From: an uncultured Sphingomonadaceae bacterium | GTDB taxonomy: Bacteria > Pseudomonadota > Alphaproteobacteria > Sphingomonadales > Sphingomonadaceae | NCBI GenBank assembly: GCA_947489315.1 | Contig: CANLCX010000002.1 | Span: 682,001 to 746,000 of the forward strand | Direction of reading: 5' to 3' | DNA: 64,000 nt | Shown here: positions 1 through 64,000 of the stretch, one piece after another | How positions within the stretch are numbered: the stretch's first letter is position 1 | Layout: every line of letters starts with the position of its first letter | Notes under the pieces: generated by a model | Database searches by the model: none | Told to the model about the DNA's origin: nothing | Seen by the model: only the letters and a program-made list of their open reading frames with translations | Made by a program: the position numbers and the translations under genes

Positions 1-622
1 CTTTGGATTCAGTGGCACTGCCAAATGCCCGGCGCACCTTGGTCGGAAAGCCGGTAATCTCGCTCAGCATGAAAGACGCATAGAGGATCGTAATGAAGAT
101 GAAGCCACCAAAGCTGGTCAGCGATGACAATACCGATTGCGCAATCGCGGCGATATCGATTTCTGTCAGCAGCTTCGTGGCAAATTCGCTGACTTCTTTG
201 ACGACCACTTCACTGCCACGATCAATGATCAGCCCAGGCGAAGACATCATGTCCCCCATATCGGCTTCGGCCGCTGCCGTCGCTGGCTGCACTGGGAACC
301 AGGCGGCGAACAGGCTTTCCAAATTGGTCTGATAAGTCGGCAAAGAGGGTACCAATGTCTGCAGGCTGGCCACCAGCATCCGGGTCATCGCAAACAGCAG
401 TAAGACCACGCCAAACAAAGCCAGCGTCGCGCGCAGCCACATAGGCGAGCGGCCTAATCCCGGAATTCGGGCGACAGCGGCACTGGCTGCATAAAGTATC
501 TGGAGTAGGATGATTGCCGTGACAATCGGCAGGATAATATCCTTGCCGACATAGAACAGCCAGCCGATCATAATCGTTATGCCGACGGAGAAAAATATGG
601 TGCTGACGCGGCCCTGTAACAT
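1..622 (-). CDS. AI-2E family permease, N-terminal part (runs off the left edge)
   Basis: The minus strand is open from an ATG at 622 to the window edge, giving 207 residues of a longer protein. An in-frame TGA lies 12 nt upstream, so 622 is the first possible start. Hydrophobic segments at about 7-25, 27-48, 60-87 and 168-190, with a long soluble stretch (about 95-165) between the third and fourth, match the N-terminal half of the AI-2E transporter family (PerM/YdiK-like, usually about 350 residues). Members are inner-membrane proteins of mostly unknown substrate; transport of autoinducer-2 is shown for only a few. The gene is divergent from gmk. Family assignment rests on topology and general sequence feel, so the substrate is unknown. 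Confidence 0.75.
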   Translation of the reverse strand, partial: MLQGRVSTIFFSVGITIMIGWLFYVGKDIILPIVTAIILLQILYAASAAVARIPGLGRSPMWLRATLALFGVVLLLFAMTRMLVASLQTLVPSLPTYQTNLESLFAAWFPVQPATAAAEADMGDMMSSPGLIIDRGSEVVVKEVSEFATKLLTEIDIAAIAQSVLSSLTSFGGFIFITILYASFMLSEITGFPTKVRRAFGSATESK

Positions 623-789
623 TATCTTCGATCACCATTTTCATTATCGGCGGAAAACCCTTGCAACCGGTTGTTAAACATAAAAATCCCGCCTGTCATC
701 ACATCAGTTTTGCAGCCCGCCCTGAAACATCTGCATCGGATCGCGACTAGCATCTTGACGGCATGCACCCTTCTCGGCCAATAGCCGCT

Positions 790-1455
790 ATGGCCGACGA
801 TATTTCTTCCCTTCCGCATGATGAACTGAGCCGCCGCGGCCTACTGTTTGTCCTCTCTTCTCCTTCTGGAGCCGGTAAATCGACTCTGGCACGGATGCTG
901 CTCGAAGCGGATGAACAGATCGCCATGTCGGTGTCTGTCACCACCCGGCCGCAACGCCCGGGCGAAGAACATGGCAAAGACTATTTTTTCGTCAGCGGCG
1001 AAGAATTTGAAGAGATGGTCGCCGATAACGCGTTTCTGGAATATGCGACCGTGTTCGGCAATCGCTATGCAACGCCCGCCGCCCCGGTCCAGAAAAATCT
1101 CGAAGACGGTCAGGATGTTTTGTTCGACATTGACTGGCAGGGCACACAGCAGCTTTATCAACGCGGCGGCGAAGATGTGGTACGCATATTCATCCTGCCG
1201 CCCTCACTCCCAGAACTGCGTGAGCGTCTTGAGGCGAGAGCCACCGATAGCAATAATATTATCGACAGTCGCATGCAGCGTGCGGCCAGTGAGATCAGCC
1301 ATTGGGATGGCTATGACTATGTCCTGATCAACGACGATCTCAACGCCTGTTTCGCTAAGGTCCAAAATATCCTCGCCACAGAACGTATGCGCCGTTCGCG
1401 GCAAACCGGCCTGATCGGCTTTGTCAGAGATCTCGTGGCGCAAGAACGCGGATAG
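790..1455 (+). CDS. gmk: Guanylate kinase
   Basis: Phosphorylates GMP to GDP with ATP in the cytosol, an essential step of guanine nucleotide synthesis and salvage. The P-loop SSPSGAGKST sits at residues 23-32, followed by the GMP-binding stretch SVSVTTRPQRPGE and DYFFV, then FDIDWQG and a lid region ending in SRMQRA. From ATG 790 the protein has 221 residues, close to the family norm. An in-frame ATG at 763 would add nine residues (MHPSRPIAA) that are not typical, and neither start has a strong ribosome binding site. It is transcribed away from the permease gene. Confidence 0.96.
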   Translation: MADDISSLPHDELSRRGLLFVLSSPSGAGKSTLARMLLEADEQIAMSVSVTTRPQRPGEEHGKDYFFVSGEEFEEMVADNAFLEYATVFGNRYATPAAPVQKNLEDGQDVLFDIDWQGTQQLYQRGGEDVVRIFILPPSLPELRERLEARATDSNNIIDSRMQRAASEISHWDGYDYVLINDDLNACFAKVQNILATERMRRSRQTGLIGFVRDLVAQERG

Positions 1456-1559
1456 GACTGAATTTTACCTTTATTTTCGGCATAAAATACTGACAAATAT
1501 TAGTTAATTTTAACATTCTCCGTATATGGCTCTGGACCAATATTGGGTGAAGGCCAGGA

Positions 1560-3065
1560 ATGTTAAACGAAGTCAAAGCGATATATATCGGGGTGCTGCG
1601 CGTTTTTGCGCTTTTGTTCGCCGTGATGGCTTTGCCTTCGACAGCCTTTGCCGCTCAAACGCTCAACACCACCAGCACCACCTCTTGCTCGGCGCAAGGC
1701 GGCACACTGGTCGGCGGTAATATCCTGACCGATTTCGACAATGGTACATTTGGCAGCGAGGATGGTTCTCCCGATCAATCCCCCAGCACCAATCCTTATC
1801 CCGGTCAGGTTTCTGGCGGCGTTTTTGCCAATTTCTATAGCTTTTTTCACGGTGCCTATGGTTATGTTGCTAATCCGGTCAACCCACGCAACAGCTTTCA
1901 ACATCCCGATATTACCGACCCTGTCTATAGCACAACCGGGCGGTTTTTTGCCTCTGATCCGAACGTCAACACGCCAATAATCAATTTCACCGCGCTGAAC
2001 GTCAATCCCAACGAAAATTACCAGCTTTCCTTTTGGGCGGCGAATAGCGAACCCAATGGCACGCCCAATGATATTAATCTGGAAATTGACGGGATTGTCT
2101 CACTCAATACCGGTGACCTGCAAGCCTTCACGTCAGCATTGGAATGGAAAAAATACGCTTTCGTCTTTAACTCCGGCAATCGCACCGAAATATTAATCGC
2201 GCTACGCTCACTGGAAACCGGCGCGGGCGGCCGCGATTTCTATCTCGACAATGTCGAAATGGAGTTTTGTTCGCTGAGTGGGAGTGATATTACGGGCGCC
2301 AATTTTTCCGACGTAGACCGAGACAATCTCTTTCAATCAGCGCGTGAAGCTGGATTACCAGCGATTAATGTCGACCTTTTCGACACGCAGGGCGATGGCG
2401 ACCCTGCCAATGATATTTATGTCAGCGGAACTGACAGCATAGCGAACGGTAGCTTCAGCTTTATCAATGTGCCCGCTAATCCTAATTACGAGCTTCGGGT
2501 CAGCGCGGCCGATCCTGACTTGCCCGGCGGTAGTAGCCTTGGCACCGCATCCATCCTGTCAGTCAATCTGCAGTCGAGTAGCAATTCCACTGGCAATGAT
2601 TTTGGTTTTGATCTGCCCCGCCCCAGCCTAACGATCAACAAGAGCTCCACCGTCTATGACAATAGCCAGTTTAGCGGTTTTTCGGTTCCATTGCAGGATA
2701 TTGCCTATACCATATCGGTGGAGAATAGCGGCGGCGAAGGCGCGGATAAGGACGGGCTGTTCGTCTTCGACCAACTGCCTGGCACGCTTACCTTTTACAA
2801 TGATGATTTCGATGGAGCAGGCGTCGTCACCAATGACCCGATTGTCTTTACCCAGTCATCAACCGGCCTAGATTTCGACTATAGCCGGGACGTCGCCTTT
2901 TCAAATGATAGCAGCCCGCCCAATAGTTTTTCGGACTGCAATTATAGTCCTGCAACAGGCTATGACCCGGATATCAGATATGTCTGCCTGAACCCCAAAG
3001 GCGTGATGACCGGCGGCAGCAGCCCGCCCGGCTTTACTGTGCAGTTTCGTGCACGAGTCAATTAG
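1560..3065 (+). CDS. Secreted SdrD_B/DUF11-like surface protein
   Basis: 501 residues. A signal peptide (about 1-32, hydrophobic core LLFAVMALPS, probable cut after AFA) sends it across the inner membrane. Residues about 35-235 form a Cys-poor, Asn/Gly-rich beta domain that reads like a carbohydrate-binding jelly roll (IDGIVSLNTG, YLDNVEMEF). Residues about 240-330 resemble an SdrD_B repeat (DVDRDNLFQ, GLPAINVDLFD, GDGDPANDIYV). From about 350 to the end it resembles a DUF11 domain (LTINKSSTVYDN, ISVENSGGEGADKDG), and it ends in VQFRARVN. The ATG follows an AGGA. The function is not known; adhesion or an envelope structural role is inference. Confidence 0.85.
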   Translation: MLNEVKAIYIGVLRVFALLFAVMALPSTAFAAQTLNTTSTTSCSAQGGTLVGGNILTDFDNGTFGSEDGSPDQSPSTNPYPGQVSGGVFANFYSFFHGAYGYVANPVNPRNSFQHPDITDPVYSTTGRFFASDPNVNTPIINFTALNVNPNENYQLSFWAANSEPNGTPNDINLEIDGIVSLNTGDLQAFTSALEWKKYAFVFNSGNRTEILIALRSLETGAGGRDFYLDNVEMEFCSLSGSDITGANFSDVDRDNLFQSAREAGLPAINVDLFDTQGDGDPANDIYVSGTDSIANGSFSFINVPANPNYELRVSAADPDLPGGSSLGTASILSVNLQSSSNSTGNDFGFDLPRPSLTINKSSTVYDNSQFSGFSVPLQDIAYTISVENSGGEGADKDGLFVFDQLPGTLTFYNDDFDGAGVVTNDPIVFTQSSTGLDFDYSRDVAFSNDSSPPNSFSDCNYSPATGYDPDIRYVCLNPKGVMTGGSSPPGFTVQFRARVN

Positions 3066-3068
3066 AGC

Positions 3069-3689
3069 CTAATCCGCCCGCTTACGATAGATACCGTCAA
3101 ACACTGTCGTCCAACTCTGCCCGCCATCATTTGACGACTGCCAATGCTGTCGAACGCTACTGATCTTGTCGCCATCCTTATTCGGGGTCCAAGTGACGCG
3201 GTTGATCGGAGAGCCTGTGACATGGCCCGGTGCATTGGCATTGCTGAGCACCATCGCGCCTTTGTCATTCAAGCCGCCTTCGATGTACAAAGCGGTACCG
3301 TCCGCGCCCATCCATGTCTGATGCCATGTTTGGCGCATGGCGTCGTAAAAACTCATGCTCATGCCGGTATAACCACCGTTGGTGCGATATTTCTCGCGGA
3401 TGACGCAGCCGCCATGTTGGGTGCTGATGCGATTAATCGCTGTCGATTCATCTTTGCCTGCCGGTGTGACATCCCATGTCCCGATCCAGAAATCAAAGGC
3501 ACGATGATCCGCACTGGCACAGGGCGGAGTATTGGCAGGTTGGGCAAAGGCAAGGGATGGTGCCAACAAAGTCGCAAACAAAGCGCAGATTAGGGGTAGG
3601 GCGCTTCGAGTACCGGGCCGGGAAAAGGAGCTTGCCCATGCGGAGGGCAAAAATTCCCGCAATACCAAATTACGAACCACGTTTATCAT
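3069..3689 (-). CDS. Exported DUF1579-like hypothetical protein
   Basis: 206 residues from ATG 3689, chosen because a GGGGGATGG ribosome binding site lies just upstream; an in-frame start at 3752 would add 21 unlikely residues. After a long N-region comes a signal peptide core (SALPLICALFATLLAPSLAFA). The mature part begins with a Cys and contains HRAFDFWIGTWDVTP and repeated Trp-rich beta strands (TWHQTWMG, RQHWQSSNDGGQSW, VFDGIYRK). This resembles DUF1579/lipocalin-like proteins that show the FDFWIGxW motif. It is convergent with the preceding surface-protein gene, only 3 bp apart. No enzymatic role is known. Confidence 0.8.
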   Translation of the reverse strand: MINVVRNLVLREFLPSAWASSFSRPGTRSALPLICALFATLLAPSLAFAQPANTPPCASADHRAFDFWIGTWDVTPAGKDESTAINRISTQHGGCVIREKYRTNGGYTGMSMSFYDAMRQTWHQTWMGADGTALYIEGGLNDKGAMVLSNANAPGHVTGSPINRVTWTPNKDGDKISSVRQHWQSSNDGGQSWTTVFDGIYRKRAD

Positions 3690-3944
3690 GCGGCACCATC
3701 CCCCTTTTTTGAAGCCAAGCGGCGATCCTAATGCGTAACCAAACAGGACCACTTAGTGGCTCTTGAGTAAATTATGTCAGATAGGATCAGGAAGGCAGCC
3801 GCTTTCGACGAAAAGCGAACGGGCTTCGACCATCGTTCACCGGGTCTTGACCAAACCGGCCAATAACCGGCGCAAAAGGGCTGGGGTCACTGTTTCTTAA
3901 AGGCTTTCTGCCATAATAAATGGCTGATTTACTAGCTTTCTAAT

Positions 3945-5549
3945 GTGAGTAGCAGCGTGACCGATAGCCCCTTTGGCAGCCTTAACAGTAAATGGCCGAT
4001 TGGCCGGCTTGTGGCCGGTTTTCTGTTGTTCAGCGTCGCCTATGCGCTCATCAACCAATTGCCCCTCACCCAATCCATCCTCTATCGCGCAGCGGCTTTT
4101 GATTATACCAATGCCGGACTGGCGGCCCTGTCCTTTTCGATACAGGCGTTGTTGCTGTTCACAGGGACCCTTTGGCTTTCCAAGCGGTGGTTTGTGGCAA
4201 TGCTTTTTCTGGTCGCGCTCTCTGCTGGCATCAACATGATCTATGGGCAGATTGTTGGTGACACGCTCGACCTTCAGAAAACCGGCTGGCTTCTGACAGA
4301 GGCCCGCCAAGCGGGCGACGCGGCCGGTGAATTTGCTGTGCCCCTTGCACTGGCTATTGCTAAACTGCTGGTCGCCATCGCACTATTGATTGGCACCAGA
4401 GGCCTGTTGCATAGACCGGCCCGTCAAGGGATCGGCGGCCGCATTTCAGGTAAAGGATCTACCATAGCGATCATGGCTCTACTGGCGGCACCTTCGCTAT
4501 TATGGCCTTGGCTTAACCTCCACCCGTTAGGCGCAGAGCGCAATATATATAGCTATACCACTGCCATATTCTCCGCCGATCCACCGCCGCAACGCTCTGC
4601 AGTCTCGGCCATTCCGTCGCCTGATGCAGCAGTCAGAAAAATCATCTGGCTGGTCGATGAAAGCGCCTCTTATGCAGCCTTTGATCAGATCATCGCGCCG
4701 CAATTGAGCGATCATGCTCCTATCGATTTCGGTGAAGCGGCATCCATGGGCCATTGCAGCACGCCATCCAATGTCGCGCTCCGCTCCGGGGTTTCCGTGC
4801 GTTCTATCGATAGCTCCACTGATCTGCGTCGTACGGCGTCCATCTGGGGCTATGCCGCCAAAGCAGGCTACATCACCACAATGATCGACGGCCAGGTCTC
4901 CGGTCCACCACAAAACCTGTTATTGCCGCCGGAAAAGGCGCTGATTGATCGCTATGAAAGCGCTGCAGACGGCATGAAAACCGATCTCAAAATCGCTCGC
5001 GCGCTCAATGCCGACCTGAAGACGGACGGAAAACAATTTGTCTATGCCATCCTGCGCGGCGTGCATTTCCAATATCACGATCATTATCCTAAAGGCGCGT
5101 TGCCAGAAGGCAGCAGCACTCAGGCACAATATGATAAAGCCATCGCTTATTCCAAGACCGGATTTTTTGACGCGCTGCTCGACGGCGTTGACCGTTCCAA
5201 GGTCGCGATTTTCTATACGTCCGACCACGGCCAGAACATAAAGGACGGCGTGACACCGCATTGCAGCGGCGCGCCGGTCAAAGCAGAATTTTCCGTCCCG
5301 CTGGTCGCTTTTCTGCCGCCGGATGTGCAAAAAGACTATCAAACCGCTCCCGGCGGGCGCAGCCACAGTCAGCTATTTCCCACAACGCTGACGCTCATGG
5401 GCTATGACACCGCCTATGCGAGCAAGCGCTACGACAATATCCTAACCGCGCCCACCGCTCGCTATGTCTGGTTCGGTCGCGGGGTCGTGCCAGTGAAAGA
5501 TGGCGGGACCATTGACGTGAAGAGTGGAGAGCAATTTCCGGGGCAGTGA
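3945..5549 (+). CDS. Membrane-bound sulfatase-fold transferase (EptA-like)
   Basis: 534 residues from a GTG start. The first about 190 residues carry five hydrophobic segments (for example LVAGFLLFSVAYALI, LVAIALLIGTRGLL). The rest is a periplasmic alkaline-phosphatase/sulfatase-superfamily domain. Visible signatures are IWLVDESASY at the domain start, GHCSTPSN where the Thr/Ser nucleophile would sit, and YTSDHGQN as the C-terminal metal site. This arrangement matches phosphoethanolamine transferases of the EptA type and related LPS or glycan modifying enzymes. The group transferred cannot be read from sequence. No partner genes flank it. Confidence 0.8.
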   Translation: MSSSVTDSPFGSLNSKWPIGRLVAGFLLFSVAYALINQLPLTQSILYRAAAFDYTNAGLAALSFSIQALLLFTGTLWLSKRWFVAMLFLVALSAGINMIYGQIVGDTLDLQKTGWLLTEARQAGDAAGEFAVPLALAIAKLLVAIALLIGTRGLLHRPARQGIGGRISGKGSTIAIMALLAAPSLLWPWLNLHPLGAERNIYSYTTAIFSADPPPQRSAVSAIPSPDAAVRKIIWLVDESASYAAFDQIIAPQLSDHAPIDFGEAASMGHCSTPSNVALRSGVSVRSIDSSTDLRRTASIWGYAAKAGYITTMIDGQVSGPPQNLLLPPEKALIDRYESAADGMKTDLKIARALNADLKTDGKQFVYAILRGVHFQYHDHYPKGALPEGSSTQAQYDKAIAYSKTGFFDALLDGVDRSKVAIFYTSDHGQNIKDGVTPHCSGAPVKAEFSVPLVAFLPPDVQKDYQTAPGGRSHSQLFPTTLTLMGYDTAYASKRYDNILTAPTARYVWFGRGVVPVKDGGTIDVKSGEQFPGQ

Positions 5550-5574
5550 AATTTATCGCCCGCGTAGCCATCCT

Positions 5575-5979
5575 CTATTGAATCGGCGGCTTATAATCGG
5601 CCTTTTGTAGCGTGAATATATAGGCGGCCAGATCATCAATATCCCTGCTCTCAATGTCAAAATCCATCAGTTCAGGATAATTATGGGAATCACTAAGCCA
5701 GCTAGTCAGCGTTTTATCTGTCAGACCCTGTGTATTGGCCATGACACTGAACGGCGGCGCTTGCGGGTTTGGCGATTTCTGTCCATCCGTCACGTCATGA
5801 CAGGCGGCACAATGTGTTTGTGCAAATGCCAGTCCTTGCATTGGTCTCTGCATCGACCTGCCATCATCAGCAGCGCCGACATTTCTTTCGCCATTGTCTG
5901 ATGCAGTCTGGTCGGTTGACACCGTGGTGCACCCCATCACTGCAAGCAGAATAAGAGTTCCTAGAACGAATTGGCGCAT
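5575..5979 (-). CDS. Lipoprotein c-type cytochrome
   Basis: 134 residues. The N-terminus is a lipoprotein signal (LLAVMGC lipobox, Cys at about 16), and the mature part carries a single haem motif CAACH with a distal region (APPFSVMANTQG, ending DIDDLAAYIFTLQ) typical of class I cytochrome c. The haem would face the periplasm, anchored by lipid. Electron partners are not encoded nearby. It is convergent with the sulfatase-fold gene. The domain is clear; the biological role is open. Confidence 0.88.
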   Translation of the reverse strand: MRQFVLGTLILLAVMGCTTVSTDQTASDNGERNVGAADDGRSMQRPMQGLAFAQTHCAACHDVTDGQKSPNPQAPPFSVMANTQGLTDKTLTSWLSDSHNYPELMDFDIESRDIDDLAAYIFTLQKADYKPPIQ

Positions 5980-6136
5980 GGATGAGATTCCTATCGGTTA
6001 AACTATGGATCCCCACCCACTAGCGAATTTGAACATATTATATGATTATTGCAAAATCAGATAAAGCGAAAAATGTCGCCCTAACCTGCTTCCCAGGAGG
6101 CAATTACACCGCCGTAAACAAACCCGCTTGCCAAAA

Positions 6137-6151
6137 GAACATAACTAGAAC
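6137..6151. promoter_or_regulatory. SOS box (alphaproteobacterial LexA site) of uvrA
   Basis: GAAC-ATAACTA-GAAC is the complement of GTTC-N7-GTTC, the LexA operator established for alphaproteobacteria. It lies 57 bp before the uvrA start, where repression of an SOS gene is expected. Confidence 0.85.
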
Positions 6152-6208
6152 ATAGTACGGCCTTATGACCCGCTGGACTCTCCTCTCCATCTTCGGCAAA
6201 GCACGCAC

Positions 6209-9121
6209 ATGAGCCTTACCCATATTAAAGTGAAAGGCGCCCGGGAGCATAATCTTAAGGGCGTCGATATCGACCTACCCCGCGACAAATTGATCGTCAT
6301 TACCGGACTTTCCGGCAGCGGTAAGTCGAGCCTTGCGTTCGACACCATCTATGCCGAGGGTCAGCGGCGCTATGTCGAATCGCTCTCCGCTTATGCGCGC
6401 CAGTTTCTGGAGATGATGCAGAAGCCGGATGTCGAACATATTGAGGGCCTGTCGCCTGCCATCTCGATCGAGCAGAAGACCACCTCGCGCAATCCGCGTT
6501 CGACCGTCGCGACCATCACCGAGATCTACGATTATATGCGGCTGTTATGGGCGCGCGCGGGCGTGCCTTATTCGCCAGCGACCGGAGAGCCGATTACCGC
6601 GCAGACGGTAAGCCAGATGGTCGATCGGGTCATGGCGCTACCAGAGAAAACCAGATTCTATCTGCTTGCGCCGGTCGTACGTGGGCGCAAAGGCGAATAT
6701 CGCAAGGAATTGCTCGAGTGGCAGAAAGCTGGTTTTACCCGGGTGCGCGTTGACGGCGAGTTTTACGATATTGAGGAAACGCCAAAGCTCGACAAGAAGC
6801 TGAAGCATGACATTGAAGTGGTCGTCGACCGGCTGGTCGTGCGGGCCGAGACCGATAATAAAGAGGGTATGGAAACCCGGCTCGCCGATAGTTTCGAGAC
6901 AGCGCTGCGGCTCTCTGACGGGCTTGCCTTTGTCGATCTGGCCGAGGGCGTTGTACCGGGCCGCGACGAGGCAGCTACCGGAACCAAGATGAAAGGCACT
7001 GGCCTGCCCGACAATCGCATCGTGTTTTCCGAACGCTTTGCTTGTCCGGTCAGCGGTTTCACGATTGAGGAAATCGCGCCGCGGCTCTTCTCGTTTAACG
7101 CGCCGCAAGGCGCCTGCCCCGCCTGTGACGGCTTGGGCGAAAAGCTGCATTTTGATACGCAACTCGTCGTGCCCAATCCGGCGTTGTCCATAAAGAAGGG
7201 TGCCGTCGTGCCGTGGGCTAAGTCCAATCCGCCAAGCCCTTATTATATGCAGGTGCTGGGCAGTCTCGCGAAGCATTTTGAATTTTCGCTGGATACGCCG
7301 TGGCAGGACCTGTCTGAGCATCACCGCGATATTGTCCTCAACGGCACGCAGGGTCTTCCTGTGACGCTGCGCTTTCAGGACGGGCGCAAAAGCTATGAGG
7401 TCAAGAAACCGTTTGAGGGTGTGGTTGGCAATTTGATGCGCCGGATGCTGCAAACCGAGAGCGCATGGATGCGCGAAGAGCTCGCCAAGTTTCAGGCGGC
7501 GGCACCCTGCGAGGTTTGTCATGGCGCGCGGCTCAAGCCCGAAGCGCTAGCGGTCAAGATGGCTGGCGAGGATATCAGCATCCCGACCCGGCGCAGCGTC
7601 GGTGACGCGCTGGCCTTTTTCAACGGCCTCGCGGACCAGCTCGACAAGACGCAAAAGCAGATTGCCGAACCGATCCTGAAAGAAATTATCGAACGGCTCG
7701 GCTTCCTCAACAATGTCGGGCTTGATTATCTCAATCTTGACCGGACCAGCGGCACATTGTCTGGCGGAGAGAGTCAGCGCATCCGTCTGGCTAGCCAAAT
7801 AGGTTCAGGATTAAGCGGCGTTCTCTATGTTTTGGATGAACCCAGTATCGGCTTACACCAGCGCGATAATGACCGGCTGCTGACAACACTCAAGCGTCTC
7901 CGTGATCTTGGCAATACCGTGATTGTCGTCGAACATGACGAAGAAGCAATACGCACAGCAGATTATGTCGTCGACATGGGTCCCGGCGCGGGCATCCGCG
8001 GCGGAGAGGTTGTCGCAGAAGGTACACTCAAGCAAATCCTGAAATCCAAGAAATCACTCACCGCCGCGTACCTAAATGGTTCGCGGGAGATTGAGGTTCC
8101 TGCCAAGCGCCGTAAAGGCAATGGCAAGAAGCTCACCGTACATGGCGCAACCGCGAATAACCTGCAAAATGTCACCGCATCGATCCCGCTCGGCACCTTT
8201 ACCTGCATTACCGGCCTGTCGGGCTCCGGTAAATCATCATTGATCATCGACACGCTTTATGCTTCGGCAGCCCGGACGTTGAATGGCGCGCGGATCATCG
8301 CGGGTAAGCATGATAAAATTACCGGCCTGCAATATTGCGATAAGGTGATCGATATTGATCAGTCACCCATTGGCCGCACCCCGCGATCCAATCCGGCGAC
8401 CTATACTGGCGCGTTTACCAATATCCGCGACTGGTTTGCCGGCCTGCCCGAAGCGGCCGCGCGCGGTTATAAACCGGGACGGTTCAGCTTCAACGTCAAG
8501 GGCGGGCGCTGCGAAGTGTGCCGGGGCGACGGGCTGATCAAGATTGAGATGCACTTCTTGCCTGACGTCTATGTGACCTGCGAGGAATGTGGCGGAAAAC
8601 GCTATAATCGCGAAACGCTGGAAGTGAAATTCAAAGGCAAGTCGATTGCCGATATCCTGGACATGACGGTTGAGGACGCCGTGAGTTTCTTCAAGGCAGT
8701 GCCACCAATTCGCGACAAAATGGCAATGCTCTATGAAGTGGGACTTGGTTATATAAAGGTCGGTCAACAGGCCACGACACTATCAGGTGGTGAGGCCCAG
8801 CGCGTAAAGCTTGCAAAAGAACTTTCCAAGCGTTCGACCGGGCAGACGCTCTATATTCTCGATGAGCCGACAACCGGTCTCCATTTCGAAGATGTCCGCA
8901 AGCTGCTGGAAGTGCTCCATCAATTGGTCGAGCAAGGCAATAGCATCGTGGTGATCGAGCATAATCTCGATGTCATCAAAACCGCCGACTATATACTCGA
9001 CCTGGGCCCCGAAGGTGGCGTCCGCGGCGGTGAGGTTGTTGCGGAGGGCACGCCGGAACAGGTGGCGAAGGTAAAAGGCAGCTTTACCGGTGGCTATCTG
9101 AAGGACATGCTGGCGAAGTGA
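6209..9121 (+). CDS. uvrA: UvrABC excinuclease subunit A
   Basis: 970 residues, full family length. UvrA dimers scan DNA for bulky lesions and load UvrB in nucleotide excision repair. Two ABC ATPase halves are complete: Walker [10 protein letters not shown] near residue 33 and again near 672, signatures LSGGESQRI and [10 protein letters not shown], and Walker B LYVLDEPS and LYILDEPT. The zinc modules are visible as [16 protein letters not shown] and CEVCRGDG with CEECGGKR. A LexA box lies upstream, so damage induction is expected. Its TGA overlaps the GTG of the damaged phosphatase gene that follows. Confidence 0.98.
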
Positions 9122-9459
9122 GCGACCGCCCACGAAGACTGTTGTTCATCTGCTCACGTAACCAATGACGCAGCCCGACCGCTGAAGCCGTTTTCGATGA
9201 GGTGAGCGGCGTCGAAGCTATCTCCGCAGGCACGAATAATGATGCCGAGACACCGCTTTCTGGTGACCTTATAGAATGGGCCGATGAGGTCCATGTGATG
9301 GAGCGTGAGCAACGTAAAAAAGTGACGCAAAAATTCAGATCTTTGCTGTCGGAAAAACCCGTGCGAGTTCTGGGCATAGCTGACAGATATACCTTCATGG
9401 ACACCGCGTTAGTGGCGCTGATCAAACGAAAATTTCCTGAATTTTTTACCGATAACTGA
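9118..9459 (+). pseudogene. Low-molecular-weight phosphatase-like gene (COG4551 type) with an in-frame stop
   Basis: The reading frame starts at GTG 9118, overlapping the uvrA stop by 4 bp (GTGA). It reads LLFICSRNQ-stop-RSPTAEAVF and then GVEAISAGT...DLIEWADEVHVMEREQ...ADRYTFMDTAL. The TGA is at 9166-9168. Without it the product would be 113 residues with the C-x5-R phosphatase loop CSRNQ[W]RS; relatives generally have Trp or another large residue at this place, so TGG to TGA is the simplest reading. Restart at GTG 9202 would give 85 residues lacking the catalytic Cys. Beyond the stop the sequence is intact, so the lesion looks recent, or it is a sequencing error. Confidence 0.8.
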
Positions 9460-9516
9460 GACCGTTACAACTTCCGCCACTTGACACCGACCCTACTCCG
9501 CTCGCACATTCGCGCC

Positions 9517-9990
9517 ATGAAACTCAGCCCCAATTTCCACCTCAGCGAATTTACCCAGTCGCAGACAGCGACGCGGCTAATGCTGGACAATACGCCCGGA
9601 CCTGCGGAGATAGCGGCGCTGAAGCTGCTTTGCGAAAAGGTGCTTGAGCCCGTGCGCGAGAATTACGGCCGCCCGGTGCTGATTTCCTCCGGCTATCGAT
9701 CGCCCGCCGTTAATCGCGCCATTCGTGGCTCGCGCAGTTCACAGCATGCCAAGGGCGAAGCGGCGGATTTTGAGATTGCGGGCATCGACAATCTACGCAT
9801 CTGCCAATGGATGGAACGCCGGCTCAACTATGACCAGCTGATCCTGGAATTTTACGAGCCCGGCGTACCGGCCAGCGGCTGGGTTCACGTGTCCTACCGT
9901 GAACCCTATCGCAATCAAGAGCTGACCGCCAAGCGCGTTATCCGCAATGGACGCCGCACGACCGTCTATCAAGATGGTATTGTCGGTTAG
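9517..9990 (+). CDS. Peptidase M15 family (D-Ala-D-Ala carboxypeptidase-like)
   Basis: 157 residues from ATG 9517; a TTG at 9481 is in frame but adds an atypical extension. The fold is the Peptidase_M15_3 type: FHLSEFTQS, then SSGYRSPAVNRAIRGS, SSQHAKGEAADFEI (the His and Asp of the zinc site) and SGWVHVSY (third His). Such enzymes cut D-amino-acid peptide bonds in murein cross-links and are also found in phage lysis cassettes. No signal peptide is seen, so export or a cytoplasmic role is unclear. It stands alone with no phage genes near it. Confidence 0.88.
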   Translation: MKLSPNFHLSEFTQSQTATRLMLDNTPGPAEIAALKLLCEKVLEPVRENYGRPVLISSGYRSPAVNRAIRGSRSSQHAKGEAADFEIAGIDNLRICQWMERRLNYDQLILEFYEPGVPASGWVHVSYREPYRNQELTAKRVIRNGRRTTVYQDGIVG

Positions 9991-10026
9991 TGCGTCGTCC
10001 ACCGGCAGCGGCCATTTTCAAGCGGG

Positions 10027-10230
10027 TTAGTCTTCCAGCAGAAAGGTCACTGCCAGCGTCGTGCGCCATTCGGTTACTTTGCCGTCGGTAATCACGGTCT
10101 TGATATCCTTGACCCAGGCAGACTGGACATTTTTCAGCGTTTTCGACGCCCGGGCAACGCCCTCGTTCACCGCATCTTCGATAGAGATGGTTGATCCGGA
10201 AATAATTTCGGTCACTCTTGCTACAGTCAT
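10027..10230 (-). CDS. Dodecin, flavin-binding protein
   Basis: 67 residues from ATG 10230, preceded by GGAGAG; a longer frame to 10326 is not supported. The whole family pattern is visible: VARVTEIISGSTISIEDAVNEG, then ASKTLKNVQSAWVKDIK, with the flavin-stacking Trp, and VTEWRTTLAVTFLLED. Dodecins form hollow 12-mers that bind and buffer riboflavin, FMN or related flavins in the cytosol. It is a single gene between convergent and divergent neighbours. Confidence 0.95.
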   Translation of the reverse strand: MTVARVTEIISGSTISIEDAVNEGVARASKTLKNVQSAWVKDIKTVITDGKVTEWRTTLAVTFLLED

Positions 10231-10397
10231 TACACTCTCCTTTGGGTTATGCCCCCTTAGGAAGTTGCCGCCCCATCCTGTTTCCTGTTGCAGCGGCATG
10301 GGTGAGGATGCGCCTTTCGGACGCACCCGTCAAATCAGAGCGTAAACGGAGAGTAAGAGCGGGGCCAACGCGTGACGACCTTATGGGTTTGAGCCCG

Positions 10398-10775
10398 TTA
10401 AGGCGCTTTACCGATCACCTTTGCCTGCCACAGGATGAAAACGGGCGCGCCTAGCTCCAACGCCATGCCGCCGATCTGCCACATCTCGGGCTCGCCCACA
10501 CTCAGGTAAGAAACCAGCCGGCCAAGACCGCCAATAAATACGGCAAGCACCGCCATCCGAAATACCAAAGCCCGCCCGATAACATTGCCAGCGGAATAGA
10601 ACAGCATCGCCGAAATACCGATATAAACGCCGGAGAGATAGCGATACTGATTATCCATCGCGATGGTAAATGGCTCGCCGCCCATTAACTGCGCCGCGCC
10701 AAGCCAGATTCCGGTGATGCCGAAATAAAGCGGAATAAAAGCGAAAATGATGGTCGCGATACGAAAAGCGGTCAT
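10398..10775 (-). CDS. DUF4345-like small membrane protein
   Basis: 125 residues from ATG 10775, which follows GGGGGAG at good spacing. Four hydrophobic segments are evident (IATIIFAFIPLYFGITGIWLG, YLSGVYIGISAMLFYSAG, FRMAVLAVFIGGLGRLVSYL, IGGMALELGAPVFILWQ). The pattern YRYLSGVYIGI and GRLVSYLSVGEP matches DUF4345 proteins. Function is unknown. The gene is divergent from the DUF3592-like gene. Confidence 0.82.
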   Translation of the reverse strand: MTAFRIATIIFAFIPLYFGITGIWLGAAQLMGGEPFTIAMDNQYRYLSGVYIGISAMLFYSAGNVIGRALVFRMAVLAVFIGGLGRLVSYLSVGEPEMWQIGGMALELGAPVFILWQAKVIGKAP

Positions 10776-10904
10776 TGGATAGTCTCCCCCTGATGGCCCC
10801 TTCTCCTTCACGGGAGAAGCTTTGGCAACGACCACCTTAACAAGCCAAAAAAACAATGCTAGCCCCGCGCGATCGAAACAGTCATTCTCTGGATTGGCCT
10901 AGCC

Positions 10905-11258
10905 TTGGCAGGCACGGGATTGGCGCTCACGCTGCGCGCCGATTTGCCGTTTCTGCGCAATCCCGTCCGCCGCGCATCCGCAAAAATCGTCCGCCACGAC
11001 CGCCGGTCAGAAAAAGGTGCAACTCTCTATAATCCGGTCTTCCTCTTTGCGGACGAGAGCGGTACCTTTTTGGAGGTTCGCGACAAGGTCTACACCCCCT
11101 TCCCCACGCCAGTCATCGGCGACCGAGTCACAATCATCTATCCGCAAGGCTATCCCCAAAAGGCGCGCATCCCCTATCCGGTCTTCCGCGCCTTATTATA
11201 TGGCGTGCTCGGTTATGCTTTTGTGGCGCTGGGAATGGAGATTACCGGATGGTGGTGA
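10905..11258 (+). CDS. DUF3592-like membrane protein, start uncertain
   Basis: At least 117 residues from TTG 10905. A DUF3592-like core (ASAKIVRHD, YNPVFLFADESG, VGDRVTIIYPQGYPQKARI with I for V) is followed by a C-terminal membrane helix. The in-frame sequence upstream of the TTG, back to a TAG at 10860, reads ILWIGLALAGTG, clearly the N-terminal membrane helix, yet it contains no ATG, GTG or TTG. Either a rare start such as ATT or ATC is used or the 5' end has been damaged. Function is unknown. Confidence 0.65.
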   Translation: MAGTGLALTLRADLPFLRNPVRRASAKIVRHDRRSEKGATLYNPVFLFADESGTFLEVRDKVYTPFPTPVIGDRVTIIYPQGYPQKARIPYPVFRALLYGVLGYAFVALGMEITGWW

Positions 11259-11494
11259 GTTGGGGGCAATTGCCCGAATAGGCATATAGGTTTTCGTCTC
11301 GTTCATAGTATTTTCTCATCAGATCAAAAAAGTCGCTCATGCATCGGCAGCACCCATCCATGGCTTTTGAAGCGCAAACGAAAAGCGTTTGAAAATCTGA
11401 AACCAGACTTTCTTTCTCGCCGGGGCAATCTTGATCTCGACTATGATGCGGCGGCCCATCGCCGTTGCTCTTATACTGATGAGGATATGTTAGA
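11259..11494. other. Intergenic stretch with an open frame leading into the CBS gene
   Basis: In the frame of the preceding DUF3592-like gene the plus strand stays open after its stop for about 79 codons and ends at a TGA (11496-11498) that overlaps the ATG of the CBS gene as ATGA. The only usual start in it is TTG 11367, giving 43 residues (FENLKPDFLSRRG, DYDAAAHRRCSYTDEDMLE). A minus-strand frame is also open here. I cannot name either product; it may be a decayed gene. Confidence 0.35.
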
Positions 11495-12010
11495 ATGAAG
11501 ATTAGTGAACGCGCAGAATATGCTTCAAAACCGCAGCCCCTTACCTGTGGCCCAGATGATCTGGTATTTGACACGGTCAAACGGATGGCTGATAAAAATT
11601 ACGGTTCCATAATCGCTATCGACAAGTCCAATCATATCATGGGCATGATGACCGAACGGGATATCTTGAAGCGGCTTATCGCCGAAGGCCGCGATCCCAA
11701 GAAAACCAAAGTCGCTGATATCATGACGACTTCGGTTAGAACCGCCAAAGCGGACGATGATCTGAACGATTGGTTGCGGATCATGTCCAACGAACGCTTT
11801 CGCCGCCTGCCTATCGTCGACAATGACAACAAGCTCTTGTCGATCATGACGCAGGGCGATTTCGTGTCCTACACATGGCCAGAGCTGATGCAGCAGGCGA
11901 CCACCATGGCTAAGGCGACCTTTGGCGAGACGCTGAGCCTGCCTCGTATCCTGGGCGGTATATTAGCCTATACGCTCCTGCTCGTCTTAGTGGTCGGTTT
12001 GATTAGATAG
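11495..12010 (+). CDS. CBS-pair protein with C-terminal membrane anchor
   Basis: 171 residues. Two CBS motifs occupy about 10-65 (DTVKRMADKNYGSIIAID, GMMTERDILKRL) and 75-130 (VADIMTTSVRTAKADD, RRLPIVDNDNKLLSIMTQGD). A single hydrophobic helix ends the protein (GGILAYTLLLVLVVGLI). CBS pairs bind adenine nucleotides or AdoMet and act as sensors. The tail anchor is less common and suggests the sensor sits at the inner membrane facing the cytosol. The ligand is not predictable. Confidence 0.88.
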   Translation: MKISERAEYASKPQPLTCGPDDLVFDTVKRMADKNYGSIIAIDKSNHIMGMMTERDILKRLIAEGRDPKKTKVADIMTTSVRTAKADDDLNDWLRIMSNERFRRLPIVDNDNKLLSIMTQGDFVSYTWPELMQQATTMAKATFGETLSLPRILGGILAYTLLLVLVVGLIR

Positions 12011-12135
12011 CGCCATTCACCAAACTGGAAATCGGGCTGACAAGGCTGGTGACGGAATTTTGGTTATGTCCACTGAGGACGCAAAGCCGCTTTGTCATAC
12101 CGAATTCCATTCCAAAATAGCGACCCGCCGAAACA

Positions 12136-13650
12136 CTAACGCCCCATATCCCGCTGGATGGTCCGGCTTGCCATATAGAAGTGAAAGACGGACCATATAT
12201 AGAGACATTTGAATATGATCATCGACCACTGAAGCCCGTCAGCATTTGCCGATTCACAAGCAGTTTGCGCAGCGACAGCGAGATTGGATCCTTTACATGC
12301 TTCCAAGCTGAGTACCGGATCAATTCCGGACAGGAATGTTGCATTTAATATCGTCGATAGCCCGCCGATTAACGGCGGCCCAAGGCCATAGCCGAGCAAG
12401 TTTACAATGAACAAGGTAACCGCAACGGCTGTTGCTCTCATCCTGCTGTCGACCACACCACTGGGCACAGCATAAAGCGGGCAGAGATAGGTATAGAGCA
12501 GCATCTGGCCGACCATCATAAGCGGAACAGCCACCCATAAGGATTCCGCCAAATAGCCGGTTACATGCATCGGTATGACGCCAAGCAAAGCAAACATCGG
12601 AATAAACGCCAAGGCCTTGGGGAAGCGCTTTGCATATTTGTCGGCCAGAAAGCCCGACATATAGGTTCCAATGGAGGCCATGACGGCCAGCGCCATGGCG
12701 ATTTTCACCGATGCATCGAATATCGACATGTCATGGGTACGGATCAGGAAGGACACGAAAAATTGACCCACGCCATAGTTGACGAACGAAGCTATGGTGA
12801 CGCCCATGGTCACATGCCAATAGGATGGTTTCTTCGATAGTATCTTGAGCACTTCGCGGAAACCGACTTGCTCTTTATTCTGCATCTCGGGCGGGTCTGT
12901 ATAGCCGCGCGGGGGTTCCTTGATCGTCATTTTTACGATTATCGCGACAATGATACCGGGAATCCCAACAACAACAAAGGCGACGCGCCACCCTTCGATA
13001 TTCGGCCAATCCAATAGATTAACAGCCCAGGTCCAATTCCAGCTGGCCAGCATCGCCCCGACGGTCGCGCCATCGAGATTACCGACAACAAAACCGCCAA
13101 AGACATAGGCCACCATGCCACCGAGCGGAATGCCCAGGGCATAGACCGAAACCGCGGTTGAGCGTTCTGTCGGGATGAAATAGTCGGCGATGATGGAATT
13201 GGCTGGCGGCGAACAGCCTGCTTCCCCGATACTCACCCCGATACGGAAAATGAATAGCGCAATAAAACTGGTCGCAAACCCGCATAAGGCGGTCATCAGG
13301 CTCCACAGCGCCACCGACCCGGCAATGATCCAGACGCGATGATGTTTTTCCGAGAAACGGGCGATAGGAATGCCGACAAATGTATAAAGGATCGCAAAAG
13401 CCGGCCCACCCAGCAGTCCCATTTGCCAATCCTCGACCCCGAAGGATTCTTTGATAGGTTCGGTGAGGATGTTGATTATCGTGCGGTCGATGAAGTTGAA
13501 AATGTAAACCGTCAGCAACATACCCAAAATATATTTGCGATAATTGCGGCTGCCATATCCCGTGTCAGGGGTTCCACCATTGTCGGCATGCGAAACGCGG
13601 CTCACTGTAGCTTCAGCCAAATCCAGACTCCCATAATATTTTTCCACCAA
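12136..13650 (-). CDS. MFS transporter
   Basis: 504 residues with about twelve membrane helices. Family marks are FNFIDRTIINILTEPIKESF in helix 1 and the following segment, GIPIARFSEKHHR in the loop between helices 2 and 3, and FRIGVSIGEAGCSPPANSIIADY. It resembles the Spinster-like/general-substrate MFS group found with degradation genes in sphingomonads. Between helices 5 and 6 it has an extra hydrophilic insert (SWNWTWAVNLLDWPN). The called start is TTG 13650; GTG 13647 is equally possible and no strong ribosome binding site is seen. The substrate is unknown. It is divergent from the nitroreductase gene. Confidence 0.85.
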   Translation of the reverse strand: MVEKYYGSLDLAEATVSRVSHADNGGTPDTGYGSRNYRKYILGMLLTVYIFNFIDRTIINILTEPIKESFGVEDWQMGLLGGPAFAILYTFVGIPIARFSEKHHRVWIIAGSVALWSLMTALCGFATSFIALFIFRIGVSIGEAGCSPPANSIIADYFIPTERSTAVSVYALGIPLGGMVAYVFGGFVVGNLDGATVGAMLASWNWTWAVNLLDWPNIEGWRVAFVVVGIPGIIVAIIVKMTIKEPPRGYTDPPEMQNKEQVGFREVLKILSKKPSYWHVTMGVTIASFVNYGVGQFFVSFLIRTHDMSIFDASVKIAMALAVMASIGTYMSGFLADKYAKRFPKALAFIPMFALLGVIPMHVTGYLAESLWVAVPLMMVGQMLLYTYLCPLYAVPSGVVDSRMRATAVAVTLFIVNLLGYGLGPPLIGGLSTILNATFLSGIDPVLSLEACKGSNLAVAAQTACESANADGLQWSMIIFKCLYIWSVFHFYMASRTIQRDMGR

Positions 13651-13821
13651 TATTGACGCATGGCGGTTTGTGATACGATACCGAATTTTTCACCATTGTA
13701 TATTCCATTATCCATATCCGGTTTTCCGATTGGACCGACATTGAGCCAATCCTTGGGAGCAGGCTTTTCATAAGCTATTTTATGCGCTAGCCAGCGAGGC
13801 TTATTATTGATGGAGCTATGC

Positions 13822-14499
13822 ATGCAATTTGACGACGTTATCTTGGGCCGCCGCAGCATACGCGGATACAAACCCGAACCCGTCGCGCAATCACTCATCG
13901 AGGAAATCATCGGATTGGCGATGCGCGCTCCCTCTTCGATGAATACGCAGCCTTGGAATTTCTACGTTATCACGGGCGAGCCACTGGAGAAAATTCGCAA
14001 CGGTAACACCGAACGTATGCTGGCAGGTGTCCCGCAATCGCGCGAATTCCGGACGGGTGAAGCCTTTGCGGGCCAGCATCGCGACCGGCAAATCGGCGTG
14101 GCCAAGCAATTATTTTCCGCGATGGAGATTGAGCGCGAGGACAAGGAAGCACGGCAGGATTGGGTCATGCGGGGCTTCCGCCAATTCGACGCGCCGGTGT
14201 GCGTGATCATCACCTATGACCGGGTTTTGGACGGAAGCGATGACACGCCCTTTGACTGTGGCGCAGTTGCGACCGCGCTCGTGAACGCGGCCTGGTCGCG
14301 GGGACTTGGCACCGTCATTAACAGCCAAGGCATCATGCAATCACCAGTAGTACGCGAGCATGCGGGTATCGCCGATGATCAAGTGATTATGAAAAGCATC
14401 GCGCTGGGCTGGCCCCACGAGAGCTTCCCGGCGAATGAAGTCATTTCAACACGAAAATCTATTGACGAGGCCGCTAATTTTGTTGGCTTCGAAAGCTAG
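13822..14499 (+). CDS. Nitroreductase family protein
   Basis: 225 residues from ATG 13822, which has GGAG 7 nt upstream; in-frame starts at 13807 and 13810 are less well placed. FMN-binding marks are LGRRSIRGYKPEPV at the N-terminus, MRAPSSMNTQPWNFYVI, and GLGTVINSQGIM with IALGWPHESFPAN near the end. Enzymes of this family use NAD(P)H to reduce nitro groups, quinones or enones. The substrate cannot be inferred. The lone gene precedes the convergent alginate operon. Confidence 0.92.
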   Translation: MQFDDVILGRRSIRGYKPEPVAQSLIEEIIGLAMRAPSSMNTQPWNFYVITGEPLEKIRNGNTERMLAGVPQSREFRTGEAFAGQHRDRQIGVAKQLFSAMEIEREDKEARQDWVMRGFRQFDAPVCVIITYDRVLDGSDDTPFDCGAVATALVNAAWSRGLGTVINSQGIMQSPVVREHAGIADDQVIMKSIALGWPHESFPANEVISTRKSIDEAANFVGFES

Positions 14500-14651
14500 C
14501 GTAGCCGCGAATATAGCTAATTGGTCCTCGTAACGCAGAGTAGCAGAGGTCCATATCCTGCCGTTCACCCAATGACGGTGTAGACTTGGCGCCAATGCTT
14601 GCTTTGGGCGCAAAAGCGGACATTGGATTGATGGTTTAGGCTCCCAAAAGA

Positions 14652-15683
14652 CTATCGTTGAACGCGGCCCGATCCGTCGCCACTCATCAGTTTCTCAACT
14701 TCTGGAACGCTCACCCGGTTAAAATCACCCAAGATAGAATGTTTGAGGCAGCTTCCTGCAACCGCAAACTCCAACGATTGCTGAGGATCATCATAAGCAT
14801 TGAGGCCATAGATTAGTGCTGAAGCGAAACTATCGCCGCCACCGACGCGATCGACAATGTCAGTCATCTCATAGTGCCGGGACAGCATGAAGCCTTTGTC
14901 TCGCGTCCGCAGGCAGGCGGACCACCCGTTGCGGTCCGCGCTGTGGCTCTCACGCAGGGTGATCGCTATTGTCGACATATCCGGATAGAGTTCCAGCACT
15001 TTTTCCGAAAGCGCTTCATATTTCGCGGTATCCAGTTCCCCGGTTTCGACATCGACATCTGCTGTGATTCCAAGAGATTTCTGGCAATCTTCTTCATTCG
15101 CAATGCCCACATCAACATATTTGACCAGCTCGGACATGACTTCCGGTGCACTCTTGCCATATTTCCAGAGCTTGCCGCGATAGTTAAAGTCACAGGAAAC
15201 AGTAACGCCGGCCTTTTTGGCTTGTTGCACGCATTCAAGGCTTAGATCCGCTGCCGACTGGCTCAGCGCTGGCGTGATACCGGTTATATGCAACCATTTT
15301 TTACCTTCAAAAATGGTTTCCCAATCAAAATCTCCCGGGCGACACTCACTAATGGAGGAATGCGCGCGATCATAAACAACCTTGGAAGGCCTCTGATTGG
15401 CCCCTGCTTCCAGATAATATATCCCGACACGATCGCCCGAGCGTCGAATTTGCGAAGTATCGACGCCAAAACGCCGCAACTCGCCGATGGCCGATGCGCC
15501 AACGTCATTGTCGGGCAATGCCGTCACAAAGCCGGATGAGAGACCATAGTTGCTAAGTGCTACTGCAACATTGGCTTCACCGCCGCCAAATGTTGCTTCA
15601 AATGCTGGCGACTGGAAAAACCGCTCATGACCGGGTGTTTTGAGCCGCAGCATGATTTCACCAAAAGATAGATATTCTGCCAT
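14652..15683 (-). CDS. kdgK: 2-keto-3-deoxygluconate kinase
   Basis: 343 residues of the PfkB sugar-kinase family. The substrate-binding motif [13 protein letters not shown] is near residue 32, and the catalytic motif [16 protein letters not shown] is near the C-terminus with Asp as the base. It phosphorylates KDG to KDPG, the next-to-last step in alginate monomer breakdown. It is the last gene of the alginate operon, 11 bp after eda. The kinase family is certain; the KDG assignment leans on the neighbours. Confidence 0.93.
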
Positions 15684-15694
15684 GTCTTAGTTTC

Positions 15695-16348
15695 CTATTG
15701 CCGTGCCGCATTTGCGAGAGCGACGGCTTCACGTGCTAATGTTGTGATGGCGTTATAATCGCCAGTTTCAATCGAGGCGTTCGGCGTTAGCCAGCTACCG
15801 CCGCATGCAATGACCGATGGAACAGCCAGAAATTCGGAGAGGTTTTCCGCCGAAACACCCCCGGTTGGCATGAAGCGCATTTCGCGAAATACCGACGACA
15901 GCGCCCTGAGCATCGGAACACCGCCCGCAAGCTTTGCCGGGAAAAACTTCACGGTGCGCAATCCCAAGGCATAAGCCCGCTGGACTTCGCCCGCCGTCAT
16001 CGTACCGGCAAACATAGGCACCGATCGATCGAGGCAATGTTGCACAACCGGATCGACCAGGCCCGGCGACACCACGAATTGCGCGCCTCGCGACAAGACC
16101 TGTTCGGCTTGGTCAACGGTTAGCACCGTGCCCGCGCCGACGATGATGCCGGAGGTTGCCTTCGCAATGGCTTCCATACAATCAAGAGCAGCATCGGTCC
16201 GCAGAACGACTTCGATAACGTCCAAACCGCCAGCCTGAAGCGCCTTGGCCGTTTCTATTGCCACAACCGGGTCATCCGCCTGGATCAGCGGTACGATCGG
16301 AGCAGCTTGGAATTTTGCCTCCAATGTCTGCGCGGTGATTTCACTCAT
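15695..16348 (-). CDS. eda: KDPG (2-keto-3-deoxy-6-phosphogluconate) aldolase
   Basis: 217 residues, usual length. Cleaves KDPG to pyruvate and glyceraldehyde 3-phosphate. Glu46 in IEVVLRT, the Schiff-base Lys134 in TVKFFPA and the phosphate-binding PTGGV are all present. One small oddity is GTMTAGE where many family members have GVATPSE. It lies between the DEH reductase (30 bp) and kdgK (11 bp), closing the route from alginate to central metabolism. Confidence 0.95.
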   Translation of the reverse strand: MSEITAQTLEAKFQAAPIVPLIQADDPVVAIETAKALQAGGLDVIEVVLRTDAALDCMEAIAKATSGIIVGAGTVLTVDQAEQVLSRGAQFVVSPGLVDPVVQHCLDRSVPMFAGTMTAGEVQRAYALGLRTVKFFPAKLAGGVPMLRALSSVFREMRFMPTGGVSAENLSEFLAVPSVIACGGSWLTPNASIETGDYNAITTLAREAVALANAARQ

Positions 16349-16378
16349 GTCTTGCTCGCTCGTTTGTTCAGCCCGTTG

Positions 16379-17134
16379 TTACGAAAACAGGAGGCCGCCG
16401 TTAATGTCGATATTCGTTCCGGTGATGAATGAGGCCTCATCGGACGCCAGATAGGCAACCGCATCGGCGGTTTCTTCGGCCTTGCCCTGACGGCGCAACG
16501 GTGTTGAATTGGCAACATTTTCACGAACGGCGTCTTTCGTGAATTTATCGTGGAAAGTGGTGGCAATCATGCCCGGGCAGAGAGAGTTTACTCGGATGCC
16601 TTTAGGCCCCAATTCTTTGGCCATGCCGCGTGTAAAGGTCATCACCGCACCCTTGGATGTGGCATAAGCCGATGCGCCCGGTCCGCCGCCATCGCGGCCC
16701 GCTTGCGACGCCAAATTCACGATCGCGCTGCCTTCGGGCATATAAGGCACAGTCGCCTTGGTCACGAGGAAGGTCGATGTTGTGTTGAGCTGCATGACAT
16801 AGTTGAAAAATTCTTCGTCCATCTGGTCGAGCGTTTTGCGTTCAACCATGCCGCCGGTTACATTGACGACGATATCGATCACATCACCAAAGGAACTGCG
16901 CGCAGCGTCGACCAGATTGGTTACGTCGGCTTGCTTGGTCATGTCACCTTGTACCAGCAAGGCCTTGCCGCCAGCTGATTCGATTTCGGCAATGGTGGCA
17001 TCGCCATCATCTTTGTTATTGCAATAGTTGACCACAACATTGGCGCCTTCTGCCGCCAACTTGACCGATATCGCCCGGCCAATATCGCGGCTTCCGCCGG
17101 TAACGATTGCTGTTTTGCCATTAAATTTAGTCAT
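16379..17134 (-). CDS. SDR oxidoreductase, probable DEH reductase
   Basis: 251 residues of classical short-chain dehydrogenase type. The cofactor motif is TGGSRDIGRA (Asp in place of the common second Gly), with the active-site Ser in NLASQAG and the YxxxK motif in YATSKGA. The stretch NYCNNKDD after the second strand lacks an acidic end residue, which would allow NADPH. In alginate loci such an enzyme reduces 4-deoxy-L-erythro-5-hexoseulose uronate (DEH) to KDG, and the position between the carrier and eda fits that role. The reaction is inferred from context; specificity is not shown by sequence. Confidence 0.88.
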   Translation of the reverse strand: MTKFNGKTAIVTGGSRDIGRAISVKLAAEGANVVVNYCNNKDDGDATIAEIESAGGKALLVQGDMTKQADVTNLVDAARSSFGDVIDIVVNVTGGMVERKTLDQMDEEFFNYVMQLNTTSTFLVTKATVPYMPEGSAIVNLASQAGRDGGGPGASAYATSKGAVMTFTRGMAKELGPKGIRVNSLCPGMIATTFHDKFTKDAVRENVANSTPLRRQGKAEETADAVAYLASDEASFITGTNIDINGGLLFS

Positions 17135-17173
17135 GTTTTTTCCTGTTTTTAGAACATTGAAGATTGAGATGTT

Positions 17174-18460
17174 TTAGGGAGAATTGGGTTTGAGAGGCTT
17201 GATGTCGGGGCACAAAATAAACACCGACAACACGGTGAGGATCGCCAACGCTGCGCCAACTGCAAAAGCAGGTGCATAGCTGTTGATCGTGATGACCGGG
17301 ATCAGGAAGTTGAGACCCACCACAGCGAGCTTGGCTGCTGTTCCGGCAAATCCGGCGAGTGAAGCTACAGACTTCCCGTTATAAAAGTCACTTGGCAAGG
17401 TCTGGATATTACCCACTGCCGTCTGGAAACCGAATAGAATGGCCGCCATTAACAGCACCGCCATAAGCGGCGTTGCAGCGGTAATAGTCGCCAGCAATGA
17501 AACAAGCATGATAAGTCCGCCCAATGCGATGACAAACTTGCGGCTCTTGTTGACGGTCCAGCCTGACTTGATCCGGTTTTGCGCCAATAGCCCACCAAAC
17601 CAGGCACCAAACATGGCGCCGACATAAGGTACCCAGGCATAAAGACCGATTTCCGCAACCCCGAAGCCATAGGTTTCGGAAAGATAGAGTGGCAGCCAAC
17701 CAACAAAGAGCCACCAGATCGGGTCGAGGAAAAAGGACGCCATAATAACACCCCAGCTTTCTTTGCGAGAAAGTATCTCACCGGAGTTAGGCGCATAGGT
17801 TGCGACTTCATTCGTCTCGATATTTCTTTGACCGGTCAGAATATATTGGCGCTCGTCCTCCGACAGCCAAGGATGATCTTCCGGGCCGGACTTATACATG
17901 ATGAGCCAAGGTACCAGCCACAGGAAACCGAGAGCACCGACCGCGATAAAGGTCGCCTGCCATGTTCCCAGAAAGACAAAAAGATAGGCAATGATCGGAG
18001 CCGAGACGATCCCGCCAATGGCCGCGCCAGAGTTGAAGATACCTTGAGCCAGCGCACGCTCGTTTATCGGGAACCATTCAGCGTTAGCCTTGGTTGCGCC
18101 GGGCCAGTTTCCTGCCTCTGAGACGCCTAACAATCCGCGGAAAATAGCAAAGCTCGTCAAGCCGTTGGCTACCGCGTGCAGCATAGTAGCTGCAGACCAG
18201 ACAACAATGGACAGCACAAAACCCATTCTCGTGCCAATCCAGTCGAATATTTTCCCGAACAATGTCTGGCCAAAGGCATAAGCGAAGGTGAAAACATTGA
18301 GGATGATCGCATAGTCTAGTTTCGTTAGACCAAGGTCAGCGGAAATTTCTGGCCATAAAAACCCGAGCGCGCCACGATCAATATAGTTGATGATCGTCGC
18401 CAATGCGACAAGGCTAACAATCGCCCAGCGGAATTTTCCGACTTTAGTAACAGCGCTCAT
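17174..18460 (-). CDS. MFS uronate transporter (ExuT/ACS-like)
   Basis: 428 residues with twelve predicted helices. Family marks are INYIDRGALGFLWPEIS at the N-terminus, FGKIFDWIGTRMGF between helices 2 and 3, and GVSEAGNWPGATKANAEWFP, the signature of the anion:cation symporter group that includes hexuronate carriers. It probably imports unsaturated mono- or short oligo-uronates made in the periplasm. Its start overlaps the kdgF stop by 4 bp, and the DEH reductase follows after 39 bp. Confidence 0.9.
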   Translation of the reverse strand: MSAVTKVGKFRWAIVSLVALATIINYIDRGALGFLWPEISADLGLTKLDYAIILNVFTFAYAFGQTLFGKIFDWIGTRMGFVLSIVVWSAATMLHAVANGLTSFAIFRGLLGVSEAGNWPGATKANAEWFPINERALAQGIFNSGAAIGGIVSAPIIAYLFVFLGTWQATFIAVGALGFLWLVPWLIMYKSGPEDHPWLSEDERQYILTGQRNIETNEVATYAPNSGEILSRKESWGVIMASFFLDPIWWLFVGWLPLYLSETYGFGVAEIGLYAWVPYVGAMFGAWFGGLLAQNRIKSGWTVNKSRKFVIALGGLIMLVSLLATITAATPLMAVLLMAAILFGFQTAVGNIQTLPSDFYNGKSVASLAGFAGTAAKLAVVGLNFLIPVITINSYAPAFAVGAALAILTVLSVFILCPDIKPLKPNSP

Positions 18461-18828
18461 GATGGGTCTCCGGCATCCAAAAAGTCTTCCCGTGCGGGAC
18501 TAAATGTGTCGAGCAAAACGCCAGCTTCCAAACAAACAGCGCCATGGTCCTGATGCGGCGCGACATAAAAACAATCGCCTGCGCCCAGTTCAAAATCCTT
18601 GCCATCGACATGAACCATGAACCGGCCGGATTCGACATAGCTGGACTGGTTGTGGAAATGGCTGTGCACTTCCCCGACCGCGTCTTTTTCAAACCAAACC
18701 CGGCAAATCATAATGCCGGGACCATAGCCAAGCATTTGCCGTTTGATGCCGGGACCGACGTCTTCAATGGGAACATCCGATGCGCGCACGGCGCTGGGAC
18801 TGCATTCATCCATGGTTGCACTCATCAT
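18457..18828 (-). CDS. kdgF: Cupin protein KdgF, unsaturated uronate to keto-uronate converting enzyme
   Basis: 123 residues, a single cupin. The metal site appears as HSHFHNQ (His55, His57, Gln61) and HQDHG near residue 92-95, with the loop SYVESGRF. KdgF speeds the linearisation of the unsaturated monouronate from lyase action to the open keto form DEH. It is in 4-bp overlaps with both the PL17 gene before it and the MFS gene after it, so translation is probably coupled. An in-frame ATG at residue 6 is an alternative start. Confidence 0.9.
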   Translation of the reverse strand: MMSATMDECSPSAVRASDVPIEDVGPGIKRQMLGYGPGIMICRVWFEKDAVGEVHSHFHNQSSYVESGRFMVHVDGKDFELGAGDCFYVAPHQDHGAVCLEAGVLLDTFSPAREDFLDAGDPS

Positions 18829-20996
18829 TCTCTCTCCGTTCCCAAGTCAATCCGGGCGGCAAAGCCTTTCCAGCTCAGCGTCTGTCCCCGAAATTTGATG
18901 CTATGTGTGGCCCCGCTGTCGGGATCATAGGAGATCGCGAAGGCCAGCTTTGTGCCTGTCAGTGTTTCAAGGAACAGCACGTCGTTGCCATCCACTGTTT
19001 CAAACTTCATTTCCTTGATCTGGCTGTCGCTCGCTACCGTTTGTTCGGCAGCGCCGTCATAGCGGCCATGGGCTTCCAATATCCCGGCAAAGCTTGTGTT
19101 CTTGGCATTGTCTACCCGCTGGATTAGCATAGGTTCTCGGCGCAGATTAAAATTGGGATCATTGGCCCCGCTCTCAGCGAGTATTATCTTCGCACCAGCC
19201 TGCGGCGCAAAACGCCACGTATAGAAACGATCATCCAATAGCCAGGTAATGAAGCTTTTGTCGGCAGCAGCTGTGCCTTCTGCGTCAACCCAGATATGCT
19301 GATAGCCATTTTTGTCTCCGAGGACCGGGCGGCTTTGGGCATTGGATTCAACATCAAAGCCAATGCGCATGATCTGGCCCTGATAGTGTAGCGGCAGGTC
19401 ATAGCGGTGCGCGCTGTCGGATTGCGCGCGCATGATATCGACGACAAGCGGCTGGCTGAGCCCCGTGATATTGAGCAGTGCCATGGTGCGTGTGAAGGCG
19501 ACGTCAGGATAGGCGCCAGTCATGCTCGCAGCGCTGATTTGGGTCCCGACTTCATTGGAAAAATAAAGCTGTCGGGGTGACTGGGCTTCGCCCGCCTTGG
19601 TTTTCCCACCAAAATGACTTTCCTCGTCCACTACCAGCGTATTGTGAGCGATCGTCTGTTTGGCCCAACTTTTGTTCTCGGGGAGATATATTCCGCCTTC
19701 TTTAGCTTCGATATTTAGGAAGCGTGCTGCGCCATAATCCGAAACCAGCTCGCGGCCGTTGTCATAATATTGCCAACTGAGCTTGTCGAAATGGCCATGG
19801 CCCATGCCCTGCGAGCTATTCTTCGTCACCAGTACCTGATGGCGTGGTCCGCTGCCGTTACGCATAATCCCGACGGCACCTTTTTTGCCTTGGGGACCGT
19901 CGCGCAATAGCAGCGATTTATAGTCAAATGGCGTAGCCTTTCCAGCAGAGAGATCTTTGGCCAGTTGTTGGCCATCGCTGGTCAGCACAGTGCGCCCTTG
20001 CCATTTAGCAATCGATAGCAGCTGCGGGTCTTGCGTCTTGGCATAAGCAATCGCGACGCCGTGATAGAGCTCCTCAGTATTGAGGCTCTTGTCCTTAATC
20101 GCGTCATTGAACGGGAAGAAGAAGCCGCCGTAGGTCAACTGAACCGTTGTTCTCAGCGCCTTGAGCAATATCCCGTCACGGCGTTCGAAAATCTTGCGCG
20201 CAGGATCATTTTTCTCAATCGCGTCCGCAAAAACCATGAAAGGCATTAGCGCATAGCGCTGATAATAAGGCCCTTCCGAATAATAACCGTCTGGGGAGAA
20301 AAGTAGATCGGTCTGGCGCAGGAATCCGGATTTCCCGTCTTTGGCCGAGCCTAGCAACGCTCGCTCGACCATATCCTGATCACCCAGCACATAGCCGGTC
20401 ATACCGACGCCCGCGGTTGCCCAGGTTGCATGATTGTGGATCAGGTTAAATGTCTGCGCCGATTCCACCGACAGGAAATCAGCCGCTTTGCGAAAGACCT
20501 GATTGTCGATCAGGTCGCGCTGTGCCTTTGGCAAGGAATCGCGAATTTGTTCATAGCCCTGAATGCTCTGCACGAGCCAAACGGCGTCGTTCAAAACCTG
20601 CCAGAATATCTTGCCGTAATTCTGTTTCTTGCGCGCGGGATGCGCTTCCAGAGTGGGATAAAGCTCGGCATAAGCCAACAATATGTCCCGCGCATAGTCG
20701 GCATATTGCTGCTCGCCGGTAATCCGGTAAAGCATGCCCGCCTGATAGATGGCCTTATAATTGCGTTTGTGCTGCTCGTGCGTATATCCGCCGCCGGGAT
20801 CCTTCGGAACCGGCACAACCACACCAGAATCCATCATCATTTTCAGAAAAGCGCGCGAACGAGTGACTTCACCATCAAACAGGGATGCTGTTGCCTGCGG
20901 TGTGGACGCGGTTGAAGGTTGCGCCACTTCAGAAGCACCCGCTACGCAAGCAGTCGAAAAGCCCAGCAGGGCGACGGGCAGAACGAAACGCTTCAC
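18825..20996 (-). CDS. PL17 oligoalginate lyase (heparinase II/III fold)
   Basis: 723 residues, family length. The export signal has the core VLPVALLGFSTAC; the Cys at 17 could be a lipoprotein site, though Ser at -3 is not ideal. The alpha/alpha domain carries NLIHNHATW (Asn188, His189) and EGPYYQRY (Tyr244-245), placed like the catalytic Asn/His and Tyr of PL17. The beta domain begins with the heparinase II/III signature GHGHFDKLSWQYYDNG. PL17 enzymes release unsaturated monouronate from oligoalginate ends. The start overlaps the PL6 stop by 4 bp. Confidence 0.93.
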   Translation of the reverse strand: MKRFVLPVALLGFSTACVAGASEVAQPSTASTPQATASLFDGEVTRSRAFLKMMMDSGVVVPVPKDPGGGYTHEQHKRNYKAIYQAGMLYRITGEQQYADYARDILLAYAELYPTLEAHPARKKQNYGKIFWQVLNDAVWLVQSIQGYEQIRDSLPKAQRDLIDNQVFRKAADFLSVESAQTFNLIHNHATWATAGVGMTGYVLGDQDMVERALLGSAKDGKSGFLRQTDLLFSPDGYYSEGPYYQRYALMPFMVFADAIEKNDPARKIFERRDGILLKALRTTVQLTYGGFFFPFNDAIKDKSLNTEELYHGVAIAYAKTQDPQLLSIAKWQGRTVLTSDGQQLAKDLSAGKATPFDYKSLLLRDGPQGKKGAVGIMRNGSGPRHQVLVTKNSSQGMGHGHFDKLSWQYYDNGRELVSDYGAARFLNIEAKEGGIYLPENKSWAKQTIAHNTLVVDEESHFGGKTKAGEAQSPRQLYFSNEVGTQISAASMTGAYPDVAFTRTMALLNITGLSQPLVVDIMRAQSDSAHRYDLPLHYQGQIMRIGFDVESNAQSRPVLGDKNGYQHIWVDAEGTAAADKSFITWLLDDRFYTWRFAPQAGAKIILAESGANDPNFNLRREPMLIQRVDNAKNTSFAGILEAHGRYDGAAEQTVASDSQIKEMKFETVDGNDVLFLETLTGTKLAFAISYDPDSGATHSIKFRGQTLSWKGFAARIDLGTERE

Positions 20997-23242
20997 TTTG
21001 CCGGCTTTTCCGACATGACGTTATCGGTCATCTGCACACGCGGTTCGCCGGCCCAGATTAGTTCTTCGATTATCGGAGCCGGAGTGGCCGAAAACATATT
21101 TTCCGCAACGCGGGTTTGCGGACGGCCGACCGTATGAACGATCTTGATTGGCGCGCTATTGGTAAAATTTGATTTCTGAATGTCGCTATGTTGCACACCG
21201 TGGAGCACCAAAGCTGCGCCGGAAGCATTATTACCGCTTTTCCCGACATTCAGGAAATTGGATTCCGAAAGTGAGAAATGCGGACCAAAAGTGCTTTCGT
21301 CGCGGCCGCCGCGATAGATGTTGAACGCTTCGCCGCCAATATCTTCGAAATTGGATTCTGATATACTGACATATTCGGCATTATATTGACCGTAATCCTC
21401 GGTCTCTGCTGCGGCCTGAATGATCGACCCGGATATGTTGAGGAAATTGCTGTTCTTGATACTGATCCGGTCCGCAAAACTGCTCTTGCCCAGAGCGATG
21501 ACATGGAAGGATTTATTGACATCAAGATTGGCGACATTGACGCGATCCAGCGCGATGACGAAATTGGACTGGATCGGATAGCTGGTCGTTCGAATGACCG
21601 CATTGCCAACCGAATCCGGTGCCAATGCTCCGTCGATCAGCAGGTTGGATAGACTCAAACTACCGCGTTCGCGAATTTCAAAGAGTGACGGGCGCGCAAA
21701 AGTGATTTTGGCCACCGCATCCGTGGGCCCAGCAATAGCAAGCGCCTTATCCAGCGGCAGCAGCTTGTTGACCACATAGTCACCAGCGCTCAGCACCAAC
21801 CGGTCACCTTCTTCTGCTTTGGCCACCGCTTTCGTCAGGCTATCCTCGCCCGGCGCGACTGCGATGTCCTTGCCCTTACCAAAGCGATCACCGATCGCTG
21901 GCTTTGCATACCAGGAAACCCCGACCTGCTCGTGTGTCACCGGTTTCAAATCGCGGGACGCGCCGACGTTCAAGCCTTCGGGATAAAGCAAACCATTGTC
22001 CGCGCGGAATAACGCTACGGATGTGTTGGAGATACCGGCAATAGGTTTTTCCACCTTGCCGGCGGTCAGCAGATTATCGGCAAAGCGGATACCGCTAACA
22101 TCGTCCTGCACCTTGATGAAAGTACCATCACCAACACCGCCCAGCATATTGTTTGAGAACTTACTGTTTACTGGCGGCGCAGAGCGTTCTTTATCGGCAC
22201 CAGCCGCAAAGGTAATCCGGCTGCTGTCGACAACACTGTTATTTTCCACAACAGCATTGTCGACTTGCACATAGCGATTGACGGGTGAATTGGGCACACC
22301 GTTCATCACCGTGAGCGCGCTAGAAAAACCGGTTCCGCGCAAACCCTCCATATAGTTATTACGGATGATCTGGTCGCGATTAATCACGCGGATACCGCCG
22401 CTATGATCTTTGCCATTACCCATGAAGACATTATTCTCGACGAGATTACCGTCGCCATGGCGCAGCGTTAAAGTTCCACTCGATTCAAAAAAGACATTGC
22501 CGCGATAGATATTTGCGCCGGATTTGGAGGAGATGATTTCTACTTCGCCATCACAACGATCAAAATAGTTATTCTCGACCAGCGTGTGGGAATTGAACAT
22601 CGAATATTTGCTGGTGCCAATCCGCAAGGTTTCGCCACCATTGGAACCCAAAACCGGACGCGGGCCGAAATAGTTGTGGTCAATGCGGTGGTGATTCTTT
22701 TGGCTGTCCTTGCTGTCGAGCCTGACTGCAAAGGTCACGCCTTTGTTGCTCTTGCCGACCAGATGATTGTGATCAAACCGGTTGCGCTTGCCATACATGC
22801 CGACCCAATAATCGCTCTCAAAACGGTCCGGCTTGTTGAAATGGTCAATCACCACTTCGGTAATGCGGCTGTCATAGGCAAGGTCGCCCTTGGTCCGACG
22901 AAAAGAGATCACTTCACCGGTTGGGCTGTACCCGTTGCGAAATACGAGACCGGTGACGAGAATATGCTTACCACCAATGCGCAAATTAGATTGCCCGGTG
23001 ATGATAACCTTTCCGGGTTCTTCAGAGATAAGCGTGATCGGTTTTTTCTTGGTGCCTTTGCCGGTCAGCACAATTTCAAAATCGCGCCACTCACCATTGG
23101 CCAGAATGATGATATCCCCCGCCTCGACCTTTTTGGCCGCGACGAAATATTCGGTCTGATTTTTGACGAGATATTGAGTGGATTGCGCAGGCGATGCCCC
23201 GGCAATGAAAATCCCAACTATCAGGGCAAACCTGAACACCAT
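20993..23242 (-). CDS. PL6 alginate lyase (chondroitinase B fold, two-domain)
   Basis: 749 residues from ATG 23242, with AAGGA 10 nt upstream; a GTG 39 bp earlier is in frame but leaves the signal peptide internal. The signal peptide has core FALIVGIFIAGASPA. The parallel beta-helix shows repeated NN[YF]F strands. Lys240 in EIISSK and Arg261 in TLTLRHG are 21 residues apart, with Glu233 and Glu235 in GEVEI, which matches the spacing of the catalytic Lys/Arg and calcium-binding Glu of AlyGC-type PL6 enzymes. Length fits the two-domain subgroup. It starts the polymer attack and is the first gene of the operon. Confidence 0.93.
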   Translation of the reverse strand: MVFRFALIVGIFIAGASPAQSTQYLVKNQTEYFVAAKKVEAGDIIILANGEWRDFEIVLTGKGTKKKPITLISEEPGKVIITGQSNLRIGGKHILVTGLVFRNGYSPTGEVISFRRTKGDLAYDSRITEVVIDHFNKPDRFESDYWVGMYGKRNRFDHNHLVGKSNKGVTFAVRLDSKDSQKNHHRIDHNYFGPRPVLGSNGGETLRIGTSKYSMFNSHTLVENNYFDRCDGEVEIISSKSGANIYRGNVFFESSGTLTLRHGDGNLVENNVFMGNGKDHSGGIRVINRDQIIRNNYMEGLRGTGFSSALTVMNGVPNSPVNRYVQVDNAVVENNSVVDSSRITFAAGADKERSAPPVNSKFSNNMLGGVGDGTFIKVQDDVSGIRFADNLLTAGKVEKPIAGISNTSVALFRADNGLLYPEGLNVGASRDLKPVTHEQVGVSWYAKPAIGDRFGKGKDIAVAPGEDSLTKAVAKAEEGDRLVLSAGDYVVNKLLPLDKALAIAGPTDAVAKITFARPSLFEIRERGSLSLSNLLIDGALAPDSVGNAVIRTTSYPIQSNFVIALDRVNVANLDVNKSFHVIALGKSSFADRISIKNSNFLNISGSIIQAAAETEDYGQYNAEYVSISESNFEDIGGEAFNIYRGGRDESTFGPHFSLSESNFLNVGKSGNNASGAALVLHGVQHSDIQKSNFTNSAPIKIVHTVGRPQTRVAENMFSATPAPIIEELIWAGEPRVQMTDNVMSEKPAK

Positions 23243-23281
23243 CTCCTGATCATCCTTTTTATTATGATCAAGAGCTAACAC

Positions 23282-23339
23282 TGACGCAAATTTACGTCAA
23301 CCAATTTGTAATACCAAAATACACTTTTTGTTTATACCA
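23282..23339. promoter_or_regulatory. Promoter/operator region of the alginate operon
   Basis: Reading the minus strand towards PL6, two TGGTAT sites (23334-23339 and 23311-23316) are 23 bp apart, then GGTTGAC (23296-23302) follows after 8 bp and includes a possible -35 TTGACG. A near-perfect 18-bp palindrome TGACG...CGTCA lies at 23282-23299. The TonB receptor promoter has the same order and spacing. The binding protein is probably the adjacent GntR regulator, which is inference. Confidence 0.6.
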
Positions 23340-23352
23340 ATTTTAACCGAGC

Positions 23353-24096
23353 TTAGCCGCCGATATTGGCGTTGCTCAGAAAACGTTCGCGGCTCTCGAT
23401 CGCGCGTTGCTGCACTTCGCGTAGCGCTTCTTGTTCCGTCGCGTCCAGCATCGCGCTGATCAACCGGAAGAAATGAGCGCGCATAGCATTGCGCGCATCG
23501 TCTGGATTATGCGCCTTGAGCGCATCGAGGATCAACTGATGTTCTTTCATGCGGGATTCGGCGTCTTCCTCGCATACCGAGCCATAGGTTTTCTTCACCT
23601 TCGGCAATTCCTCGCGCATCCGCCACAATGTTTCGATCGTATGAACAATCGCTTTGTTCCCAGAGGCTTTGGCGATGGTCATGTGAAAAGCGCGATCTGC
23701 ACTGGTCGCTGCATCATCATTGGCCGCAGACATCTGGCTGACCAGGTCCTGCAAATCTTCCAACGCCTTGTCCGAGATGACCTTCGCGGCCAGCGCCGCC
23801 GCTTCGGATTCGATCAAAGATCGCGCTTCGGTCAACTCAAACGCGCTGACATCAGGCAACTGCCCGGGGTCTTTTGGTAATTCTTCAGAAACATATACCC
23901 CAGAACCGGTTTTAATCTGGATTTTTCCGACAGCCTGTAGGGCGATTTCTGCTTCCCTGATGGTTACACGGCTAACACCAAAACGTTCGGCAAGCTCGCG
24001 TTCTCCGGGAAGGCGGGTACCTAAAGGAAAGACCCCTTGATCAATAAGATCAGAGATTTGTTCCGCAACGCTGTGGAAGAGCCTCTTCTCTGACAT
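23353..24096 (-). CDS. GntR/FadR-type transcriptional regulator of alginate use
   Basis: 247 residues. An N-terminal winged helix (GTRLPGERELAERFGVSRVT, then REAEIALQAVGKI) is followed by an FCD ligand domain (about 90-225) with the metal/acid-binding pattern DRAFHMTIAKASGN, EHQLILDAL and MRAHFFRLI. FCD regulators of sugar-acid loci usually repress until an intermediate such as KDPG or DEH binds. It sits alone between the operon and the receptor gene, about 110 bp before PL6, and is the natural candidate to bind the shared promoter motif. Confidence 0.92.
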   Translation of the reverse strand: MSEKRLFHSVAEQISDLIDQGVFPLGTRLPGERELAERFGVSRVTIREAEIALQAVGKIQIKTGSGVYVSEELPKDPGQLPDVSAFELTEARSLIESEAAALAAKVISDKALEDLQDLVSQMSAANDDAATSADRAFHMTIAKASGNKAIVHTIETLWRMREELPKVKKTYGSVCEEDAESRMKEHQLILDALKAHNPDDARNAMRAHFFRLISAMLDATEQEALREVQQRAIESRERFLSNANIGG

Positions 24097-24199
24097 TATG
24101 CTGCATATCCTCCAACTTAATTTAACCCGGTCGAATCATATGCCTAACCCAAACGCACTCCGGTTGTCGACCACATTACCAAACCAAAGCTCCATGAAC

Positions 24200-24231
24200 C
24201 GGCGCGGCAGGTTCAAGCTCCCACCGCGCCG
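24200..24231 (-). terminator. GC-rich hairpin after the TonB receptor gene
   Basis: CGGCGCGG pairs with CCGCGCCG across a 16-nt loop, 16 bp beyond the receptor stop. No T-run follows, so it may be a transcript-stabilising or Rho-related end rather than an intrinsic terminator. Confidence 0.4.
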
Positions 24232-24246
24232 TCCCTCTTTGAGAGC

Positions 24247-27200
24247 CTAGAATTTAAATTGCACGCCAGCGAAGTAACGGGGTCCGTAAACCTGAACCGC
24301 TCCGAAATCATCCGGCGCGCCTCGGAAATTGGTCCGTGGCTCGTTGAACAAATTAATCCCTTCGAGCGAGAATTTGACGTTATCGGTCAATTTATATGAG
24401 ATTCGGGCTTCGAACACACTCACATCGTCGACATAACGCACTCGTCCCGGCGTCGAGATGAACTGCTGGAAATAATTGCTACGATACTTGTAGACGCCTT
24501 GAGCGCTGAAACCTCCGATTTCATAGTAAACCTGTGCCGAGAGGACGTGTTTGGAGAAACCAAAGAGGTTTGATGGCGGTATAAGGCCGTTACTGACCGA
24601 CGTTGTGCCATCTCCATTCAAGGTCGTTATAGCCCCCAGTGTGTCATCCTCAAATTCAAAATTCGAGTCCGCATAGTTATAACTAACCTTAAAACCAAGG
24701 CCATCAAGCGGCTTGGGTAAATAGCTAAGACGATGAGCGGCGGTGATCTCAACACCGTAGATGGTGCTCGATTGATCATTTGTGTCGACCGTCGTCACAA
24801 GAACATCCGTAGGCTGTCCGCCGATACTGAAGGTTTCTGTCACCCCAACTGTCTCGAAGCCACCGTTGAAACTCTTGTAGTAAGCGTTGAAGGCAAGGAT
24901 CGTATCGTCGTTCGGATACCATTCGAGGCCGGCATCGATATTCCATGACAGCAGCGGATTAGTAGCATGGTTGCCTGTCGCAGAAGCTCCATTGATCCCG
25001 CCCGCAAGTACGTCAGCTACCGTCAAGAAATCATCATTGCTATTCAAACTGAAATTCCGCCCGCTACCGAGCGAAGAAGGATCGGGACGTGACAAAGAAC
25101 GATAGACGGCAAAGCGCCCAAGCAGATCAGGTTGGAATTCAGCAACCAAGTTCAAACTGGGAAGAAATTCAGTATAGGAAGCTTTATTTGTTATTGGTAC
25201 CAAGGTGTTAAAGTCTTGCGCCAGAACGAAACCGTTTACACCATCGCCATCCGCATCATCGATCTCAATATTGAGATCAGCCCGGAACCCGCGCGAGATT
25301 ACGTCAGTGCCTACAATACGGACACCGGCATTGCCGCGTACGGGAACATTACCCCATTCGGTATCGAAATCAGCTTGAATATACGCAGCCCAGCTACGCT
25401 CCGTCACGTCGGTGTTATTGATCGAGTCAAAATCACCAGTCGGATAGATCGGGCGGCCATCGTCATCAAATTCGAGACCCGACGGATCTTCACGTTCCAG
25501 GACTTGCGCGATGCAGAGCGCATCGAAAGTCGCAAATGTGTTAGACGTACTGATTACATTACCGTCAAGATCGACATTGGTGATCAGCGGGTTGCCTCCG
25601 GAAACGGATGATAGGAATCCGGACTCAGGAAAGTTTGTCCGACATTCCTGATTTGCCACAAATAAGGCACCAGAACCGTCAGTGTCGTTATAAGTGTTTT
25701 CAAATCGGCTGGTTCCGCGCACAGCTCCGGGTACGGATCTGTACTGAAGTTCCTGATAGCGAGCACCGGCTTGCAGCGTTGAGAAGAAGCCATCCATTTC
25801 ATATTCGACATCCCCACGGAAAGCCCACACGCTGTTGAAACGATCCTGCTCCAGATCAGCGCGCAAACGTGGGTCGTTTGCGAATAGGCTGTGATCGGTG
25901 ACATCAAAGTTCTGGGTGACAAAGTTCAGCGCCTGCGAACCATTTTGCAAAATCTGAACAGCGGTTTCAACCCGGTCATCTGTTCCGTTTGTTCTTCCGG
26001 CATTAGGAGTTTGATCGCTTTCAAAAGCTTCCGGAAAGAACGGATCGCCATTTGCATCTGTATTTCCGAAGATTGATTCCCCATCTTCAGTCCGGAACCG
26101 TATTTGAACAGCCTCTTCGACACGCTGTGTACGCGAATAGGAAGCATCAAGCGAAATTTTGATACGGTCAGTGACCTGAGCATCAAGCGACAATCCGCCG
26201 CCATAATATTCTTCATCTCGCTCGAGATATTCGCTGACTGCCTCGATACGCTGCTCATTGGTGAACTGACGTAGTGCGCCGGTTTCCGTGTAGATCAGCG
26301 GAAAGCCGGGAATTGCATTGGCATCACCGATTCCGTCAATCCGCCGACCTTCAGCAAAATTCAAATCGCTACGCTGTTCGCGAAAGAGACGCTTCGAATA
26401 TTGGAAGTCGGCATTGATATCCACATCAGGGCTCGGCTTGAGTTGAATGGCGCCGAAGAAGGAGTCGCGCGTATCATCTGTGATGTTCGAACGGAATGCA
26501 TAGCTGTTCCGCGCGATCACAAATTCATCGGTCACAGTGCCATCGCGCAAGCCCGCGATTGTGCCGGAGCTGGTATCGCAATTTCCGTCATCGAATACGC
26601 CATCGCTCGTCGTAGTAGGATCAACCACACAGGCACGGATCGTGTTGGAAACATTGGCTTCCTGCTCTGGGTTTGTGGTTACATTGCGAGAATAGCCCAA
26701 AGAAATTCCCAGCTCAGCATCGCCCAACTCGAATTGATCAATATAGCTAACCGTCCCACGATACCCAAATTTCTGGAACCGTTGATCCGGATCAATGTCG
26801 AGATTATCCGGGTTGATGTTAAGTTTGAAACCGCCCTGAAGGCTCCGCTTTCCATAGTCGATCGGCTTAACAGTCTCCAAGGCAATCTGGCCAGCGACGC
26901 CGCCCTCAATATAGCTCGCTGCCTGTGTTTTGTAGATGCCAATTTTGTTAAACAGTTCAGAAGGGAACTGGCTAAAGTTTACTGAGCGGTCACCACTGCC
27001 GTTGGATGCGATACGACCATTAATTACGGTAGAACCGAGAAATGGACCAAGACCGCGAATGGAAATTTCGGTCGCGCCGCCTTGCTCGCGGTGAGAGGCT
27101 GCGCCAGTCAGTGTTTCCAGCGCCTCACCAATTGATAGAGCGGGTATGTCACCAATTTCTTCCGCCGACAGCGCATCCAAAACCTCTACTGAATCACGCT

Positions 27201-27396
27201 TTGAATCAATTGACCCCTGAATAGTGGCACGTATGCCGGAAACGATAATTGTATCCTCATCCGATTCGGTTGCTGCTGCATCTTGCGCAGCGGCTGGCGC
27301 AGCCATTGCGGTTATTGCTGTAGTCGCCAGCAAAGTAGTGATTATTCGTTTATGTTGGTTCTGCGAACGTGCAGCTAGAGCCTGAAAGCGCATCAT
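24247..27396 (-). CDS. TonB-dependent receptor, probable alginate oligosaccharide uptake
   Basis: 1049 residues. A signal peptide (about 1-38, core TTLLATTAITAMAAPAAA) precedes a TonB box-like DTIIVSG and a plug domain (SAEEIGDIPALSIGEALETL, RGLGPFLGSTVINGR). The rest is a large beta-barrel ending in FAGVQFKF with C-terminal Phe, as needed for outer-membrane assembly. The long type resembles the Xanthomonas/Caulobacter receptor class linked to glycan uptake. The ATG has GGGAGGA 5 nt upstream. Its promoter shares two spaced sites with the alginate operon. Alginate as substrate is inferred from the locus. Confidence 0.93.
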   Translation of the reverse strand: MMRFQALAARSQNQHKRIITTLLATTAITAMAAPAAAQDAAATESDEDTIIVSGIRATIQGSIDSKRDSVEVLDALSAEEIGDIPALSIGEALETLTGAASHREQGGATEISIRGLGPFLGSTVINGRIASNGSGDRSVNFSQFPSELFNKIGIYKTQAASYIEGGVAGQIALETVKPIDYGKRSLQGGFKLNINPDNLDIDPDQRFQKFGYRGTVSYIDQFELGDAELGISLGYSRNVTTNPEQEANVSNTIRACVVDPTTTSDGVFDDGNCDTSSGTIAGLRDGTVTDEFVIARNSYAFRSNITDDTRDSFFGAIQLKPSPDVDINADFQYSKRLFREQRSDLNFAEGRRIDGIGDANAIPGFPLIYTETGALRQFTNEQRIEAVSEYLERDEEYYGGGLSLDAQVTDRIKISLDASYSRTQRVEEAVQIRFRTEDGESIFGNTDANGDPFFPEAFESDQTPNAGRTNGTDDRVETAVQILQNGSQALNFVTQNFDVTDHSLFANDPRLRADLEQDRFNSVWAFRGDVEYEMDGFFSTLQAGARYQELQYRSVPGAVRGTSRFENTYNDTDGSGALFVANQECRTNFPESGFLSSVSGGNPLITNVDLDGNVISTSNTFATFDALCIAQVLEREDPSGLEFDDDGRPIYPTGDFDSINNTDVTERSWAAYIQADFDTEWGNVPVRGNAGVRIVGTDVISRGFRADLNIEIDDADGDGVNGFVLAQDFNTLVPITNKASYTEFLPSLNLVAEFQPDLLGRFAVYRSLSRPDPSSLGSGRNFSLNSNDDFLTVADVLAGGINGASATGNHATNPLLSWNIDAGLEWYPNDDTILAFNAYYKSFNGGFETVGVTETFSIGGQPTDVLVTTVDTNDQSSTIYGVEITAAHRLSYLPKPLDGLGFKVSYNYADSNFEFEDDTLGAITTLNGDGTTSVSNGLIPPSNLFGFSKHVLSAQVYYEIGGFSAQGVYKYRSNYFQQFISTPGRVRYVDDVSVFEARISYKLTDNVKFSLEGINLFNEPRTNFRGAPDDFGAVQVYGPRYFAGVQFKF

Positions 27397-27453
27397 TATT
27401 CCTCCCTGAAGATTTTCTTATTTTTTTAGAAAGTGACGGTCTTGGATATTTTT

Positions 27454-27496
27454 GTCAACCTAATATACATACCATATTATTTTTAATTACATACCA
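27454..27496. promoter_or_regulatory. Promoter/operator region of the alginate TonB receptor
   Basis: On the minus strand two TGGTAT sites (27491-27496 and 27469-27474) are 22 bp apart and GGTTGAC (27454-27460) follows after 8 bp, ending in a possible -35 TTGACA. Order and spacing equal those in front of the PL6 operon. Confidence 0.6.
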
Positions 27497-27724
27497 ATGT
27501 ATCAGACCAATAGATATGACCAAGAGTTTTACGCTCTGGAGCACGTAGCTCGCAAAGTGAATTCGTCGCAGATTGGATGATTTCTGCAGTATCCAGCATT
27601 CGTTCTGTTCTGGGGATGCTAGGATCAAGCCCGCCACTATCGCAGCCATCCATGGGCAAGGCTATAACCTCATGCTCACATTCAGTCCGCGATTCAGCTC
27701 TGGGATTGACGTTCGCCGACGACG
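27497..27724. other. Intergenic stretch upstream of the receptor promoter
   Basis: Beyond the receptor operator there is no gene I can support. A minus-strand frame of 83 codons is open here but has no recognisable motif, no ribosome binding site and runs into the operator. The plus strand has a short piece reading RYDQEFYALEHVARKV before a stop, possibly a remnant. Confidence 0.4.
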
Positions 27725-27913
27725 ACTGATACAAAAATACAACTAAGGCGGTTTGGCAAAATTGTTTTTCGTGATGGCGCTGAGCATCTTAATCGTGCCA
27801 CTCGCAACATCGCTCAACTTAAGTCAGGGTTTTATCAACTATCTGGAGGCGCGAGATTAAAAATAGGTGATAGTATTTCTGAGGATCCAGATGGAAATAG
27901 TGCAGATGATTAG
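27725..27913 (+). other. Protein-like open frame without a start codon
   Basis: 62 codons are open on the plus strand up to TAG 27911 and read like the C-terminus of a real protein (RRFGKIVFRDGAEHLNR, NIAQLKSGFYQLSGGA, ending ISEDPDGNSADD). There is no ATG, GTG or TTG near its 5' side. I do not recognise the family. It is most simply the tail of a lost gene. Confidence 0.35.
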
Positions 27914-27947
27914 CACGTGTCAGCCCAAAGAAGCCAAGCATCCTCCG

Positions 27948-28124
27948 TTATAAGTCGGCCAAAAGCTCCTCAACTTCGTCAAACAATATTTCAAAAGCGG
28001 TTGCTTCGCGCGGGTTCAATTGGGCAATATGTTCAGTGGTCGCACACAATTTGCCAATGTCAGCACTGGTTCCTATCGCAATATCCTGAAGTAAAGAATT
28101 AACCTTGAAAATGGAGCGATTCAC
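27948..28124 (-). CDS. Small ORF of unknown function
   Basis: 58 residues from a GTG at 28124, with helical, Leu/Glu-rich composition (SLLQDIAIGTSADIGKL, ATTEHIAQLNPREA, ending FDEVEELLADL). The frame stays open upstream for about 33 more codons (IRDSLHYLFARIGSSSAES) but without a usual start, so this too may be the end of a truncated gene. It converges with the open frame at 27725-27913. No family is recognised and no ribosome binding site is clear. Confidence 0.3.
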   Translation of the reverse strand: MNRSIFKVNSLLQDIAIGTSADIGKLCATTEHIAQLNPREATAFEILFDEVEELLADL

Positions 28125-28230
28125 TTGGTCTGATTCCGCAGAACTGCTGCCGATGCGAGCGAAAAGATAGTGGAGGCTATCTCGTATGCTGAGCCGAGCG
28201 CAAAACCGGACAGTCTATTGGAAATAAGAG

Positions 28231-28447
28231 AGCCCGACGGCTGGGTCGCTATACCGCCGGACTCCCCTATTTTACGGCGTCGTCGCGTGAAGCTTAAACT
28301 ACCGTAAACCTTAATATGGATGAAAATGATAAATTTACTGTGACCGGGGTCACTGAGGGTAAAAATATGTCAGAAAACCGCACTGCGGTGATGGAGAAAC
28401 ATCCCCTCCCAAGAAGCCCGATGGCTGGGTCGCTTTACCATCGGACC
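28231..28447. repeat. Two-copy hairpin repeat with compensatory changes
   Basis: A 33-nt unit occurs at 28231-28263 and 28415-28447. Each can fold as CCGAYGG / CCRYCGG (28234-28240 with 28254-28260; 28418-28424 with 28438-28444) around the loop CTGGGTCGCTWTA. Of the four differences in the paired and loop part, one pair is compensatory (C-G to T-A), one turns an A-C mismatch into A-T, and one is in the loop. All three frames are open across both copies, so a coding origin (PDGWVA in one frame) is the competing reading. Confidence 0.5.
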
Positions 28448-28486
28448 TCTCGAGGAATACCCGTCTTAGGTCTCCCAAAGGGAAGT

Positions 28487-28533
28487 GCGATGCCGCCGCC
28501 CCCCGCAAAACTCTGCGAAACAAGCGGCATCGC
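28487..28533. repeat. Perfect 10-bp inverted repeat with C-rich loop
   Basis: GCGATGCCGC (28487-28496) and GCGGCATCGC (28524-28533) enclose a 27-nt loop with CGCCCCCCGC. It lies 110 bp before the DUF1353 gene. No T-run follows, so it is not a plain terminator. It may be part of an RNA element together with the repeat just upstream. Confidence 0.5.
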
Positions 28534-28642
28534 CTGATTGTGGTAGCAAGGGAATTTACACGATGCTGTGATGACCATCACTCACGCGGAAATATGCTAT
28601 AACCGCTTAGAAACAACAGCTATGGGGCCAGAAAGGACGGAC

Positions 28643-29236
28643 ATGGCACATTATACCGGACGGCCGCGATTTGAATGGGATGAGGATGGGCGGATCATGA
28701 CCCTGCTCAACCGCTTCGCCTTTATCGATAATGCGAAACTGGTGTGGAGCGTTCCAGCGAAGGCGCGGGTGGACGGCGCCTCAATCCCGAAATTTGCTTG
28801 GTCAATTCTGGGGAGTCCATTTGTTGGTCGCTATCGCAAGGCATCGGTCGTGCATGACTGGTATTGCGACGTCCGCACCCGCGAATGGAAAGCGACCCAT
28901 CGGATGTTCTACGAAGCCATGCGCGCGTCGAAGGTGAGCGGCGCCAAAGCACGGATCATGTACGGCGCGGTCTATTATGCCGGGCCGCGCTGGGACGTTG
29001 CGGCAGATTATAACACCGAACTGGCAGAGGTGATGGTACCAGAAGATTATAGCAGTCTGGAGCAGGACCAACTGTCGGAAGCCGAGCGAGTGGCGCGGCC
29101 GGACGTAACCCTGTGGCACCGCAAGCAAACGGATGAGGAGGCATTTTTGGCGATGTGCGACGATTTCGCCAAGAAATGCTCATCGATCGAGGATGTCGAG
29201 CTGATGATTGAGGAAGCGATGGGAGCGACGGAATGA
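28643..29236 (+). CDS. DUF1353 domain protein
   Basis: 197 residues from ATG 28643, which follows GAAAGGACGG; earlier in-frame starts at 28568 and 28622 lack such a site. The DUF1353 pattern is clear: FAFIDNAKLVWSVPAKARVDGASIPKF split by expected spacing, then VGRYRKASVVHDWYCD, and THRMFYEAMRASKV. The C-terminal about 80 residues are charged. DUF1353 proteins are common in tailed phages and as single chromosomal genes; the activity is unknown. No other phage gene is near. A long hairpin follows 36 bp after the stop. Confidence 0.88.
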   Translation: MAHYTGRPRFEWDEDGRIMTLLNRFAFIDNAKLVWSVPAKARVDGASIPKFAWSILGSPFVGRYRKASVVHDWYCDVRTREWKATHRMFYEAMRASKVSGAKARIMYGAVYYAGPRWDVAADYNTELAEVMVPEDYSSLEQDQLSEAERVARPDVTLWHRKQTDEEAFLAMCDDFAKKCSSIEDVELMIEEAMGATE

Positions 29237-29272
29237 ACGGGACCGGCTGGAAATTGGCGGAAGCCAAAAAAA

Positions 29273-29312
29273 TGGGAGCCGATCTCCAAACGAATTTGGA
29301 TTTCGGCTCCCA
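29273..29312 (-). terminator. Long hairpin, intrinsic terminator on the minus strand
   Basis: TGGGAGCCGA and TCGGCTCCCA pair outside, TCCAAA and TTTGGA inside, around a CGAA tetraloop. On the minus strand it is followed by seven T, the form of an intrinsic terminator for transcripts coming from about 29.4-30.05 kb. On the plus strand no T-run follows, though it may still protect the DUF1353 mRNA end. Confidence 0.65.
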
Positions 29313-29390
29313 CTGCGCCTGATCTGGGATGCTGTCCTCTTGCGATTTCAACGTCCGCTGTTCCGGCGTCCGGTTTCCGGGCCAATATCG

Positions 29391-29618
29391 TTATGGTTTT
29401 TGGTTTTCCGCATCATCGCTTGCGCAATCATGTTTCGGTTTAAACCCGATATTGGTCCAGTCACCCAATGATTGTTGTCCATCTGATCCACTCCGGCTTG
29501 CGCCTTTGCTTCTCGGGTTTTTTCCAATCATCAATCGAAAAATCATGCTATTTTTCTTGCGAAAAACAATATGGTCGTTTCGATTATCTTCCGGTCCTTT
29601 TTCGCTCCAACGGGTCAT
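29391..29618 (-). CDS. Hypothetical small hydrophilic protein
   Basis: 75 residues from ATG 29618; a GTG at 29672 would extend it by 18. The product is charged (RWSEKGPEDNRNDH, MIFRLMIGKNPRSKGAS) and ends in SLGDWTNIGFKPKH with an acidic tail. It has neither a recognised domain nor a signal peptide. It lies just before the minus-strand terminator and downstream of the peptide/hairpin unit, which would make it part of the same transcript. The opposite strand is also open, so I hold this lightly. Confidence 0.4.
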   Translation of the reverse strand: MTRWSEKGPEDNRNDHIVFRKKNSMIFRLMIGKNPRSKGASRSGSDGQQSLGDWTNIGFKPKHDCASDDAENQKP

Positions 29619-29707
29619 TGCTGACTGGTCGTCGGTTTGGTCTATTTCCTTCCGATGACTTGTATATGACACGGGTTTGCGAGTCGCTCCAAATGCTCAA
29701 GGGCGAC

Positions 29708-29762
29708 TTATCCACAGATGCAGATCTTTCTTGTGGAGAAACAGTGGCTGGGCTGTGGACAA
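29708..29762. other. Cluster of three DnaA-box-like sites
   Basis: TTATCCACA (29708-29716, perfect consensus), TGTGGAGAA (29732-29740, complement TTCTCCACA) and TGTGGACAA (29754-29762, complement TTGTCCACA) lie 24 and 22 bp apart. The neighbouring 29.4-29.65 kb stretch is AT-richer. It could be a replication or DnaA-titration site; the usual oriC neighbour genes are absent. Confidence 0.4.
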
Positions 29763-29848
29763 GCCAAGAATGTCGAAACCGCTTTCCTACACAGTTTGCC
29801 CTTTGATAGTTTTTAGCTGGTTCTTTCTCAGTGTTGAAGAATATCCCG

Positions 29849-29958
29849 ATCACCAACGGGTGATTGGTCCGGCCTTTCTATCGGGGGGATATTTTGAAAG
29901 GGCCGGACCGTCACAACAGTCCCGGTGCCTATCGGGAGGAGGAGCGCACACGGGACTG
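29849..29958 (-). ncRNA. Candidate CCUCC-loop small RNA (CuckooRNA/CcsR-like)
   Basis: On the minus strand three hairpins follow one another. The first (29958-29917) pairs CAGTCCCG with CGGGACTG and shows TCCTCCTCCCGATAG in its loop. The second (29909-29866) pairs GGTCCGGCC with GGCCGGACC and shows a C-rich loop with CCCCCCGATAG. The third (29864-29849) is ATCACC-CGTT-GGTGAT. Both first loops end in CCCGATAG, so they look like a duplicated unit. The layout, loops able to pair with Shine-Dalgarno sequences after a tiny ORF, is that of the CcsR/CuckooRNA class of alphaproteobacteria. No strong T-run follows the third hairpin. Confidence 0.6.
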
Positions 29959-29973
29959 AAAGAGTATTAAGTA

Positions 29974-30048
29974 TTAAACCTGAACGGTAGAGATCAAGAT
30001 GATGCTGCTAACGGTCAGGGAGGCTACTATATTGAAAAGCGTTTTCAT
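29974..30048 (-). CDS. 24-residue membrane peptide
   Basis: ATG 30048 is preceded by AGGAG at 7 nt. The product is a short amphipathic start (MKTLFNIVAS) and one hydrophobic segment (TVSSIILISTVQV). It would sit in the inner membrane. A GGAAA-N16-CGTT promoter lies 22 bp upstream and the CCUCC-loop hairpins begin 16 nt after its stop, so it is probably the leader cistron of a stress transcript. In the Rhodobacter CcsR locus a small DUF1127 gene has this position, but this peptide is not a DUF1127 protein. Confidence 0.65.
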   Translation of the reverse strand: MKTLFNIVASLTVSSIILISTVQV

Positions 30049-30069
30049 GGATTTTCTCCTGTTATCAAA

Positions 30070-30094
30070 AACGCCGATCAAACATCACTTTTCC
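30070..30094 (-). promoter_or_regulatory. Candidate EcfG (general stress sigma factor) promoter
   Basis: On the minus strand GGAAA (30094-30090), 16 nt, then CGTT (30073-30070) matches the alphaproteobacterial EcfG consensus GGAAC-N16/17-CGTT with one mismatch. It points at the 24-residue peptide and the hairpin RNA. Confidence 0.55.
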
Positions 30095-30189
30095 TGTCTA
30101 ACTGATAGTCAGGAAATGGTCGCCAAACCGTTAAGTTTCAATTGAAAACGGAGATACATTAGTTGCACGCTTTGCAACTAGTTGCAGTC

Positions 30190-30876
30190 CTAGAAAATGC
30201 CTTTGAGCAGCTTTTTTCCCTTTTTCAGGGGGTTTTTGCGGAAGTTTGTTTCCTCAGCGCCAATATAGGAGAAGATGCCGTCTAACGCCTGTTCGGTAAC
30301 ACTATCGGTTAATCCATCACGCGATAGATCAAGACCGCCCAGCGAACTCAAGGCAGACAAGGAACCAAGGCTTTCGACCTGTTTATAAGCACCGACTTCA
30401 CCAAGGGCTTTCTCGACTAAGGGACGGATTTTGATCGCCAGCTCTTCGCCGGATGTCTTGCGCAGATAGTCGGTTCCGCCCGTTCCGCCGCCGGTGGCAA
30501 TCCCTACGCCGTCGGTCAGCGTCAGATTATCGATCGCAGACCGGAATATCGGCTTGGCTTCCAGAGCCGCCTTACCCGCCGCATCGTTGAGGTTCTTGGT
30601 AATATCCTTGGTCAGGCCTGCCTTGCTGGTGAAGCGCAATATCTTGGTCGCATTTTTCAAGGGGCCGGGCAGTAAAACCCGGACTGCTTTATCGGCGTAA
30701 AAGGCTCCTGGCTTTGACAATTTGTCGAGCGCGCCATCAGACGCATTGCCGAGAAGGCTTTTGACACCCGTGCTTTGCGCTTGCGCCGGGGCAGATAATA
30801 TCGGAGACACGGATAATGGCACCGCCAGCAATGCTGTTGCTGCACTCAATTTCAGTTTCTTTGTAATGTTCCGCAT
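30190..30876 (-). CDS. DUF4197 domain exported protein
   Basis: 228 residues. A signal peptide (core SAATALLAVPLSVSPILSAPAQA) precedes a helical DUF4197 domain: ALDKLSKPGAFYADKAVRVLLPGPL, TKDITKNLNDAAGKAALEAKPIF, and the C-terminal VTEQALDGIFSYIGAEETNFRKNP, all read in their expected order. GGAGCGG precedes the ATG. The family is periplasmic and of unknown function. The C-terminus is strongly basic (KKGKKLLKG). It is followed downstream on the same strand by the peptide/small-RNA unit about 140 bp away. Confidence 0.9.
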   Translation of the reverse strand: MRNITKKLKLSAATALLAVPLSVSPILSAPAQAQSTGVKSLLGNASDGALDKLSKPGAFYADKAVRVLLPGPLKNATKILRFTSKAGLTKDITKNLNDAAGKAALEAKPIFRSAIDNLTLTDGVGIATGGGTGGTDYLRKTSGEELAIKIRPLVEKALGEVGAYKQVESLGSLSALSSLGGLDLSRDGLTDSVTEQALDGIFSYIGAEETNFRKNPLKKGKKLLKGIF

Positions 30877-30990
30877 ATCCCGCTCCTACTTTGTTATGTC
30901 CCTCGAACGTAGCATAGCAGTTTGGCGGCAAGCTGAACAGGTTCACCAAATTGTGTAAATAGTTGTACCGCGAAATTTGAGCATCATCGG

Positions 30991-31521
30991 CTATTTGCTT
31001 TCAGAAAACTCAAGCTTCCCAGTAGCTCGATCCTTGCCAGCCTCGGTCAATTCAAGCAAAAAGGGATCACCTTCATCGGTTTTTCCCGAGAGCTTGTTGC
31101 CATCTTTCTCGACGATGAAGTTTTCGTCTGTCATTTTCTTTTCAAACCAGGATGTAAGATCGTTGATGCCTGTCGGTGCATCAAAACTCAGGATAACCTT
31201 GCCGCCCTGCCCATCCTTATCTTCGATATTCAAGCCAGTGACTTTGGTGCCCGGATATAGGGCGACATTATTCATATCAAAATCGTCACTGTCCAAAGAT
31301 ATCTGGGGCAAATCGACGTCCATCGAGAAGCCGTCCGTCTTGATCGAGAACTTACTATCCTCGCCCTCGCCGCCGATTTTGACTTTGTCAGGCGTGCTGC
31401 CGCCTTCACCATCGACATCGATGGACATTTCAAAGCCATCGCCCTCTTCACTCTCGCCGGCTGAACAAGCGGACAGGATGAAAGGAATTGCCGCCAGGGC
31501 AATGAGATATGTTTTGGTCAT
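30991..31521 (-). CDS. Acidic lipoprotein of unknown function
   Basis: 176 residues from ATG 31521, with AAGGAG 10 nt upstream. The signal ends in the lipobox LSAC (Cys at about 19). The mature N-terminus is very acidic (GESEEGDGFEMSIDVDGEGG) and is followed by a compact beta domain (LYPGTKVTGLNIEDKDGQGG, FEKKMTDENFIVEKDGNKL). The tail has a DUF-like pattern seen in sphingomonad lipoproteins, but I do not recognise a named family. Its ribosome binding site lies inside one arm of a 12-bp inverted repeat. Confidence 0.78.
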   Translation of the reverse strand: MTKTYLIALAAIPFILSACSAGESEEGDGFEMSIDVDGEGGSTPDKVKIGGEGEDSKFSIKTDGFSMDVDLPQISLDSDDFDMNNVALYPGTKVTGLNIEDKDGQGGKVILSFDAPTGINDLTSWFEKKMTDENFIVEKDGNKLSGKTDEGDPFLLELTEAGKDRATGKLEFSESK

Positions 31522-31530
31522 CAAGAATCT

Positions 31531-31562
31531 CCTTACTGTATTGCCGCAATAATACAGTAAGG
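31531..31562. repeat. 12-bp perfect inverted repeat holding the lipoprotein Shine-Dalgarno site
   Basis: CCTTACTGTATT (31531-31542) and AATACAGTAAGG (31551-31562) are perfect complements around 8 nt. Located between the SDR stop and the lipoprotein ATG on the minus strand, the proximal arm contains the AAGG of AAGGAG. It may be a terminator stem of the SDR operon, an operator, or an RNA fold that hides the ribosome binding site. Confidence 0.6.
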
Positions 31563-31586
31563 AGAGATTAGGTCAAGCTAGAGCTT

Positions 31587-32381
31587 TTAGGGCTCGATCG
31601 TCGCTCCGGGATTAGCCGCATTCACAACGCCGCCGTCGACAACCAATGTCGTACCGACAACATAGTCACCGGCGCTGCTGGACAGGTAAATTGCGGCTGC
31701 TGCCATATCCTCAGGCCGACCAATCCGCTTTGCTGGAATGCCTTTTTCGACCGCATCTTCATGATCACGCGCCGCTTTATTCATGTTGGAAGCAAAAGCA
31801 CCGGGTGCGATGCCTGACATAATGATATCGTCGAAAATCAGTTTGGACGCCATTTTGCGAGTCAAATGAACCACTGCTGCTTTCGATGCTTGATAGCTGT
31901 AGGTCTCCCATGGGTTGACCTTGAAGCCGTCGATGGAGGCAATGTTCACGACTTTTGCTGGCCGCTCAAAACTTGCAGCGGCCTTGAGTTGCGGATGAAG
32001 TGCCTGAGTCAAAAAGAATAAACCTTTGACGTTTGTATCCATGACCTTGTCCCAGCCCGCTTCCGGAAAGCTGAGATATTCCTCGCCCCACGCCACACCA
32101 GCGTTATTGATCAGGATGTCGAGCTTATCTTCATGGCTTGCAATCTCTGCGGCTAGCGCTTTGCAGCCTTCAACGGTGCTGACATCACCGGGTACGGAAA
32201 AACAATTGTCGCCCATTTCAGCGGCAGCAGCGGCACAGGCATCGGCCTTGCGTCCAGAAATGTAGACTTTAGCGCCCTGAGCGAGAAAACCTTCCGAAAT
32301 CATTCGTCCGATGCCGCGGTGACCACCTGTGACCAAAGCAACACGGCCTTCGAGCGAAAATAGCTTGTTAAAATCCATCAT
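31587..32381 (-). CDS. SDR family oxidoreductase
   Basis: 264 residues of classical SDR type: TGGHRGIGRM nucleotide motif, LDILINNAGVAWG, active Ser in NIASIDGFK and YQASKAA. It ends with a typical DYVVGTTLVVDGG. Its position 9 bp after an acyl-CoA dehydrogenase gene suggests a 3-hydroxyacyl-CoA or alcohol dehydrogenase step on the same substrate. It is the last gene of a three-gene minus-strand operon. The substrate is unknown. Confidence 0.9.
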   Translation of the reverse strand: MMDFNKLFSLEGRVALVTGGHRGIGRMISEGFLAQGAKVYISGRKADACAAAAAEMGDNCFSVPGDVSTVEGCKALAAEIASHEDKLDILINNAGVAWGEEYLSFPEAGWDKVMDTNVKGLFFLTQALHPQLKAAASFERPAKVVNIASIDGFKVNPWETYSYQASKAAVVHLTRKMASKLIFDDIIMSGIAPGAFASNMNKAARDHEDAVEKGIPAKRIGRPEDMAAAAIYLSSSAGDYVVGTTLVVDGGVVNAANPGATIEP

Positions 32382-32390
32382 GATATCCTT

Positions 32391-33527
32391 TTAGTAGCCG
32401 TGCATTTCGGCAACGAGATTGGTGTGATAATTGGCATCGCCCATAAATTCGGCCAGCGCCCGATCTCGCTTCATGTAAAGTCCGATATCATATTCATCGG
32501 TCATCCCGACGCCGCCATGCATTTGCACACCTTCCCGAACCGACAGCGCGGTTGCCTTGCCCGCTTTTGCCTTGGCCACCGACACCATCATGGCCGCTTT
32601 TGATGAACCTTCATCGAGCATCTGCTGGGATTTCAAAACCGTTGCGCGGGCGATTTCCATTTCGCTGTAGAGATGAGCGGTGCGATGCTGCAGCGCTTGA
32701 AAAGATCCGATAATCGTGTCGAACTGCTTTCGGCCTTTAATATAGTCAACAGTGATATCCATGGCACCAGCACCAACGCCAAGCGTCTCTGCGGCGGAGC
32801 CTGCCCGACCGGCATTGAGCATCCGCTGAAGAACAGCATTGCCTTCATCAACCTCGCCAATGACGGCATCAGCATCGACCACCACGTCATCAAATGCGAC
32901 ATGGGCTGCCATGGCGCTATCGACCAAGCGGACGCTGTCTTTGGCAAGACCGTTTGCATTGGCATCAACAGCGAATACAGTCAGGCCCTTGTCTTCGCCC
33001 GCACTGCCGCTGGTGCGTGCCACCACAATAAGCGTATCTGCCGAACCGCCCTGCACAACAAATTGCTTTTTGCCATCGAGCTTAAAGCCATTGCCTTCAC
33101 GGGTCGCCGCCATGCTAATCTGGTCCGGACGATGTTTCGCGCCCTCATCAATCGCAAGAGCCAGAACGCTATCGCCAGACAGGATGCCGGGGAGATATTT
33201 TTCGCGCAATGCTTTGCCGCCTGCGTTCAGGGCTTCGACGCCAGCAACAGCTGTCGCAAGAAAGGGAGACGGCGTCAAATTCCGGCCAATTTCTTCGAGA
33301 ACAACGCCCGCTTCAACGTGACCAAGGCCCAGCCCTCCTTCTTCTTCGGATACTAAAATACCCGTGAAGCCCATTTCCGCAAACTGCTTCCATAAAGCGT
33401 GGGAAAAACCGTCTTTGCAATTTTTATCGCGAAACTCACGAAAATGAGCGACATCACCTTCGCCCTTCATAAAATCTGCGGCGCTGTCCTGCAGCATTTT
33501 TTGGTCGTCATTCAAGTAAAGCGGCAT
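32391..33527 (-). CDS. Acyl-CoA dehydrogenase, small subunit type
   Basis: 378 residues of the acyl-CoA dehydrogenase fold: FTGILVSEEEGGLGLGHVEAGVVLEEIGR, then LDGKKQFVVQGGSADTLIV and QHRTAHLYSEMEIARATVL. The C-terminal region reads MHGGVGMTDEYDIGLYMKRD and then FMGDANYH where catalytically complete members have an EGT-type motif with Glu. This and the shorter length match the partner subunit of two-gene dehydrogenases such as those in steroid side-chain degradation. The full subunit gene lies 42 bp upstream. Confidence 0.88.
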   Translation of the reverse strand: MPLYLNDDQKMLQDSAADFMKGEGDVAHFREFRDKNCKDGFSHALWKQFAEMGFTGILVSEEEGGLGLGHVEAGVVLEEIGRNLTPSPFLATAVAGVEALNAGGKALREKYLPGILSGDSVLALAIDEGAKHRPDQISMAATREGNGFKLDGKKQFVVQGGSADTLIVVARTSGSAGEDKGLTVFAVDANANGLAKDSVRLVDSAMAAHVAFDDVVVDADAVIGEVDEGNAVLQRMLNAGRAGSAAETLGVGAGAMDITVDYIKGRKQFDTIIGSFQALQHRTAHLYSEMEIARATVLKSQQMLDEGSSKAAMMVSVAKAKAGKATALSVREGVQMHGGVGMTDEYDIGLYMKRDRALAEFMGDANYHTNLVAEMHGY

Positions 33528-33569
33528 CGCTTATATCCTTCTAATATGGTTGTTTAACTGCTTGCGCGG

Positions 33570-34763
33570 TTACGCGTTGGGCAATCGCAATATCTGTTTA
33601 GAAACGACATTCAGCATGACTTCACTGGTACCGCCTTCAATACTATTCGCTTTCGTTCGAAGCCATCCACGAGCAGTCAGCCCGCCGTTCGAAGCATCAC
33701 TTTCCCATTCCAGAACTTCGCTGCCGCCCGCTGACATGATCAATTCATGGCGGCGTTTGTTGATTTCAGTGCCGGCATATTTCATCATATTGGGCTGCGC
33801 TGGATGACAAAGATTAGCCTTAAATGTATCACCGAAACGCTCCGCCATTGCGCGAAATGCCAAGACATCAATATCCATGTCGGCCATCTGCGCCCGAAGC
33901 ATCGGATCATCCAAGCGGCCCATTTCGTCGCGGCCAAATTGATCTGCGAATTTGGAACCGAGCGATGTTGCTCCAGAAGAACCGTCGCCAGAAATCATGC
34001 TGCGCTCATGGCCCAGCAGGTATTTAGCAACATCCCAGCCGCGATTCACTTCGCCAACTACGGATGAGACGCCTTCACCATATGATTTAGGCACTTCGAC
34101 ATCGGCGAAAAAAGTTTCGCAAAACGCCGATTGCCCGGAAATCAAAACGATTGGTTTCGTTTCCACGCCTTTGTTCGTCATGTCGAACAGCATGAAGCTA
34201 ATGCCCTTATGCTTGCTCGTTTTATCCGTCCGCGTCAGACAGAAAATCCAATCCGCTTTGTCGGCATAGCTGGTCCATATTTTCTGACCATTGATCAGAT
34301 AGTGATCACCTTTGTCTTCCGCCGAAGTTTGAAGTGAAGCCAGATCGGAACCCGAACCAGGTTCCGAATAGCCCTGACACCAGCGGACTTCGCCACGTGC
34401 AATTGGTGGAAGAAAATGCAGCTTCTGTTCCTCGGTGCCAAAATGCAGCAGCGCAGGACCAAGCATCCAAATGCCAAAGCTTGACAAGGGCGAACGGATT
34501 TTTAGACGGCCCATTTCCTGCAGCAAGACTTTGGTTTCAGCGCGCGACAATCCGCCGCCGCCATATTCTTTAGGCCAGTCTGGAACGGTCCAGCCCTTAG
34601 CCGCCATTTTATCCATCCATTCTTTCTGACCGGGGTTGAAGGTTGGGTTTTTACCTCCCCAACAAATATCGTTTTCATCCACCATGGGTTCGCGCATTTC
34701 GGGTGGGCAATTGGCTTCCAGCCAAGCGACAGTTTCTTCACGAAAACTTTCAAGATCAGACAT
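33570..34763 (-). CDS. Acyl-CoA dehydrogenase, large subunit type
   Basis: 397 residues. FAD-dependent alpha,beta-dehydrogenation of an acyl-CoA. Visible are WPKEYGGGGLSRAETKVLLQEMGR in order, the FAD loop CQGYSEPGSGSDLASLQT, and the C-terminal NSIEGGTSEVML that supplies the Glu base. It heads the minus-strand operon with the smaller dehydrogenase and an SDR. The dehydrogenase class is certain; pairing with the next gene as a heteromer is inferred from layout and the missing motif there. Confidence 0.92.
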   Translation of the reverse strand: MSDLESFREETVAWLEANCPPEMREPMVDENDICWGGKNPTFNPGQKEWMDKMAAKGWTVPDWPKEYGGGGLSRAETKVLLQEMGRLKIRSPLSSFGIWMLGPALLHFGTEEQKLHFLPPIARGEVRWCQGYSEPGSGSDLASLQTSAEDKGDHYLINGQKIWTSYADKADWIFCLTRTDKTSKHKGISFMLFDMTNKGVETKPIVLISGQSAFCETFFADVEVPKSYGEGVSSVVGEVNRGWDVAKYLLGHERSMISGDGSSGATSLGSKFADQFGRDEMGRLDDPMLRAQMADMDIDVLAFRAMAERFGDTFKANLCHPAQPNMMKYAGTEINKRRHELIMSAGGSEVLEWESDASNGGLTARGWLRTKANSIEGGTSEVMLNVVSKQILRLPNA

Positions 34764-34878
34764 GATGACGATTCCTTTAATTGCTTGATTAATGTCTGAC
34801 TATCATAGGTGCGCCGCAAGGTTCAATGATGGCCTTACTGGAAATGAAAAAAAATTTACGCTCAAGAGGAATGCGTCA

Positions 34879-34945
34879 CATTCCGTAACGGAATGCCAGC
34901 CAATTTTGAGAATCAATTGACGGCCAATTCGCGATGGGCCTATGT
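34879..34945. promoter_or_regulatory. Divergent promoter region with a 17-bp palindrome
   Basis: CATTCCGT-A-ACGGAATG (34879-34895) is a perfect palindrome with a central base, typical of a dimeric regulator site. For the plus strand TTGACG (34917-34922), 17 bp, and CTATGT (34940-34945) make a plausible sigma-70 promoter in front of the SDR gene at 34984. No regulator gene is nearby. Confidence 0.6.
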
Positions 34946-34983
34946 CCTAGCGATAAAAAAATAATAAAACAGGAGAGCCGAGG

Positions 34984-35820
34984 ATGCGATTTGAAGGCAA
35001 AACCATCGTGATAACAGGTGGCTCATCGGGAATCGGTCGCGGCGCAGTCGATCTCTTTTTAGGCGAAGGCGCCAGAGTTGTGATGGGCGATATCGACGCC
35101 GACGAAGGATCTGTTATGATGGCCTCATTGGGCCACAACTTTCATTTCCAGAAATGTGATGTAACGCAGGAAAATCAAGTCAAGTTGCTGATGGATAGTG
35201 CGGCTGAAAAAACCGGTGGGATAGATATTGTTTTCAACAACGCCGGTGCCGGGGGACCACGCGACGCGATAGACGAGATTAGCGGTGACGATTGGGATTT
35301 TGCCATGGCATTGTTGCTTAAGTCTGTTGCCATGGGAATCCGTCATGCCGCGCCACATCTAAAAACACGCGGTGGCGGATCGATAATCAACACGGCATCG
35401 GTTTGTGCATTTCAGGCCGGTTATGGACCGGTCGCCTATTCAACAGCAAAAGCCGGTGTCCTCCATCTTTCGAAATTGGCGGCTGCTGAGCTCGCTCAAT
35501 ATAATATCCGCGTTAACGCCATTTGCCCCGGCTTCATCCAGACCAATATTTTTGCGGCAACCCTGGGTGCGAATGAAGAAGAGAAGAACCAGATCAATAG
35601 CCTCTTGGGTCAAGCGGCGGCTGGGGTACAACCTGTGGCCCGCCCTGGAATCCCAAATGATATTGCCGAAGCAGTGGCCTATCTCGCCTCTGATGCAGCT
35701 GGCTTTGTTACCGGCACACATATGCTGGTGGACGGTGGCTTATTGTCCGGAACACCATCCAGCTGGGATCCGGAGATACCAAGTATGCTGGACGCGCTGA
35801 TCCCGGAGGATAAAAAGTGA
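34984..35820 (+). CDS. SDR family oxidoreductase
   Basis: 278 residues. TGGSSGIGRG nucleotide motif, Asp after the second strand (VVMGDIDADEG) pointing to NAD, IVFNNAGAGG, NTASVCAFQ with the Ser, and YSTAKAG. AGGAG lies 8 nt before the ATG. First gene of the plus-strand operon; its stop overlaps the GTG of the transporter by 4 bp. Substrate probably an alcohol or hydroxyacyl-CoA handled by the cluster. Confidence 0.9.
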   Translation: MRFEGKTIVITGGSSGIGRGAVDLFLGEGARVVMGDIDADEGSVMMASLGHNFHFQKCDVTQENQVKLLMDSAAEKTGGIDIVFNNAGAGGPRDAIDEISGDDWDFAMALLLKSVAMGIRHAAPHLKTRGGGSIINTASVCAFQAGYGPVAYSTAKAGVLHLSKLAAAELAQYNIRVNAICPGFIQTNIFAATLGANEEEKNQINSLLGQAAAGVQPVARPGIPNDIAEAVAYLASDAAGFVTGTHMLVDGGLLSGTPSSWDPEIPSMLDALIPEDKK

Positions 35821-37247
35821 CCGTGAGCGCGAAGAAACTCCCACTCAAAACAAAAATACTATATGGCTTTGGCTCCGTGGCTTATGGTATCAAGGATAAT
35901 GGTTTTGCGACCTTCCTACTTTTCTACTATAACCAAGTCGTAGGCCTGCGCGCTGATTTGGTAGGACTTGCGATCGCAATAGCTCTCGTCGCAGATGCAT
36001 TTATCGATCCCGTGATCGGAAGAATGACTGATCGAACCCACACACGTATAGGACGTCGCCATCCTTGGCTATATGCGTCCGCTATTCCGATTGCAGCAAC
36101 CTGGCTATTGTTGTGGCATCCACCGGAAGCTAGCGAAACCATCCAGTTTTTCTATTTATTGGCGCTTGCCATGTTGGTTCGGATCAGCCTTTCTTTGAAC
36201 GAAGTTCCAGCCCTCGCGATGCTGCCTGAATTGTCGCGCGACTATCATGATCGCACCAGCATCACGCGCTTTCGTTATCTGTTCGGCTGGGGTTCGGGGC
36301 TTTCCATAATGGCTCTCGCCTACAGTATTTTCCTGGCTCCGACCGACAAGCACCCCGTGGGGCTATTAAACCCCGACGGTTATTCCAAATATGCGATTGT
36401 TGGCAGCATATTTATGGCCTTTGCCGTGCTCGTCGCGGCATCATCGACCCACAAAAGAATTGTTGGCGCCTATCACGATTCAAAATCTAAGATTCAGGCA
36501 TCAGATACATGGAAACAGATGTTTGATACTTTGAGATATCGTCCGTTCCTGATGCTCCTTCTCGCTGGTGTTTTCGCCTTCACAAATCAGGGCGTAGTAT
36601 TTGCGTTGAACACTTATTTGCTACCTCACGTCTGGCAGCTAGACCAAAACGGTCTCTTCTTATTCGCTATGTTGCTGTTTATCGCAGCGGTCATTGCATT
36701 TGTTTTCGTGACACCAGTTTCTCAGCGCTTTGGTAAGGCGCGCTCTGCCAGCGTCTTTACACTCATCGCAATGGCATTGGGAACAACACCCTATTGGTTG
36801 CGAGCAATGGATTTGTTTCCGGAACCCGGTTCATCTGCCTTAATCCCTACTCTGTTCACTTTTCTAATTTTGGGAACTGCAGCCAGTATTTGCGCGATGA
36901 TATTAACTACTTCATTGATGGCAGATGTAACGGACGCCTATGAACATGAACACGGCCGCAGGTCTGAAGGCGTATTCGCATCTGGCGTCTGGTTCATGCA
37001 AAAAACCGTGGGCGCTCTGGGTATATTATTCGCCAGCCTCATCATCGCATTGGTGCAATTGCCAGAGAAAGCAACGCCCGGTACAGTAGATATTGTCATC
37101 ATTGATCGCTTATCGATGGTTTTCGCTACCTTAACCGTCGTTATCGCACTGGTTGGTGCATGGGCTTACACTCTCTTTCCGCTCGACGAAAAAGATCATC
37201 ATGCGCGATTGGACGAGCAGTCGAAAAAACCGCTGCCAGCAGAGTAA
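35817..37247 (+). CDS. GPH (MelB-type) sodium/sugar-like symporter
   Basis: 476 residues with about twelve helices, starting at a GTG coupled to the SDR stop. Family marks are YGFGSVAYGIKDNGFATFLLFYYNQ split at the N-terminus, DAFIDPVIGRMTDRTHTRIGRRHPW in the first loop, and TSLMADVTDAYEHEHGRRSEG in the middle loop. The GPH group is named for glycosides and hexuronides, but many sphingomonad members sit in lipid or sterol degradation clusters. The cargo here is likely the acid or alcohol degraded by the cluster, which is inference. Confidence 0.88.
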   Translation: MTVSAKKLPLKTKILYGFGSVAYGIKDNGFATFLLFYYNQVVGLRADLVGLAIAIALVADAFIDPVIGRMTDRTHTRIGRRHPWLYASAIPIAATWLLLWHPPEASETIQFFYLLALAMLVRISLSLNEVPALAMLPELSRDYHDRTSITRFRYLFGWGSGLSIMALAYSIFLAPTDKHPVGLLNPDGYSKYAIVGSIFMAFAVLVAASSTHKRIVGAYHDSKSKIQASDTWKQMFDTLRYRPFLMLLLAGVFAFTNQGVVFALNTYLLPHVWQLDQNGLFLFAMLLFIAAVIAFVFVTPVSQRFGKARSASVFTLIAMALGTTPYWLRAMDLFPEPGSSALIPTLFTFLILGTAASICAMILTTSLMADVTDAYEHEHGRRSEGVFASGVWFMQKTVGALGILFASLIIALVQLPEKATPGTVDIVIIDRLSMVFATLTVVIALVGAWAYTLFPLDEKDHHARLDEQSKKPLPAE

Positions 37248-37348
37248 TAAATTTCAATCCCAACAAGTTTACGTGTGGAAAAGCGAAACAGTCTCTGATA
37301 GTTTAATTGCATAGTTAAATCGAATAGCTTTTAAAAAAGGATAGACGC

Positions 37349-38650
37349 ATGGATTTTGATCTCACAGAAAAGCAGGAATATTGGCGCAATCAGGTTCGTG
37401 AGCATATTGAGAATCATGTCCGTCCGCGCGTGGCTGATTATAGGACCGAAGACGAATCCGGGGATCGTTGGAAAGTCATACAGGTTGTTGAAGAAGAAAA
37501 AGCGAAGGCGAAAGAAAAAGGCATTTGGAATCTTTTCATGCCACCTGCTAACCCCAACCTCACCCACATTGATGATGTCTTCCAATTTGAGGGCCCCGGG
37601 CTTACTAATTTGGAATATGCTCTATGTGCCGAAGAAATGGGGCGCGTTGGGTTTTCGTCTGAAGTGTTCAATTGCTCTGCGCCTGACACCGGCAACATGG
37701 AAGTCTTCCATCGCTATGGCACAATAGAACAGAAAGAACAGTACCTCCGCCCACTGATGAACGGCGAGATTCGTTCCGCATTCCTGATGACCGAACCAGC
37801 TGTAGCGTCATCCGATGCTACCAACATTGAAACTGCGATTGTGCGCGATGGTGACGAATATGTTATCAATGGCCGCAAATGGTGGTCATCGGGCTTGGGC
37901 GATCCACGTTGTAAAATTGCTATTGTGATGGGCAAAACGAGCTTCGAAGGCAGCCGCTACACGCAGCAATCACAAATATTGATGCCGACCGATGCGCCCG
38001 GTGTAAACATCATCCGGCATCTACCAGTCTTTGGTTATGACGATGCCCCTCATGGGCATATGGAAGTCGAGATGAAAGATGTTCGCGTTCCTGCTTCAAA
38101 TATCATTTTGGGTGAAGGTCGCGGATTTGAAATCGCTCAGGGCCGCCTCGGACCTGGCCGCATTCATCACTGCATGCGTACAATTGGTGTCGCGGAAGAA
38201 GCGCTCGAGAAAATGGTCAAACGCCTGCAATCACGTGTCGCCTTTGGCAAACGCATTTCCGAGCATAGCGTATGGGATGAACGCGTTGCCCGCGCACGCA
38301 TTGATATCGATATGAGCCGCCTGCTTTGCTTGAAAGCTGCAGATATGATGGATAAAGTTGGCAACAAATATGCTAAAGCCGAGATCGCCATGATTAAAGT
38401 CCAAGCCCCGACGATGGCATTGAAAATCATAGATGATGCTATTCAAGCCCATGGCGGCGGCGGTGTCACTACTGACTTTGGATTGGCTCAGGCTTATGCG
38501 CATCAACGCACATTGCGTCTCGCGGATGGTCCCGACGAAGTCCACAACCGGACCATAGCAAAAATGGAATATGGTAAATATGCCGAAACCGCTGACGGCA
38601 GCAAAATGAAGGAAGAATTTTCTTCAGGCGACCTTGCAGTCACACGATAA
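37349..38650 (+). CDS. ACAD10/11-like acyl-CoA dehydrogenase
   Basis: 433 residues, longer than standard fatty acyl-CoA dehydrogenases. It shows the ACAD10/11 subgroup pattern: [73 protein letters not shown], and [14 protein letters not shown]. In Pseudomonas lvaC and in mammalian ACAD10/11 this dehydrogenase acts with a kinase that phosphorylates 4-hydroxyacyl-CoAs. A matching kinase gene lies two genes downstream. It follows the transporter after 101 bp. Confidence 0.92.
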
Positions 38651-38665
38651 CAGAGGGCCTATTTC

Positions 38666-39751
38666 ATGAAAGCAGCAGTCCTAGTTGAAGCGGGTAAACC
38701 GCTTGAAATAGAAGAGGTTACCATCTCCAAGCCGGGACCGCATGAGGTACTGATCCGAACAGCAGCCTGTGGGCTATGCCATTCTGATCTGCACTTTATT
38801 GATGGTAGCTATCCGCACCCATTGCCAGCTATCCCGGGCCATGAGGCCGCTGGTATTGTCGAGGCGATCGGGAGTGAAGTTCGCACAGTCAGCGTTGGAG
38901 ACGCAGTCATATCTTGCCTGGCTGCTTTTTGTGGACATTGCGAATTTTGTGTGTCCGGCCGCATGTCTTTATGCCTTGGGACAGATACACGCCGCGCAGC
39001 TGAGGATGCTCCCCGTATTGCCCGTCCGGATGGAACACCTGTCTTACAGATGCTCAACTTATCGGCCTTTGCCGAGCAAATGCTAATCCATGAACACGCC
39101 TGCGTTCGCATTGACCCTGACATGCCGCTTGATCGCGCTGCTGTTATTGGCTGCGCAGTCACCACTGGGGCTGGCACTATCTTCAATGCTTGCAATGTCA
39201 CGCCTGGTGAGACCGTCGCTGTCGTTGGCTGTGGCGGCGTTGGTCTTGCGACAATAAATGCTGCAAAAATCGCGGGTGCTAGTCGTATTATCGCTGCGGA
39301 TCCAATCCCCGAAAAACGAGAACTGGCGTTGAAACTCGGGGCAACCGATGTCGTTGATGCGATGGATGATGATGCAGCAGCTCAGATTGCAGAAATGACA
39401 AAAGGCGGTGTCGATCATGCCATAGAGGCCGTTGGTCGTCCGGGAGCCGGCGAGTTAGCTGTTGGATCTTTGAAGCGTGGAGGCACCGCCACGATACTCG
39501 GCATGATGCCGCTAGATCATAAGGTTGGTCTTGGTGCTATGGACTTGCTTGCCGGTAAAAAGTTACAAGGCGTATTGATGGGAGCGACCCGTTTCCCAGT
39601 CGACATTCCGCGCTTGGTAGATTTTTACATGCGCGGATTATTGGACTTAGATAGTATTGTTGCCGAAACGATACCGCTAGAACAGATTAATGACGGCTTT
39701 GAAAAAATGAAAAAAGGTGATGCGGCGCGTTCCGTCATTACATTTGGATAA
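38666..39751 (+). CDS. Zinc-dependent alcohol dehydrogenase
   Basis: 361 residues of the medium-chain dehydrogenase family. Catalytic zinc ligands appear in CGLCHSDLH and GHEAAGIVE, and all four structural-zinc Cys are in CGHCEFCVSGRMSLC. The Rossmann motif is VVGCGGVGLATI with Asp in IAADP, favouring NAD. It resembles class III-like enzymes found with acyl-CoA genes and could oxidise a hydroxyl or aldehyde group of the substrate. It is 15 bp after the dehydrogenase and 18 bp before the kinase gene. Confidence 0.92.
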   Translation: MKAAVLVEAGKPLEIEEVTISKPGPHEVLIRTAACGLCHSDLHFIDGSYPHPLPAIPGHEAAGIVEAIGSEVRTVSVGDAVISCLAAFCGHCEFCVSGRMSLCLGTDTRRAAEDAPRIARPDGTPVLQMLNLSAFAEQMLIHEHACVRIDPDMPLDRAAVIGCAVTTGAGTIFNACNVTPGETVAVVGCGGVGLATINAAKIAGASRIIAADPIPEKRELALKLGATDVVDAMDDDAAAQIAEMTKGGVDHAIEAVGRPGAGELAVGSLKRGGTATILGMMPLDHKVGLGAMDLLAGKKLQGVLMGATRFPVDIPRLVDFYMRGLLDLDSIVAETIPLEQINDGFEKMKKGDAARSVITFG

Positions 39752-39769
39752 ATTAGTTAGAGGACTGCA

Positions 39770-40831
39770 ATGAACCCACAAGAAGACATGACTGGCACAA
39801 TGACAGTGCCGGATAAAGACAAGCTCGACGAGGCAAGTCTATCAAAATGGATGGAGGCGAATGTCGAAGGTTTTTCCGGGCCTATGGACATTACAAAATT
39901 CAAAGGTGGCCAATCTAACCCAACTTATAAAATTGAGACCCCCGGCACCGACTATGTATTACGCAAAAAACCGTTCGGTAAATTATTGCCCTCGGCCCAT
40001 GCGGTAGATCGTGAGTTCAGGGTTATAGCGGGCCTCTATCCAACGGGTTTTCCTGTCGCGAGGCCCTATGGCCTTTGTGACGATGATGATGTCATTGGTA
40101 CAATGTTTTACATCATGGGCATGGCTGATGGACGGACGCTTTGGGACGGTACGTTGCCAGGCATGGAGCCTGACGAACGACAAGCAATCTATCATGAAAT
40201 GATCGACACGCTTGCTTTGCTCCACAGCTATGATCCTTCAGAACTAGGTTTGGAAAAACACGGCAAGCCCGGGAACTATTGTGAGCGCCAGATTTCGCGC
40301 TGGACCCAGCAGTATAAATTATCCGAAATCGAAACCATACCTGAAATGGATCAATTGATTGAATGGCTGACAAAGACCATACCGGAGCAGAAAAGCTTTG
40401 GCATTGTTCATGGTGACTACCGCCTCGATAATATGATCTTTGCCCATGATGCGCCCAAAGTCATTGCGGTGCTGGATTGGGAGCTTTCTACATTGGGCGA
40501 TCCGATTGCGGACTTTGCTTATTGGCTGATGGCCTATGAAATGGAGCCGGAAGGTCGCAGCGGCTTGAAAGGTGTTGATCTGAAAAGTCTAGGCATTCCA
40601 TCCAGAGAAGAAGCCATCACTCGCTATTGTGAAAAATCCGGGATTGATGACTTGCCTCCGATGGACTGGTATCTTGCCTATAATCTCTTCCGGATTGCGG
40701 CCATTTTGCAAGGCATCCAGAAGCGTGTAGTAGATGGGACGGCAAATAGCGCAGCGGCGGCTGAAATGTCTGACCGCGTTACACCATTGGCACAAGCCGG
40801 TTGGGAAGCAGCGAAACGTGCAGGTGCATAA
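39770..40831 (+). CDS. APH-fold phosphotransferase (ACAD10/11 kinase domain, LvaA-like)
   Basis: 353 residues. Aminoglycoside-phosphotransferase fold with FKGGQSNPTYKI as glycine-rich loop, VLRKKPFGKLLPSAHAVDREF, the catalytic IVHGDYRLDNMIF near residue 214 and metal-binding VLDWELSTLGDP. This is the form of the kinase domain fused to mammalian ACAD10/11 and of LvaA, which phosphorylates 4-hydroxyvaleryl-CoA. Here it is a separate gene with the dehydrogenase two genes upstream. A 4-hydroxyacyl-CoA substrate is inferred from this pairing. Confidence 0.9.
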   Translation: MNPQEDMTGTMTVPDKDKLDEASLSKWMEANVEGFSGPMDITKFKGGQSNPTYKIETPGTDYVLRKKPFGKLLPSAHAVDREFRVIAGLYPTGFPVARPYGLCDDDDVIGTMFYIMGMADGRTLWDGTLPGMEPDERQAIYHEMIDTLALLHSYDPSELGLEKHGKPGNYCERQISRWTQQYKLSEIETIPEMDQLIEWLTKTIPEQKSFGIVHGDYRLDNMIFAHDAPKVIAVLDWELSTLGDPIADFAYWLMAYEMEPEGRSGLKGVDLKSLGIPSREEAITRYCEKSGIDDLPPMDWYLAYNLFRIAAILQGIQKRVVDGTANSAAAAEMSDRVTPLAQAGWEAAKRAGA

Positions 40832-40855
40832 ATCACTACTGACAGGAGCAGAAAC

Positions 40856-41650
40856 ATGGCGGACCTCAAGGATAAAGTAGCCATTGTTACGGGCGCAGGC
40901 AGCGGTATTGGCCGGGCATCGGCATTGTTATTTGCCGAACATGGCGCAAAGGTTATCGCCAGCGATGTCACCGACGCTGTTGAAGAAACGGCAAAAGGCT
41001 CTGAAGGCAATATCATCGCCATCAAGGCCGATGCTGGCTCCGAAGGAGATATTGAAATGCTGGTCGAAGCAGCGGAGCAAAGGTTCGGCGACTTGCATGT
41101 CTTTTTCGCCAATGCCGGCATTGGTGGCGGGTTTGAGGGTATTTTCGATAGCAGTGTTGCCGAGTGGCAGGAAGTTTTGCGTGTCAACCTGATCGGCCCG
41201 TTTCTGGCTGCCAAATATGCTGGCAAGGTAATTGCCGATAGCGGGCATGGTGGCTCTATAATCTGTACGGCTAGTGTCGCTGGCATCCGATCGGGTGCTG
41301 GCGGCCCAGCTTATTCTGCATCGAAAGCGGGTGTCATCAATCTAGTCAAAGTCGCGGCTCAGCAATTCGCTACAGCCAATGTGCGCTGCAATGCGATTTG
41401 CCCGGGCATCACAGAGACTGGTATGACCCAGTTCATCTATGACAAAGCCCGGGAGAAGGGCAAAGAGGACCGTCTCGGTTACCTCAACCCGTTGCGCCGC
41501 GGAGCCAACCCGATTGAAATGGCTGAGGTCGCCCTGTTTCTTGCCTCTGATCGGTCATCCTATGTCAATGGACAGGCGATTGCGGTTGACGGAGGTCTAA
41601 GCGCTTCCCACCCGGTTACCCGTCAGGAATTTGGTCGTACGGCCGTTTAG
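40856..41650 (+). CDS. SDR family oxidoreductase
   Basis: 264 residues. [12 protein letters not shown] nucleotide motif, Asp in [26 protein letters not shown] with the Ser, and YSASKAG. It ends in the usual [13 protein letters not shown] is 8 nt before the ATG. It closes the plus-strand operon directly after the kinase; in the lva operon an SDR (LvaD) holds a comparable place. It is convergent with the next gene, 3 bp away. Exact substrate unknown. Confidence 0.9.
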
Positions 41651-41653
41651 CGG

Positions 41654-42313
41654 CTAGTTCGCAAAAGCGAGCTCACCGGTACCCAGTTGCACAAAATCAA
41701 CTCGGCCATCTTTGGTCCCGCATAGAAATGTCTGCTGTTCGCCACCAGACAATCCACCTTCAACGCGCCAGCCTGCACCATCACGGGCAACGGACTGTAT
41801 TTCAGAAACACGGGCATTGTCTCCAGCCTGCCGTTCGGCGGCATTGGAGCAGACGTTGATTGCTGTATCCATCGAACCCGTGCCGCGATCATTTCGGTTG
41901 TCAGAGCGACTGTCATACCGGCGATCATCATAGCGGCGGTCGTCATTGCGTTGATCATAACGATAATCGCGATTATCGGATCGACGATCCCGTTTGTTTT
42001 TCGAAGCAGCACTCGCAATAGCTGCAATACCGCCAAAAATCAGAACGCCTGCGAGCACATCACCGGCATCAACACGGTTCCGGTGCCGCCGATAGCCGCG
42101 ACCATAACCATAGCCGCGATAACCACGATAGCCGCGCGAACTGCGCCAGCCTTCGGCCTTGTCGCTGTCTGCTGTCCAGCCAAGGCTGCTAATGTCCACC
42201 ATGCTCACAGGCGCTGGTGCGGGATTGACCGGCGCTGCCATCGCTGGTGCAAAACCGCTAAAAACCAATGCCGTAGATGCAGCAACGGCTGAGAATTTCT
42301 TTTGAAAACGCAT
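41654..42313 (-). CDS. Exported Arg/Tyr-rich protein with glycine-rich hydrophobic helix
   Basis: 219 residues. Signal peptide (core AVAASTALVFSGFAPAMA), then an RGYRGYRGYGYGRGY stretch, one hydrophobic segment (AGDVLAGVLIFGGIAAIAS), a highly charged Arg/Asp/Tyr repeat zone, and a C-terminal domain with two Cys (NVCSNAAERQAG and TFLCGTKDG) that may form a disulfide. The same order recurs in the next gene, so they are paralogs. Function unknown; an envelope protein is likely. Confidence 0.82.
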   Translation of the reverse strand: MRFQKKFSAVAASTALVFSGFAPAMAAPVNPAPAPVSMVDISSLGWTADSDKAEGWRSSRGYRGYRGYGYGRGYRRHRNRVDAGDVLAGVLIFGGIAAIASAASKNKRDRRSDNRDYRYDQRNDDRRYDDRRYDSRSDNRNDRGTGSMDTAINVCSNAAERQAGDNARVSEIQSVARDGAGWRVEGGLSGGEQQTFLCGTKDGRVDFVQLGTGELAFAN

Positions 42314-42375
42314 ATTATACCCCTATTTTTAGCAGGTTCTGTGCCCCAGATTCTGCTCATACACTATATATAGTT

Positions 42376-42409
42376 GGTCCAGCCTGTCACCAGGCTGAAC
42401 CATTTTTTA
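42376..42409 (+). terminator. Intrinsic terminator, plus orientation
   Basis: GGTCCAGCCTG-TCAC-CAGGCTGAACC is followed by ATTTTTT on the plus strand. It lies between two minus-strand genes, so in this orientation it would stop transcripts running antisense to them; as a minus-strand stem it lacks a T-run. Confidence 0.55.
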
Positions 42410-42421
42410 CATTTCGCAGGC

Positions 42422-42931
42422 TTACCTACGATATTTCAGGTTTTTGAGGCGTACTTCCGACACCCGTCTTCCGTCGACATAGCAGGTAAATTTACCGCTA
42501 TCATATCCACGCCGATAGCCATTTTTTACCGCCACGCGACCCTTGACCTTATAGCCATAGCGGGTGCGTTCTACGTCACGGATCTGGGTCACATCAGCCC
42601 GACCGTAATAGCCAGCCTTGCGTTCCGTTGCGCGCACACATTTGTTGACGGCCCGACGCGAAGTTATGCGTTTGCCTTTGCGATAATTACCGTACCGATA
42701 ATTATTCTGGCGATAATTGCGGTCATTCCGATAGCCATCATTATAAGCATAGCGATCTTTTTTGCCCGAACTTGCAATGGCTGCAATGGCTCCGATGACA
42801 ACGGCTCCGGCAATGACTTCGCCGGCACTAATGCCACCCCGGTCATTATCTCTGGCCATAGCTGGTGTTGCAGAAACGGCCATCGCAGTTGCGGCAGCGG
42901 TTCCGATCATTGCTGTTTTAAGAGTGTTCAT
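42422..42931 (-). CDS. Exported Arg/Tyr-rich protein, paralog of the neighbouring gene
   Basis: 169 residues from ATG 42931 (an ATG two codons earlier is also possible). Signal peptide (core TAMIGTAAATAMAVSATPAMA), hydrophobic glycine-rich segment (AGEVIAGAVVIGAIAAIASS), a Tyr/Asn/Arg zone (YRNDRNYRQNNYRYGNYRKG), then a C-terminal domain with Cys in NKCVRATERKAG and FTCYVDGRRV. The C-terminal pattern mirrors the gene at 41654. Function unknown. Confidence 0.82.
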   Translation of the reverse strand: MNTLKTAMIGTAAATAMAVSATPAMARDNDRGGISAGEVIAGAVVIGAIAAIASSGKKDRYAYNDGYRNDRNYRQNNYRYGNYRKGKRITSRRAVNKCVRATERKAGYYGRADVTQIRDVERTRYGYKVKGRVAVKNGYRRGYDSGKFTCYVDGRRVSEVRLKNLKYRR

Positions 42932-43055
42932 CTCCACTTTCCTTTCAAACTACTCGAGAACCATTTTTCGAGCTTGTGACACTCTTTTAGGGGATGGCTA
43001 TTGAGTGGAGACTGAACCCCTTTGTCAGGAGCTGTTCAGGTTAGTGGCCACTTTT

Positions 43056-43229
43056 ATGAACATCATAAATCGCGTTTTTCTGCGGGGTAGGTGCGAAGTT
43101 GACAAAGTTGACTGGCTCCTATGGGCATTTGTGCTGATATGGTTTTCCATGGGTATTGCAATTTTATTTCCGCTAATTCATCAAACACCGCGCATCGACT
43201 CCTTATCCAAAGACAGGTTTGAATATTAA
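43056..43229 (+). CDS. Possible small single-pass membrane protein
   Basis: 57 residues from ATG 43056; GTG 43005 would give 74. One hydrophobic segment (WLLWAFVLIWFSMGIAILF) is flanked by charged ends (GRCEVDKVD before, HQTPRIDSLSKDRFEY after). No clear ribosome binding site and no family match. It is kept because composition is sensible and no better explanation of the stretch exists. A terminator hairpin follows 48 bp on. Confidence 0.45.
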   Translation: MNIINRVFLRGRCEVDKVDWLLWAFVLIWFSMGIAILFPLIHQTPRIDSLSKDRFEY

Positions 43230-43276
43230 CACGGGTCGCAGCCTGTAGGACAGCGCCCTAATTATCTATCGCACAT

Positions 43277-43309
43277 AAAAAGGCCGGAGATGTTCCCACC
43301 ACCGGCCTT
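43277..43309 (-). terminator. Intrinsic terminator of the second TonB receptor gene
   Basis: AAGGCCGG (43280-43287) pairs with CCGGCCTT (43302-43309); on the minus strand the stem is followed by TTTTT. It lies 20 bp beyond the receptor stop and is nearly identical, loop included, to the terminator at 45911-45942. Confidence 0.8.
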
Positions 43310-43329
43310 CAATTTTAATGATCCTGTTT

Positions 43330-45708
43330 TTAGAAACCTTTGCGGACAGACAGACCAAATGTCCGTGGCTGGCCAACCCGGAAGCCGGTGCGAGCCCGCC
43401 CGCCGCGTTCCCGGTCAAAGGATTGCAATGCATTCACATCGAACACATTTTTCACATAGAGGGTAACATCCAGCTCATTGTCAAATTTGACACCGGCGCT
43501 GAAGTTCACCAGCTCATAGGCAGGCAATTTCAAATCGATGACCACAGGTTCAGCACCTGTAGCCCCGCCAAAGGGCAGTCCAGAGGTAAAAGTCCGCGGA
43601 TTGTCGACCTGATCGCTGGGTTGGGTGAAGCGGCTACCAACATGCTGGAAGGTACCCGTTACGAAGGCCTCACCGCCGCCGATCGGCCAGCTATAAGTCG
43701 CGTCGCCCGATATCTGGAATTTGGGCACAGACGGAAGGCGGTTACCTTCCTCGACACCGCCCAGTACCGTTCCGCTGCCATCGACAACGGTTGAGTCAAA
43801 TTCCGCCTCTATCAGCGAGCCCGATAGTCCGAGTTCCAGACCATCAAAAACCTCTGCTGCCAATTCCCACTCCACGCCCAAACTATGCGCCTCGGGCACA
43901 TTGAAGGTGATGCGAGAGGAGCAGGAGCCGGCGTCCAAAGTAACCTGCAGATCACTAATGTCGGTATAAAAGGCAGCTGCGTTGAATCGGATACCACCAC
44001 GCTGCGCCTTGACGCCAAGCTCATAATTCCAAAGTTTTTCGTCACCATAATCCTGAAATGCCCCGAATATGGCGGCATCTTGCGGTGTACAAAGCGGTAT
44101 ATTGAGCGGATCATTCACCCCGCCAAGACGAAAGCCTTGCGAAGCCTGAGCGTTGATCGAGATATCATCGACAACTTCATAGCTGAGCAAGAAGCGCGGC
44201 GTGACGCCATTGGATGATGTTTGATCCTGAACATTTGAATCGCCATTGGCAAAAAGGCCGCCAGTGGAAATCGCCCGATCTTCGCTAAAATCATAATAGC
44301 GAATGCCAGCCGTTGCGGTGAGGCGGTCGGTAATTTCGTAACTGGCTTCACCAAAGGCGGCAAATTGTTCGATATCGTAATCAAGATCCGAGTTAAACGG
44401 GGAATCCGCTGGGAAACCATTAGCAACCGCCGCGGCTGTTCCAGCCCCTAATGTCGCATCAGTGGCCACATCATAGCCGGGTGTCGGCAGCCGCTGTTCA
44501 TATTTACGGCTAACGTCCGAATAAAAACCACCGACAACCCATTGGAACGGGCCATCATTATTCGACGCAAAACGAACCTCTTGCGTGAATGATTTTAAGT
44601 CCGTTACATCACGTAGATTGGATGGCAGCAGCACGGCGGCCTCTGGGAAACCCAAATCGACTGACACAGAACCGCTTAGGGCACTGGCATCGCGACTGAC
44701 CAGAATTTCACGATCACTAAAGCTGCTTACGAAAGTGGCAGTCACTGGCCCGAGGTCCATCCCGATAACCAAATCCGCGATCAGCGTCTCGTCCTTAAAC
44801 TCCTCCCGCAGCAAGAGATATTGCTCGCGCTTACCCAGCGTGATCGCCGGGCGGGTGGTGGTAAACGGATTCGCAAACAGATTGAACACTTCCTGCCGGT
44901 TAAATCCATCAGCAGTTATTTCCTGATAGATAACGCGCGGCGTGATCGTCAGCCCTTCGACCGGCTGCAATGTCAGCGCCAAACGGCCGCCAATGCGCTC
45001 GCCGCTATTCACATCTTCGGTAACGGTGCCGCCTTCGCCCAGCGCATCTATAAAGCCACCAAATTTTGTATAATAGCCGACCGCGCGAATTGCCGCCTTG
45101 TCTTCAGCGAGGGGCACGTTGACTGCACCCTTCAAACTATACCCCAGGTCATCGCCGTCAACGAGATTGATGTCCCCTTCTACGGTTCCGCTAAATTCGT
45201 TCAAATCCGGTTGGTTGGTAATATAGCGGATCGTTCCGCCGATGGAGCCTGAACCAAAGAGCGTGCCTTGCGGTCCGCGCAATGTTTCGACGCGATTGAG
45301 ATCGAATAAATCCAGATCCGGCGTAAACAAGGATAGCGAGATGACTGACTCATCCAGATAGACGCCGACTTGCTCCTTCACCCCCGGTTGATCTCGGACA
45401 ATTTGCCCGGCAGATACGCCGCGAATTGCGACCTGACTTTGGCCGGGTCCCAAATTTTGAATGGTAAGCCCAGCTACATTGCGAGAAATATCTTCCAACG
45501 TCACCGCACCGCTTTTTTGAATATCCGCCGCTGTTTGCGCGTTGATGGAGAAAGGAATATCCTGAAGATCGGCGTCCCGCTTTGTCGCGGTCACGATGAT
45601 GATATTGTCATCTTCGGCCTCGGCTCCTTCGGTATCCTGGGCAAGTGCTGGCTGCGATGCCATGGCGAAAGCCAATGCGGATAGGCTTGCGAATTTTACT
45701 GGTTTCAT
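43330..45708 (-). CDS. TonB-dependent receptor
   Basis: 792 residues. Signal peptide (core SLSALAFAMASQPALA), TonB box region NIIIVTATKRD, plug domain with RGVSAGQIVRDQPG and RVETLRGPQGTLFGSGSIGG, and a beta-barrel ending in FGLSVRKGF. The type is the common sphingomonad receptor near FecA/CirA-like proteins. No siderophore or glycan genes adjoin it, so the ligand is unknown. GAGAGGG lies 8 nt before the ATG. A terminator follows directly. Confidence 0.92.
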   Translation of the reverse strand: MKPVKFASLSALAFAMASQPALAQDTEGAEAEDDNIIIVTATKRDADLQDIPFSINAQTAADIQKSGAVTLEDISRNVAGLTIQNLGPGQSQVAIRGVSAGQIVRDQPGVKEQVGVYLDESVISLSLFTPDLDLFDLNRVETLRGPQGTLFGSGSIGGTIRYITNQPDLNEFSGTVEGDINLVDGDDLGYSLKGAVNVPLAEDKAAIRAVGYYTKFGGFIDALGEGGTVTEDVNSGERIGGRLALTLQPVEGLTITPRVIYQEITADGFNRQEVFNLFANPFTTTRPAITLGKREQYLLLREEFKDETLIADLVIGMDLGPVTATFVSSFSDREILVSRDASALSGSVSVDLGFPEAAVLLPSNLRDVTDLKSFTQEVRFASNNDGPFQWVVGGFYSDVSRKYEQRLPTPGYDVATDATLGAGTAAAVANGFPADSPFNSDLDYDIEQFAAFGEASYEITDRLTATAGIRYYDFSEDRAISTGGLFANGDSNVQDQTSSNGVTPRFLLSYEVVDDISINAQASQGFRLGGVNDPLNIPLCTPQDAAIFGAFQDYGDEKLWNYELGVKAQRGGIRFNAAAFYTDISDLQVTLDAGSCSSRITFNVPEAHSLGVEWELAAEVFDGLELGLSGSLIEAEFDSTVVDGSGTVLGGVEEGNRLPSVPKFQISGDATYSWPIGGGEAFVTGTFQHVGSRFTQPSDQVDNPRTFTSGLPFGGATGAEPVVIDLKLPAYELVNFSAGVKFDNELDVTLYVKNVFDVNALQSFDRERGGRARTGFRVGQPRTFGLSVRKGF

Positions 45709-45786
45709 AGCTAGACCCTCTCAATGTTTTCTGTTGGCGATGACCTTTTTGGTCAAATGCACAACCGGGGCTCTTTGACCCACAAC

Positions 45787-45800
45787 CGCATTAAAATGCG
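45787..45800. promoter_or_regulatory. Palindrome in the receptor promoter region
   Basis: CGCATT-AA-AATGCG is a 14-bp dyad 79 bp upstream of the receptor start. It may be a regulator site. Apart from this the 45709-45910 stretch shows nothing I can name. Confidence 0.35.
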
Positions 45801-45910
45801 ATTTTACATTTAAGTGAAGGCTAAACTCTCGTTTTCCCTAGTATTTTTGACAGGGGATGCTTTTCTGTGTCGAATTAGTCACATTTCGGACCTTTATATC
45901 CGATTTGGAC

Positions 45911-46015
45911 AAAAAAAGGCCGGGGTGTTTCCACCACCGGCCATAAAGTTGTTGTTCTCAGGAGGAACAAGGTGAGGTGCCGGCCTCAGTTCTGGGAGGA
46001 GAGATGGCCGGCACC
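45911..46015 (-). ncRNA. Candidate amtB 3'-UTR small RNA with CCUCC loops and terminator
   Basis: On the minus strand, 7 nt after the amtB stop, hairpin 1 pairs GGTGCCGGCC (46015-46006) with GGCCGGCACC (45985-45976) and shows CTCTCCTCCCAG in its 20-nt loop. Hairpin 2 pairs TTGTTC (45970-45965) with GAACAA (45957-45952) with loop CTCCTGA. Hairpin 3 (45942-45918) is GGCCGG...CCGGCC with an inner GGTG-GAAA-CACC, followed by seven T, an intrinsic terminator. Two anti-Shine-Dalgarno loops plus terminator is the CuckooRNA/CcsR layout. It would be made by processing of the glnK-amtB transcript. Confidence 0.65.
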
Positions 46016-46022
46016 AAACTGG

Positions 46023-47357
46023 TTAGCCCTTGGCGAATTCCGGGTAGGCTTCAACACCGACTTCGGCGATATCCATACCCAGCAGCTCGTCTTCTTCTGA
46101 AGGCCGAACGCCAATGGTAAATTTCAAAGCAGTCCAAACGATTGCGCTAAGGACAAAGGTAAAGGCCCCGATGGCCACCACGCCGAGAGCCTGAACGCCA
46201 AGCTGTGCGCCAACGCTCAAGGTTACACCGTCAACCTCTGACTGCGTATTCCAAGCCACAATCAACGTGCCCCAGATACCGGCCAGCAAGTGAACTGGAA
46301 TGGCACCCACGACATCATCGATCTTCAGCTTGTCGAGCAATGGCACTGCGAACACTACGATCAGGCCGCCGATGCTACCGATCAGGATAGAAGCCGGGAC
46401 AGACGGTGCCAGCGGCTCAGCGGTGATCGATACCAGACCAGCCAGAGCCCCGTTGAGCGCCATCGTTACGTCAATCTTCTTATAGAGCAGTTGTGTCAGG
46501 ACAATCGCCGTAACCACACCTCCGGCTGCCGCCATATTGGTGTTGACGAAAATCTTGGACACATCGCTGACATCGCCAATTGTACCCATGGCGAGCTGTG
46601 ATGCACCGTTAAATCCAAACCAACCGAGCCACAGGATAAATGTACCCAATGTCGCAAGCGGAATGCTTGAACCCGGCATGACCGTGATCTTGCCATTCAC
46701 ATAGCGGCCCATCCGTGGTCCGATAATCAGCGCGCCAGCCAAAGCAGCCCAGCCGCCAACCGAGTGAACAAGGGTCGATCCGGCAAAGTCACTGAAGCCG
46801 CGTTGATCCAGCCAACCTGCGCCCCATTCCCAGCTACCGGTGATCGGATAGATGAAACCGGTCAGAACCGCGACAAAGATCATGAAGGGCCAGAATTTCA
46901 CCCGTTCTGCGATCGTACCAGAAACGATTGATGCCGTTGTGGCACAGAAAACCATCTGGAAGAACCAGTCGGATGCCACGGAATAGCCGGTTTCGACATC
47001 CGCTTCACCAACGGCTTGCATGCCATATGGCCCAAATGTGCCAATCCAGCTCGCCACATCTGTGTACATCAGATTGTAACCCGTGACCCAGAACATGATG
47101 CCAGCCAGTGAATATAGACTGATATTTTTCAGGCACTGCATGGAGACATTTTTGGAACGAACCAAACCTGCTTCCAGCATCGCAAAACCAGCGGCCATCC
47201 ACATGACCAGAAAACCACCGATCAAAAAGAGCAGCGTGTTAAATATATAGGCGACATTGGCACTCGGGTCGGCGATTTCCACCGCTTCCTGCGCCAGCGC
47301 GGGTGATGCCATGCCTATGGCCACCAATCCCGCAGATAATGTTAGAATTTTTTTCAT
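46023..47357 (-). CDS. amtB: Ammonium transporter
   Basis: 444 residues. Cleavable signal (core LSAGLVAIGMASPALA) then eleven membrane segments of the Amt family. The twin pore His are in STLVHSVGGWAALAGA and IPVHLLAGIWGT, with the Phe gate region in FWVTGYNLMY. It takes up ammonium across the inner membrane and is blocked by GlnK. It lies 15 bp after glnK in the same operon, and its 3' end carries a structured RNA. Confidence 0.97.
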   Translation of the reverse strand: MKKILTLSAGLVAIGMASPALAQEAVEIADPSANVAYIFNTLLFLIGGFLVMWMAAGFAMLEAGLVRSKNVSMQCLKNISLYSLAGIMFWVTGYNLMYTDVASWIGTFGPYGMQAVGEADVETGYSVASDWFFQMVFCATTASIVSGTIAERVKFWPFMIFVAVLTGFIYPITGSWEWGAGWLDQRGFSDFAGSTLVHSVGGWAALAGALIIGPRMGRYVNGKITVMPGSSIPLATLGTFILWLGWFGFNGASQLAMGTIGDVSDVSKIFVNTNMAAAGGVVTAIVLTQLLYKKIDVTMALNGALAGLVSITAEPLAPSVPASILIGSIGGLIVVFAVPLLDKLKIDDVVGAIPVHLLAGIWGTLIVAWNTQSEVDGVTLSVGAQLGVQALGVVAIGAFTFVLSAIVWTALKFTIGVRPSEEDELLGMDIAEVGVEAYPEFAKG

Positions 47358-47372
47358 TATACGCTTCCCTGT

Positions 47373-47711
47373 TTAAATCGCGGTATCGCCGGTTTCACCG
47401 GTGCGAATACGGACGGCATCATCCAAGCCCATGACGAATATCTTGCCATCGCCAATGGATTCAGTGCCTGCTGCATTCTGGATGGCTTCAACAGCCTGTG
47501 CAGCCAGCTCGCTACTGCATGCGATTTCCAATTTTACTTTGGGAACCATGTTGGTTGTATATTCAGCCCCCCGATAAACCTCGGTCTGCCCTTTTTGACG
47601 CCCAAAGCCTTTGACTTCCGAGACTGTCATGCCCGCGACGCCAACTTCCGTCAGCGCGTCCCGCACGTCGTCAAGTTTAAATGGCTTAATTATGGCAATG
47701 ATAAATTTCAT
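47373..47711 (-). CDS. glnK: PII nitrogen regulatory protein
   Basis: 112 residues. Senses 2-oxoglutarate and ATP/ADP and controls AmtB and nitrogen genes. Tyr51 in YRGAEYTTN is the uridylylation site at the end of the T-loop, and GFGRQKGQTEVYRG is intact. The C-terminal signature is KIFVMGLDDAVRIRTGE. A sigma-54 promoter lies upstream, so transcription is expected to rise under nitrogen limitation through NtrC. Confidence 0.97.
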   Translation of the reverse strand: MKFIIAIIKPFKLDDVRDALTEVGVAGMTVSEVKGFGRQKGQTEVYRGAEYTTNMVPKVKLEIACSSELAAQAVEAIQNAAGTESIGDGKIFVMGLDDAVRIRTGETGDTAI

Positions 47712-47745
47712 TATGCCCCCTTTGATTTGTTACCTAAGTCAACAT

Positions 47746-47761
47746 AGCAAAGGGTATGCCA
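47746..47761 (-). promoter_or_regulatory. Sigma-54 (RpoN) promoter of glnK-amtB
   Basis: On the minus strand TGGCAT-ACCCT-TTGCT has the -24 GG and -12 GC with exactly 10 bp between, matching TGGCAC-N5-TTGC in all but one base. It lies 35 bp before the glnK ATG. Confidence 0.8.
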
Positions 47762-47853
47762 GAATCACAAGTGACTGGATTCAAAGAAGAAAGTGAATCT
47801 CAAATTCTGAAGAAAGGGTAAATTTTGTGCAGGGCAACATGATTGCCTAATTT

Positions 47854-48672
47854 TTAGGCAGCATCTTTTTCAATTCTCTCGAGAATCTCTGGGATGATTG
47901 CAGCGGTCTCCTTGCGACCGATTTCGATCAGTTCATCCGCTTTGGTGAAATTCTGCATATCAATGTGGCCGACGGACGGTGACAGCGCAAAATCCGGTGG
48001 ATCCAATGCCAACGAATAGCGCCCCAGATTGCGGAGAGACAGGCCAATAGAGGCCTTGACCACGGCGATGCTATTGGGATCTTTCCCATCGCTGCGTGCA
48101 ATACCGGCCAGTTCAGCGCGACCGATATAATCATCCTGCAGATTGATCGACAGGCACAACGCATCAGGTGCCATTTCCCGTGCGGGTGAAACCGGCACTG
48201 GCAGGGCGGCTCCCCCGTCGACCAGCAATCGGCCATCATATTCAACCGGCTTAAAGATACCCGGCAAGGACATGGAAGCCCGTATCGCTGGTACCAACTT
48301 GCCGCTTTTCATAATGATCGTATCGCCCGTGCGCAGGTCCGCCGCCACCGCGGCCACCGGCATGGATAAATCCTCAAAACTCAGGCTGCCAAGCTGTTCT
48401 TCCAGCTCTTTTTCAATGGTCCGCGCGCCCATGACCGCGCCGCGTTTAAAATGCGGGTCCATGAAACGCAGCAAGGTCCGGAAATTGGCTGTGCGCGCTG
48501 TTTCTTCCAGATAGTCTAGTTTTCCGGCAGCATAGCTCGCCCCAGCAATCGCACCAATGGACGTGCCAGATATCGCCGCAATTTCCAGCGGAGATTCATC
48601 GATCGCGCGCAGCACACCGATATGGGTCCAGCCAAGGCCAGCGCCGCCGCCTAGGGCGAGGGATATCTTCAT
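47854..48672 (-). CDS. Patatin-like phospholipase (RssA-type)
   Basis: 272 residues from ATG 48672 with GAGG 8 nt upstream; a longer frame to 48783 overlaps the next gene and adds odd residues. The oxyanion motif LALGGGAGLGWTHIGV, the nucleophile GTSIG (Ser38) and the Asp of LLVDGGAALPVPV form the catalytic dyad of patatins. Likely a cytoplasmic serine esterase acting on lipids or acyl esters. It is 10 bp after the DUF2007 gene and probably in an operon with it. Confidence 0.9.
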   Translation of the reverse strand: MKISLALGGGAGLGWTHIGVLRAIDESPLEIAAISGTSIGAIAGASYAAGKLDYLEETARTANFRTLLRFMDPHFKRGAVMGARTIEKELEEQLGSLSFEDLSMPVAAVAADLRTGDTIIMKSGKLVPAIRASMSLPGIFKPVEYDGRLLVDGGAALPVPVSPAREMAPDALCLSINLQDDYIGRAELAGIARSDGKDPNSIAVVKASIGLSLRNLGRYSLALDPPDFALSPSVGHIDMQNFTKADELIEIGRKETAAIIPEILERIEKDAA

Positions 48673-48682
48673 GCTGGCATCC

Positions 48683-48895
48683 TCATAGGGAAACATCCTC
48701 TGCCAATATTGCTTTGGCTTCATCCAAATCTTCGGCCAGCACCATGACGCGTGCAGGCAAAGCAATTCCTGCCCCCTCGACAATATTCACACCGCTATCG
48801 AAACAGACCGCACCCACGCCGGCAGCTTCCAGCCGGCCGCGGATAATCTCCGCTTCAATGCCATGCATATGGCGGGATAGTTCGACCAGACTCAT
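48683..48895 (-). CDS. DUF2007 protein (putative signal transducing protein)
   Basis: 70 residues from ATG 48895. The pattern MSLVELSRHMHGIEAEIIRG in pieces (SRHMHGIEAEIIRGRLEAAG, CFDSGVNIVEGAG, PARVMVLAEDLDEAKAIL) is that of DUF2007, small alpha/beta proteins that resemble the regulatory domain of PII-like or ACT folds. The ATG is 4 bp after the PPOX gene stop, so it is coupled to it. Role unknown. Confidence 0.85.
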   Translation of the reverse strand: MSLVELSRHMHGIEAEIIRGRLEAAGVGAVCFDSGVNIVEGAGIALPARVMVLAEDLDEAKAILAEDVSL

Positions 48896-48899
48896 AGCA

Positions 48900-49475
48900 T
48901 TAAAGTTCTTTCGGATCGAAAAAATGTTCGGTTGCGCGCGATGGTAATCCGTCAATGCTAGTGGTCGTAGCTTTGACCTTCTGGAACCACTCTTCCTCTC
49001 CTGATTGCTCATGATATTTGATCAATGTTTCGCGTTCTTTTTCCAGTTTCATGTGAGGTATGCCATACCCACAGCTTCCCTGCACTTTGTCCACAGATAT
49101 GTCGAATATCTGCCGGGTTCCTGGTAAAATGTCGAAATGCTGTGCCAATTCATCCCAACCATCGTCCTGCGGCAGCACTGGCTTACCCGTGCCGTAAAGC
49201 CGCATAATCAACGCCGGATTACCGAAATTATTAAACATGATCGTGACCCGGCCTTTGTCGGCTTGATCCGCGATCATATGGGCATGGGTTTCATTGCCTG
49301 AACCGCGCAGATCCAGATAGGCAACACGCTTTGGACCCAGCACCCGAAATGCGTCATAGCCTTTAGGGGAAAGATTGATCCGCCCATTCGCCGCCGCTGT
49401 CGCCACAAAAAACATCGGCTGTTTCGCAATAAAAGCCGTGTGATCATCAGTCAGTGCATCGAAAAATTCAGCCAT
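48900..49475 (-). CDS. Pyridoxamine 5'-phosphate oxidase family protein
   Basis: 191 residues. The split-barrel flavin-binding start is clear (FIAKQPMFFVATAAANGRINLSPKG read in two parts), then VAYLDLRGSGNETHAH and GRVTIMFNNFGNP. Such proteins (general PPOX type with an added C-terminal part SVDKVQGSCGYGIPHM) bind FMN, F420 or haem; the cofactor here is not determined. It heads the short run PPOX, DUF2007, patatin. Not a true pdxH. Confidence 0.88.
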   Translation of the reverse strand: MAEFFDALTDDHTAFIAKQPMFFVATAAANGRINLSPKGYDAFRVLGPKRVAYLDLRGSGNETHAHMIADQADKGRVTIMFNNFGNPALIMRLYGTGKPVLPQDDGWDELAQHFDILPGTRQIFDISVDKVQGSCGYGIPHMKLEKERETLIKYHEQSGEEEWFQKVKATTTSIDGLPSRATEHFFDPKEL

Positions 49476-49490
49476 GGTCGTGTGTCCTGT

Positions 49491-49994
49491 TCAATAGAAC
49501 GGTCCTCCTAACAGAGATTTCCAGATCAGAACAGCAAACCAATGTATCAAAATCACCGGCCAAAGCGACCGCGAAACAATTCGTATATGCGCCAATATGA
49601 TACCGAGGATCAGGGTCGCGATCCAGAATGTCGGATGCAGAAACATGTCTGCCCAAGGCGGGCCGATAGTCAGCGCCTGTAAAGGATGCCAAGCAACAAA
49701 TAACAGGGTCGAGAGCCATGCTCCCCATCGCGGCGTGAGCTGTGTCAGCCACGATAACAGCACGCCGCGAAACACCAGTTCCTCGAGCAAAGCAGGCACA
49801 AAGAACAGAACAACGGCAGCGATCAGCAAGACCGTAATGTCAGTGACCGGGTTCCAGACCAGCCATTCGGCCAAAAACCCCAGCGTCGCAACCATCGCCA
49901 AAGCAGGGATAGCCAAGCGCAAAGCTGCGATCCACTGTTTTGGATCAGGCCATGTTTTCAAAGCCGCTAGAGTTTGTTGAAAAACTATCTTCAC
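49491..49994 (-). CDS. CPBP family intramembrane metalloprotease
   Basis: 167 residues from a GTG start. Four to five hydrophobic segments; the glutamate motif LLEELVFRGVLLSWL gives EExxxR, followed by FVAWHPLQAL and VILIHWFAVLIW with the two His of the zinc site. CPBP (Abi/CAAX-like) proteases cut membrane or prenylated substrates and some give bacteriocin immunity. It lies 15 bp upstream of the PPOX gene on the same strand. The target is unknown. Confidence 0.9.
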   Translation of the reverse strand: MKIVFQQTLAALKTWPDPKQWIAALRLAIPALAMVATLGFLAEWLVWNPVTDITVLLIAAVVLFFVPALLEELVFRGVLLSWLTQLTPRWGAWLSTLLFVAWHPLQALTIGPPWADMFLHPTFWIATLILGIILAHIRIVSRSLWPVILIHWFAVLIWKSLLGGPFY

Positions 49995-50003
49995 AGAGCG
50001 ATG

Positions 50004-50558
50004 CTACCAACCCGAGCCTTGGTCAATCGCGACCTGTTCTTCAGGACGGGTCTCACGGCCCAGCACAGCATTGCGATGAGGGAAGCGGCCATATTGCACG
50101 ATGACATCACGGTGGGTCTTAGCAAACTTGATGTTGTCTTCAGTTCCCAAGGCGGTGAACAATCCCAGAGAACGGGTCTGATCCTCCAGATCCTCGCTAT
50201 GCATGAACGGCATATAAAGAAACGACCGTTGGTCTTCGGTCAGCTTGTGATCCATTTCACGGTCGATCGCTTCTTTGGCGATTTGCAGCGCCAGGTGGTC
50301 CGTCGCAAAGGCTTCTGCGGTGTCCCGGAACATATTTCGCGGAAATTGGTCGAACAGAATTATCGCTGCGAGAGCGGTTTCGGGCGTTTCGAGGAAATCA
50401 GCTGCGATTTTCGCCTTTTGCTCTTCCCAAAGTTCTTGGAAACGCTCGATAATCTGTTCGTCAACGGTATCGCTAGACCCGAACCAGTTATCTGAACCTA
50501 ACTCGTCGAACCAGAAATGGAGGACTTGCTCTGACCAATTGTCGGCCATCAAACTCAA
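50004..50558 (-). CDS. DUF924 family protein
   Basis: 184 residues. Pattern of DUF924: VLHFWFDELGSDNWFGSSD, LAAIILFDQFPRNMFRDTAEAF read in its parts, MPFMHSEDLEDQ and HRDVIVQYGRFPHRNAVLGR. The family is helical, related to TPR-like proteins, without known function. Its ATG overlaps the tldD stop by 4 bp (ATGA), so the two are co-translated. Residue 4 is an alternative start. Confidence 0.92.
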   Translation of the reverse strand: MSLMADNWSEQVLHFWFDELGSDNWFGSSDTVDEQIIERFQELWEEQKAKIAADFLETPETALAAIILFDQFPRNMFRDTAEAFATDHLALQIAKEAIDREMDHKLTEDQRSFLYMPFMHSEDLEDQTRSLGLFTALGTEDNIKFAKTHRDVIVQYGRFPHRNAVLGRETRPEEQVAIDQGSGW

Positions 50559-51982
50559 GCAGTACCCCCAACCGTCAACCCATCAACCAGCAAAGTCGGT
50601 TGCCCAACGCCAGCCGGCACCGATTGCCCGCCTTTGCCGCACACGCCGATACCTTCGTCCAGCGCCATATCATTGCCGATACCGGTTACTTTCGTGAGCG
50701 CCGTCGGACCGTCACCGATCAAGGTCGCGCCTTTAATCGGCGCGCCGAGTTTACCGTTCTCGATCTTATAAGCTTCAGTGCAGGAGAATACGAACTTGCC
50801 GGAGACAATATCCACCTGCCCGCCGCCAAAGCTCTTGGCGTAGATACCGTTTTTGACGCGACTCATCAGCTCGTCCGGATCATCGTTACCGCCGCGCATA
50901 AACGTGTTGGTCATCCTCGGCATCGGCGCATGGGCATAGCTTTCGCGGCGACCATTGCCGGTTGCGGGAACGCCCATTAGGCGCGCATTGAGCCGATCCT
51001 GCATATAACATTTCAATATGCCGTCCTCGATCAGGACATTTTCCTGTGTTGGCGTGCCTTCATCATCAATGCTCAGCGATCCGCGCCGTTCGTTGATCGA
51101 GCCATCGTCGACAACTGTCACGCCGGGAGCAGCAACGCGTTCGCCAATACGTCCGGAAAAGGCACTCGTGCCCTTGCGATTGAAATCGCCTTCCAGACCG
51201 TGACCAATGGCTTCGTGCAATATGATGCCGGGCCAGCCGGGGCCAAGCAATACAGTTTGCTCTCCCGCGGGCGCATCAACACTCTTAAGATTGACCAACG
51301 CTTGTGCCAGCGCTTCATCAATCGCGCGGTTCCAGCGGGTTTCTTCGAAAAGCTGATCGTATAAATAACGTCCGCCCATACCAAAACTGCCGGTTTCGCG
51401 GCGGCCATTTTGTTCGGCGACGATCGAGACATTGAGGCGCACCAACGGTCGGACGTCTGTCGCGACAAAACCGTCGGGACGGACTATCTCTACGACGCTC
51501 CAGCTGCCGGACAGACCCACAGAAACCTGCGCAACACGCGGATCACGGGCCCGTGCGGCAGCGTCAATTTCTTGACACAGCGCGACTTTCTTCGCGAACG
51601 GTATGGTTTCCAGCGGGTTTGCTTCGCCATAGAGATGCTGATTAGACCCACGCGGAGGCGGTGCTGCCTCACCCTTGGCTGGATCGAGCAATTGCAACGT
51701 TTGCGCCGCGCGTTTGATGGCCGCTTCGCTAATCTCGTTGCTGTGCGAGAAACCGGTCATTTCACCGGAAACACCGCGCAGGCCAAAGCCACTATCGGTG
51801 CTGTAGTCAGCAGTTTTCAGACGACCGTCATCAAAGCCGAAACTCTCTACCGCGCTATATTGCAGATAAAGCTCTCCATCATCACAGGCAGAAAGGCTGC
51901 CGGACACGAGTGCCTTGGCCCGTTCTGGGTCCAATCCGTCAGGGCGATAGAGAAACGAGCGGGGACCTAAATTTTTCATCAT
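50555..51982 (-). CDS. tldD: TldD metalloprotease
   Basis: 475 residues. The metal motif HEAIGHGLEGD near residue 245 is the HExxxH signature of TldD. Also seen are SGRIGERVAAPGVTVVDDG, ERRGSLSIDDEGTP, and C-terminal FSCTEAYKIENGKLG and GNDMALDEGIGVCGKGGQ. TldD with PmbA/TldE degrades unfolded peptides, trims microcin B17 and affects CcdA. The partner gene is not in the window. It is followed by DUF924 in a 4-bp overlap. Confidence 0.95.
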   Translation of the reverse strand: MMKNLGPRSFLYRPDGLDPERAKALVSGSLSACDDGELYLQYSAVESFGFDDGRLKTADYSTDSGFGLRGVSGEMTGFSHSNEISEAAIKRAAQTLQLLDPAKGEAAPPPRGSNQHLYGEANPLETIPFAKKVALCQEIDAAARARDPRVAQVSVGLSGSWSVVEIVRPDGFVATDVRPLVRLNVSIVAEQNGRRETGSFGMGGRYLYDQLFEETRWNRAIDEALAQALVNLKSVDAPAGEQTVLLGPGWPGIILHEAIGHGLEGDFNRKGTSAFSGRIGERVAAPGVTVVDDGSINERRGSLSIDDEGTPTQENVLIEDGILKCYMQDRLNARLMGVPATGNGRRESYAHAPMPRMTNTFMRGGNDDPDELMSRVKNGIYAKSFGGGQVDIVSGKFVFSCTEAYKIENGKLGAPIKGATLIGDGPTALTKVTGIGNDMALDEGIGVCGKGGQSVPAGVGQPTLLVDGLTVGGTA

Positions 51983-52031
51983 TTCATTTATATAGAAACG
52001 AAATCGGGGCAGCGCACCCCCTTAAGTCAGA

Positions 52032-52244
52032 TTATTCGCTTGAAGACGCCTCGGCGGCCACATCAGCAGGCCCGCCAATCAAGATGAAACGCCGGTCGCA
52101 ATAGCCGCAATCGACATAGCCTTTTTCATCAATTTCCAACCACACGCGGGGATGACCCAGCGCGGCACCACCCGGAATGTCGGATGCGCCATCGCATGCA
52201 TTGCGTTTTTTTGACGTTCTTACGGTTTCGGGTGTGTCATTCAT
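52032..52244 (-). CDS. Zinc-finger CHCC (NDUFS6-like) protein
   Basis: 70 residues. A Cys (RNACDGASD), a His (ALGHPRVWLEI) and CGYCDRRF give the CHCC zinc site seen in the complex I accessory subunit family NDUFS6 and in small bacterial homologs. The core HPRVWLEIDEKGYVDCGYC in two parts is diagnostic. It may accompany NADH dehydrogenase, but no nuo genes are here. It stands 49 bp upstream of tldD on the same strand. Confidence 0.9.
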   Translation of the reverse strand: MNDTPETVRTSKKRNACDGASDIPGGAALGHPRVWLEIDEKGYVDCGYCDRRFILIGGPADVAAEASSSE

Positions 52245-52310
52245 GACGCCGAATTAGCAACAGTGTTCACACAGCGCAATATATTACCGCAGCCGAACCA
52301 GTTGATTTTA

Positions 52311-52856
52311 TCAGAGATAATCAACCGTCATGATGAAGCTACCGGTATAGGCGCCGTCTTGCTGGTCAGCATCAACATTTAGCCGACCGCCAACCGTGAG
52401 CTGATAAATGCCCAGCGTACCCAAAAGGCCGCGCACGAAAGTGCTGAAATTCCGGTTGCCGTTGCCAATAGCCATCTGGTCAATGATCATATTGTCCGAA
52501 CCATTGCTGTGCGTGATCGTTGTCGATCCGGGAATGGAAATTTCAACAATCTGGTTAGGCCCGCCATAGATGATGAAATTGGCACGGTTATTGGCGCCAG
52601 CGGCAAGCGTAACGCCGCCAGTGGTTGTTCGATTGCCATTACGAGTATCGATAAACACCGTGCCAGCCGTTGCACTTGGAATAATGCTCCCGAATTCCAG
52701 GTCGGCAATATTGACGACGGAAAGCGGACCGATGGTCACGGCTCTGGCGTCAGCATCTGCATCCTGCGCAAACGCAGCTGGTGCGCTCGTCATTCCAATT
52801 AGCACGATCAGCAAGCCGCCGATCAAGCGCGGTATAATCTGGTCCCTGGTCTTCAT
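52311..52856 (-). CDS. DUF4402 secreted protein
   Basis: 181 residues from ATG 52856. Signal peptide (core LIGGLLIVLIGMTSAPAAFA) and a DUF4402 beta-sandwich: ITIGPLSVVNIADLEFGSI read as TIGPLSVVNIADLEFGSI, then VFIDTRNGNRTTTGGVTLA, RANFIIYGGPNQIVEISIPG and the closing GRLNVDADQQDGAYTG with ITVDYL-like MTVDYL. Such proteins resemble pilin or fimbrial adhesins and are secreted or outer-surface. The next gene upstream is a paralog. Confidence 0.88.
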   Translation of the reverse strand: MKTRDQIIPRLIGGLLIVLIGMTSAPAAFAQDADADARAVTIGPLSVVNIADLEFGSIIPSATAGTVFIDTRNGNRTTTGGVTLAAGANNRANFIIYGGPNQIVEISIPGSTTITHSNGSDNMIIDQMAIGNGNRNFSTFVRGLLGTLGIYQLTVGGRLNVDADQQDGAYTGSFIMTVDYL

Positions 52857-52939
52857 AATTAACTCACTACCCACAAAAGTCTAAACAATGCCCAATTTTC
52901 AAGGTTAATCCCCATTAACCCTTGGGCTTTCCTATTTAT

Positions 52940-53491
52940 TCACTGATATTCAATCGTCACATCAAAGCTGCCGCGATATGTACCAGCGGCCTGATTGGGT
53001 CCTATACGCAACCGGCCTCCGACAAAATATGTAGCTTGCCCAGCAGCATCCAAAATCTGATCGCGCAAGCCTCCGCTGTTGCCTAGCCAAAAATTATCAA
53101 CCCGCATTGTCTCTGTTCCGCCATCTCGAACGATATTAATGCTATTTTGCGAACGCCTGATGTTAGCCTGAGCAAAGGGGGTTCCGGTCGCGGTAAACGA
53201 AGCACGACTCTGTGCGCCACCGATCGAAACCGCATCGCCGCTAAGCTGGCTCAAATTGCCAGTGACAGCGTGCATGCGAAAATTGCTATTTGTCGTCCCG
53301 GCAATAAAATTGCCGAACAGCAAGTCGCTATTTTTAACAACTGTAACAGCTCGAGTGACCGATACCATTGTATCTGCAGACTGCGCATTTGCAGCCGAAA
53401 CGGCCGCCACACAACAAAGCGCAGGCAATAGCATTGCTGCACGCGCAAATCCGGGCTTGAACGCCCATTTCTGGTCCCTAACTTGTTCCAC
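52940..53491 (-). CDS. DUF4402 secreted protein, paralog
   Basis: 183 residues from a GTG start. Signal peptide (core FARAAMLLPALCCVAAVSAANA), then the DUF4402 pattern: SVTRAVTVVKNSDLLFGNF, SRASFTATGTPFAQANI, ATYFVGGRLRIGPNQAAGTYRG read in parts, ending DVTIEYQ. It shares strand order and ending with the gene 84 bp downstream. Both may be structural parts of a surface fibre. No chaperone or usher gene is adjacent. Confidence 0.87.
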   Translation of the reverse strand: MEQVRDQKWAFKPGFARAAMLLPALCCVAAVSAANAQSADTMVSVTRAVTVVKNSDLLFGNFIAGTTNSNFRMHAVTGNLSQLSGDAVSIGGAQSRASFTATGTPFAQANIRRSQNSINIVRDGGTETMRVDNFWLGNSGGLRDQILDAAGQATYFVGGRLRIGPNQAAGTYRGSFDVTIEYQ

Positions 53492-53627
53492 ATTGCCATT
53501 TCTAGCGGCAACACGACAAAAATAGGTTTATTATCATGCCTAATTTTCCGTTAAACGCTGTCACATATTGTATCACAAGCTGTGCAAAGCCTTTGATTGT
53601 AAGGAACAAGATGGTTATGCGGTTGCC

Positions 53628-54563
53628 ATGACCGAAGCAGCTATCTCCATCGACCATCTCTCCAAAACTTATGAAGGCGGCAAAAAGGCGCTGGATGACG
53701 TGACTTTCGACGTGAAACGCGGCGAGATTTTCGGGCTTTTGGGCCCCAATGGTGCGGGCAAATCGACCCTGATCAACATATTGTCGGGCATGGTCAGCAA
53801 AACCGGCGGTACCGCCAATATCTGGGGCTTTGACATTGATGTGGATCACCGCAATGCCAAGGCATCAATCGGTATCGTGCCGCAAGAGATTATGTTTGAT
53901 CCGTTTTTTACGCCGGCGGAATCGTTGGAAGTCGTGGCCGGACTTTACGGGATAAAGAAATCCAAGCGCCGGACGATGGAATTGCTCCGCGCTGTGCATT
54001 TGGAAGACAAAGCCCATGCTTATTCCCGCACTCTTTCGGGCGGCATGAAGCGGCGCTTGTTGATTGCCAAAGCGATGGTCCACTCTCCGCCGATCTTGGT
54101 TTTGGATGAACCAACGGCTGGCGTTGACATAGAGTTACGCCAGCAGCTTTGGGAATATGTGGAACAGCTCAACAAATCCGGTGTCACCATTGTCCTCACC
54201 ACCCATTATCTCGAAGAAGCCGAAAATCTCTGTGACCGGATTGCGATTATCAATCATGGCAAGCTGATTGCGCTGAAAACCACCCCGGAACTGGTGGACA
54301 TGGCGCGGGAAAAGCTGGTCGAGCTGACTTTGGACCGGGATATCTCGCAAAAGTCCGATGCGCTCACCTTTGCCGATGACCTGTTCCTGAAAGCCGATAT
54401 TATCGGCCCGCGCACCGTTGCGGTGACCTATAACAAGGATCACACCAATGCTGGCGGCGTGATGGAAGCCGTGCAGAAACGCGGTTATCAGATTGTCGAT
54501 GTCACGACGCGGGAAGCGGATCTCGAGGATGTGTTCCTCAATCTGACCCGCAAAGCCGCATGA
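53628..54563 (+). CDS. ABC transporter ATP-binding protein (multidrug/YadG type)
   Basis: 311 residues from ATG 53628; a longer frame from 53568 is unsupported. Walker A GPNGAGKST, Q-loop IVPQEIMFDPFFTP, signature LSGGMKRRL, Walker B ILVLDEPTAGVD and the H-loop LTTHYLEEAENL are complete. The C-terminal extension ending READLEDVFLNLT is typical of ABC-2 type exporters for drugs or glycans. The expected permease is missing: the stop overlaps the nadB start by 4 bp. The partner must be encoded elsewhere. Confidence 0.92.
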   Translation: MTEAAISIDHLSKTYEGGKKALDDVTFDVKRGEIFGLLGPNGAGKSTLINILSGMVSKTGGTANIWGFDIDVDHRNAKASIGIVPQEIMFDPFFTPAESLEVVAGLYGIKKSKRRTMELLRAVHLEDKAHAYSRTLSGGMKRRLLIAKAMVHSPPILVLDEPTAGVDIELRQQLWEYVEQLNKSGVTIVLTTHYLEEAENLCDRIAIINHGKLIALKTTPELVDMAREKLVELTLDRDISQKSDALTFADDLFLKADIIGPRTVAVTYNKDHTNAGGVMEAVQKRGYQIVDVTTREADLEDVFLNLTRKAA

Positions 54564-56155
54564 GCCATTTCGACGTCATCATCGTCGGCTCCGGCGCGGC
54601 GGGATTAAGCGCGGCGATCACATTGGCGCGGACGCATAAGGTTCTGGTGCTGGCCAAAGGCGATCTCGCGGGCGGCTCGACTGCTTGGGCACAGGGCGGT
54701 ATTGCCGCTGTGCTCGACGCGGGTGATACGTTTGAAAACCATATTGACGATACTATGGTCGCAGGCGCTGGGCTGAACCGGCGAGAGACCGTTGAGTTTG
54801 TCGTCGAGAATGCCCCCGCCGCAATCGAACGGCTCGAAGAAATGGGCGTGCCGTTTAACAAGGAAGCGGAAGTCCTTCACCTCACCCGTGAAGGCGGTCA
54901 TAGCCATAGACGAATTGTCCATGTCGATGATGCCACCGGCTGGGCGGTGCAAGAAGCGCTGCAGAATACCGCTGCGGCCCACCCCAATATTACGCTGCAA
55001 CCACATATGGTTGCGATTGATTTGATCGCAGACCGGCATGCCGAAACACCTACCGGTGCGAAAAATGTCTGGGGTGTTTATGCACTGAACAATGCGACCG
55101 GGCACGTGGAAACGCTGACCTCACGCGCCACTATCATGGCGAGCGGCGGCGCTGGCCGAACCTATCTTTTCTCCACTGCGCCGCGCGGTGCAACCGGGGA
55201 CGGTATCGCGATGGCGTGGCGGGCTGGTGCACGGGTTTCGAATATGGAGATGATGCAGTTTCATCCAACCTGCCTCTATAATCTCGAAGTCAAAAACTTC
55301 CTCATCACCGAAGCGGTGCGTGGCGAAGGCGGGCATTTGAAATTGCCTACCGATGCTGGAGATGAGGCAGACCAGCGGTTCATGGATCGCTTTGACCCGG
55401 AACGCATGGAACTGGCGCCGCGCGACATTGTCGCCCGCGCGAATGACCATGAGATCAAGCGGCTTGGCCTCGATTATGTCCATCTCGATATCTCGCACCG
55501 TGATCCGGAATTTGTGAAGGACCATTTCCCGAATATCTACGAGAAGCTCATCGGGCTTGGCATTGATATGACCAAGGAACCGATCCCAGTGGTTCCTGCC
55601 CAGCATTATACCTGCGGCGGGATATTGATTGACCTGCATGGTCGCACCGACCTGCCCGGCCTCTATGCAGCAGGCGAGGCCAGCGAAAGCGGCCTGCACG
55701 GGGCCAATCGGCTTGCCTCGAACAGCCTGCTTGAATGTTTCGTCTTTGGCGATGCTGCGGCCCGCGACATCGCGTCCCACTGGGATGATATGCCCGAGCC
55801 GCCGGCGATACGGCCATGGGATGAAAGCCGCGTCACCGATAGCGACGAAGAAGTCGTCATCAAACAAACCTGGACCGAAATCCGCCGCTTCATGTGGAAT
55901 TATGTTGGCATCGTCCGCACCACCAAGCGCCTCGAACGCGCCCAGCATCGCATCGACCTGCTGCGCGGCGAGGTCGAGGAATATTATGGCCATTTCCGGG
56001 TGACCCAGGATTTAATCGAATTGCGTAACTTGATCGAGGTCGCGGATCTGATTGTGAAATCCGCGCTGGCGCGAAAGGAAAGCCGGGGACTGCATTATAT
56101 TACGGACTATCCGGAGCGGTTGCCAGAGGCGGTGGACACGGTCCTGGAGCCGTAA
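54560..56155 (+). CDS. nadB: L-aspartate oxidase
   Basis: 531 residues. First step of de novo NAD synthesis: oxidises aspartate to iminoaspartate with FAD. FAD motif IIVGSGAAGLSAAITLA at the N-terminus, GGSTAWAQGGIAAVLD, the active-site region HRRIVHVDDATG and GEASESGLHGANRLASNSLLE near residue 375. The C-terminal helical domain is complete. nadA and nadC are not in the window. The 4-bp overlap with the ABC gene suggests translational coupling. Confidence 0.97.
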   Translation: MSHFDVIIVGSGAAGLSAAITLARTHKVLVLAKGDLAGGSTAWAQGGIAAVLDAGDTFENHIDDTMVAGAGLNRRETVEFVVENAPAAIERLEEMGVPFNKEAEVLHLTREGGHSHRRIVHVDDATGWAVQEALQNTAAAHPNITLQPHMVAIDLIADRHAETPTGAKNVWGVYALNNATGHVETLTSRATIMASGGAGRTYLFSTAPRGATGDGIAMAWRAGARVSNMEMMQFHPTCLYNLEVKNFLITEAVRGEGGHLKLPTDAGDEADQRFMDRFDPERMELAPRDIVARANDHEIKRLGLDYVHLDISHRDPEFVKDHFPNIYEKLIGLGIDMTKEPIPVVPAQHYTCGGILIDLHGRTDLPGLYAAGEASESGLHGANRLASNSLLECFVFGDAAARDIASHWDDMPEPPAIRPWDESRVTDSDEEVVIKQTWTEIRRFMWNYVGIVRTTKRLERAQHRIDLLRGEVEEYYGHFRVTQDLIELRNLIEVADLIVKSALARKESRGLHYITDYPERLPEAVDTVLEP

Positions 56156-56240
56156 AGCTCTGCGCAGCCCTTAAGTGTAGGATATGTCGCGAGCGATTTG
56201 CAATATGTCACAAATTTTCCCCTTATCGCCGCACGCGCCT

Positions 56241-57578
56241 CTATTGCTTTTTCTCCAGTCGATGCATTTCAAGTCCAACAGCCCAGCGGCGCTGAAAGCC
56301 TTTCCAATGATCAGACTGTTCGGAACCAGCCATTTTTCCGTTTAGCTGCTCGCCAAAGCCAATGGGCCACTTGCTGTTATTGGAATCCATTGTCGGCACG
56401 TTCAGATAATCCGCTTTGGATGCATCATCTTTCAGAGTCATATCCAGAAAGGCCGTCACAAAATGCTGGTTTATGGCGTTTAGCCGGTCGCTTCGCCACA
56501 CTGGCTCTTTAAGAAACTCTGCGGTCGTAAAGTCGCCATCCGTATCTAAATCAAATTCATTTCCGACAATGTTATGCCGCGCTTCCCGATAGACCAACAT
56601 ATAGCGATTGGATCCGGTCATATTCTCGAACAGCCACTTCACGCCCTCTTCATAGTTCACCACGTCATCCTGATTTCCGGTAATAACCAAAACCGGTTTA
56701 TCAATTTTTCCAACACTTTCAGCCGTCCACGCTCGGCTATCAGGCTGTCCGCCCCAAGGAGAGAATGTAACCAACGATTTGATCGGTAGCGCTTTTTGTG
56801 AGGCCTCTTCCATCGCCGTTCTGGCGGTTGCGGGAATATTGGACATCGGATCATTTGCAAAATCATAGCGGGCACCAGCAGAAGCAATCGCCCCATATCC
56901 GCCCATTGAATAGCCAATCAGTCCTACACTGTCGAAATCAATTTGCGCAGCATAAGCTTGCGACCCTGATTGCGCATCCTCCAATATTTGCATCAGAATC
57001 TGCCGCTGATCCAAAGTCCGATCCACAAGAACATTGCCAAAGGACAAGAAGAACGATGTGACGCCATCAATGGGCATGTCTGCATGATTGATCGAAGCGA
57101 CGATATAGCCATGTGAAGCGATATGCTCCGCCAGATTGCTAAACTGCGTATCCCACCCACCAAAGCCATGGGACATCAGGACCAGCGGATATTTCTGATC
57201 GATAATCGCTTTGGCATCGGGCACCGCCATGCCCTTTGCGGAAATTGTCACGGGGTCGTTGCCTGGTGGTCGCATAATATGACGATATTCAGCTGTTTCA
57301 CCATCACTGGTTTTCGCGGGGTACCAAAACCGAACGGACAGTTCTCGGTTCGCATCGGCCAAGTTTCCAGAAATTGCACCCATAGTTGTAATTGTGGTGC
57401 GGCCCTCAAGTGCAAATTTCTTGACGTTCATCCCAATACTATATTCCCCAGGTCGGCCGAGCTCTGGCGCTTCTCCGACTTGTCCAGCATGGATGGTTGG
57501 TGAAGCAACATAAGCGGCGACTCCACCGCCAGCGAGAATAGTTCCCACAACTATCGCTGCAATTGTTCTCTTCTTCAT
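56241..57578 (-). CDS. Exported alpha/beta hydrolase (PAF acetylhydrolase-like)
   Basis: 445 residues with an N-terminal membrane or signal segment (IAAIVVGTILAGGGVAAYVA). The oxyanion loop VLMSHGFGGWDTQ, nucleophile elbow GLIGYSMGGYGA (Ser in GYSMG), VLVITGNQDDVVNYE for the acid region and REARHNIVG for the His form a full catalytic triad. The type is the dienelactone-hydrolase/platelet-activating-factor acetylhydrolase group, acting in the periplasm. Substrate unknown. Confidence 0.88.
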   Translation of the reverse strand: MKKRTIAAIVVGTILAGGGVAAYVASPTIHAGQVGEAPELGRPGEYSIGMNVKKFALEGRTTITTMGAISGNLADANRELSVRFWYPAKTSDGETAEYRHIMRPPGNDPVTISAKGMAVPDAKAIIDQKYPLVLMSHGFGGWDTQFSNLAEHIASHGYIVASINHADMPIDGVTSFFLSFGNVLVDRTLDQRQILMQILEDAQSGSQAYAAQIDFDSVGLIGYSMGGYGAIASAGARYDFANDPMSNIPATARTAMEEASQKALPIKSLVTFSPWGGQPDSRAWTAESVGKIDKPVLVITGNQDDVVNYEEGVKWLFENMTGSNRYMLVYREARHNIVGNEFDLDTDGDFTTAEFLKEPVWRSDRLNAINQHFVTAFLDMTLKDDASKADYLNVPTMDSNNSKWPIGFGEQLNGKMAGSEQSDHWKGFQRRWAVGLEMHRLEKKQ

Positions 57579-57690
57579 CGGGTGTTCCTTTTAACTTTTC
57601 ATAATCTCATAGTAAAATAGACGCGAGAGGTAGGTGCCGTTCACCTCTTTGATCCAACTGAAAGGAAGGATCAAAACCCGCTGCGACGCT

Positions 57691-57867
57691 TCAATCGACT
57701 GGCCTCGGCACTCGCTTGCCTTTTGTGCGGCTGGTAAGATGAAATTGCTGGCAGCGATCACACAAATAGGGTCTGAGCGGGAAATGAGCGCGCTGGGCGA
57801 CGACTAGCGCATCCTGTTCGGACGGGTATCGCGCTTTCTTTCTGCAAATACTTAACCGCGTGCGCAT
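57691..57867 (-). CDS. Small CxxC (zinc-ribbon-like) protein
   Basis: 58 residues. ATG 57867 has AAGGA 6 nt upstream, 20 bp after the penicillin acylase stop, so it is probably co-transcribed. The sequence has CRKKARYPSEQDALVVAQRA and YLCDRCQQFHLTS; the Cys at 8, the pair CDRC at 36-39 and His at 43 could hold zinc. Small proteins with C-x-K...YxC-x-x-C...HLTS occur widely in proteobacteria without assigned function. It is too short for usual gene-length cut-offs. Confidence 0.7.
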   Translation of the reverse strand: MRTRLSICRKKARYPSEQDALVVAQRAHFPLRPYLCDRCQQFHLTSRTKGKRVPRPVD

Positions 57868-57887
57868 CTGTGTTCCTTTTTCGCGGC

Positions 57888-60068
57888 CTACTTCCCACCA
57901 ACAACTTTCTCGCTTGCCTTATTCTTTTCTAGCTCAGCGGGATCAAACCAGACGGGCTTGAGTTTCTTATCCACAAACAACTGCATCTGGTCGGTATAAT
58001 GCGGACTATCGGGACGCGTGCTCGCAGCGCCAAAGGGCTGGATGGAGCGCGAATTCACATTGCCAGCCTTATCCCATTCGACAAACATGATGAAGCTGTC
58101 GCCGTGGCGCACCGACAGGCGGCCATCCTCTTCGACATCCCACAATGTGGATGCGCGGATCGTGTCATTGCCGCCATCAATCGGGAGATCAACATCGCCT
58201 TGGCGCAGGCGCAGGACGTCCAGCATGGGCGGATCGATGCGATCGAAATATTTTGTCAGATGGTCAACGGTCTCCTGCAATATCTCACGTGGCTCAGGCA
58301 CTGTGCCGCGCTGATAATGCGCCTTGTTTGCCGGACGCAGCACTTTGAGCGCTAGTGCGTCAGCTGCCCCCTTACCATCGAGATCCCAGTCCCAATTCGC
58401 TAGCAAAGCCTGTGCCTTTGCCAGCTGCGGATCGTCTTTCAGGTCCAGCGCCGCAATCTTGTCGAGCCAGTCCTTGGCATAGCCCGCTTTTTCATAAGCC
58501 GTGTCATATTTGATCCGGCGGATTTCCGCTTCGCCAATCTTGCCATTGGCTTCCAGCAACTCAATCGACCGGCGTGACCGGTTGGTCTGGTCATTCTCGA
58601 TCCCCATAAGCGGAGAAAAGGTTTCCGGGTTCAATTCATCGCCGGGCCCCGCCGCGATATAGGGCGTATTATTCGCGTTCATCACATAGCCTGAGCCGGG
58701 ATTAATCAATGCCGGAACCCGCGTGAACGGCAAGGTGTTCTGCCACACCGCTTTGCTATTATCGCCTGGTAGCACCGTCCGCCAGTCAAAGCCGGGCGCG
58801 CGGTCCGGGAACATAGCGTTGTAAAACATCCCGATGTTGCCCTTGGCATCGGCATAGATGAAATTGGTCGCGGGCACGCCCTGCCCCGCCATCGCCGCCT
58901 GCCACTCGTCAAAATTTTGGGCCTTGTTGATGCGATAATATTGGGTGAGCATGTCGAGCTGATCCATACCCGCATAGCGCATTGCATAGGCACCATTATC
59001 GTTCAGAATCACCGGACCATGGATGGAGCGATAAACCATTTGCGGATAAGGGATTACAAATGGACCATATTTGATTTTCAGCCAGACGCGCTTTTTCTCT
59101 AGCGGCAACCACTCGCCATCATATTTGTAAGCGTTGCCCTTTTCATTGAGCGTTAGCTTGTAAATGTCGATCAGGTCAGGCCGGTTAACAGTGTTGGTCC
59201 AGCCAAGGTTTTTATTATGGCCGAGGAAAGGAAAAGGCGATCCGGGGAAATTGGCGCCGGCGAAATCCCAGCCCTCTTCGCTATGGACGACCAGTTCATA
59301 CCACGCGACATTGCCGCGCAGGGGCTGGTGCGAATTGGAAATCAGGCGGGTTTTGTCATCGCTGGAACGTTCTGGCGTAATGGCATAAGCGTTAGATCCA
59401 TTTTCATCGGGATCGGGACCGACTGGGGTGATGATCTTGTCCTCACTCAACGGATGCACGGTGCGATTCTCGATCGGTACAGACAGGCTGGGGCCGCCTT
59501 CTTGGCGCAACGGTTTATTCTCGGTCAACGCCTGTATCGGGCCATTTAGGCCAAAGAAAAACGGCGAGCGCAGGGCGAAGCCAGCAGCAATATCGCGCCC
59601 ATTGACCGGGAATAGCTTCGACAGGCTAATTTCTGCCGGATTTTCCTCGGCATAAGCATTGAGGCCCGAGGCATAGCCTTCCAGCACCGCCCTTACATCT
59701 TCCGGCAAATCATCATATTTGCGCTTCACCGTGCCGTCGACATCAAGCAGCTCGGCAACATAGTCAATCGGCGCGCCATCTACGCCGTTGAGCGTCGCGA
59801 GGCGCCCGCGGGTCATCGCTGTCACTTCTTGCAAGGTCGCGAAATCGTCCTCGGCATGGGCATAGGCGACGCCATAAGCGACGTCCGCGTCCGTCTTGCC
59901 GAAAATATGTGGGACACCGAAATTATCGCGGACAATACGCGCTTCATATTCTTTCTCGGGCGGCGGTGACACGGACGAGACGCTTATCGGTTCCCAAACG
60001 GCCAGCGCAATGGCAACCAGCAAAATCAGGATCAACAATCCCATTCCAGTTCGCTTGATCACCTTCAT
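57888..60068 (-). CDS. Penicillin acylase family N-terminal nucleophile amidase
   Basis: 726 residues. N-terminal signal or anchor (LLILILLVAIALAVWEP), alpha chain starting YEARIVRDNFGVPHIFG, a spacer, and the nucleophile Ser225 at the auto-cleavage point in DENGSNAYAI. Further marks are ISNSHQPLRGNVAWYEL, GSPFPFLGHNKNLGWTNTV in two parts and NFIYADAKGNIGMFYN. Members hydrolyse amides such as acyl-homoserine lactones or penicillins in the periplasm. Which amide is cut here is unknown. It is divergent from the aminopeptidase gene. Confidence 0.93.
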   Translation of the reverse strand: MKVIKRTGMGLLILILLVAIALAVWEPISVSSVSPPPEKEYEARIVRDNFGVPHIFGKTDADVAYGVAYAHAEDDFATLQEVTAMTRGRLATLNGVDGAPIDYVAELLDVDGTVKRKYDDLPEDVRAVLEGYASGLNAYAEENPAEISLSKLFPVNGRDIAAGFALRSPFFFGLNGPIQALTENKPLRQEGGPSLSVPIENRTVHPLSEDKIITPVGPDPDENGSNAYAITPERSSDDKTRLISNSHQPLRGNVAWYELVVHSEEGWDFAGANFPGSPFPFLGHNKNLGWTNTVNRPDLIDIYKLTLNEKGNAYKYDGEWLPLEKKRVWLKIKYGPFVIPYPQMVYRSIHGPVILNDNGAYAMRYAGMDQLDMLTQYYRINKAQNFDEWQAAMAGQGVPATNFIYADAKGNIGMFYNAMFPDRAPGFDWRTVLPGDNSKAVWQNTLPFTRVPALINPGSGYVMNANNTPYIAAGPGDELNPETFSPLMGIENDQTNRSRRSIELLEANGKIGEAEIRRIKYDTAYEKAGYAKDWLDKIAALDLKDDPQLAKAQALLANWDWDLDGKGAADALALKVLRPANKAHYQRGTVPEPREILQETVDHLTKYFDRIDPPMLDVLRLRQGDVDLPIDGGNDTIRASTLWDVEEDGRLSVRHGDSFIMFVEWDKAGNVNSRSIQPFGAASTRPDSPHYTDQMQLFVDKKLKPVWFDPAELEKNKASEKVVGGK

Positions 60069-60182
60069 TCCATTTCCCTTTTCTATGACAATCGACCTTG
60101 CCCTTTTGATAGCTCTTGCGCAAAGTTGTGACCTTGGTCAACCGGGTAGCCTCCCGATCATCAAAGCTACAAAGGATCGTTC

Positions 60183-61766
60183 ATGACAAAACCGAAAATT
60201 TCTCGCCTTGCTCTCTTGTCCGCCTTGTCTGCACTCACCCTTGCCGCCCCTATAAATGCGCAATCTGTGCTTGGATCCGGCGTTCCGGCAAGCACCGTTC
60301 CAAACAGCGCCGAGCGCCCGATCGCCTTTGCTGAGCAAGCGCCTGCCGATGCTGGCCTGATAATTCTAATGCAGAGCGCCGAACTGCCGGATATTTCGGC
60401 TCTTTCCCCCGCCGAACGCAGCGCTGTGGAAGCGGCTATCGCTTCTGCCGACTTCAAGGGTAAAACGGGAAGCACTTTGGAACTGCGCGGGATTGGCGGC
60501 CATCCGCTTATCATGCTGGCCGGAGCGTCCAAACCGGATGACCAAGGACCCGACTGGAAATCAGCCGCTGGCAAAGCCGTGCAAAAGCTGAAGACGGAAG
60601 ATACAGAGCTGACGTTAGTTGGTCCTCCCGATGCCGCCGGCATGGCAGAAGCCGCACTTGGACTGGATCTCGGCCAATATCGTTTTGATCGCTATCAGAC
60701 GGATGTTGAAACGGCACCCGCCAGTCAAAAGGTGACACTATCCGGCCCGCAGGCATCTGCTGCACAAACACTCTGGAACAGTCGCCACAAACATCTTGCC
60801 GATAGTGTCAAACTGACTCGCGATCTTCAGAGCGAGCCGGCCAACACGCTCTATCCACAAAGTTTTGTGGACCGAGTGAGCGCCGCGTTTAAAGGCGTCC
60901 CGAATGTCCGCATAGAAATACTCGACGAAGCCGCGATGCGGAAAATGAACATGGGCGCGATTGTCGGTGTCGGTCAGGGCAGCCCGCGCGGATCGCGGAT
61001 GATGGTGGTCCGCTACACAGGCGGAAGCGGCGCGCCGCTCGCGCTGGCTGGCAAGGGCATTACATTTGACACGGGCGGCATCTCGATCAAGCCCAACAAG
61101 GGCATGTGGGCGATGAAGGCCGACATGTCTGGTGCAGCCGCGGTAATGGGGGCCACCTTGTCACTCGCCAAAAGCCGCGCACCGGTCAATATTGTGGCGG
61201 TTGCTGCACTGGCCGAGAATATGCCCGGTGCCAATGCCCAGCGTCCTGGTGACGTGGTCCGCACCTATGGCGGCAAGACCATCGAAATCCTCAGCACGGA
61301 TGCAGAGGGCCGGTTGGTGCTCGCCGACGCGGTGCAATATGTGGCGGATCGCTACAAGCCATTTGCGCTGGTTGATATCGCGACCTTGACCGGATCGGTT
61401 GGACGGGCCGTGGGTGATCAATATGCCGGATTATTTGCGCGGGAGGATGCCATTGCCGATCGCTTGATGAAAGCGGCCAAAGACAGCGGCGAGCATTTAT
61501 GGCGGCTGCCCCTGCATCCTGCCTATGCTAAAGCGATACGTTCTGACATTGCCGATGTGAAAAATTCGGGCGTAACCGACGCACCGGGCGCCAGTGCCGG
61601 GGCCCATTTTATTGGCTATTTTGTTGATGAATCCATGCCTTGGGCCCATCTGGATATTGCCGGTGTAGACTGGAACAATTCCGCAAAACCGCTGACACCC
61701 AAAGGGGCTTCCGGTTTCGGCGTTCGGTTGCTGGATCAACTGGCGCGTGACTGGACCGCTGAATAA
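60183..61766 (+). CDS. M17 leucyl aminopeptidase, exported form
   Basis: 527 residues. Two-zinc M17 peptidase with GKGITFDTGGISIKP near residue 290 (Lys ligand), KADMSGAAAVMG and STDAEGRLVLADA near residue 371, where the usual NTDAEGRL has Ser in place of Asn. Unlike cytosolic PepA it begins with a signal peptide (core LALLSALSALTLAAPINA), so it should work in the periplasm. The N-terminal domain is less conserved. The ATG follows AAAGGA. A heat-shock promoter for clpB lies just after its stop. Confidence 0.93.
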   Translation: MTKPKISRLALLSALSALTLAAPINAQSVLGSGVPASTVPNSAERPIAFAEQAPADAGLIILMQSAELPDISALSPAERSAVEAAIASADFKGKTGSTLELRGIGGHPLIMLAGASKPDDQGPDWKSAAGKAVQKLKTEDTELTLVGPPDAAGMAEAALGLDLGQYRFDRYQTDVETAPASQKVTLSGPQASAAQTLWNSRHKHLADSVKLTRDLQSEPANTLYPQSFVDRVSAAFKGVPNVRIEILDEAAMRKMNMGAIVGVGQGSPRGSRMMVVRYTGGSGAPLALAGKGITFDTGGISIKPNKGMWAMKADMSGAAAVMGATLSLAKSRAPVNIVAVAALAENMPGANAQRPGDVVRTYGGKTIEILSTDAEGRLVLADAVQYVADRYKPFALVDIATLTGSVGRAVGDQYAGLFAREDAIADRLMKAAKDSGEHLWRLPLHPAYAKAIRSDIADVKNSGVTDAPGASAGAHFIGYFVDESMPWAHLDIAGVDWNNSAKPLTPKGASGFGVRLLDQLARDWTAE

Positions 61767-61795
61767 GCTTTTGTAACAATTATTTGTCCCGCTCC

Positions 61796-61823
61796 CTTGT
61801 GTGATAAAAACATCACTCCATAT
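61796..61823 (+). promoter_or_regulatory. Sigma-32 (RpoH) heat-shock promoter of clpB
   Basis: CTTGTG (61796-61801), 14 bp, CTCCATAT (61816-61823) matches the heat-shock form CTTGAA-N13/15-CCCCATNT with few mismatches. It lies 33 bp before the clpB start, in the expected orientation. Confidence 0.75.
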
Positions 61824-61855
61824 CTGGTAAGAACCAGGAATGAGGGAACGGGACA

Positions 61856-64000
61856 ATGAATCTCGAGAAATTTACCGACCGCGCTAAAGGTTTTTTGCAA
61901 TCAGCACAGACTGTGGCGATCCGGATGAACCATCAGCAGATTACCGCTGCGCATTTGCTCAAGGCCTTGCTCGAAGATGACCAGGGCATGGCTTCCGGCT
62001 TGATCGCTAAGGCGGGCGGCAATGCCAAACAAGCCCATCTCGAAATCGATACAGCCTTGGACAAGATACCGGCAGTATCAGGCAGTGGGGCGCAGCAGAC
62101 GCCCGGGCTGAATAACGATGCTGTGCGCGCGCTGGATCAGGCGGAACAAGTCGCTGAGAAAGCTGGAGACAGCTATGTTACGGTGGAACGGCTTTTGCTC
62201 GCGCTCACCCTGTCCAAGGACACGGCGGCTGGCAAGGCGCTGACCAACGCGGGTGTGACACCCGATGCCTTAAACAGCGCGATCAACGATTTACGCGGCG
62301 GACGCTCTGCTGACACGGCGTCGGCCGAAGATCGCTATGACGCGATGAAGAAATTTGCCCGCGACCTCACCGAAGCCGCCCGCGAAGGCAAGATGGATCC
62401 GGTAATCGGCCGCGACGAGGAAATTCGCCGGACGATCCAGATTTTAGCACGACGGACCAAGAATAACCCGGTATTAATCGGCGAACCCGGCGTCGGCAAG
62501 ACCGCTATCGCCGAAGGGTTAGCGCTGCGTATCGCCAATGGCGATGTCCCCGACAGTCTCAAAGACCGCCGCCTGATGTCACTCGACATGGGCGCGCTCA
62601 TTGCAGGCGCAAAATATCGCGGCGAGTTTGAAGAACGGCTCAAAGGCGTGCTTGACGAAGTGCGCGGTGCGGATGGCGAAATCATCCTGTTCATTGACGA
62701 GATGCATACGCTTATCGGTGCGGGTGCATCGGAAGGCTCAATGGATGCTAGCAACCTTTTGAAACCAGCACTTGCGCGCGGCGAACTGCATTGCATTGGC
62801 GCGACTACGCTGGACGAATATCAGAAGCATGTAGAAAAAGACCCTGCCCTACAACGGCGCTTTCAGCCCGTTGTGATTGGTGAACCGACGGTCGAAGATA
62901 CGATCTCGATCCTGCGCGGCCTGAAGGAAAAATATGAACTGCATCATGGTGTGCGGATTACTGATGGCGCGCTCGTCAGTGCAGCCACCCTGTCGCACCG
63001 CTATATCTCCGACCGCTTCCTGCCGGATAAAGCCATCGACCTGATGGACGAAGCCGCCTCGCGCATCCGTATGGAAGTGGAATCCAAGCCGGAGGAAATC
63101 GAAACGCTTGATCGAAAGATCATTCAGCTCAAAATTGAGCGCGAAGCCTTATCCAAGGAAAGCGATGACGCGTCGAAAAGCCGTCTCGAAACTTTGGAAA
63201 AGGACTTGTCCGAACTAGAGCAGGAATCGACCGAACTCACCACCCGCTGGCAGGGTGAGAAAGACAAGATCAACGCCGAAGCTCAAGTAAAAGAAGAATT
63301 GGATGCGGCCCGTCTGGAGCTGGAACAGGCCGAACGTGCTGGCGATCTCGCCAAGGCCGGTGAGCTGAGCTACGGCACTATTCCCAATCTTGAAAAGAAA
63401 CTCGAAGAGGCTGGCGATGCGACTGAAGGCGCGATGTTGCGCGAGGAAGTGGTTAGCGAAGATATTGCCTCAGTTGTTTCCAAATGGACCGGCATTCCGG
63501 TCGATAAAATGCTCGAAGGTGAACGCGAAAAGCTGCTCGCCATGGAAGAGCTGATCGGTAAACGGGTCATCGGCCAGAAAGATGCGATCGAAGCCGTTTC
63601 CGCGGCCGTCCGTCGCTCCCGTGCAGGGTTGCAAGATCCCAACCGTCCCCTTGGCAGCTTCCTGTTCCTCGGCCCCACCGGTGTCGGCAAGACCGAACTC
63701 ACCAAGGCTTTGGCGGGATTTCTGTTTGATGATGACCAGGCAATGGTCCGCATCGACATGTCTGAATTTATGGAGAAGCACAGTGTCGCGCGCTTAATCG
63801 GCGCGCCTCCGGGCTATGTCGGCTATGAAGAAGGCGGTGTCCTAACGGAAGCGGTCCGCAGACGCCCCTATCAGGTCATCCTGTTTGACGAAGTCGAAAA
63901 GGCTCATGGCGATGTCTTCAATGTTTTGTTGCAAGTCCTTGATGATGGCCATCTGACAGACGGACAAGGCCGCAAGGTTGATTTCTCCAACACATTGATC
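61856..64000 (+). CDS. clpB: ClpB disaggregase, cut by the window end
   Basis: 715 residues are present and the frame is open to the right edge; the family is about 860 residues. ClpB with DnaK pulls proteins out of aggregates. N-domain ([17 protein letters not shown]), first AAA+ module with [13 protein letters not shown] and [13 protein letters not shown], the ClpB-specific coiled-coil middle domain (about 410-525, for example [17 protein letters not shown]), and second module with [10 protein letters not shown] and [11 protein letters not shown] sigma-32 promoter precedes it. The last about 145 residues lie outside. Confidence 0.97.

Follow-up and report, generated by a model that had tools for sequence, protein, structure and literature searches.

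Results

The locus and its spread

In the window (the whole stretch of DNA analysed, 64,000 nt, taken from a genome assembly of 3.88 Mb in 11 contigs), a DUF4197 gene and a DUF1353 gene flank a short unit composed of a leader, an ORF for a 24-residue hydrophobic peptide and two RNA hairpins (Table 1). All the features of the unit, including an inverted repeat upstream of its predicted promoter, lie on the minus strand from about 30180 to 29866. The initial annotation had described here, with the strand left unstated, a GGAAA-N16-CGTT box, an ORF with its ribosome-binding site and two hairpins, and this layout was retained. No Rfam family reached its gathering threshold anywhere in the 64,000 nt, and ARAGORN detected neither tRNA nor tmRNA genes in the window.

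Table 1. Position, strand and supporting evidence of the features of the unit and its flanks (positions in the window)
Feature	Position	Strand	Basis
DUF4197 gene, upstream flank of the unit	30876-30190	minus (same as unit)	Pfam, E 2.7e-46
Inverted repeat AGTTGCA-N5-TGCAACT, upstream of the predicted promoter	30179-30161	minus	relaxed form in 29 of 30 units
Whole unit (peptide ORF, two hairpins, leader)	about 30141 to 29866	minus	
Predicted RpoH (sigma-32) promoter, TTGAAA-N16-CCATTT	30141-30114	minus	motif conservation
GGAAA-N16-CGTT box, here taken as transcribed 5' leader	30094-30070	minus	
Predicted leader hairpin	30081-30032	minus	consensus fold of 30 leaders (RNAalifold)
Shine-Dalgarno AGGAG of the peptide ORF	30060-30056	minus	sequence
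ORF of the 24-residue membrane peptide, MKTLFNIVASLTVSSIILISTVQV	30048-29974	minus	length, dN/dS, hydropathy
A/U-rich linker, candidate RNase cleavage region	29973-29959	minus	sequence only
Hairpin 1, loop with CCTCCTCCC at 29942-29934	29958-29917	minus	covariation and loop core
Hairpin 2, loop CCCCCC in own genome	29909-29866	minus	covariation and loop core
DUF1353 gene, other flank of the unit	28568-29236	opposite to unit	Pfam, E 4.9e-23

When 60 related genomes were searched with the 271-base unit, it was found in 30 of the 32 genomes of its own genus (Parasphingorhabdus according to the record names, including P. marina DSM 22363, P. flavimaris, Sphingorhabdus sp. 109 and EL138) and in none of the 28 others, with one match per positive genome. 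The two genus genomes with no match, G002 and G004, reach a completeness of 80% and 67%. All 30 copies were taken into the alignments of the unit, which show conservation of the ORF, of the leader, and of the stems and loop cores of the two hairpins; conservation of the hairpins had been named by the initial annotation as a point to be checked. As judged by this comparison, the unit is real, beyond chance. When 397 genomes of the order were searched with an RNA model under strict filters, eight were positive, seven of the own genus and one other (E 0.0086). A profile of the peptide, run on 297 genomes, gave nothing below E 0.004 outside the genus, and when six more distant loci (L138-L143) were read by eye downstream of their DUF4197 gene, no such unit was seen. 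Finally, a genome pattern scan returned 43 stretches, 23 from sphingomonads and 20 from other taxa; the latter, of which one (L081) was inspected, were taken as chance matches.

A micropeptide predicted to span the membrane

The peptide ORF has 24 codons in all 30 units, with a GGA core immediately 5' of its ATG in every one of them. Over codons 7-24, dN/dS was about 0.23 (Nei-Gojobori, 28 distinct rows), indicating purifying selection, and the other two frames contain stops in 19/30 and 20/30 units. Taken together, the constant length, the dN/dS value and the stops in the other frames are good evidence, by evolutionary criteria, that the peptide is translated. Residues M1, T3, L4, F5, N6, A9 and Q23 are invariant among the 22 distinct peptides, position 2 is K or R, and the exchanges at the remaining positions stay mostly within I, L, V, M, F, A, S and T. 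The GRAVY index of the own peptide is 1.52 (2.03 for its best 19 residues), a hydropathy that fits a single membrane span. It matched no Pfam or NCBIfam family, in agreement with the initial proposal of a hydrophobic peptide different from the DUF1127 leader protein; the peptide of one relative gave a sub-threshold match to YdgV (E 0.051).

A mini-ORF starting at an ATG upstream of the peptide (MFDRRF) was considered and rejected, since the length of its frame is not conserved (5-7 codons in 23 of the 30 units, longer and overlapping the peptide in the other 7) and its substitutions ignore codon structure. In Sinorhizobium a short leader ORF likewise precedes a small stress gene of the DUF1127 type (PMC12218461), but that leader ORF is translated whereas here the upstream ATG is constant and its frame is not.

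Two hairpins with anti-Shine-Dalgarno loops

In the own genome the loops are CTCCTCCTCCCGATAG in hairpin 1 and TATCCCCCCGATAG in hairpin 2. The RNA folds more stably than shuffled sequences, with z at -4.8 for the hairpin stretch and -4.9 for the entire predicted transcript. Covariation was tested on a two-stem structure that was written by hand from the same sequences; 96.0% of its cells pair (96.1% in hairpin 1 and 95.9% in hairpin 2), and this falls to 25-56% when the partners are slid by 1 to 3 columns. Both sides had changed in 6 of the 13 tested pairs of hairpin 1 and in 5 of the 13 of hairpin 2, so that compensatory change affects 11/26 pairs, against a mean of 3.9 in shuffled alignments, none of which reached 11 in 500 attempts. 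A second measure, the number of further pair types, did not exceed the shuffles (28 against 26.8; 154/500 reached 28).

CCTCC is present in hairpin 1 of 29 units and CCYCC in hairpin 2 of 29 units, out of 30 in each case, and the loop of hairpin 2 often reads CCCCTCCC in divergent members outside the closest relatives. The motif CCCGATAG, which the initial layout had at both loop ends, did not hold generally: it is common to them in this genome and its close relatives, and divergent members keep CCTCC or CCCTCCC instead. The exact CCTCCTCCC is absent from loop 2 of the own genome and occurs 12 times in that genome, compared with 9 for a reversed control. Among these 12 sites, with folds judged by eye, it lies in a strong simple hairpin loop only here; the stems at two others, L147 and L153, have just 6 and 4 pairs. 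Constant loop cores carried on varying stems would be the behaviour of loops that bind targets. The A/U-rich linker ahead of the hairpins differs in length among genomes, and a terminator scan of the minus strand from 29600 to 30300 found no site.

The conserved box and a predicted RpoH-type promoter

The box had been read by the initial annotation as an EcfG promoter placing the unit in the general stress regulon. It does match a relaxed EcfG consensus with a spacing of 16 in 30/30 units, and half of the 30 unit-bearing genomes have both EcfG and PhyR. By itself the motif is weak, with GGAAM-N16-CGTT at 4 sites in the window against 1.19 expected (3/100 shuffles reach 4). However, when the EcfG protein of the genus member G027 was searched against all 32 genus genomes, an orthologue was found in 17 of them (E 2.3e-78 or better, 76-100% identity), whereas the other 15, the own genome included, returned at most distant ECF hits (best 2.4e-10), and one of them none. 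The best match in the own genome had E 4.7e-9 and 30% identity. The PhyR sigma-2 domain (PF22029) exceeded its cut-off in the same 17 genomes and in none of the 15 lacking EcfG, four of which gave sub-threshold matches (E 0.00997 or worse); in the own genome PF22029 had no match at E 0.5 or better, and NepR (PF18557) was not found either. Thirteen of the 15 EcfG-less genomes reach a completeness of 99% or more, and G006, also among the 15, is assembled as one contig. The 15 units from genomes with EcfG and PhyR and the 15 from genomes without them (the own genome and 14 others) all retain the box. As EcfG is absent from the latter 15 genomes and the box persists, it is most improbable that the box serves this organism as an EcfG promoter.

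Other properties of the box also speak against EcfG. It reads GGAAA in every unit and never GGAAC, whereas in each of the three phyR loci inspected GGAAC-N16-CGTT is found close to phyR. Within the spacer of the box, ATGTTTG is retained in 29/30 units, unlike the spacer of a promoter, and the extended pattern of the box is single-copy in the own genome, where no second copy was found within 3 mismatches. Another ECF sigma factor may read the same box, ECF genes being present in the own genome. One of these, a PF22233 match (L156, 27.4 bits), was considered as a possible EcfG and rejected: its product has Pfam sigma regions 2 and 4, it sits beside a possible anti-sigma gene as an ordinary ECF sigma factor, and a GGAA-N-CGTT site is missing just upstream. 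The split of EcfG and PhyR within one genus, present in 17/32 genomes and missing in 15/32, seems unusual in itself.

Upstream of the box, TTGAAA-N16-CCATYT begins 46-47 bases away. TTGAAA is found in 26/30 units and TTGCAA in 3 more, and CCATYT (CCATTT or CCATCT) in 29/30, the remaining unit, L018 from G017, having no CCAT. The spacer between these elements is variable, as in ordinary promoters, and the distance from the promoter to the leader box is 26 in 27/29 units and 25 in two; transcription is predicted to start near 30109-30106. The sigma-32 factor of E. coli is described as recognising TTGAAA and CCATNT (PMC3836757), the consensus given for rhizobial RpoH1 is CTTGAA-N15-16-CCTATAT, and Sphingomonadales have rpoH1 alone within the genomes of that study (PMC4843759). 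In sequence, the elements of the unit fit the sigma-32 motif and are close to the rhizobial RpoH1 motif. A like promoter, CTTGTG-N16-CCATAT, used as a control, is located just upstream of clpB in the same window (61796-61823; the gene, identified by TIGR03346 with 1195.9 bits, is cut by the window end). The RpoH motif is short, and weak when taken alone: 464 kb hold 8 matches to the pattern, the window one of these, against 3.15 in shuffles. With this predicted promoter upstream of it, the EcfG-like box would become part of the transcribed leader, and the unit looks to be under the control of the heat-shock sigma factor and not of EcfG.

A predicted hairpin in the leader

The RNAalifold consensus pairs UUGA (30081-30078) and GGCGUU (30075-30070) with AACGCU (30043-30038) and UCAA (30035-30032). 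The partner bases fall inside codons 2-6, and the ribosome-binding site and the AUG are enclosed in the loop. Codons 3-6 are frozen at synonymous sites (ACG, CTT, TTC and AAT in 30, 29, 30 and 30 of the 30 units), and the predicted fold would explain these codons as well as the conserved box with its ATGTTTG. The leader pairs are nearly invariant, with compensatory change in 0/10; because they hardly vary they yield no covariation, and the leader hairpin is still a predicted one. The sequence also allows GAAAAG to pair with CUUUUC, an alternative that would compete with it.

Other elements around the unit

The AGTTGCA-N5-TGCAACT repeat is possibly a regulator site or the end of the DUF4197 transcript. 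Downstream of the hairpins, three DnaA-box-like sites (TTGTCCACA, TTCTCCACA and TTATCCACA) and a GAGTC lie at 29681-29762 of the window, and TGTGGATAA is found downstream of the hairpins in 26/30 units; the sites at 29681-29762 may form a DnaA-binding cluster. An origin of replication at this place was rejected, since in the closed relative G006 (3.61 Mb) the counterpart at 0.75 Mb falls within one replichore, the GC skew, sampled in 20 stretches of 400 kb in all, staying mostly positive between 0 and 1.85 Mb and being negative in the rest. In addition, a 58-base stretch downstream of the unit (29781-29838) recurs with 76% identity elsewhere in the own genome (L002 1501-1558, on G000:C3), and an inverted repeat, GGGAGCCGA ... 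TCGGCTCCC, just past the DUF1353 gene (29274-29311, with no T-run) is a possible terminator.

In another genus of the family, we observed two very stable hairpins (L040 1496-1602, fold z -6.6) with loops CAUCCUCCU and ACCCUCCCCCUCCC, placed between AhpC-type and AhpF-like genes (Pfam) of a peroxide-stress operon; they resemble a second pair of anti-Shine-Dalgarno hairpins.

Discussion

The unit probably yields a 24-residue membrane peptide together with RNA hairpins able to block ribosome-binding sites. The reading that we consider best, with a probability of roughly 0.6, is that of an RpoH-driven, dual-function micropeptide-sRNA unit of the CcsR/cuckoo kind in which the peptide is unrelated to the one in the known loci.

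The loops of the Rhodobacter CcsR RNAs read CCUCCUCCC. As a term, CCUCCUCCC does not occur in PMC10253847. In Rhodobacter sphaeroides the ccaF1-CcsR1-4 locus (cuckoo RNAs, CIN1 locus) combines a small ORF with sRNAs of its 3' UTR behind an RpoH-type promoter (PMC10253847, PMC8625941); in the unit such a promoter is predicted from the conserved motif. The likeness to this locus proposed initially, a small ORF co-transcribed with stem-loop sRNAs that carry anti-Shine-Dalgarno loops, was upheld, and the replacement of EcfG by RpoH strengthens it, as the ccaF1-CcsR1-4 operon is reported to be driven by RpoHI/RpoHII (PMC10253847). The two differ in that the unit encodes a 24-residue membrane peptide where ccaF1 encodes a 71-residue DUF1127 RNA-binding protein, has two stem-loops instead of four RNAs, shows a predicted conserved leader hairpin and reads CCCCTCCC or CCCCCC in loop 2.

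Other RNAs of this type are also alike. In the alpha-r14 family (SmelA075/SmelA099, NfeR1) each stem-loop has an anti-Shine-Dalgarno loop and the stems vary freely (PMC3927594, PMC10746234), and RS0680a has two stem-loops with the motif in each loop (PMC3927594), whereas the rhizobial alpha-r14 RNAs, whose loops read CCUCCUCCC, fold into three or four hairpins and the unit into two. Against the Rfam model RF02344 (ar14) the unit scores 12.6 bits (E 6), below the gathering threshold of 58.8. What marks cuckoo/CcsR loci, at least two stem-loops with CCUCCUCCC-like anti-Shine-Dalgarno loops on variable stems, is found in the unit; the small DUF1127 gene that often, not always, accompanies them (CIN1 locus) is not, the peptide having no family and the neighbours being DUF4197 and DUF1353. 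Because both the DUF1127 association and the ar14 threshold failed, we do not file the unit as a proven member of this group. By analogy, the arrangement would work like a CcsR/cuckoo locus with a different partner peptide. Sigma-T of Caulobacter is of the EcfG type. GsrN, a Caulobacter stress sRNA that also has a cytosine-rich target-binding loop, differs from the unit in being regulated by sigma-T and only about 100 bases long; the passages on it mention no peptide ORF (PMC5869019).

According to the preferred reading, RpoH would turn on a single minus-strand transcript of about 240 bases starting near 30107. The leader hairpin would hide the ribosome-binding site of the peptide and so set its amount, and the product would act as a 24-residue single-span membrane peptide. 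The 3' part would form the two stem-loops, whose CCUCC loops would mimic the anti-Shine-Dalgarno of 16S rRNA, and this RNA, whole or after cleavage within the A/U-rich linker, could act as an sRNA that pairs with G-rich ribosome-binding sites and lowers the translation of target mRNAs. We propose the processing and target-binding steps because the published relatives behave in this way: CcsR1-4 are described as arising from the ccaF1 3' UTR with RNase E (PMC8625941), and blocking of ribosome-binding sites is the presumed action of the anti-Shine-Dalgarno stem-loop RNAs (PMC3927594).

More tentatively, the transcript might be a heat-shock RNA of three layers, in which the RpoH promoter is followed by a leader switch or thermometer, made out of the opening codons of the ORF and lying over the ribosome-binding site, and then by the micropeptide and the pair of anti-Shine-Dalgarno hairpins acting as sRNA. 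In this version an unrelated membrane peptide would have taken the place of the RNA-binding protein of Rhodobacter, and the membrane and translation responses would be tied together in one transcript; we regard this fuller version as possible and far from probable. Somewhat less likely still is a purely cis-acting role, in which the hairpins would be the mere 3' end of the peptide mRNA, with loops pairing to its own Shine-Dalgarno or with stems stabilising or terminating the transcript, and no sRNA would act in trans. The loop CUCCU is indeed complementary to the AGGAG of the unit, and some relatives, such as L008, have a T-run a few bases past hairpin 2; however, two like loops are kept on varying stems, as in the published anti-Shine-Dalgarno stem-loop RNAs, and the core of loop 1 is mostly unpaired in the predicted folds (mean unpaired probability 0.44-1.00 over the 30 units).

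We consider it improbable that the unit resembles a type I toxin-antitoxin system, in which a hydrophobic micropeptide acting on the membrane would be silenced by RNA structure. The length and hydrophobicity of the peptide (GRAVY 1.52) and a predicted leader hairpin that covers the ribosome-binding site are what such a system would show, but no antisense RNA gene was noticed on reading the sequence by eye, and type I toxins have a patchy distribution whereas the unit occurs in 30/32 genus genomes with one match in each. Least credible of all is membership of the general stress regulon through an EcfG promoter, given a box that is kept without EcfG in half of the unit-bearing genomes.

Concerning precedents, none of the literature matches listed, as judged from titles and abstract openings, dealt with such an RNA from sphingomonads. 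The cuckoo family was described in 2015, according to papers that cite the description (PMC10253847, PMC10746234), and the original description may already count sphingomonad members.

This locus illustrates that a promoter guessed from a consensus can be tested by the absence of a gene, as the sigma factor is missing in 15/32 genomes and the box stays. It also provides a precise, genus-wide case, comprising 30 genomes, of a micropeptide, translated by the evolutionary criteria above, fused to a structured RNA. If our interpretation is true, anti-Shine-Dalgarno stem-loop sRNAs would extend to a genus of sphingomonads, where another peptide is their partner.
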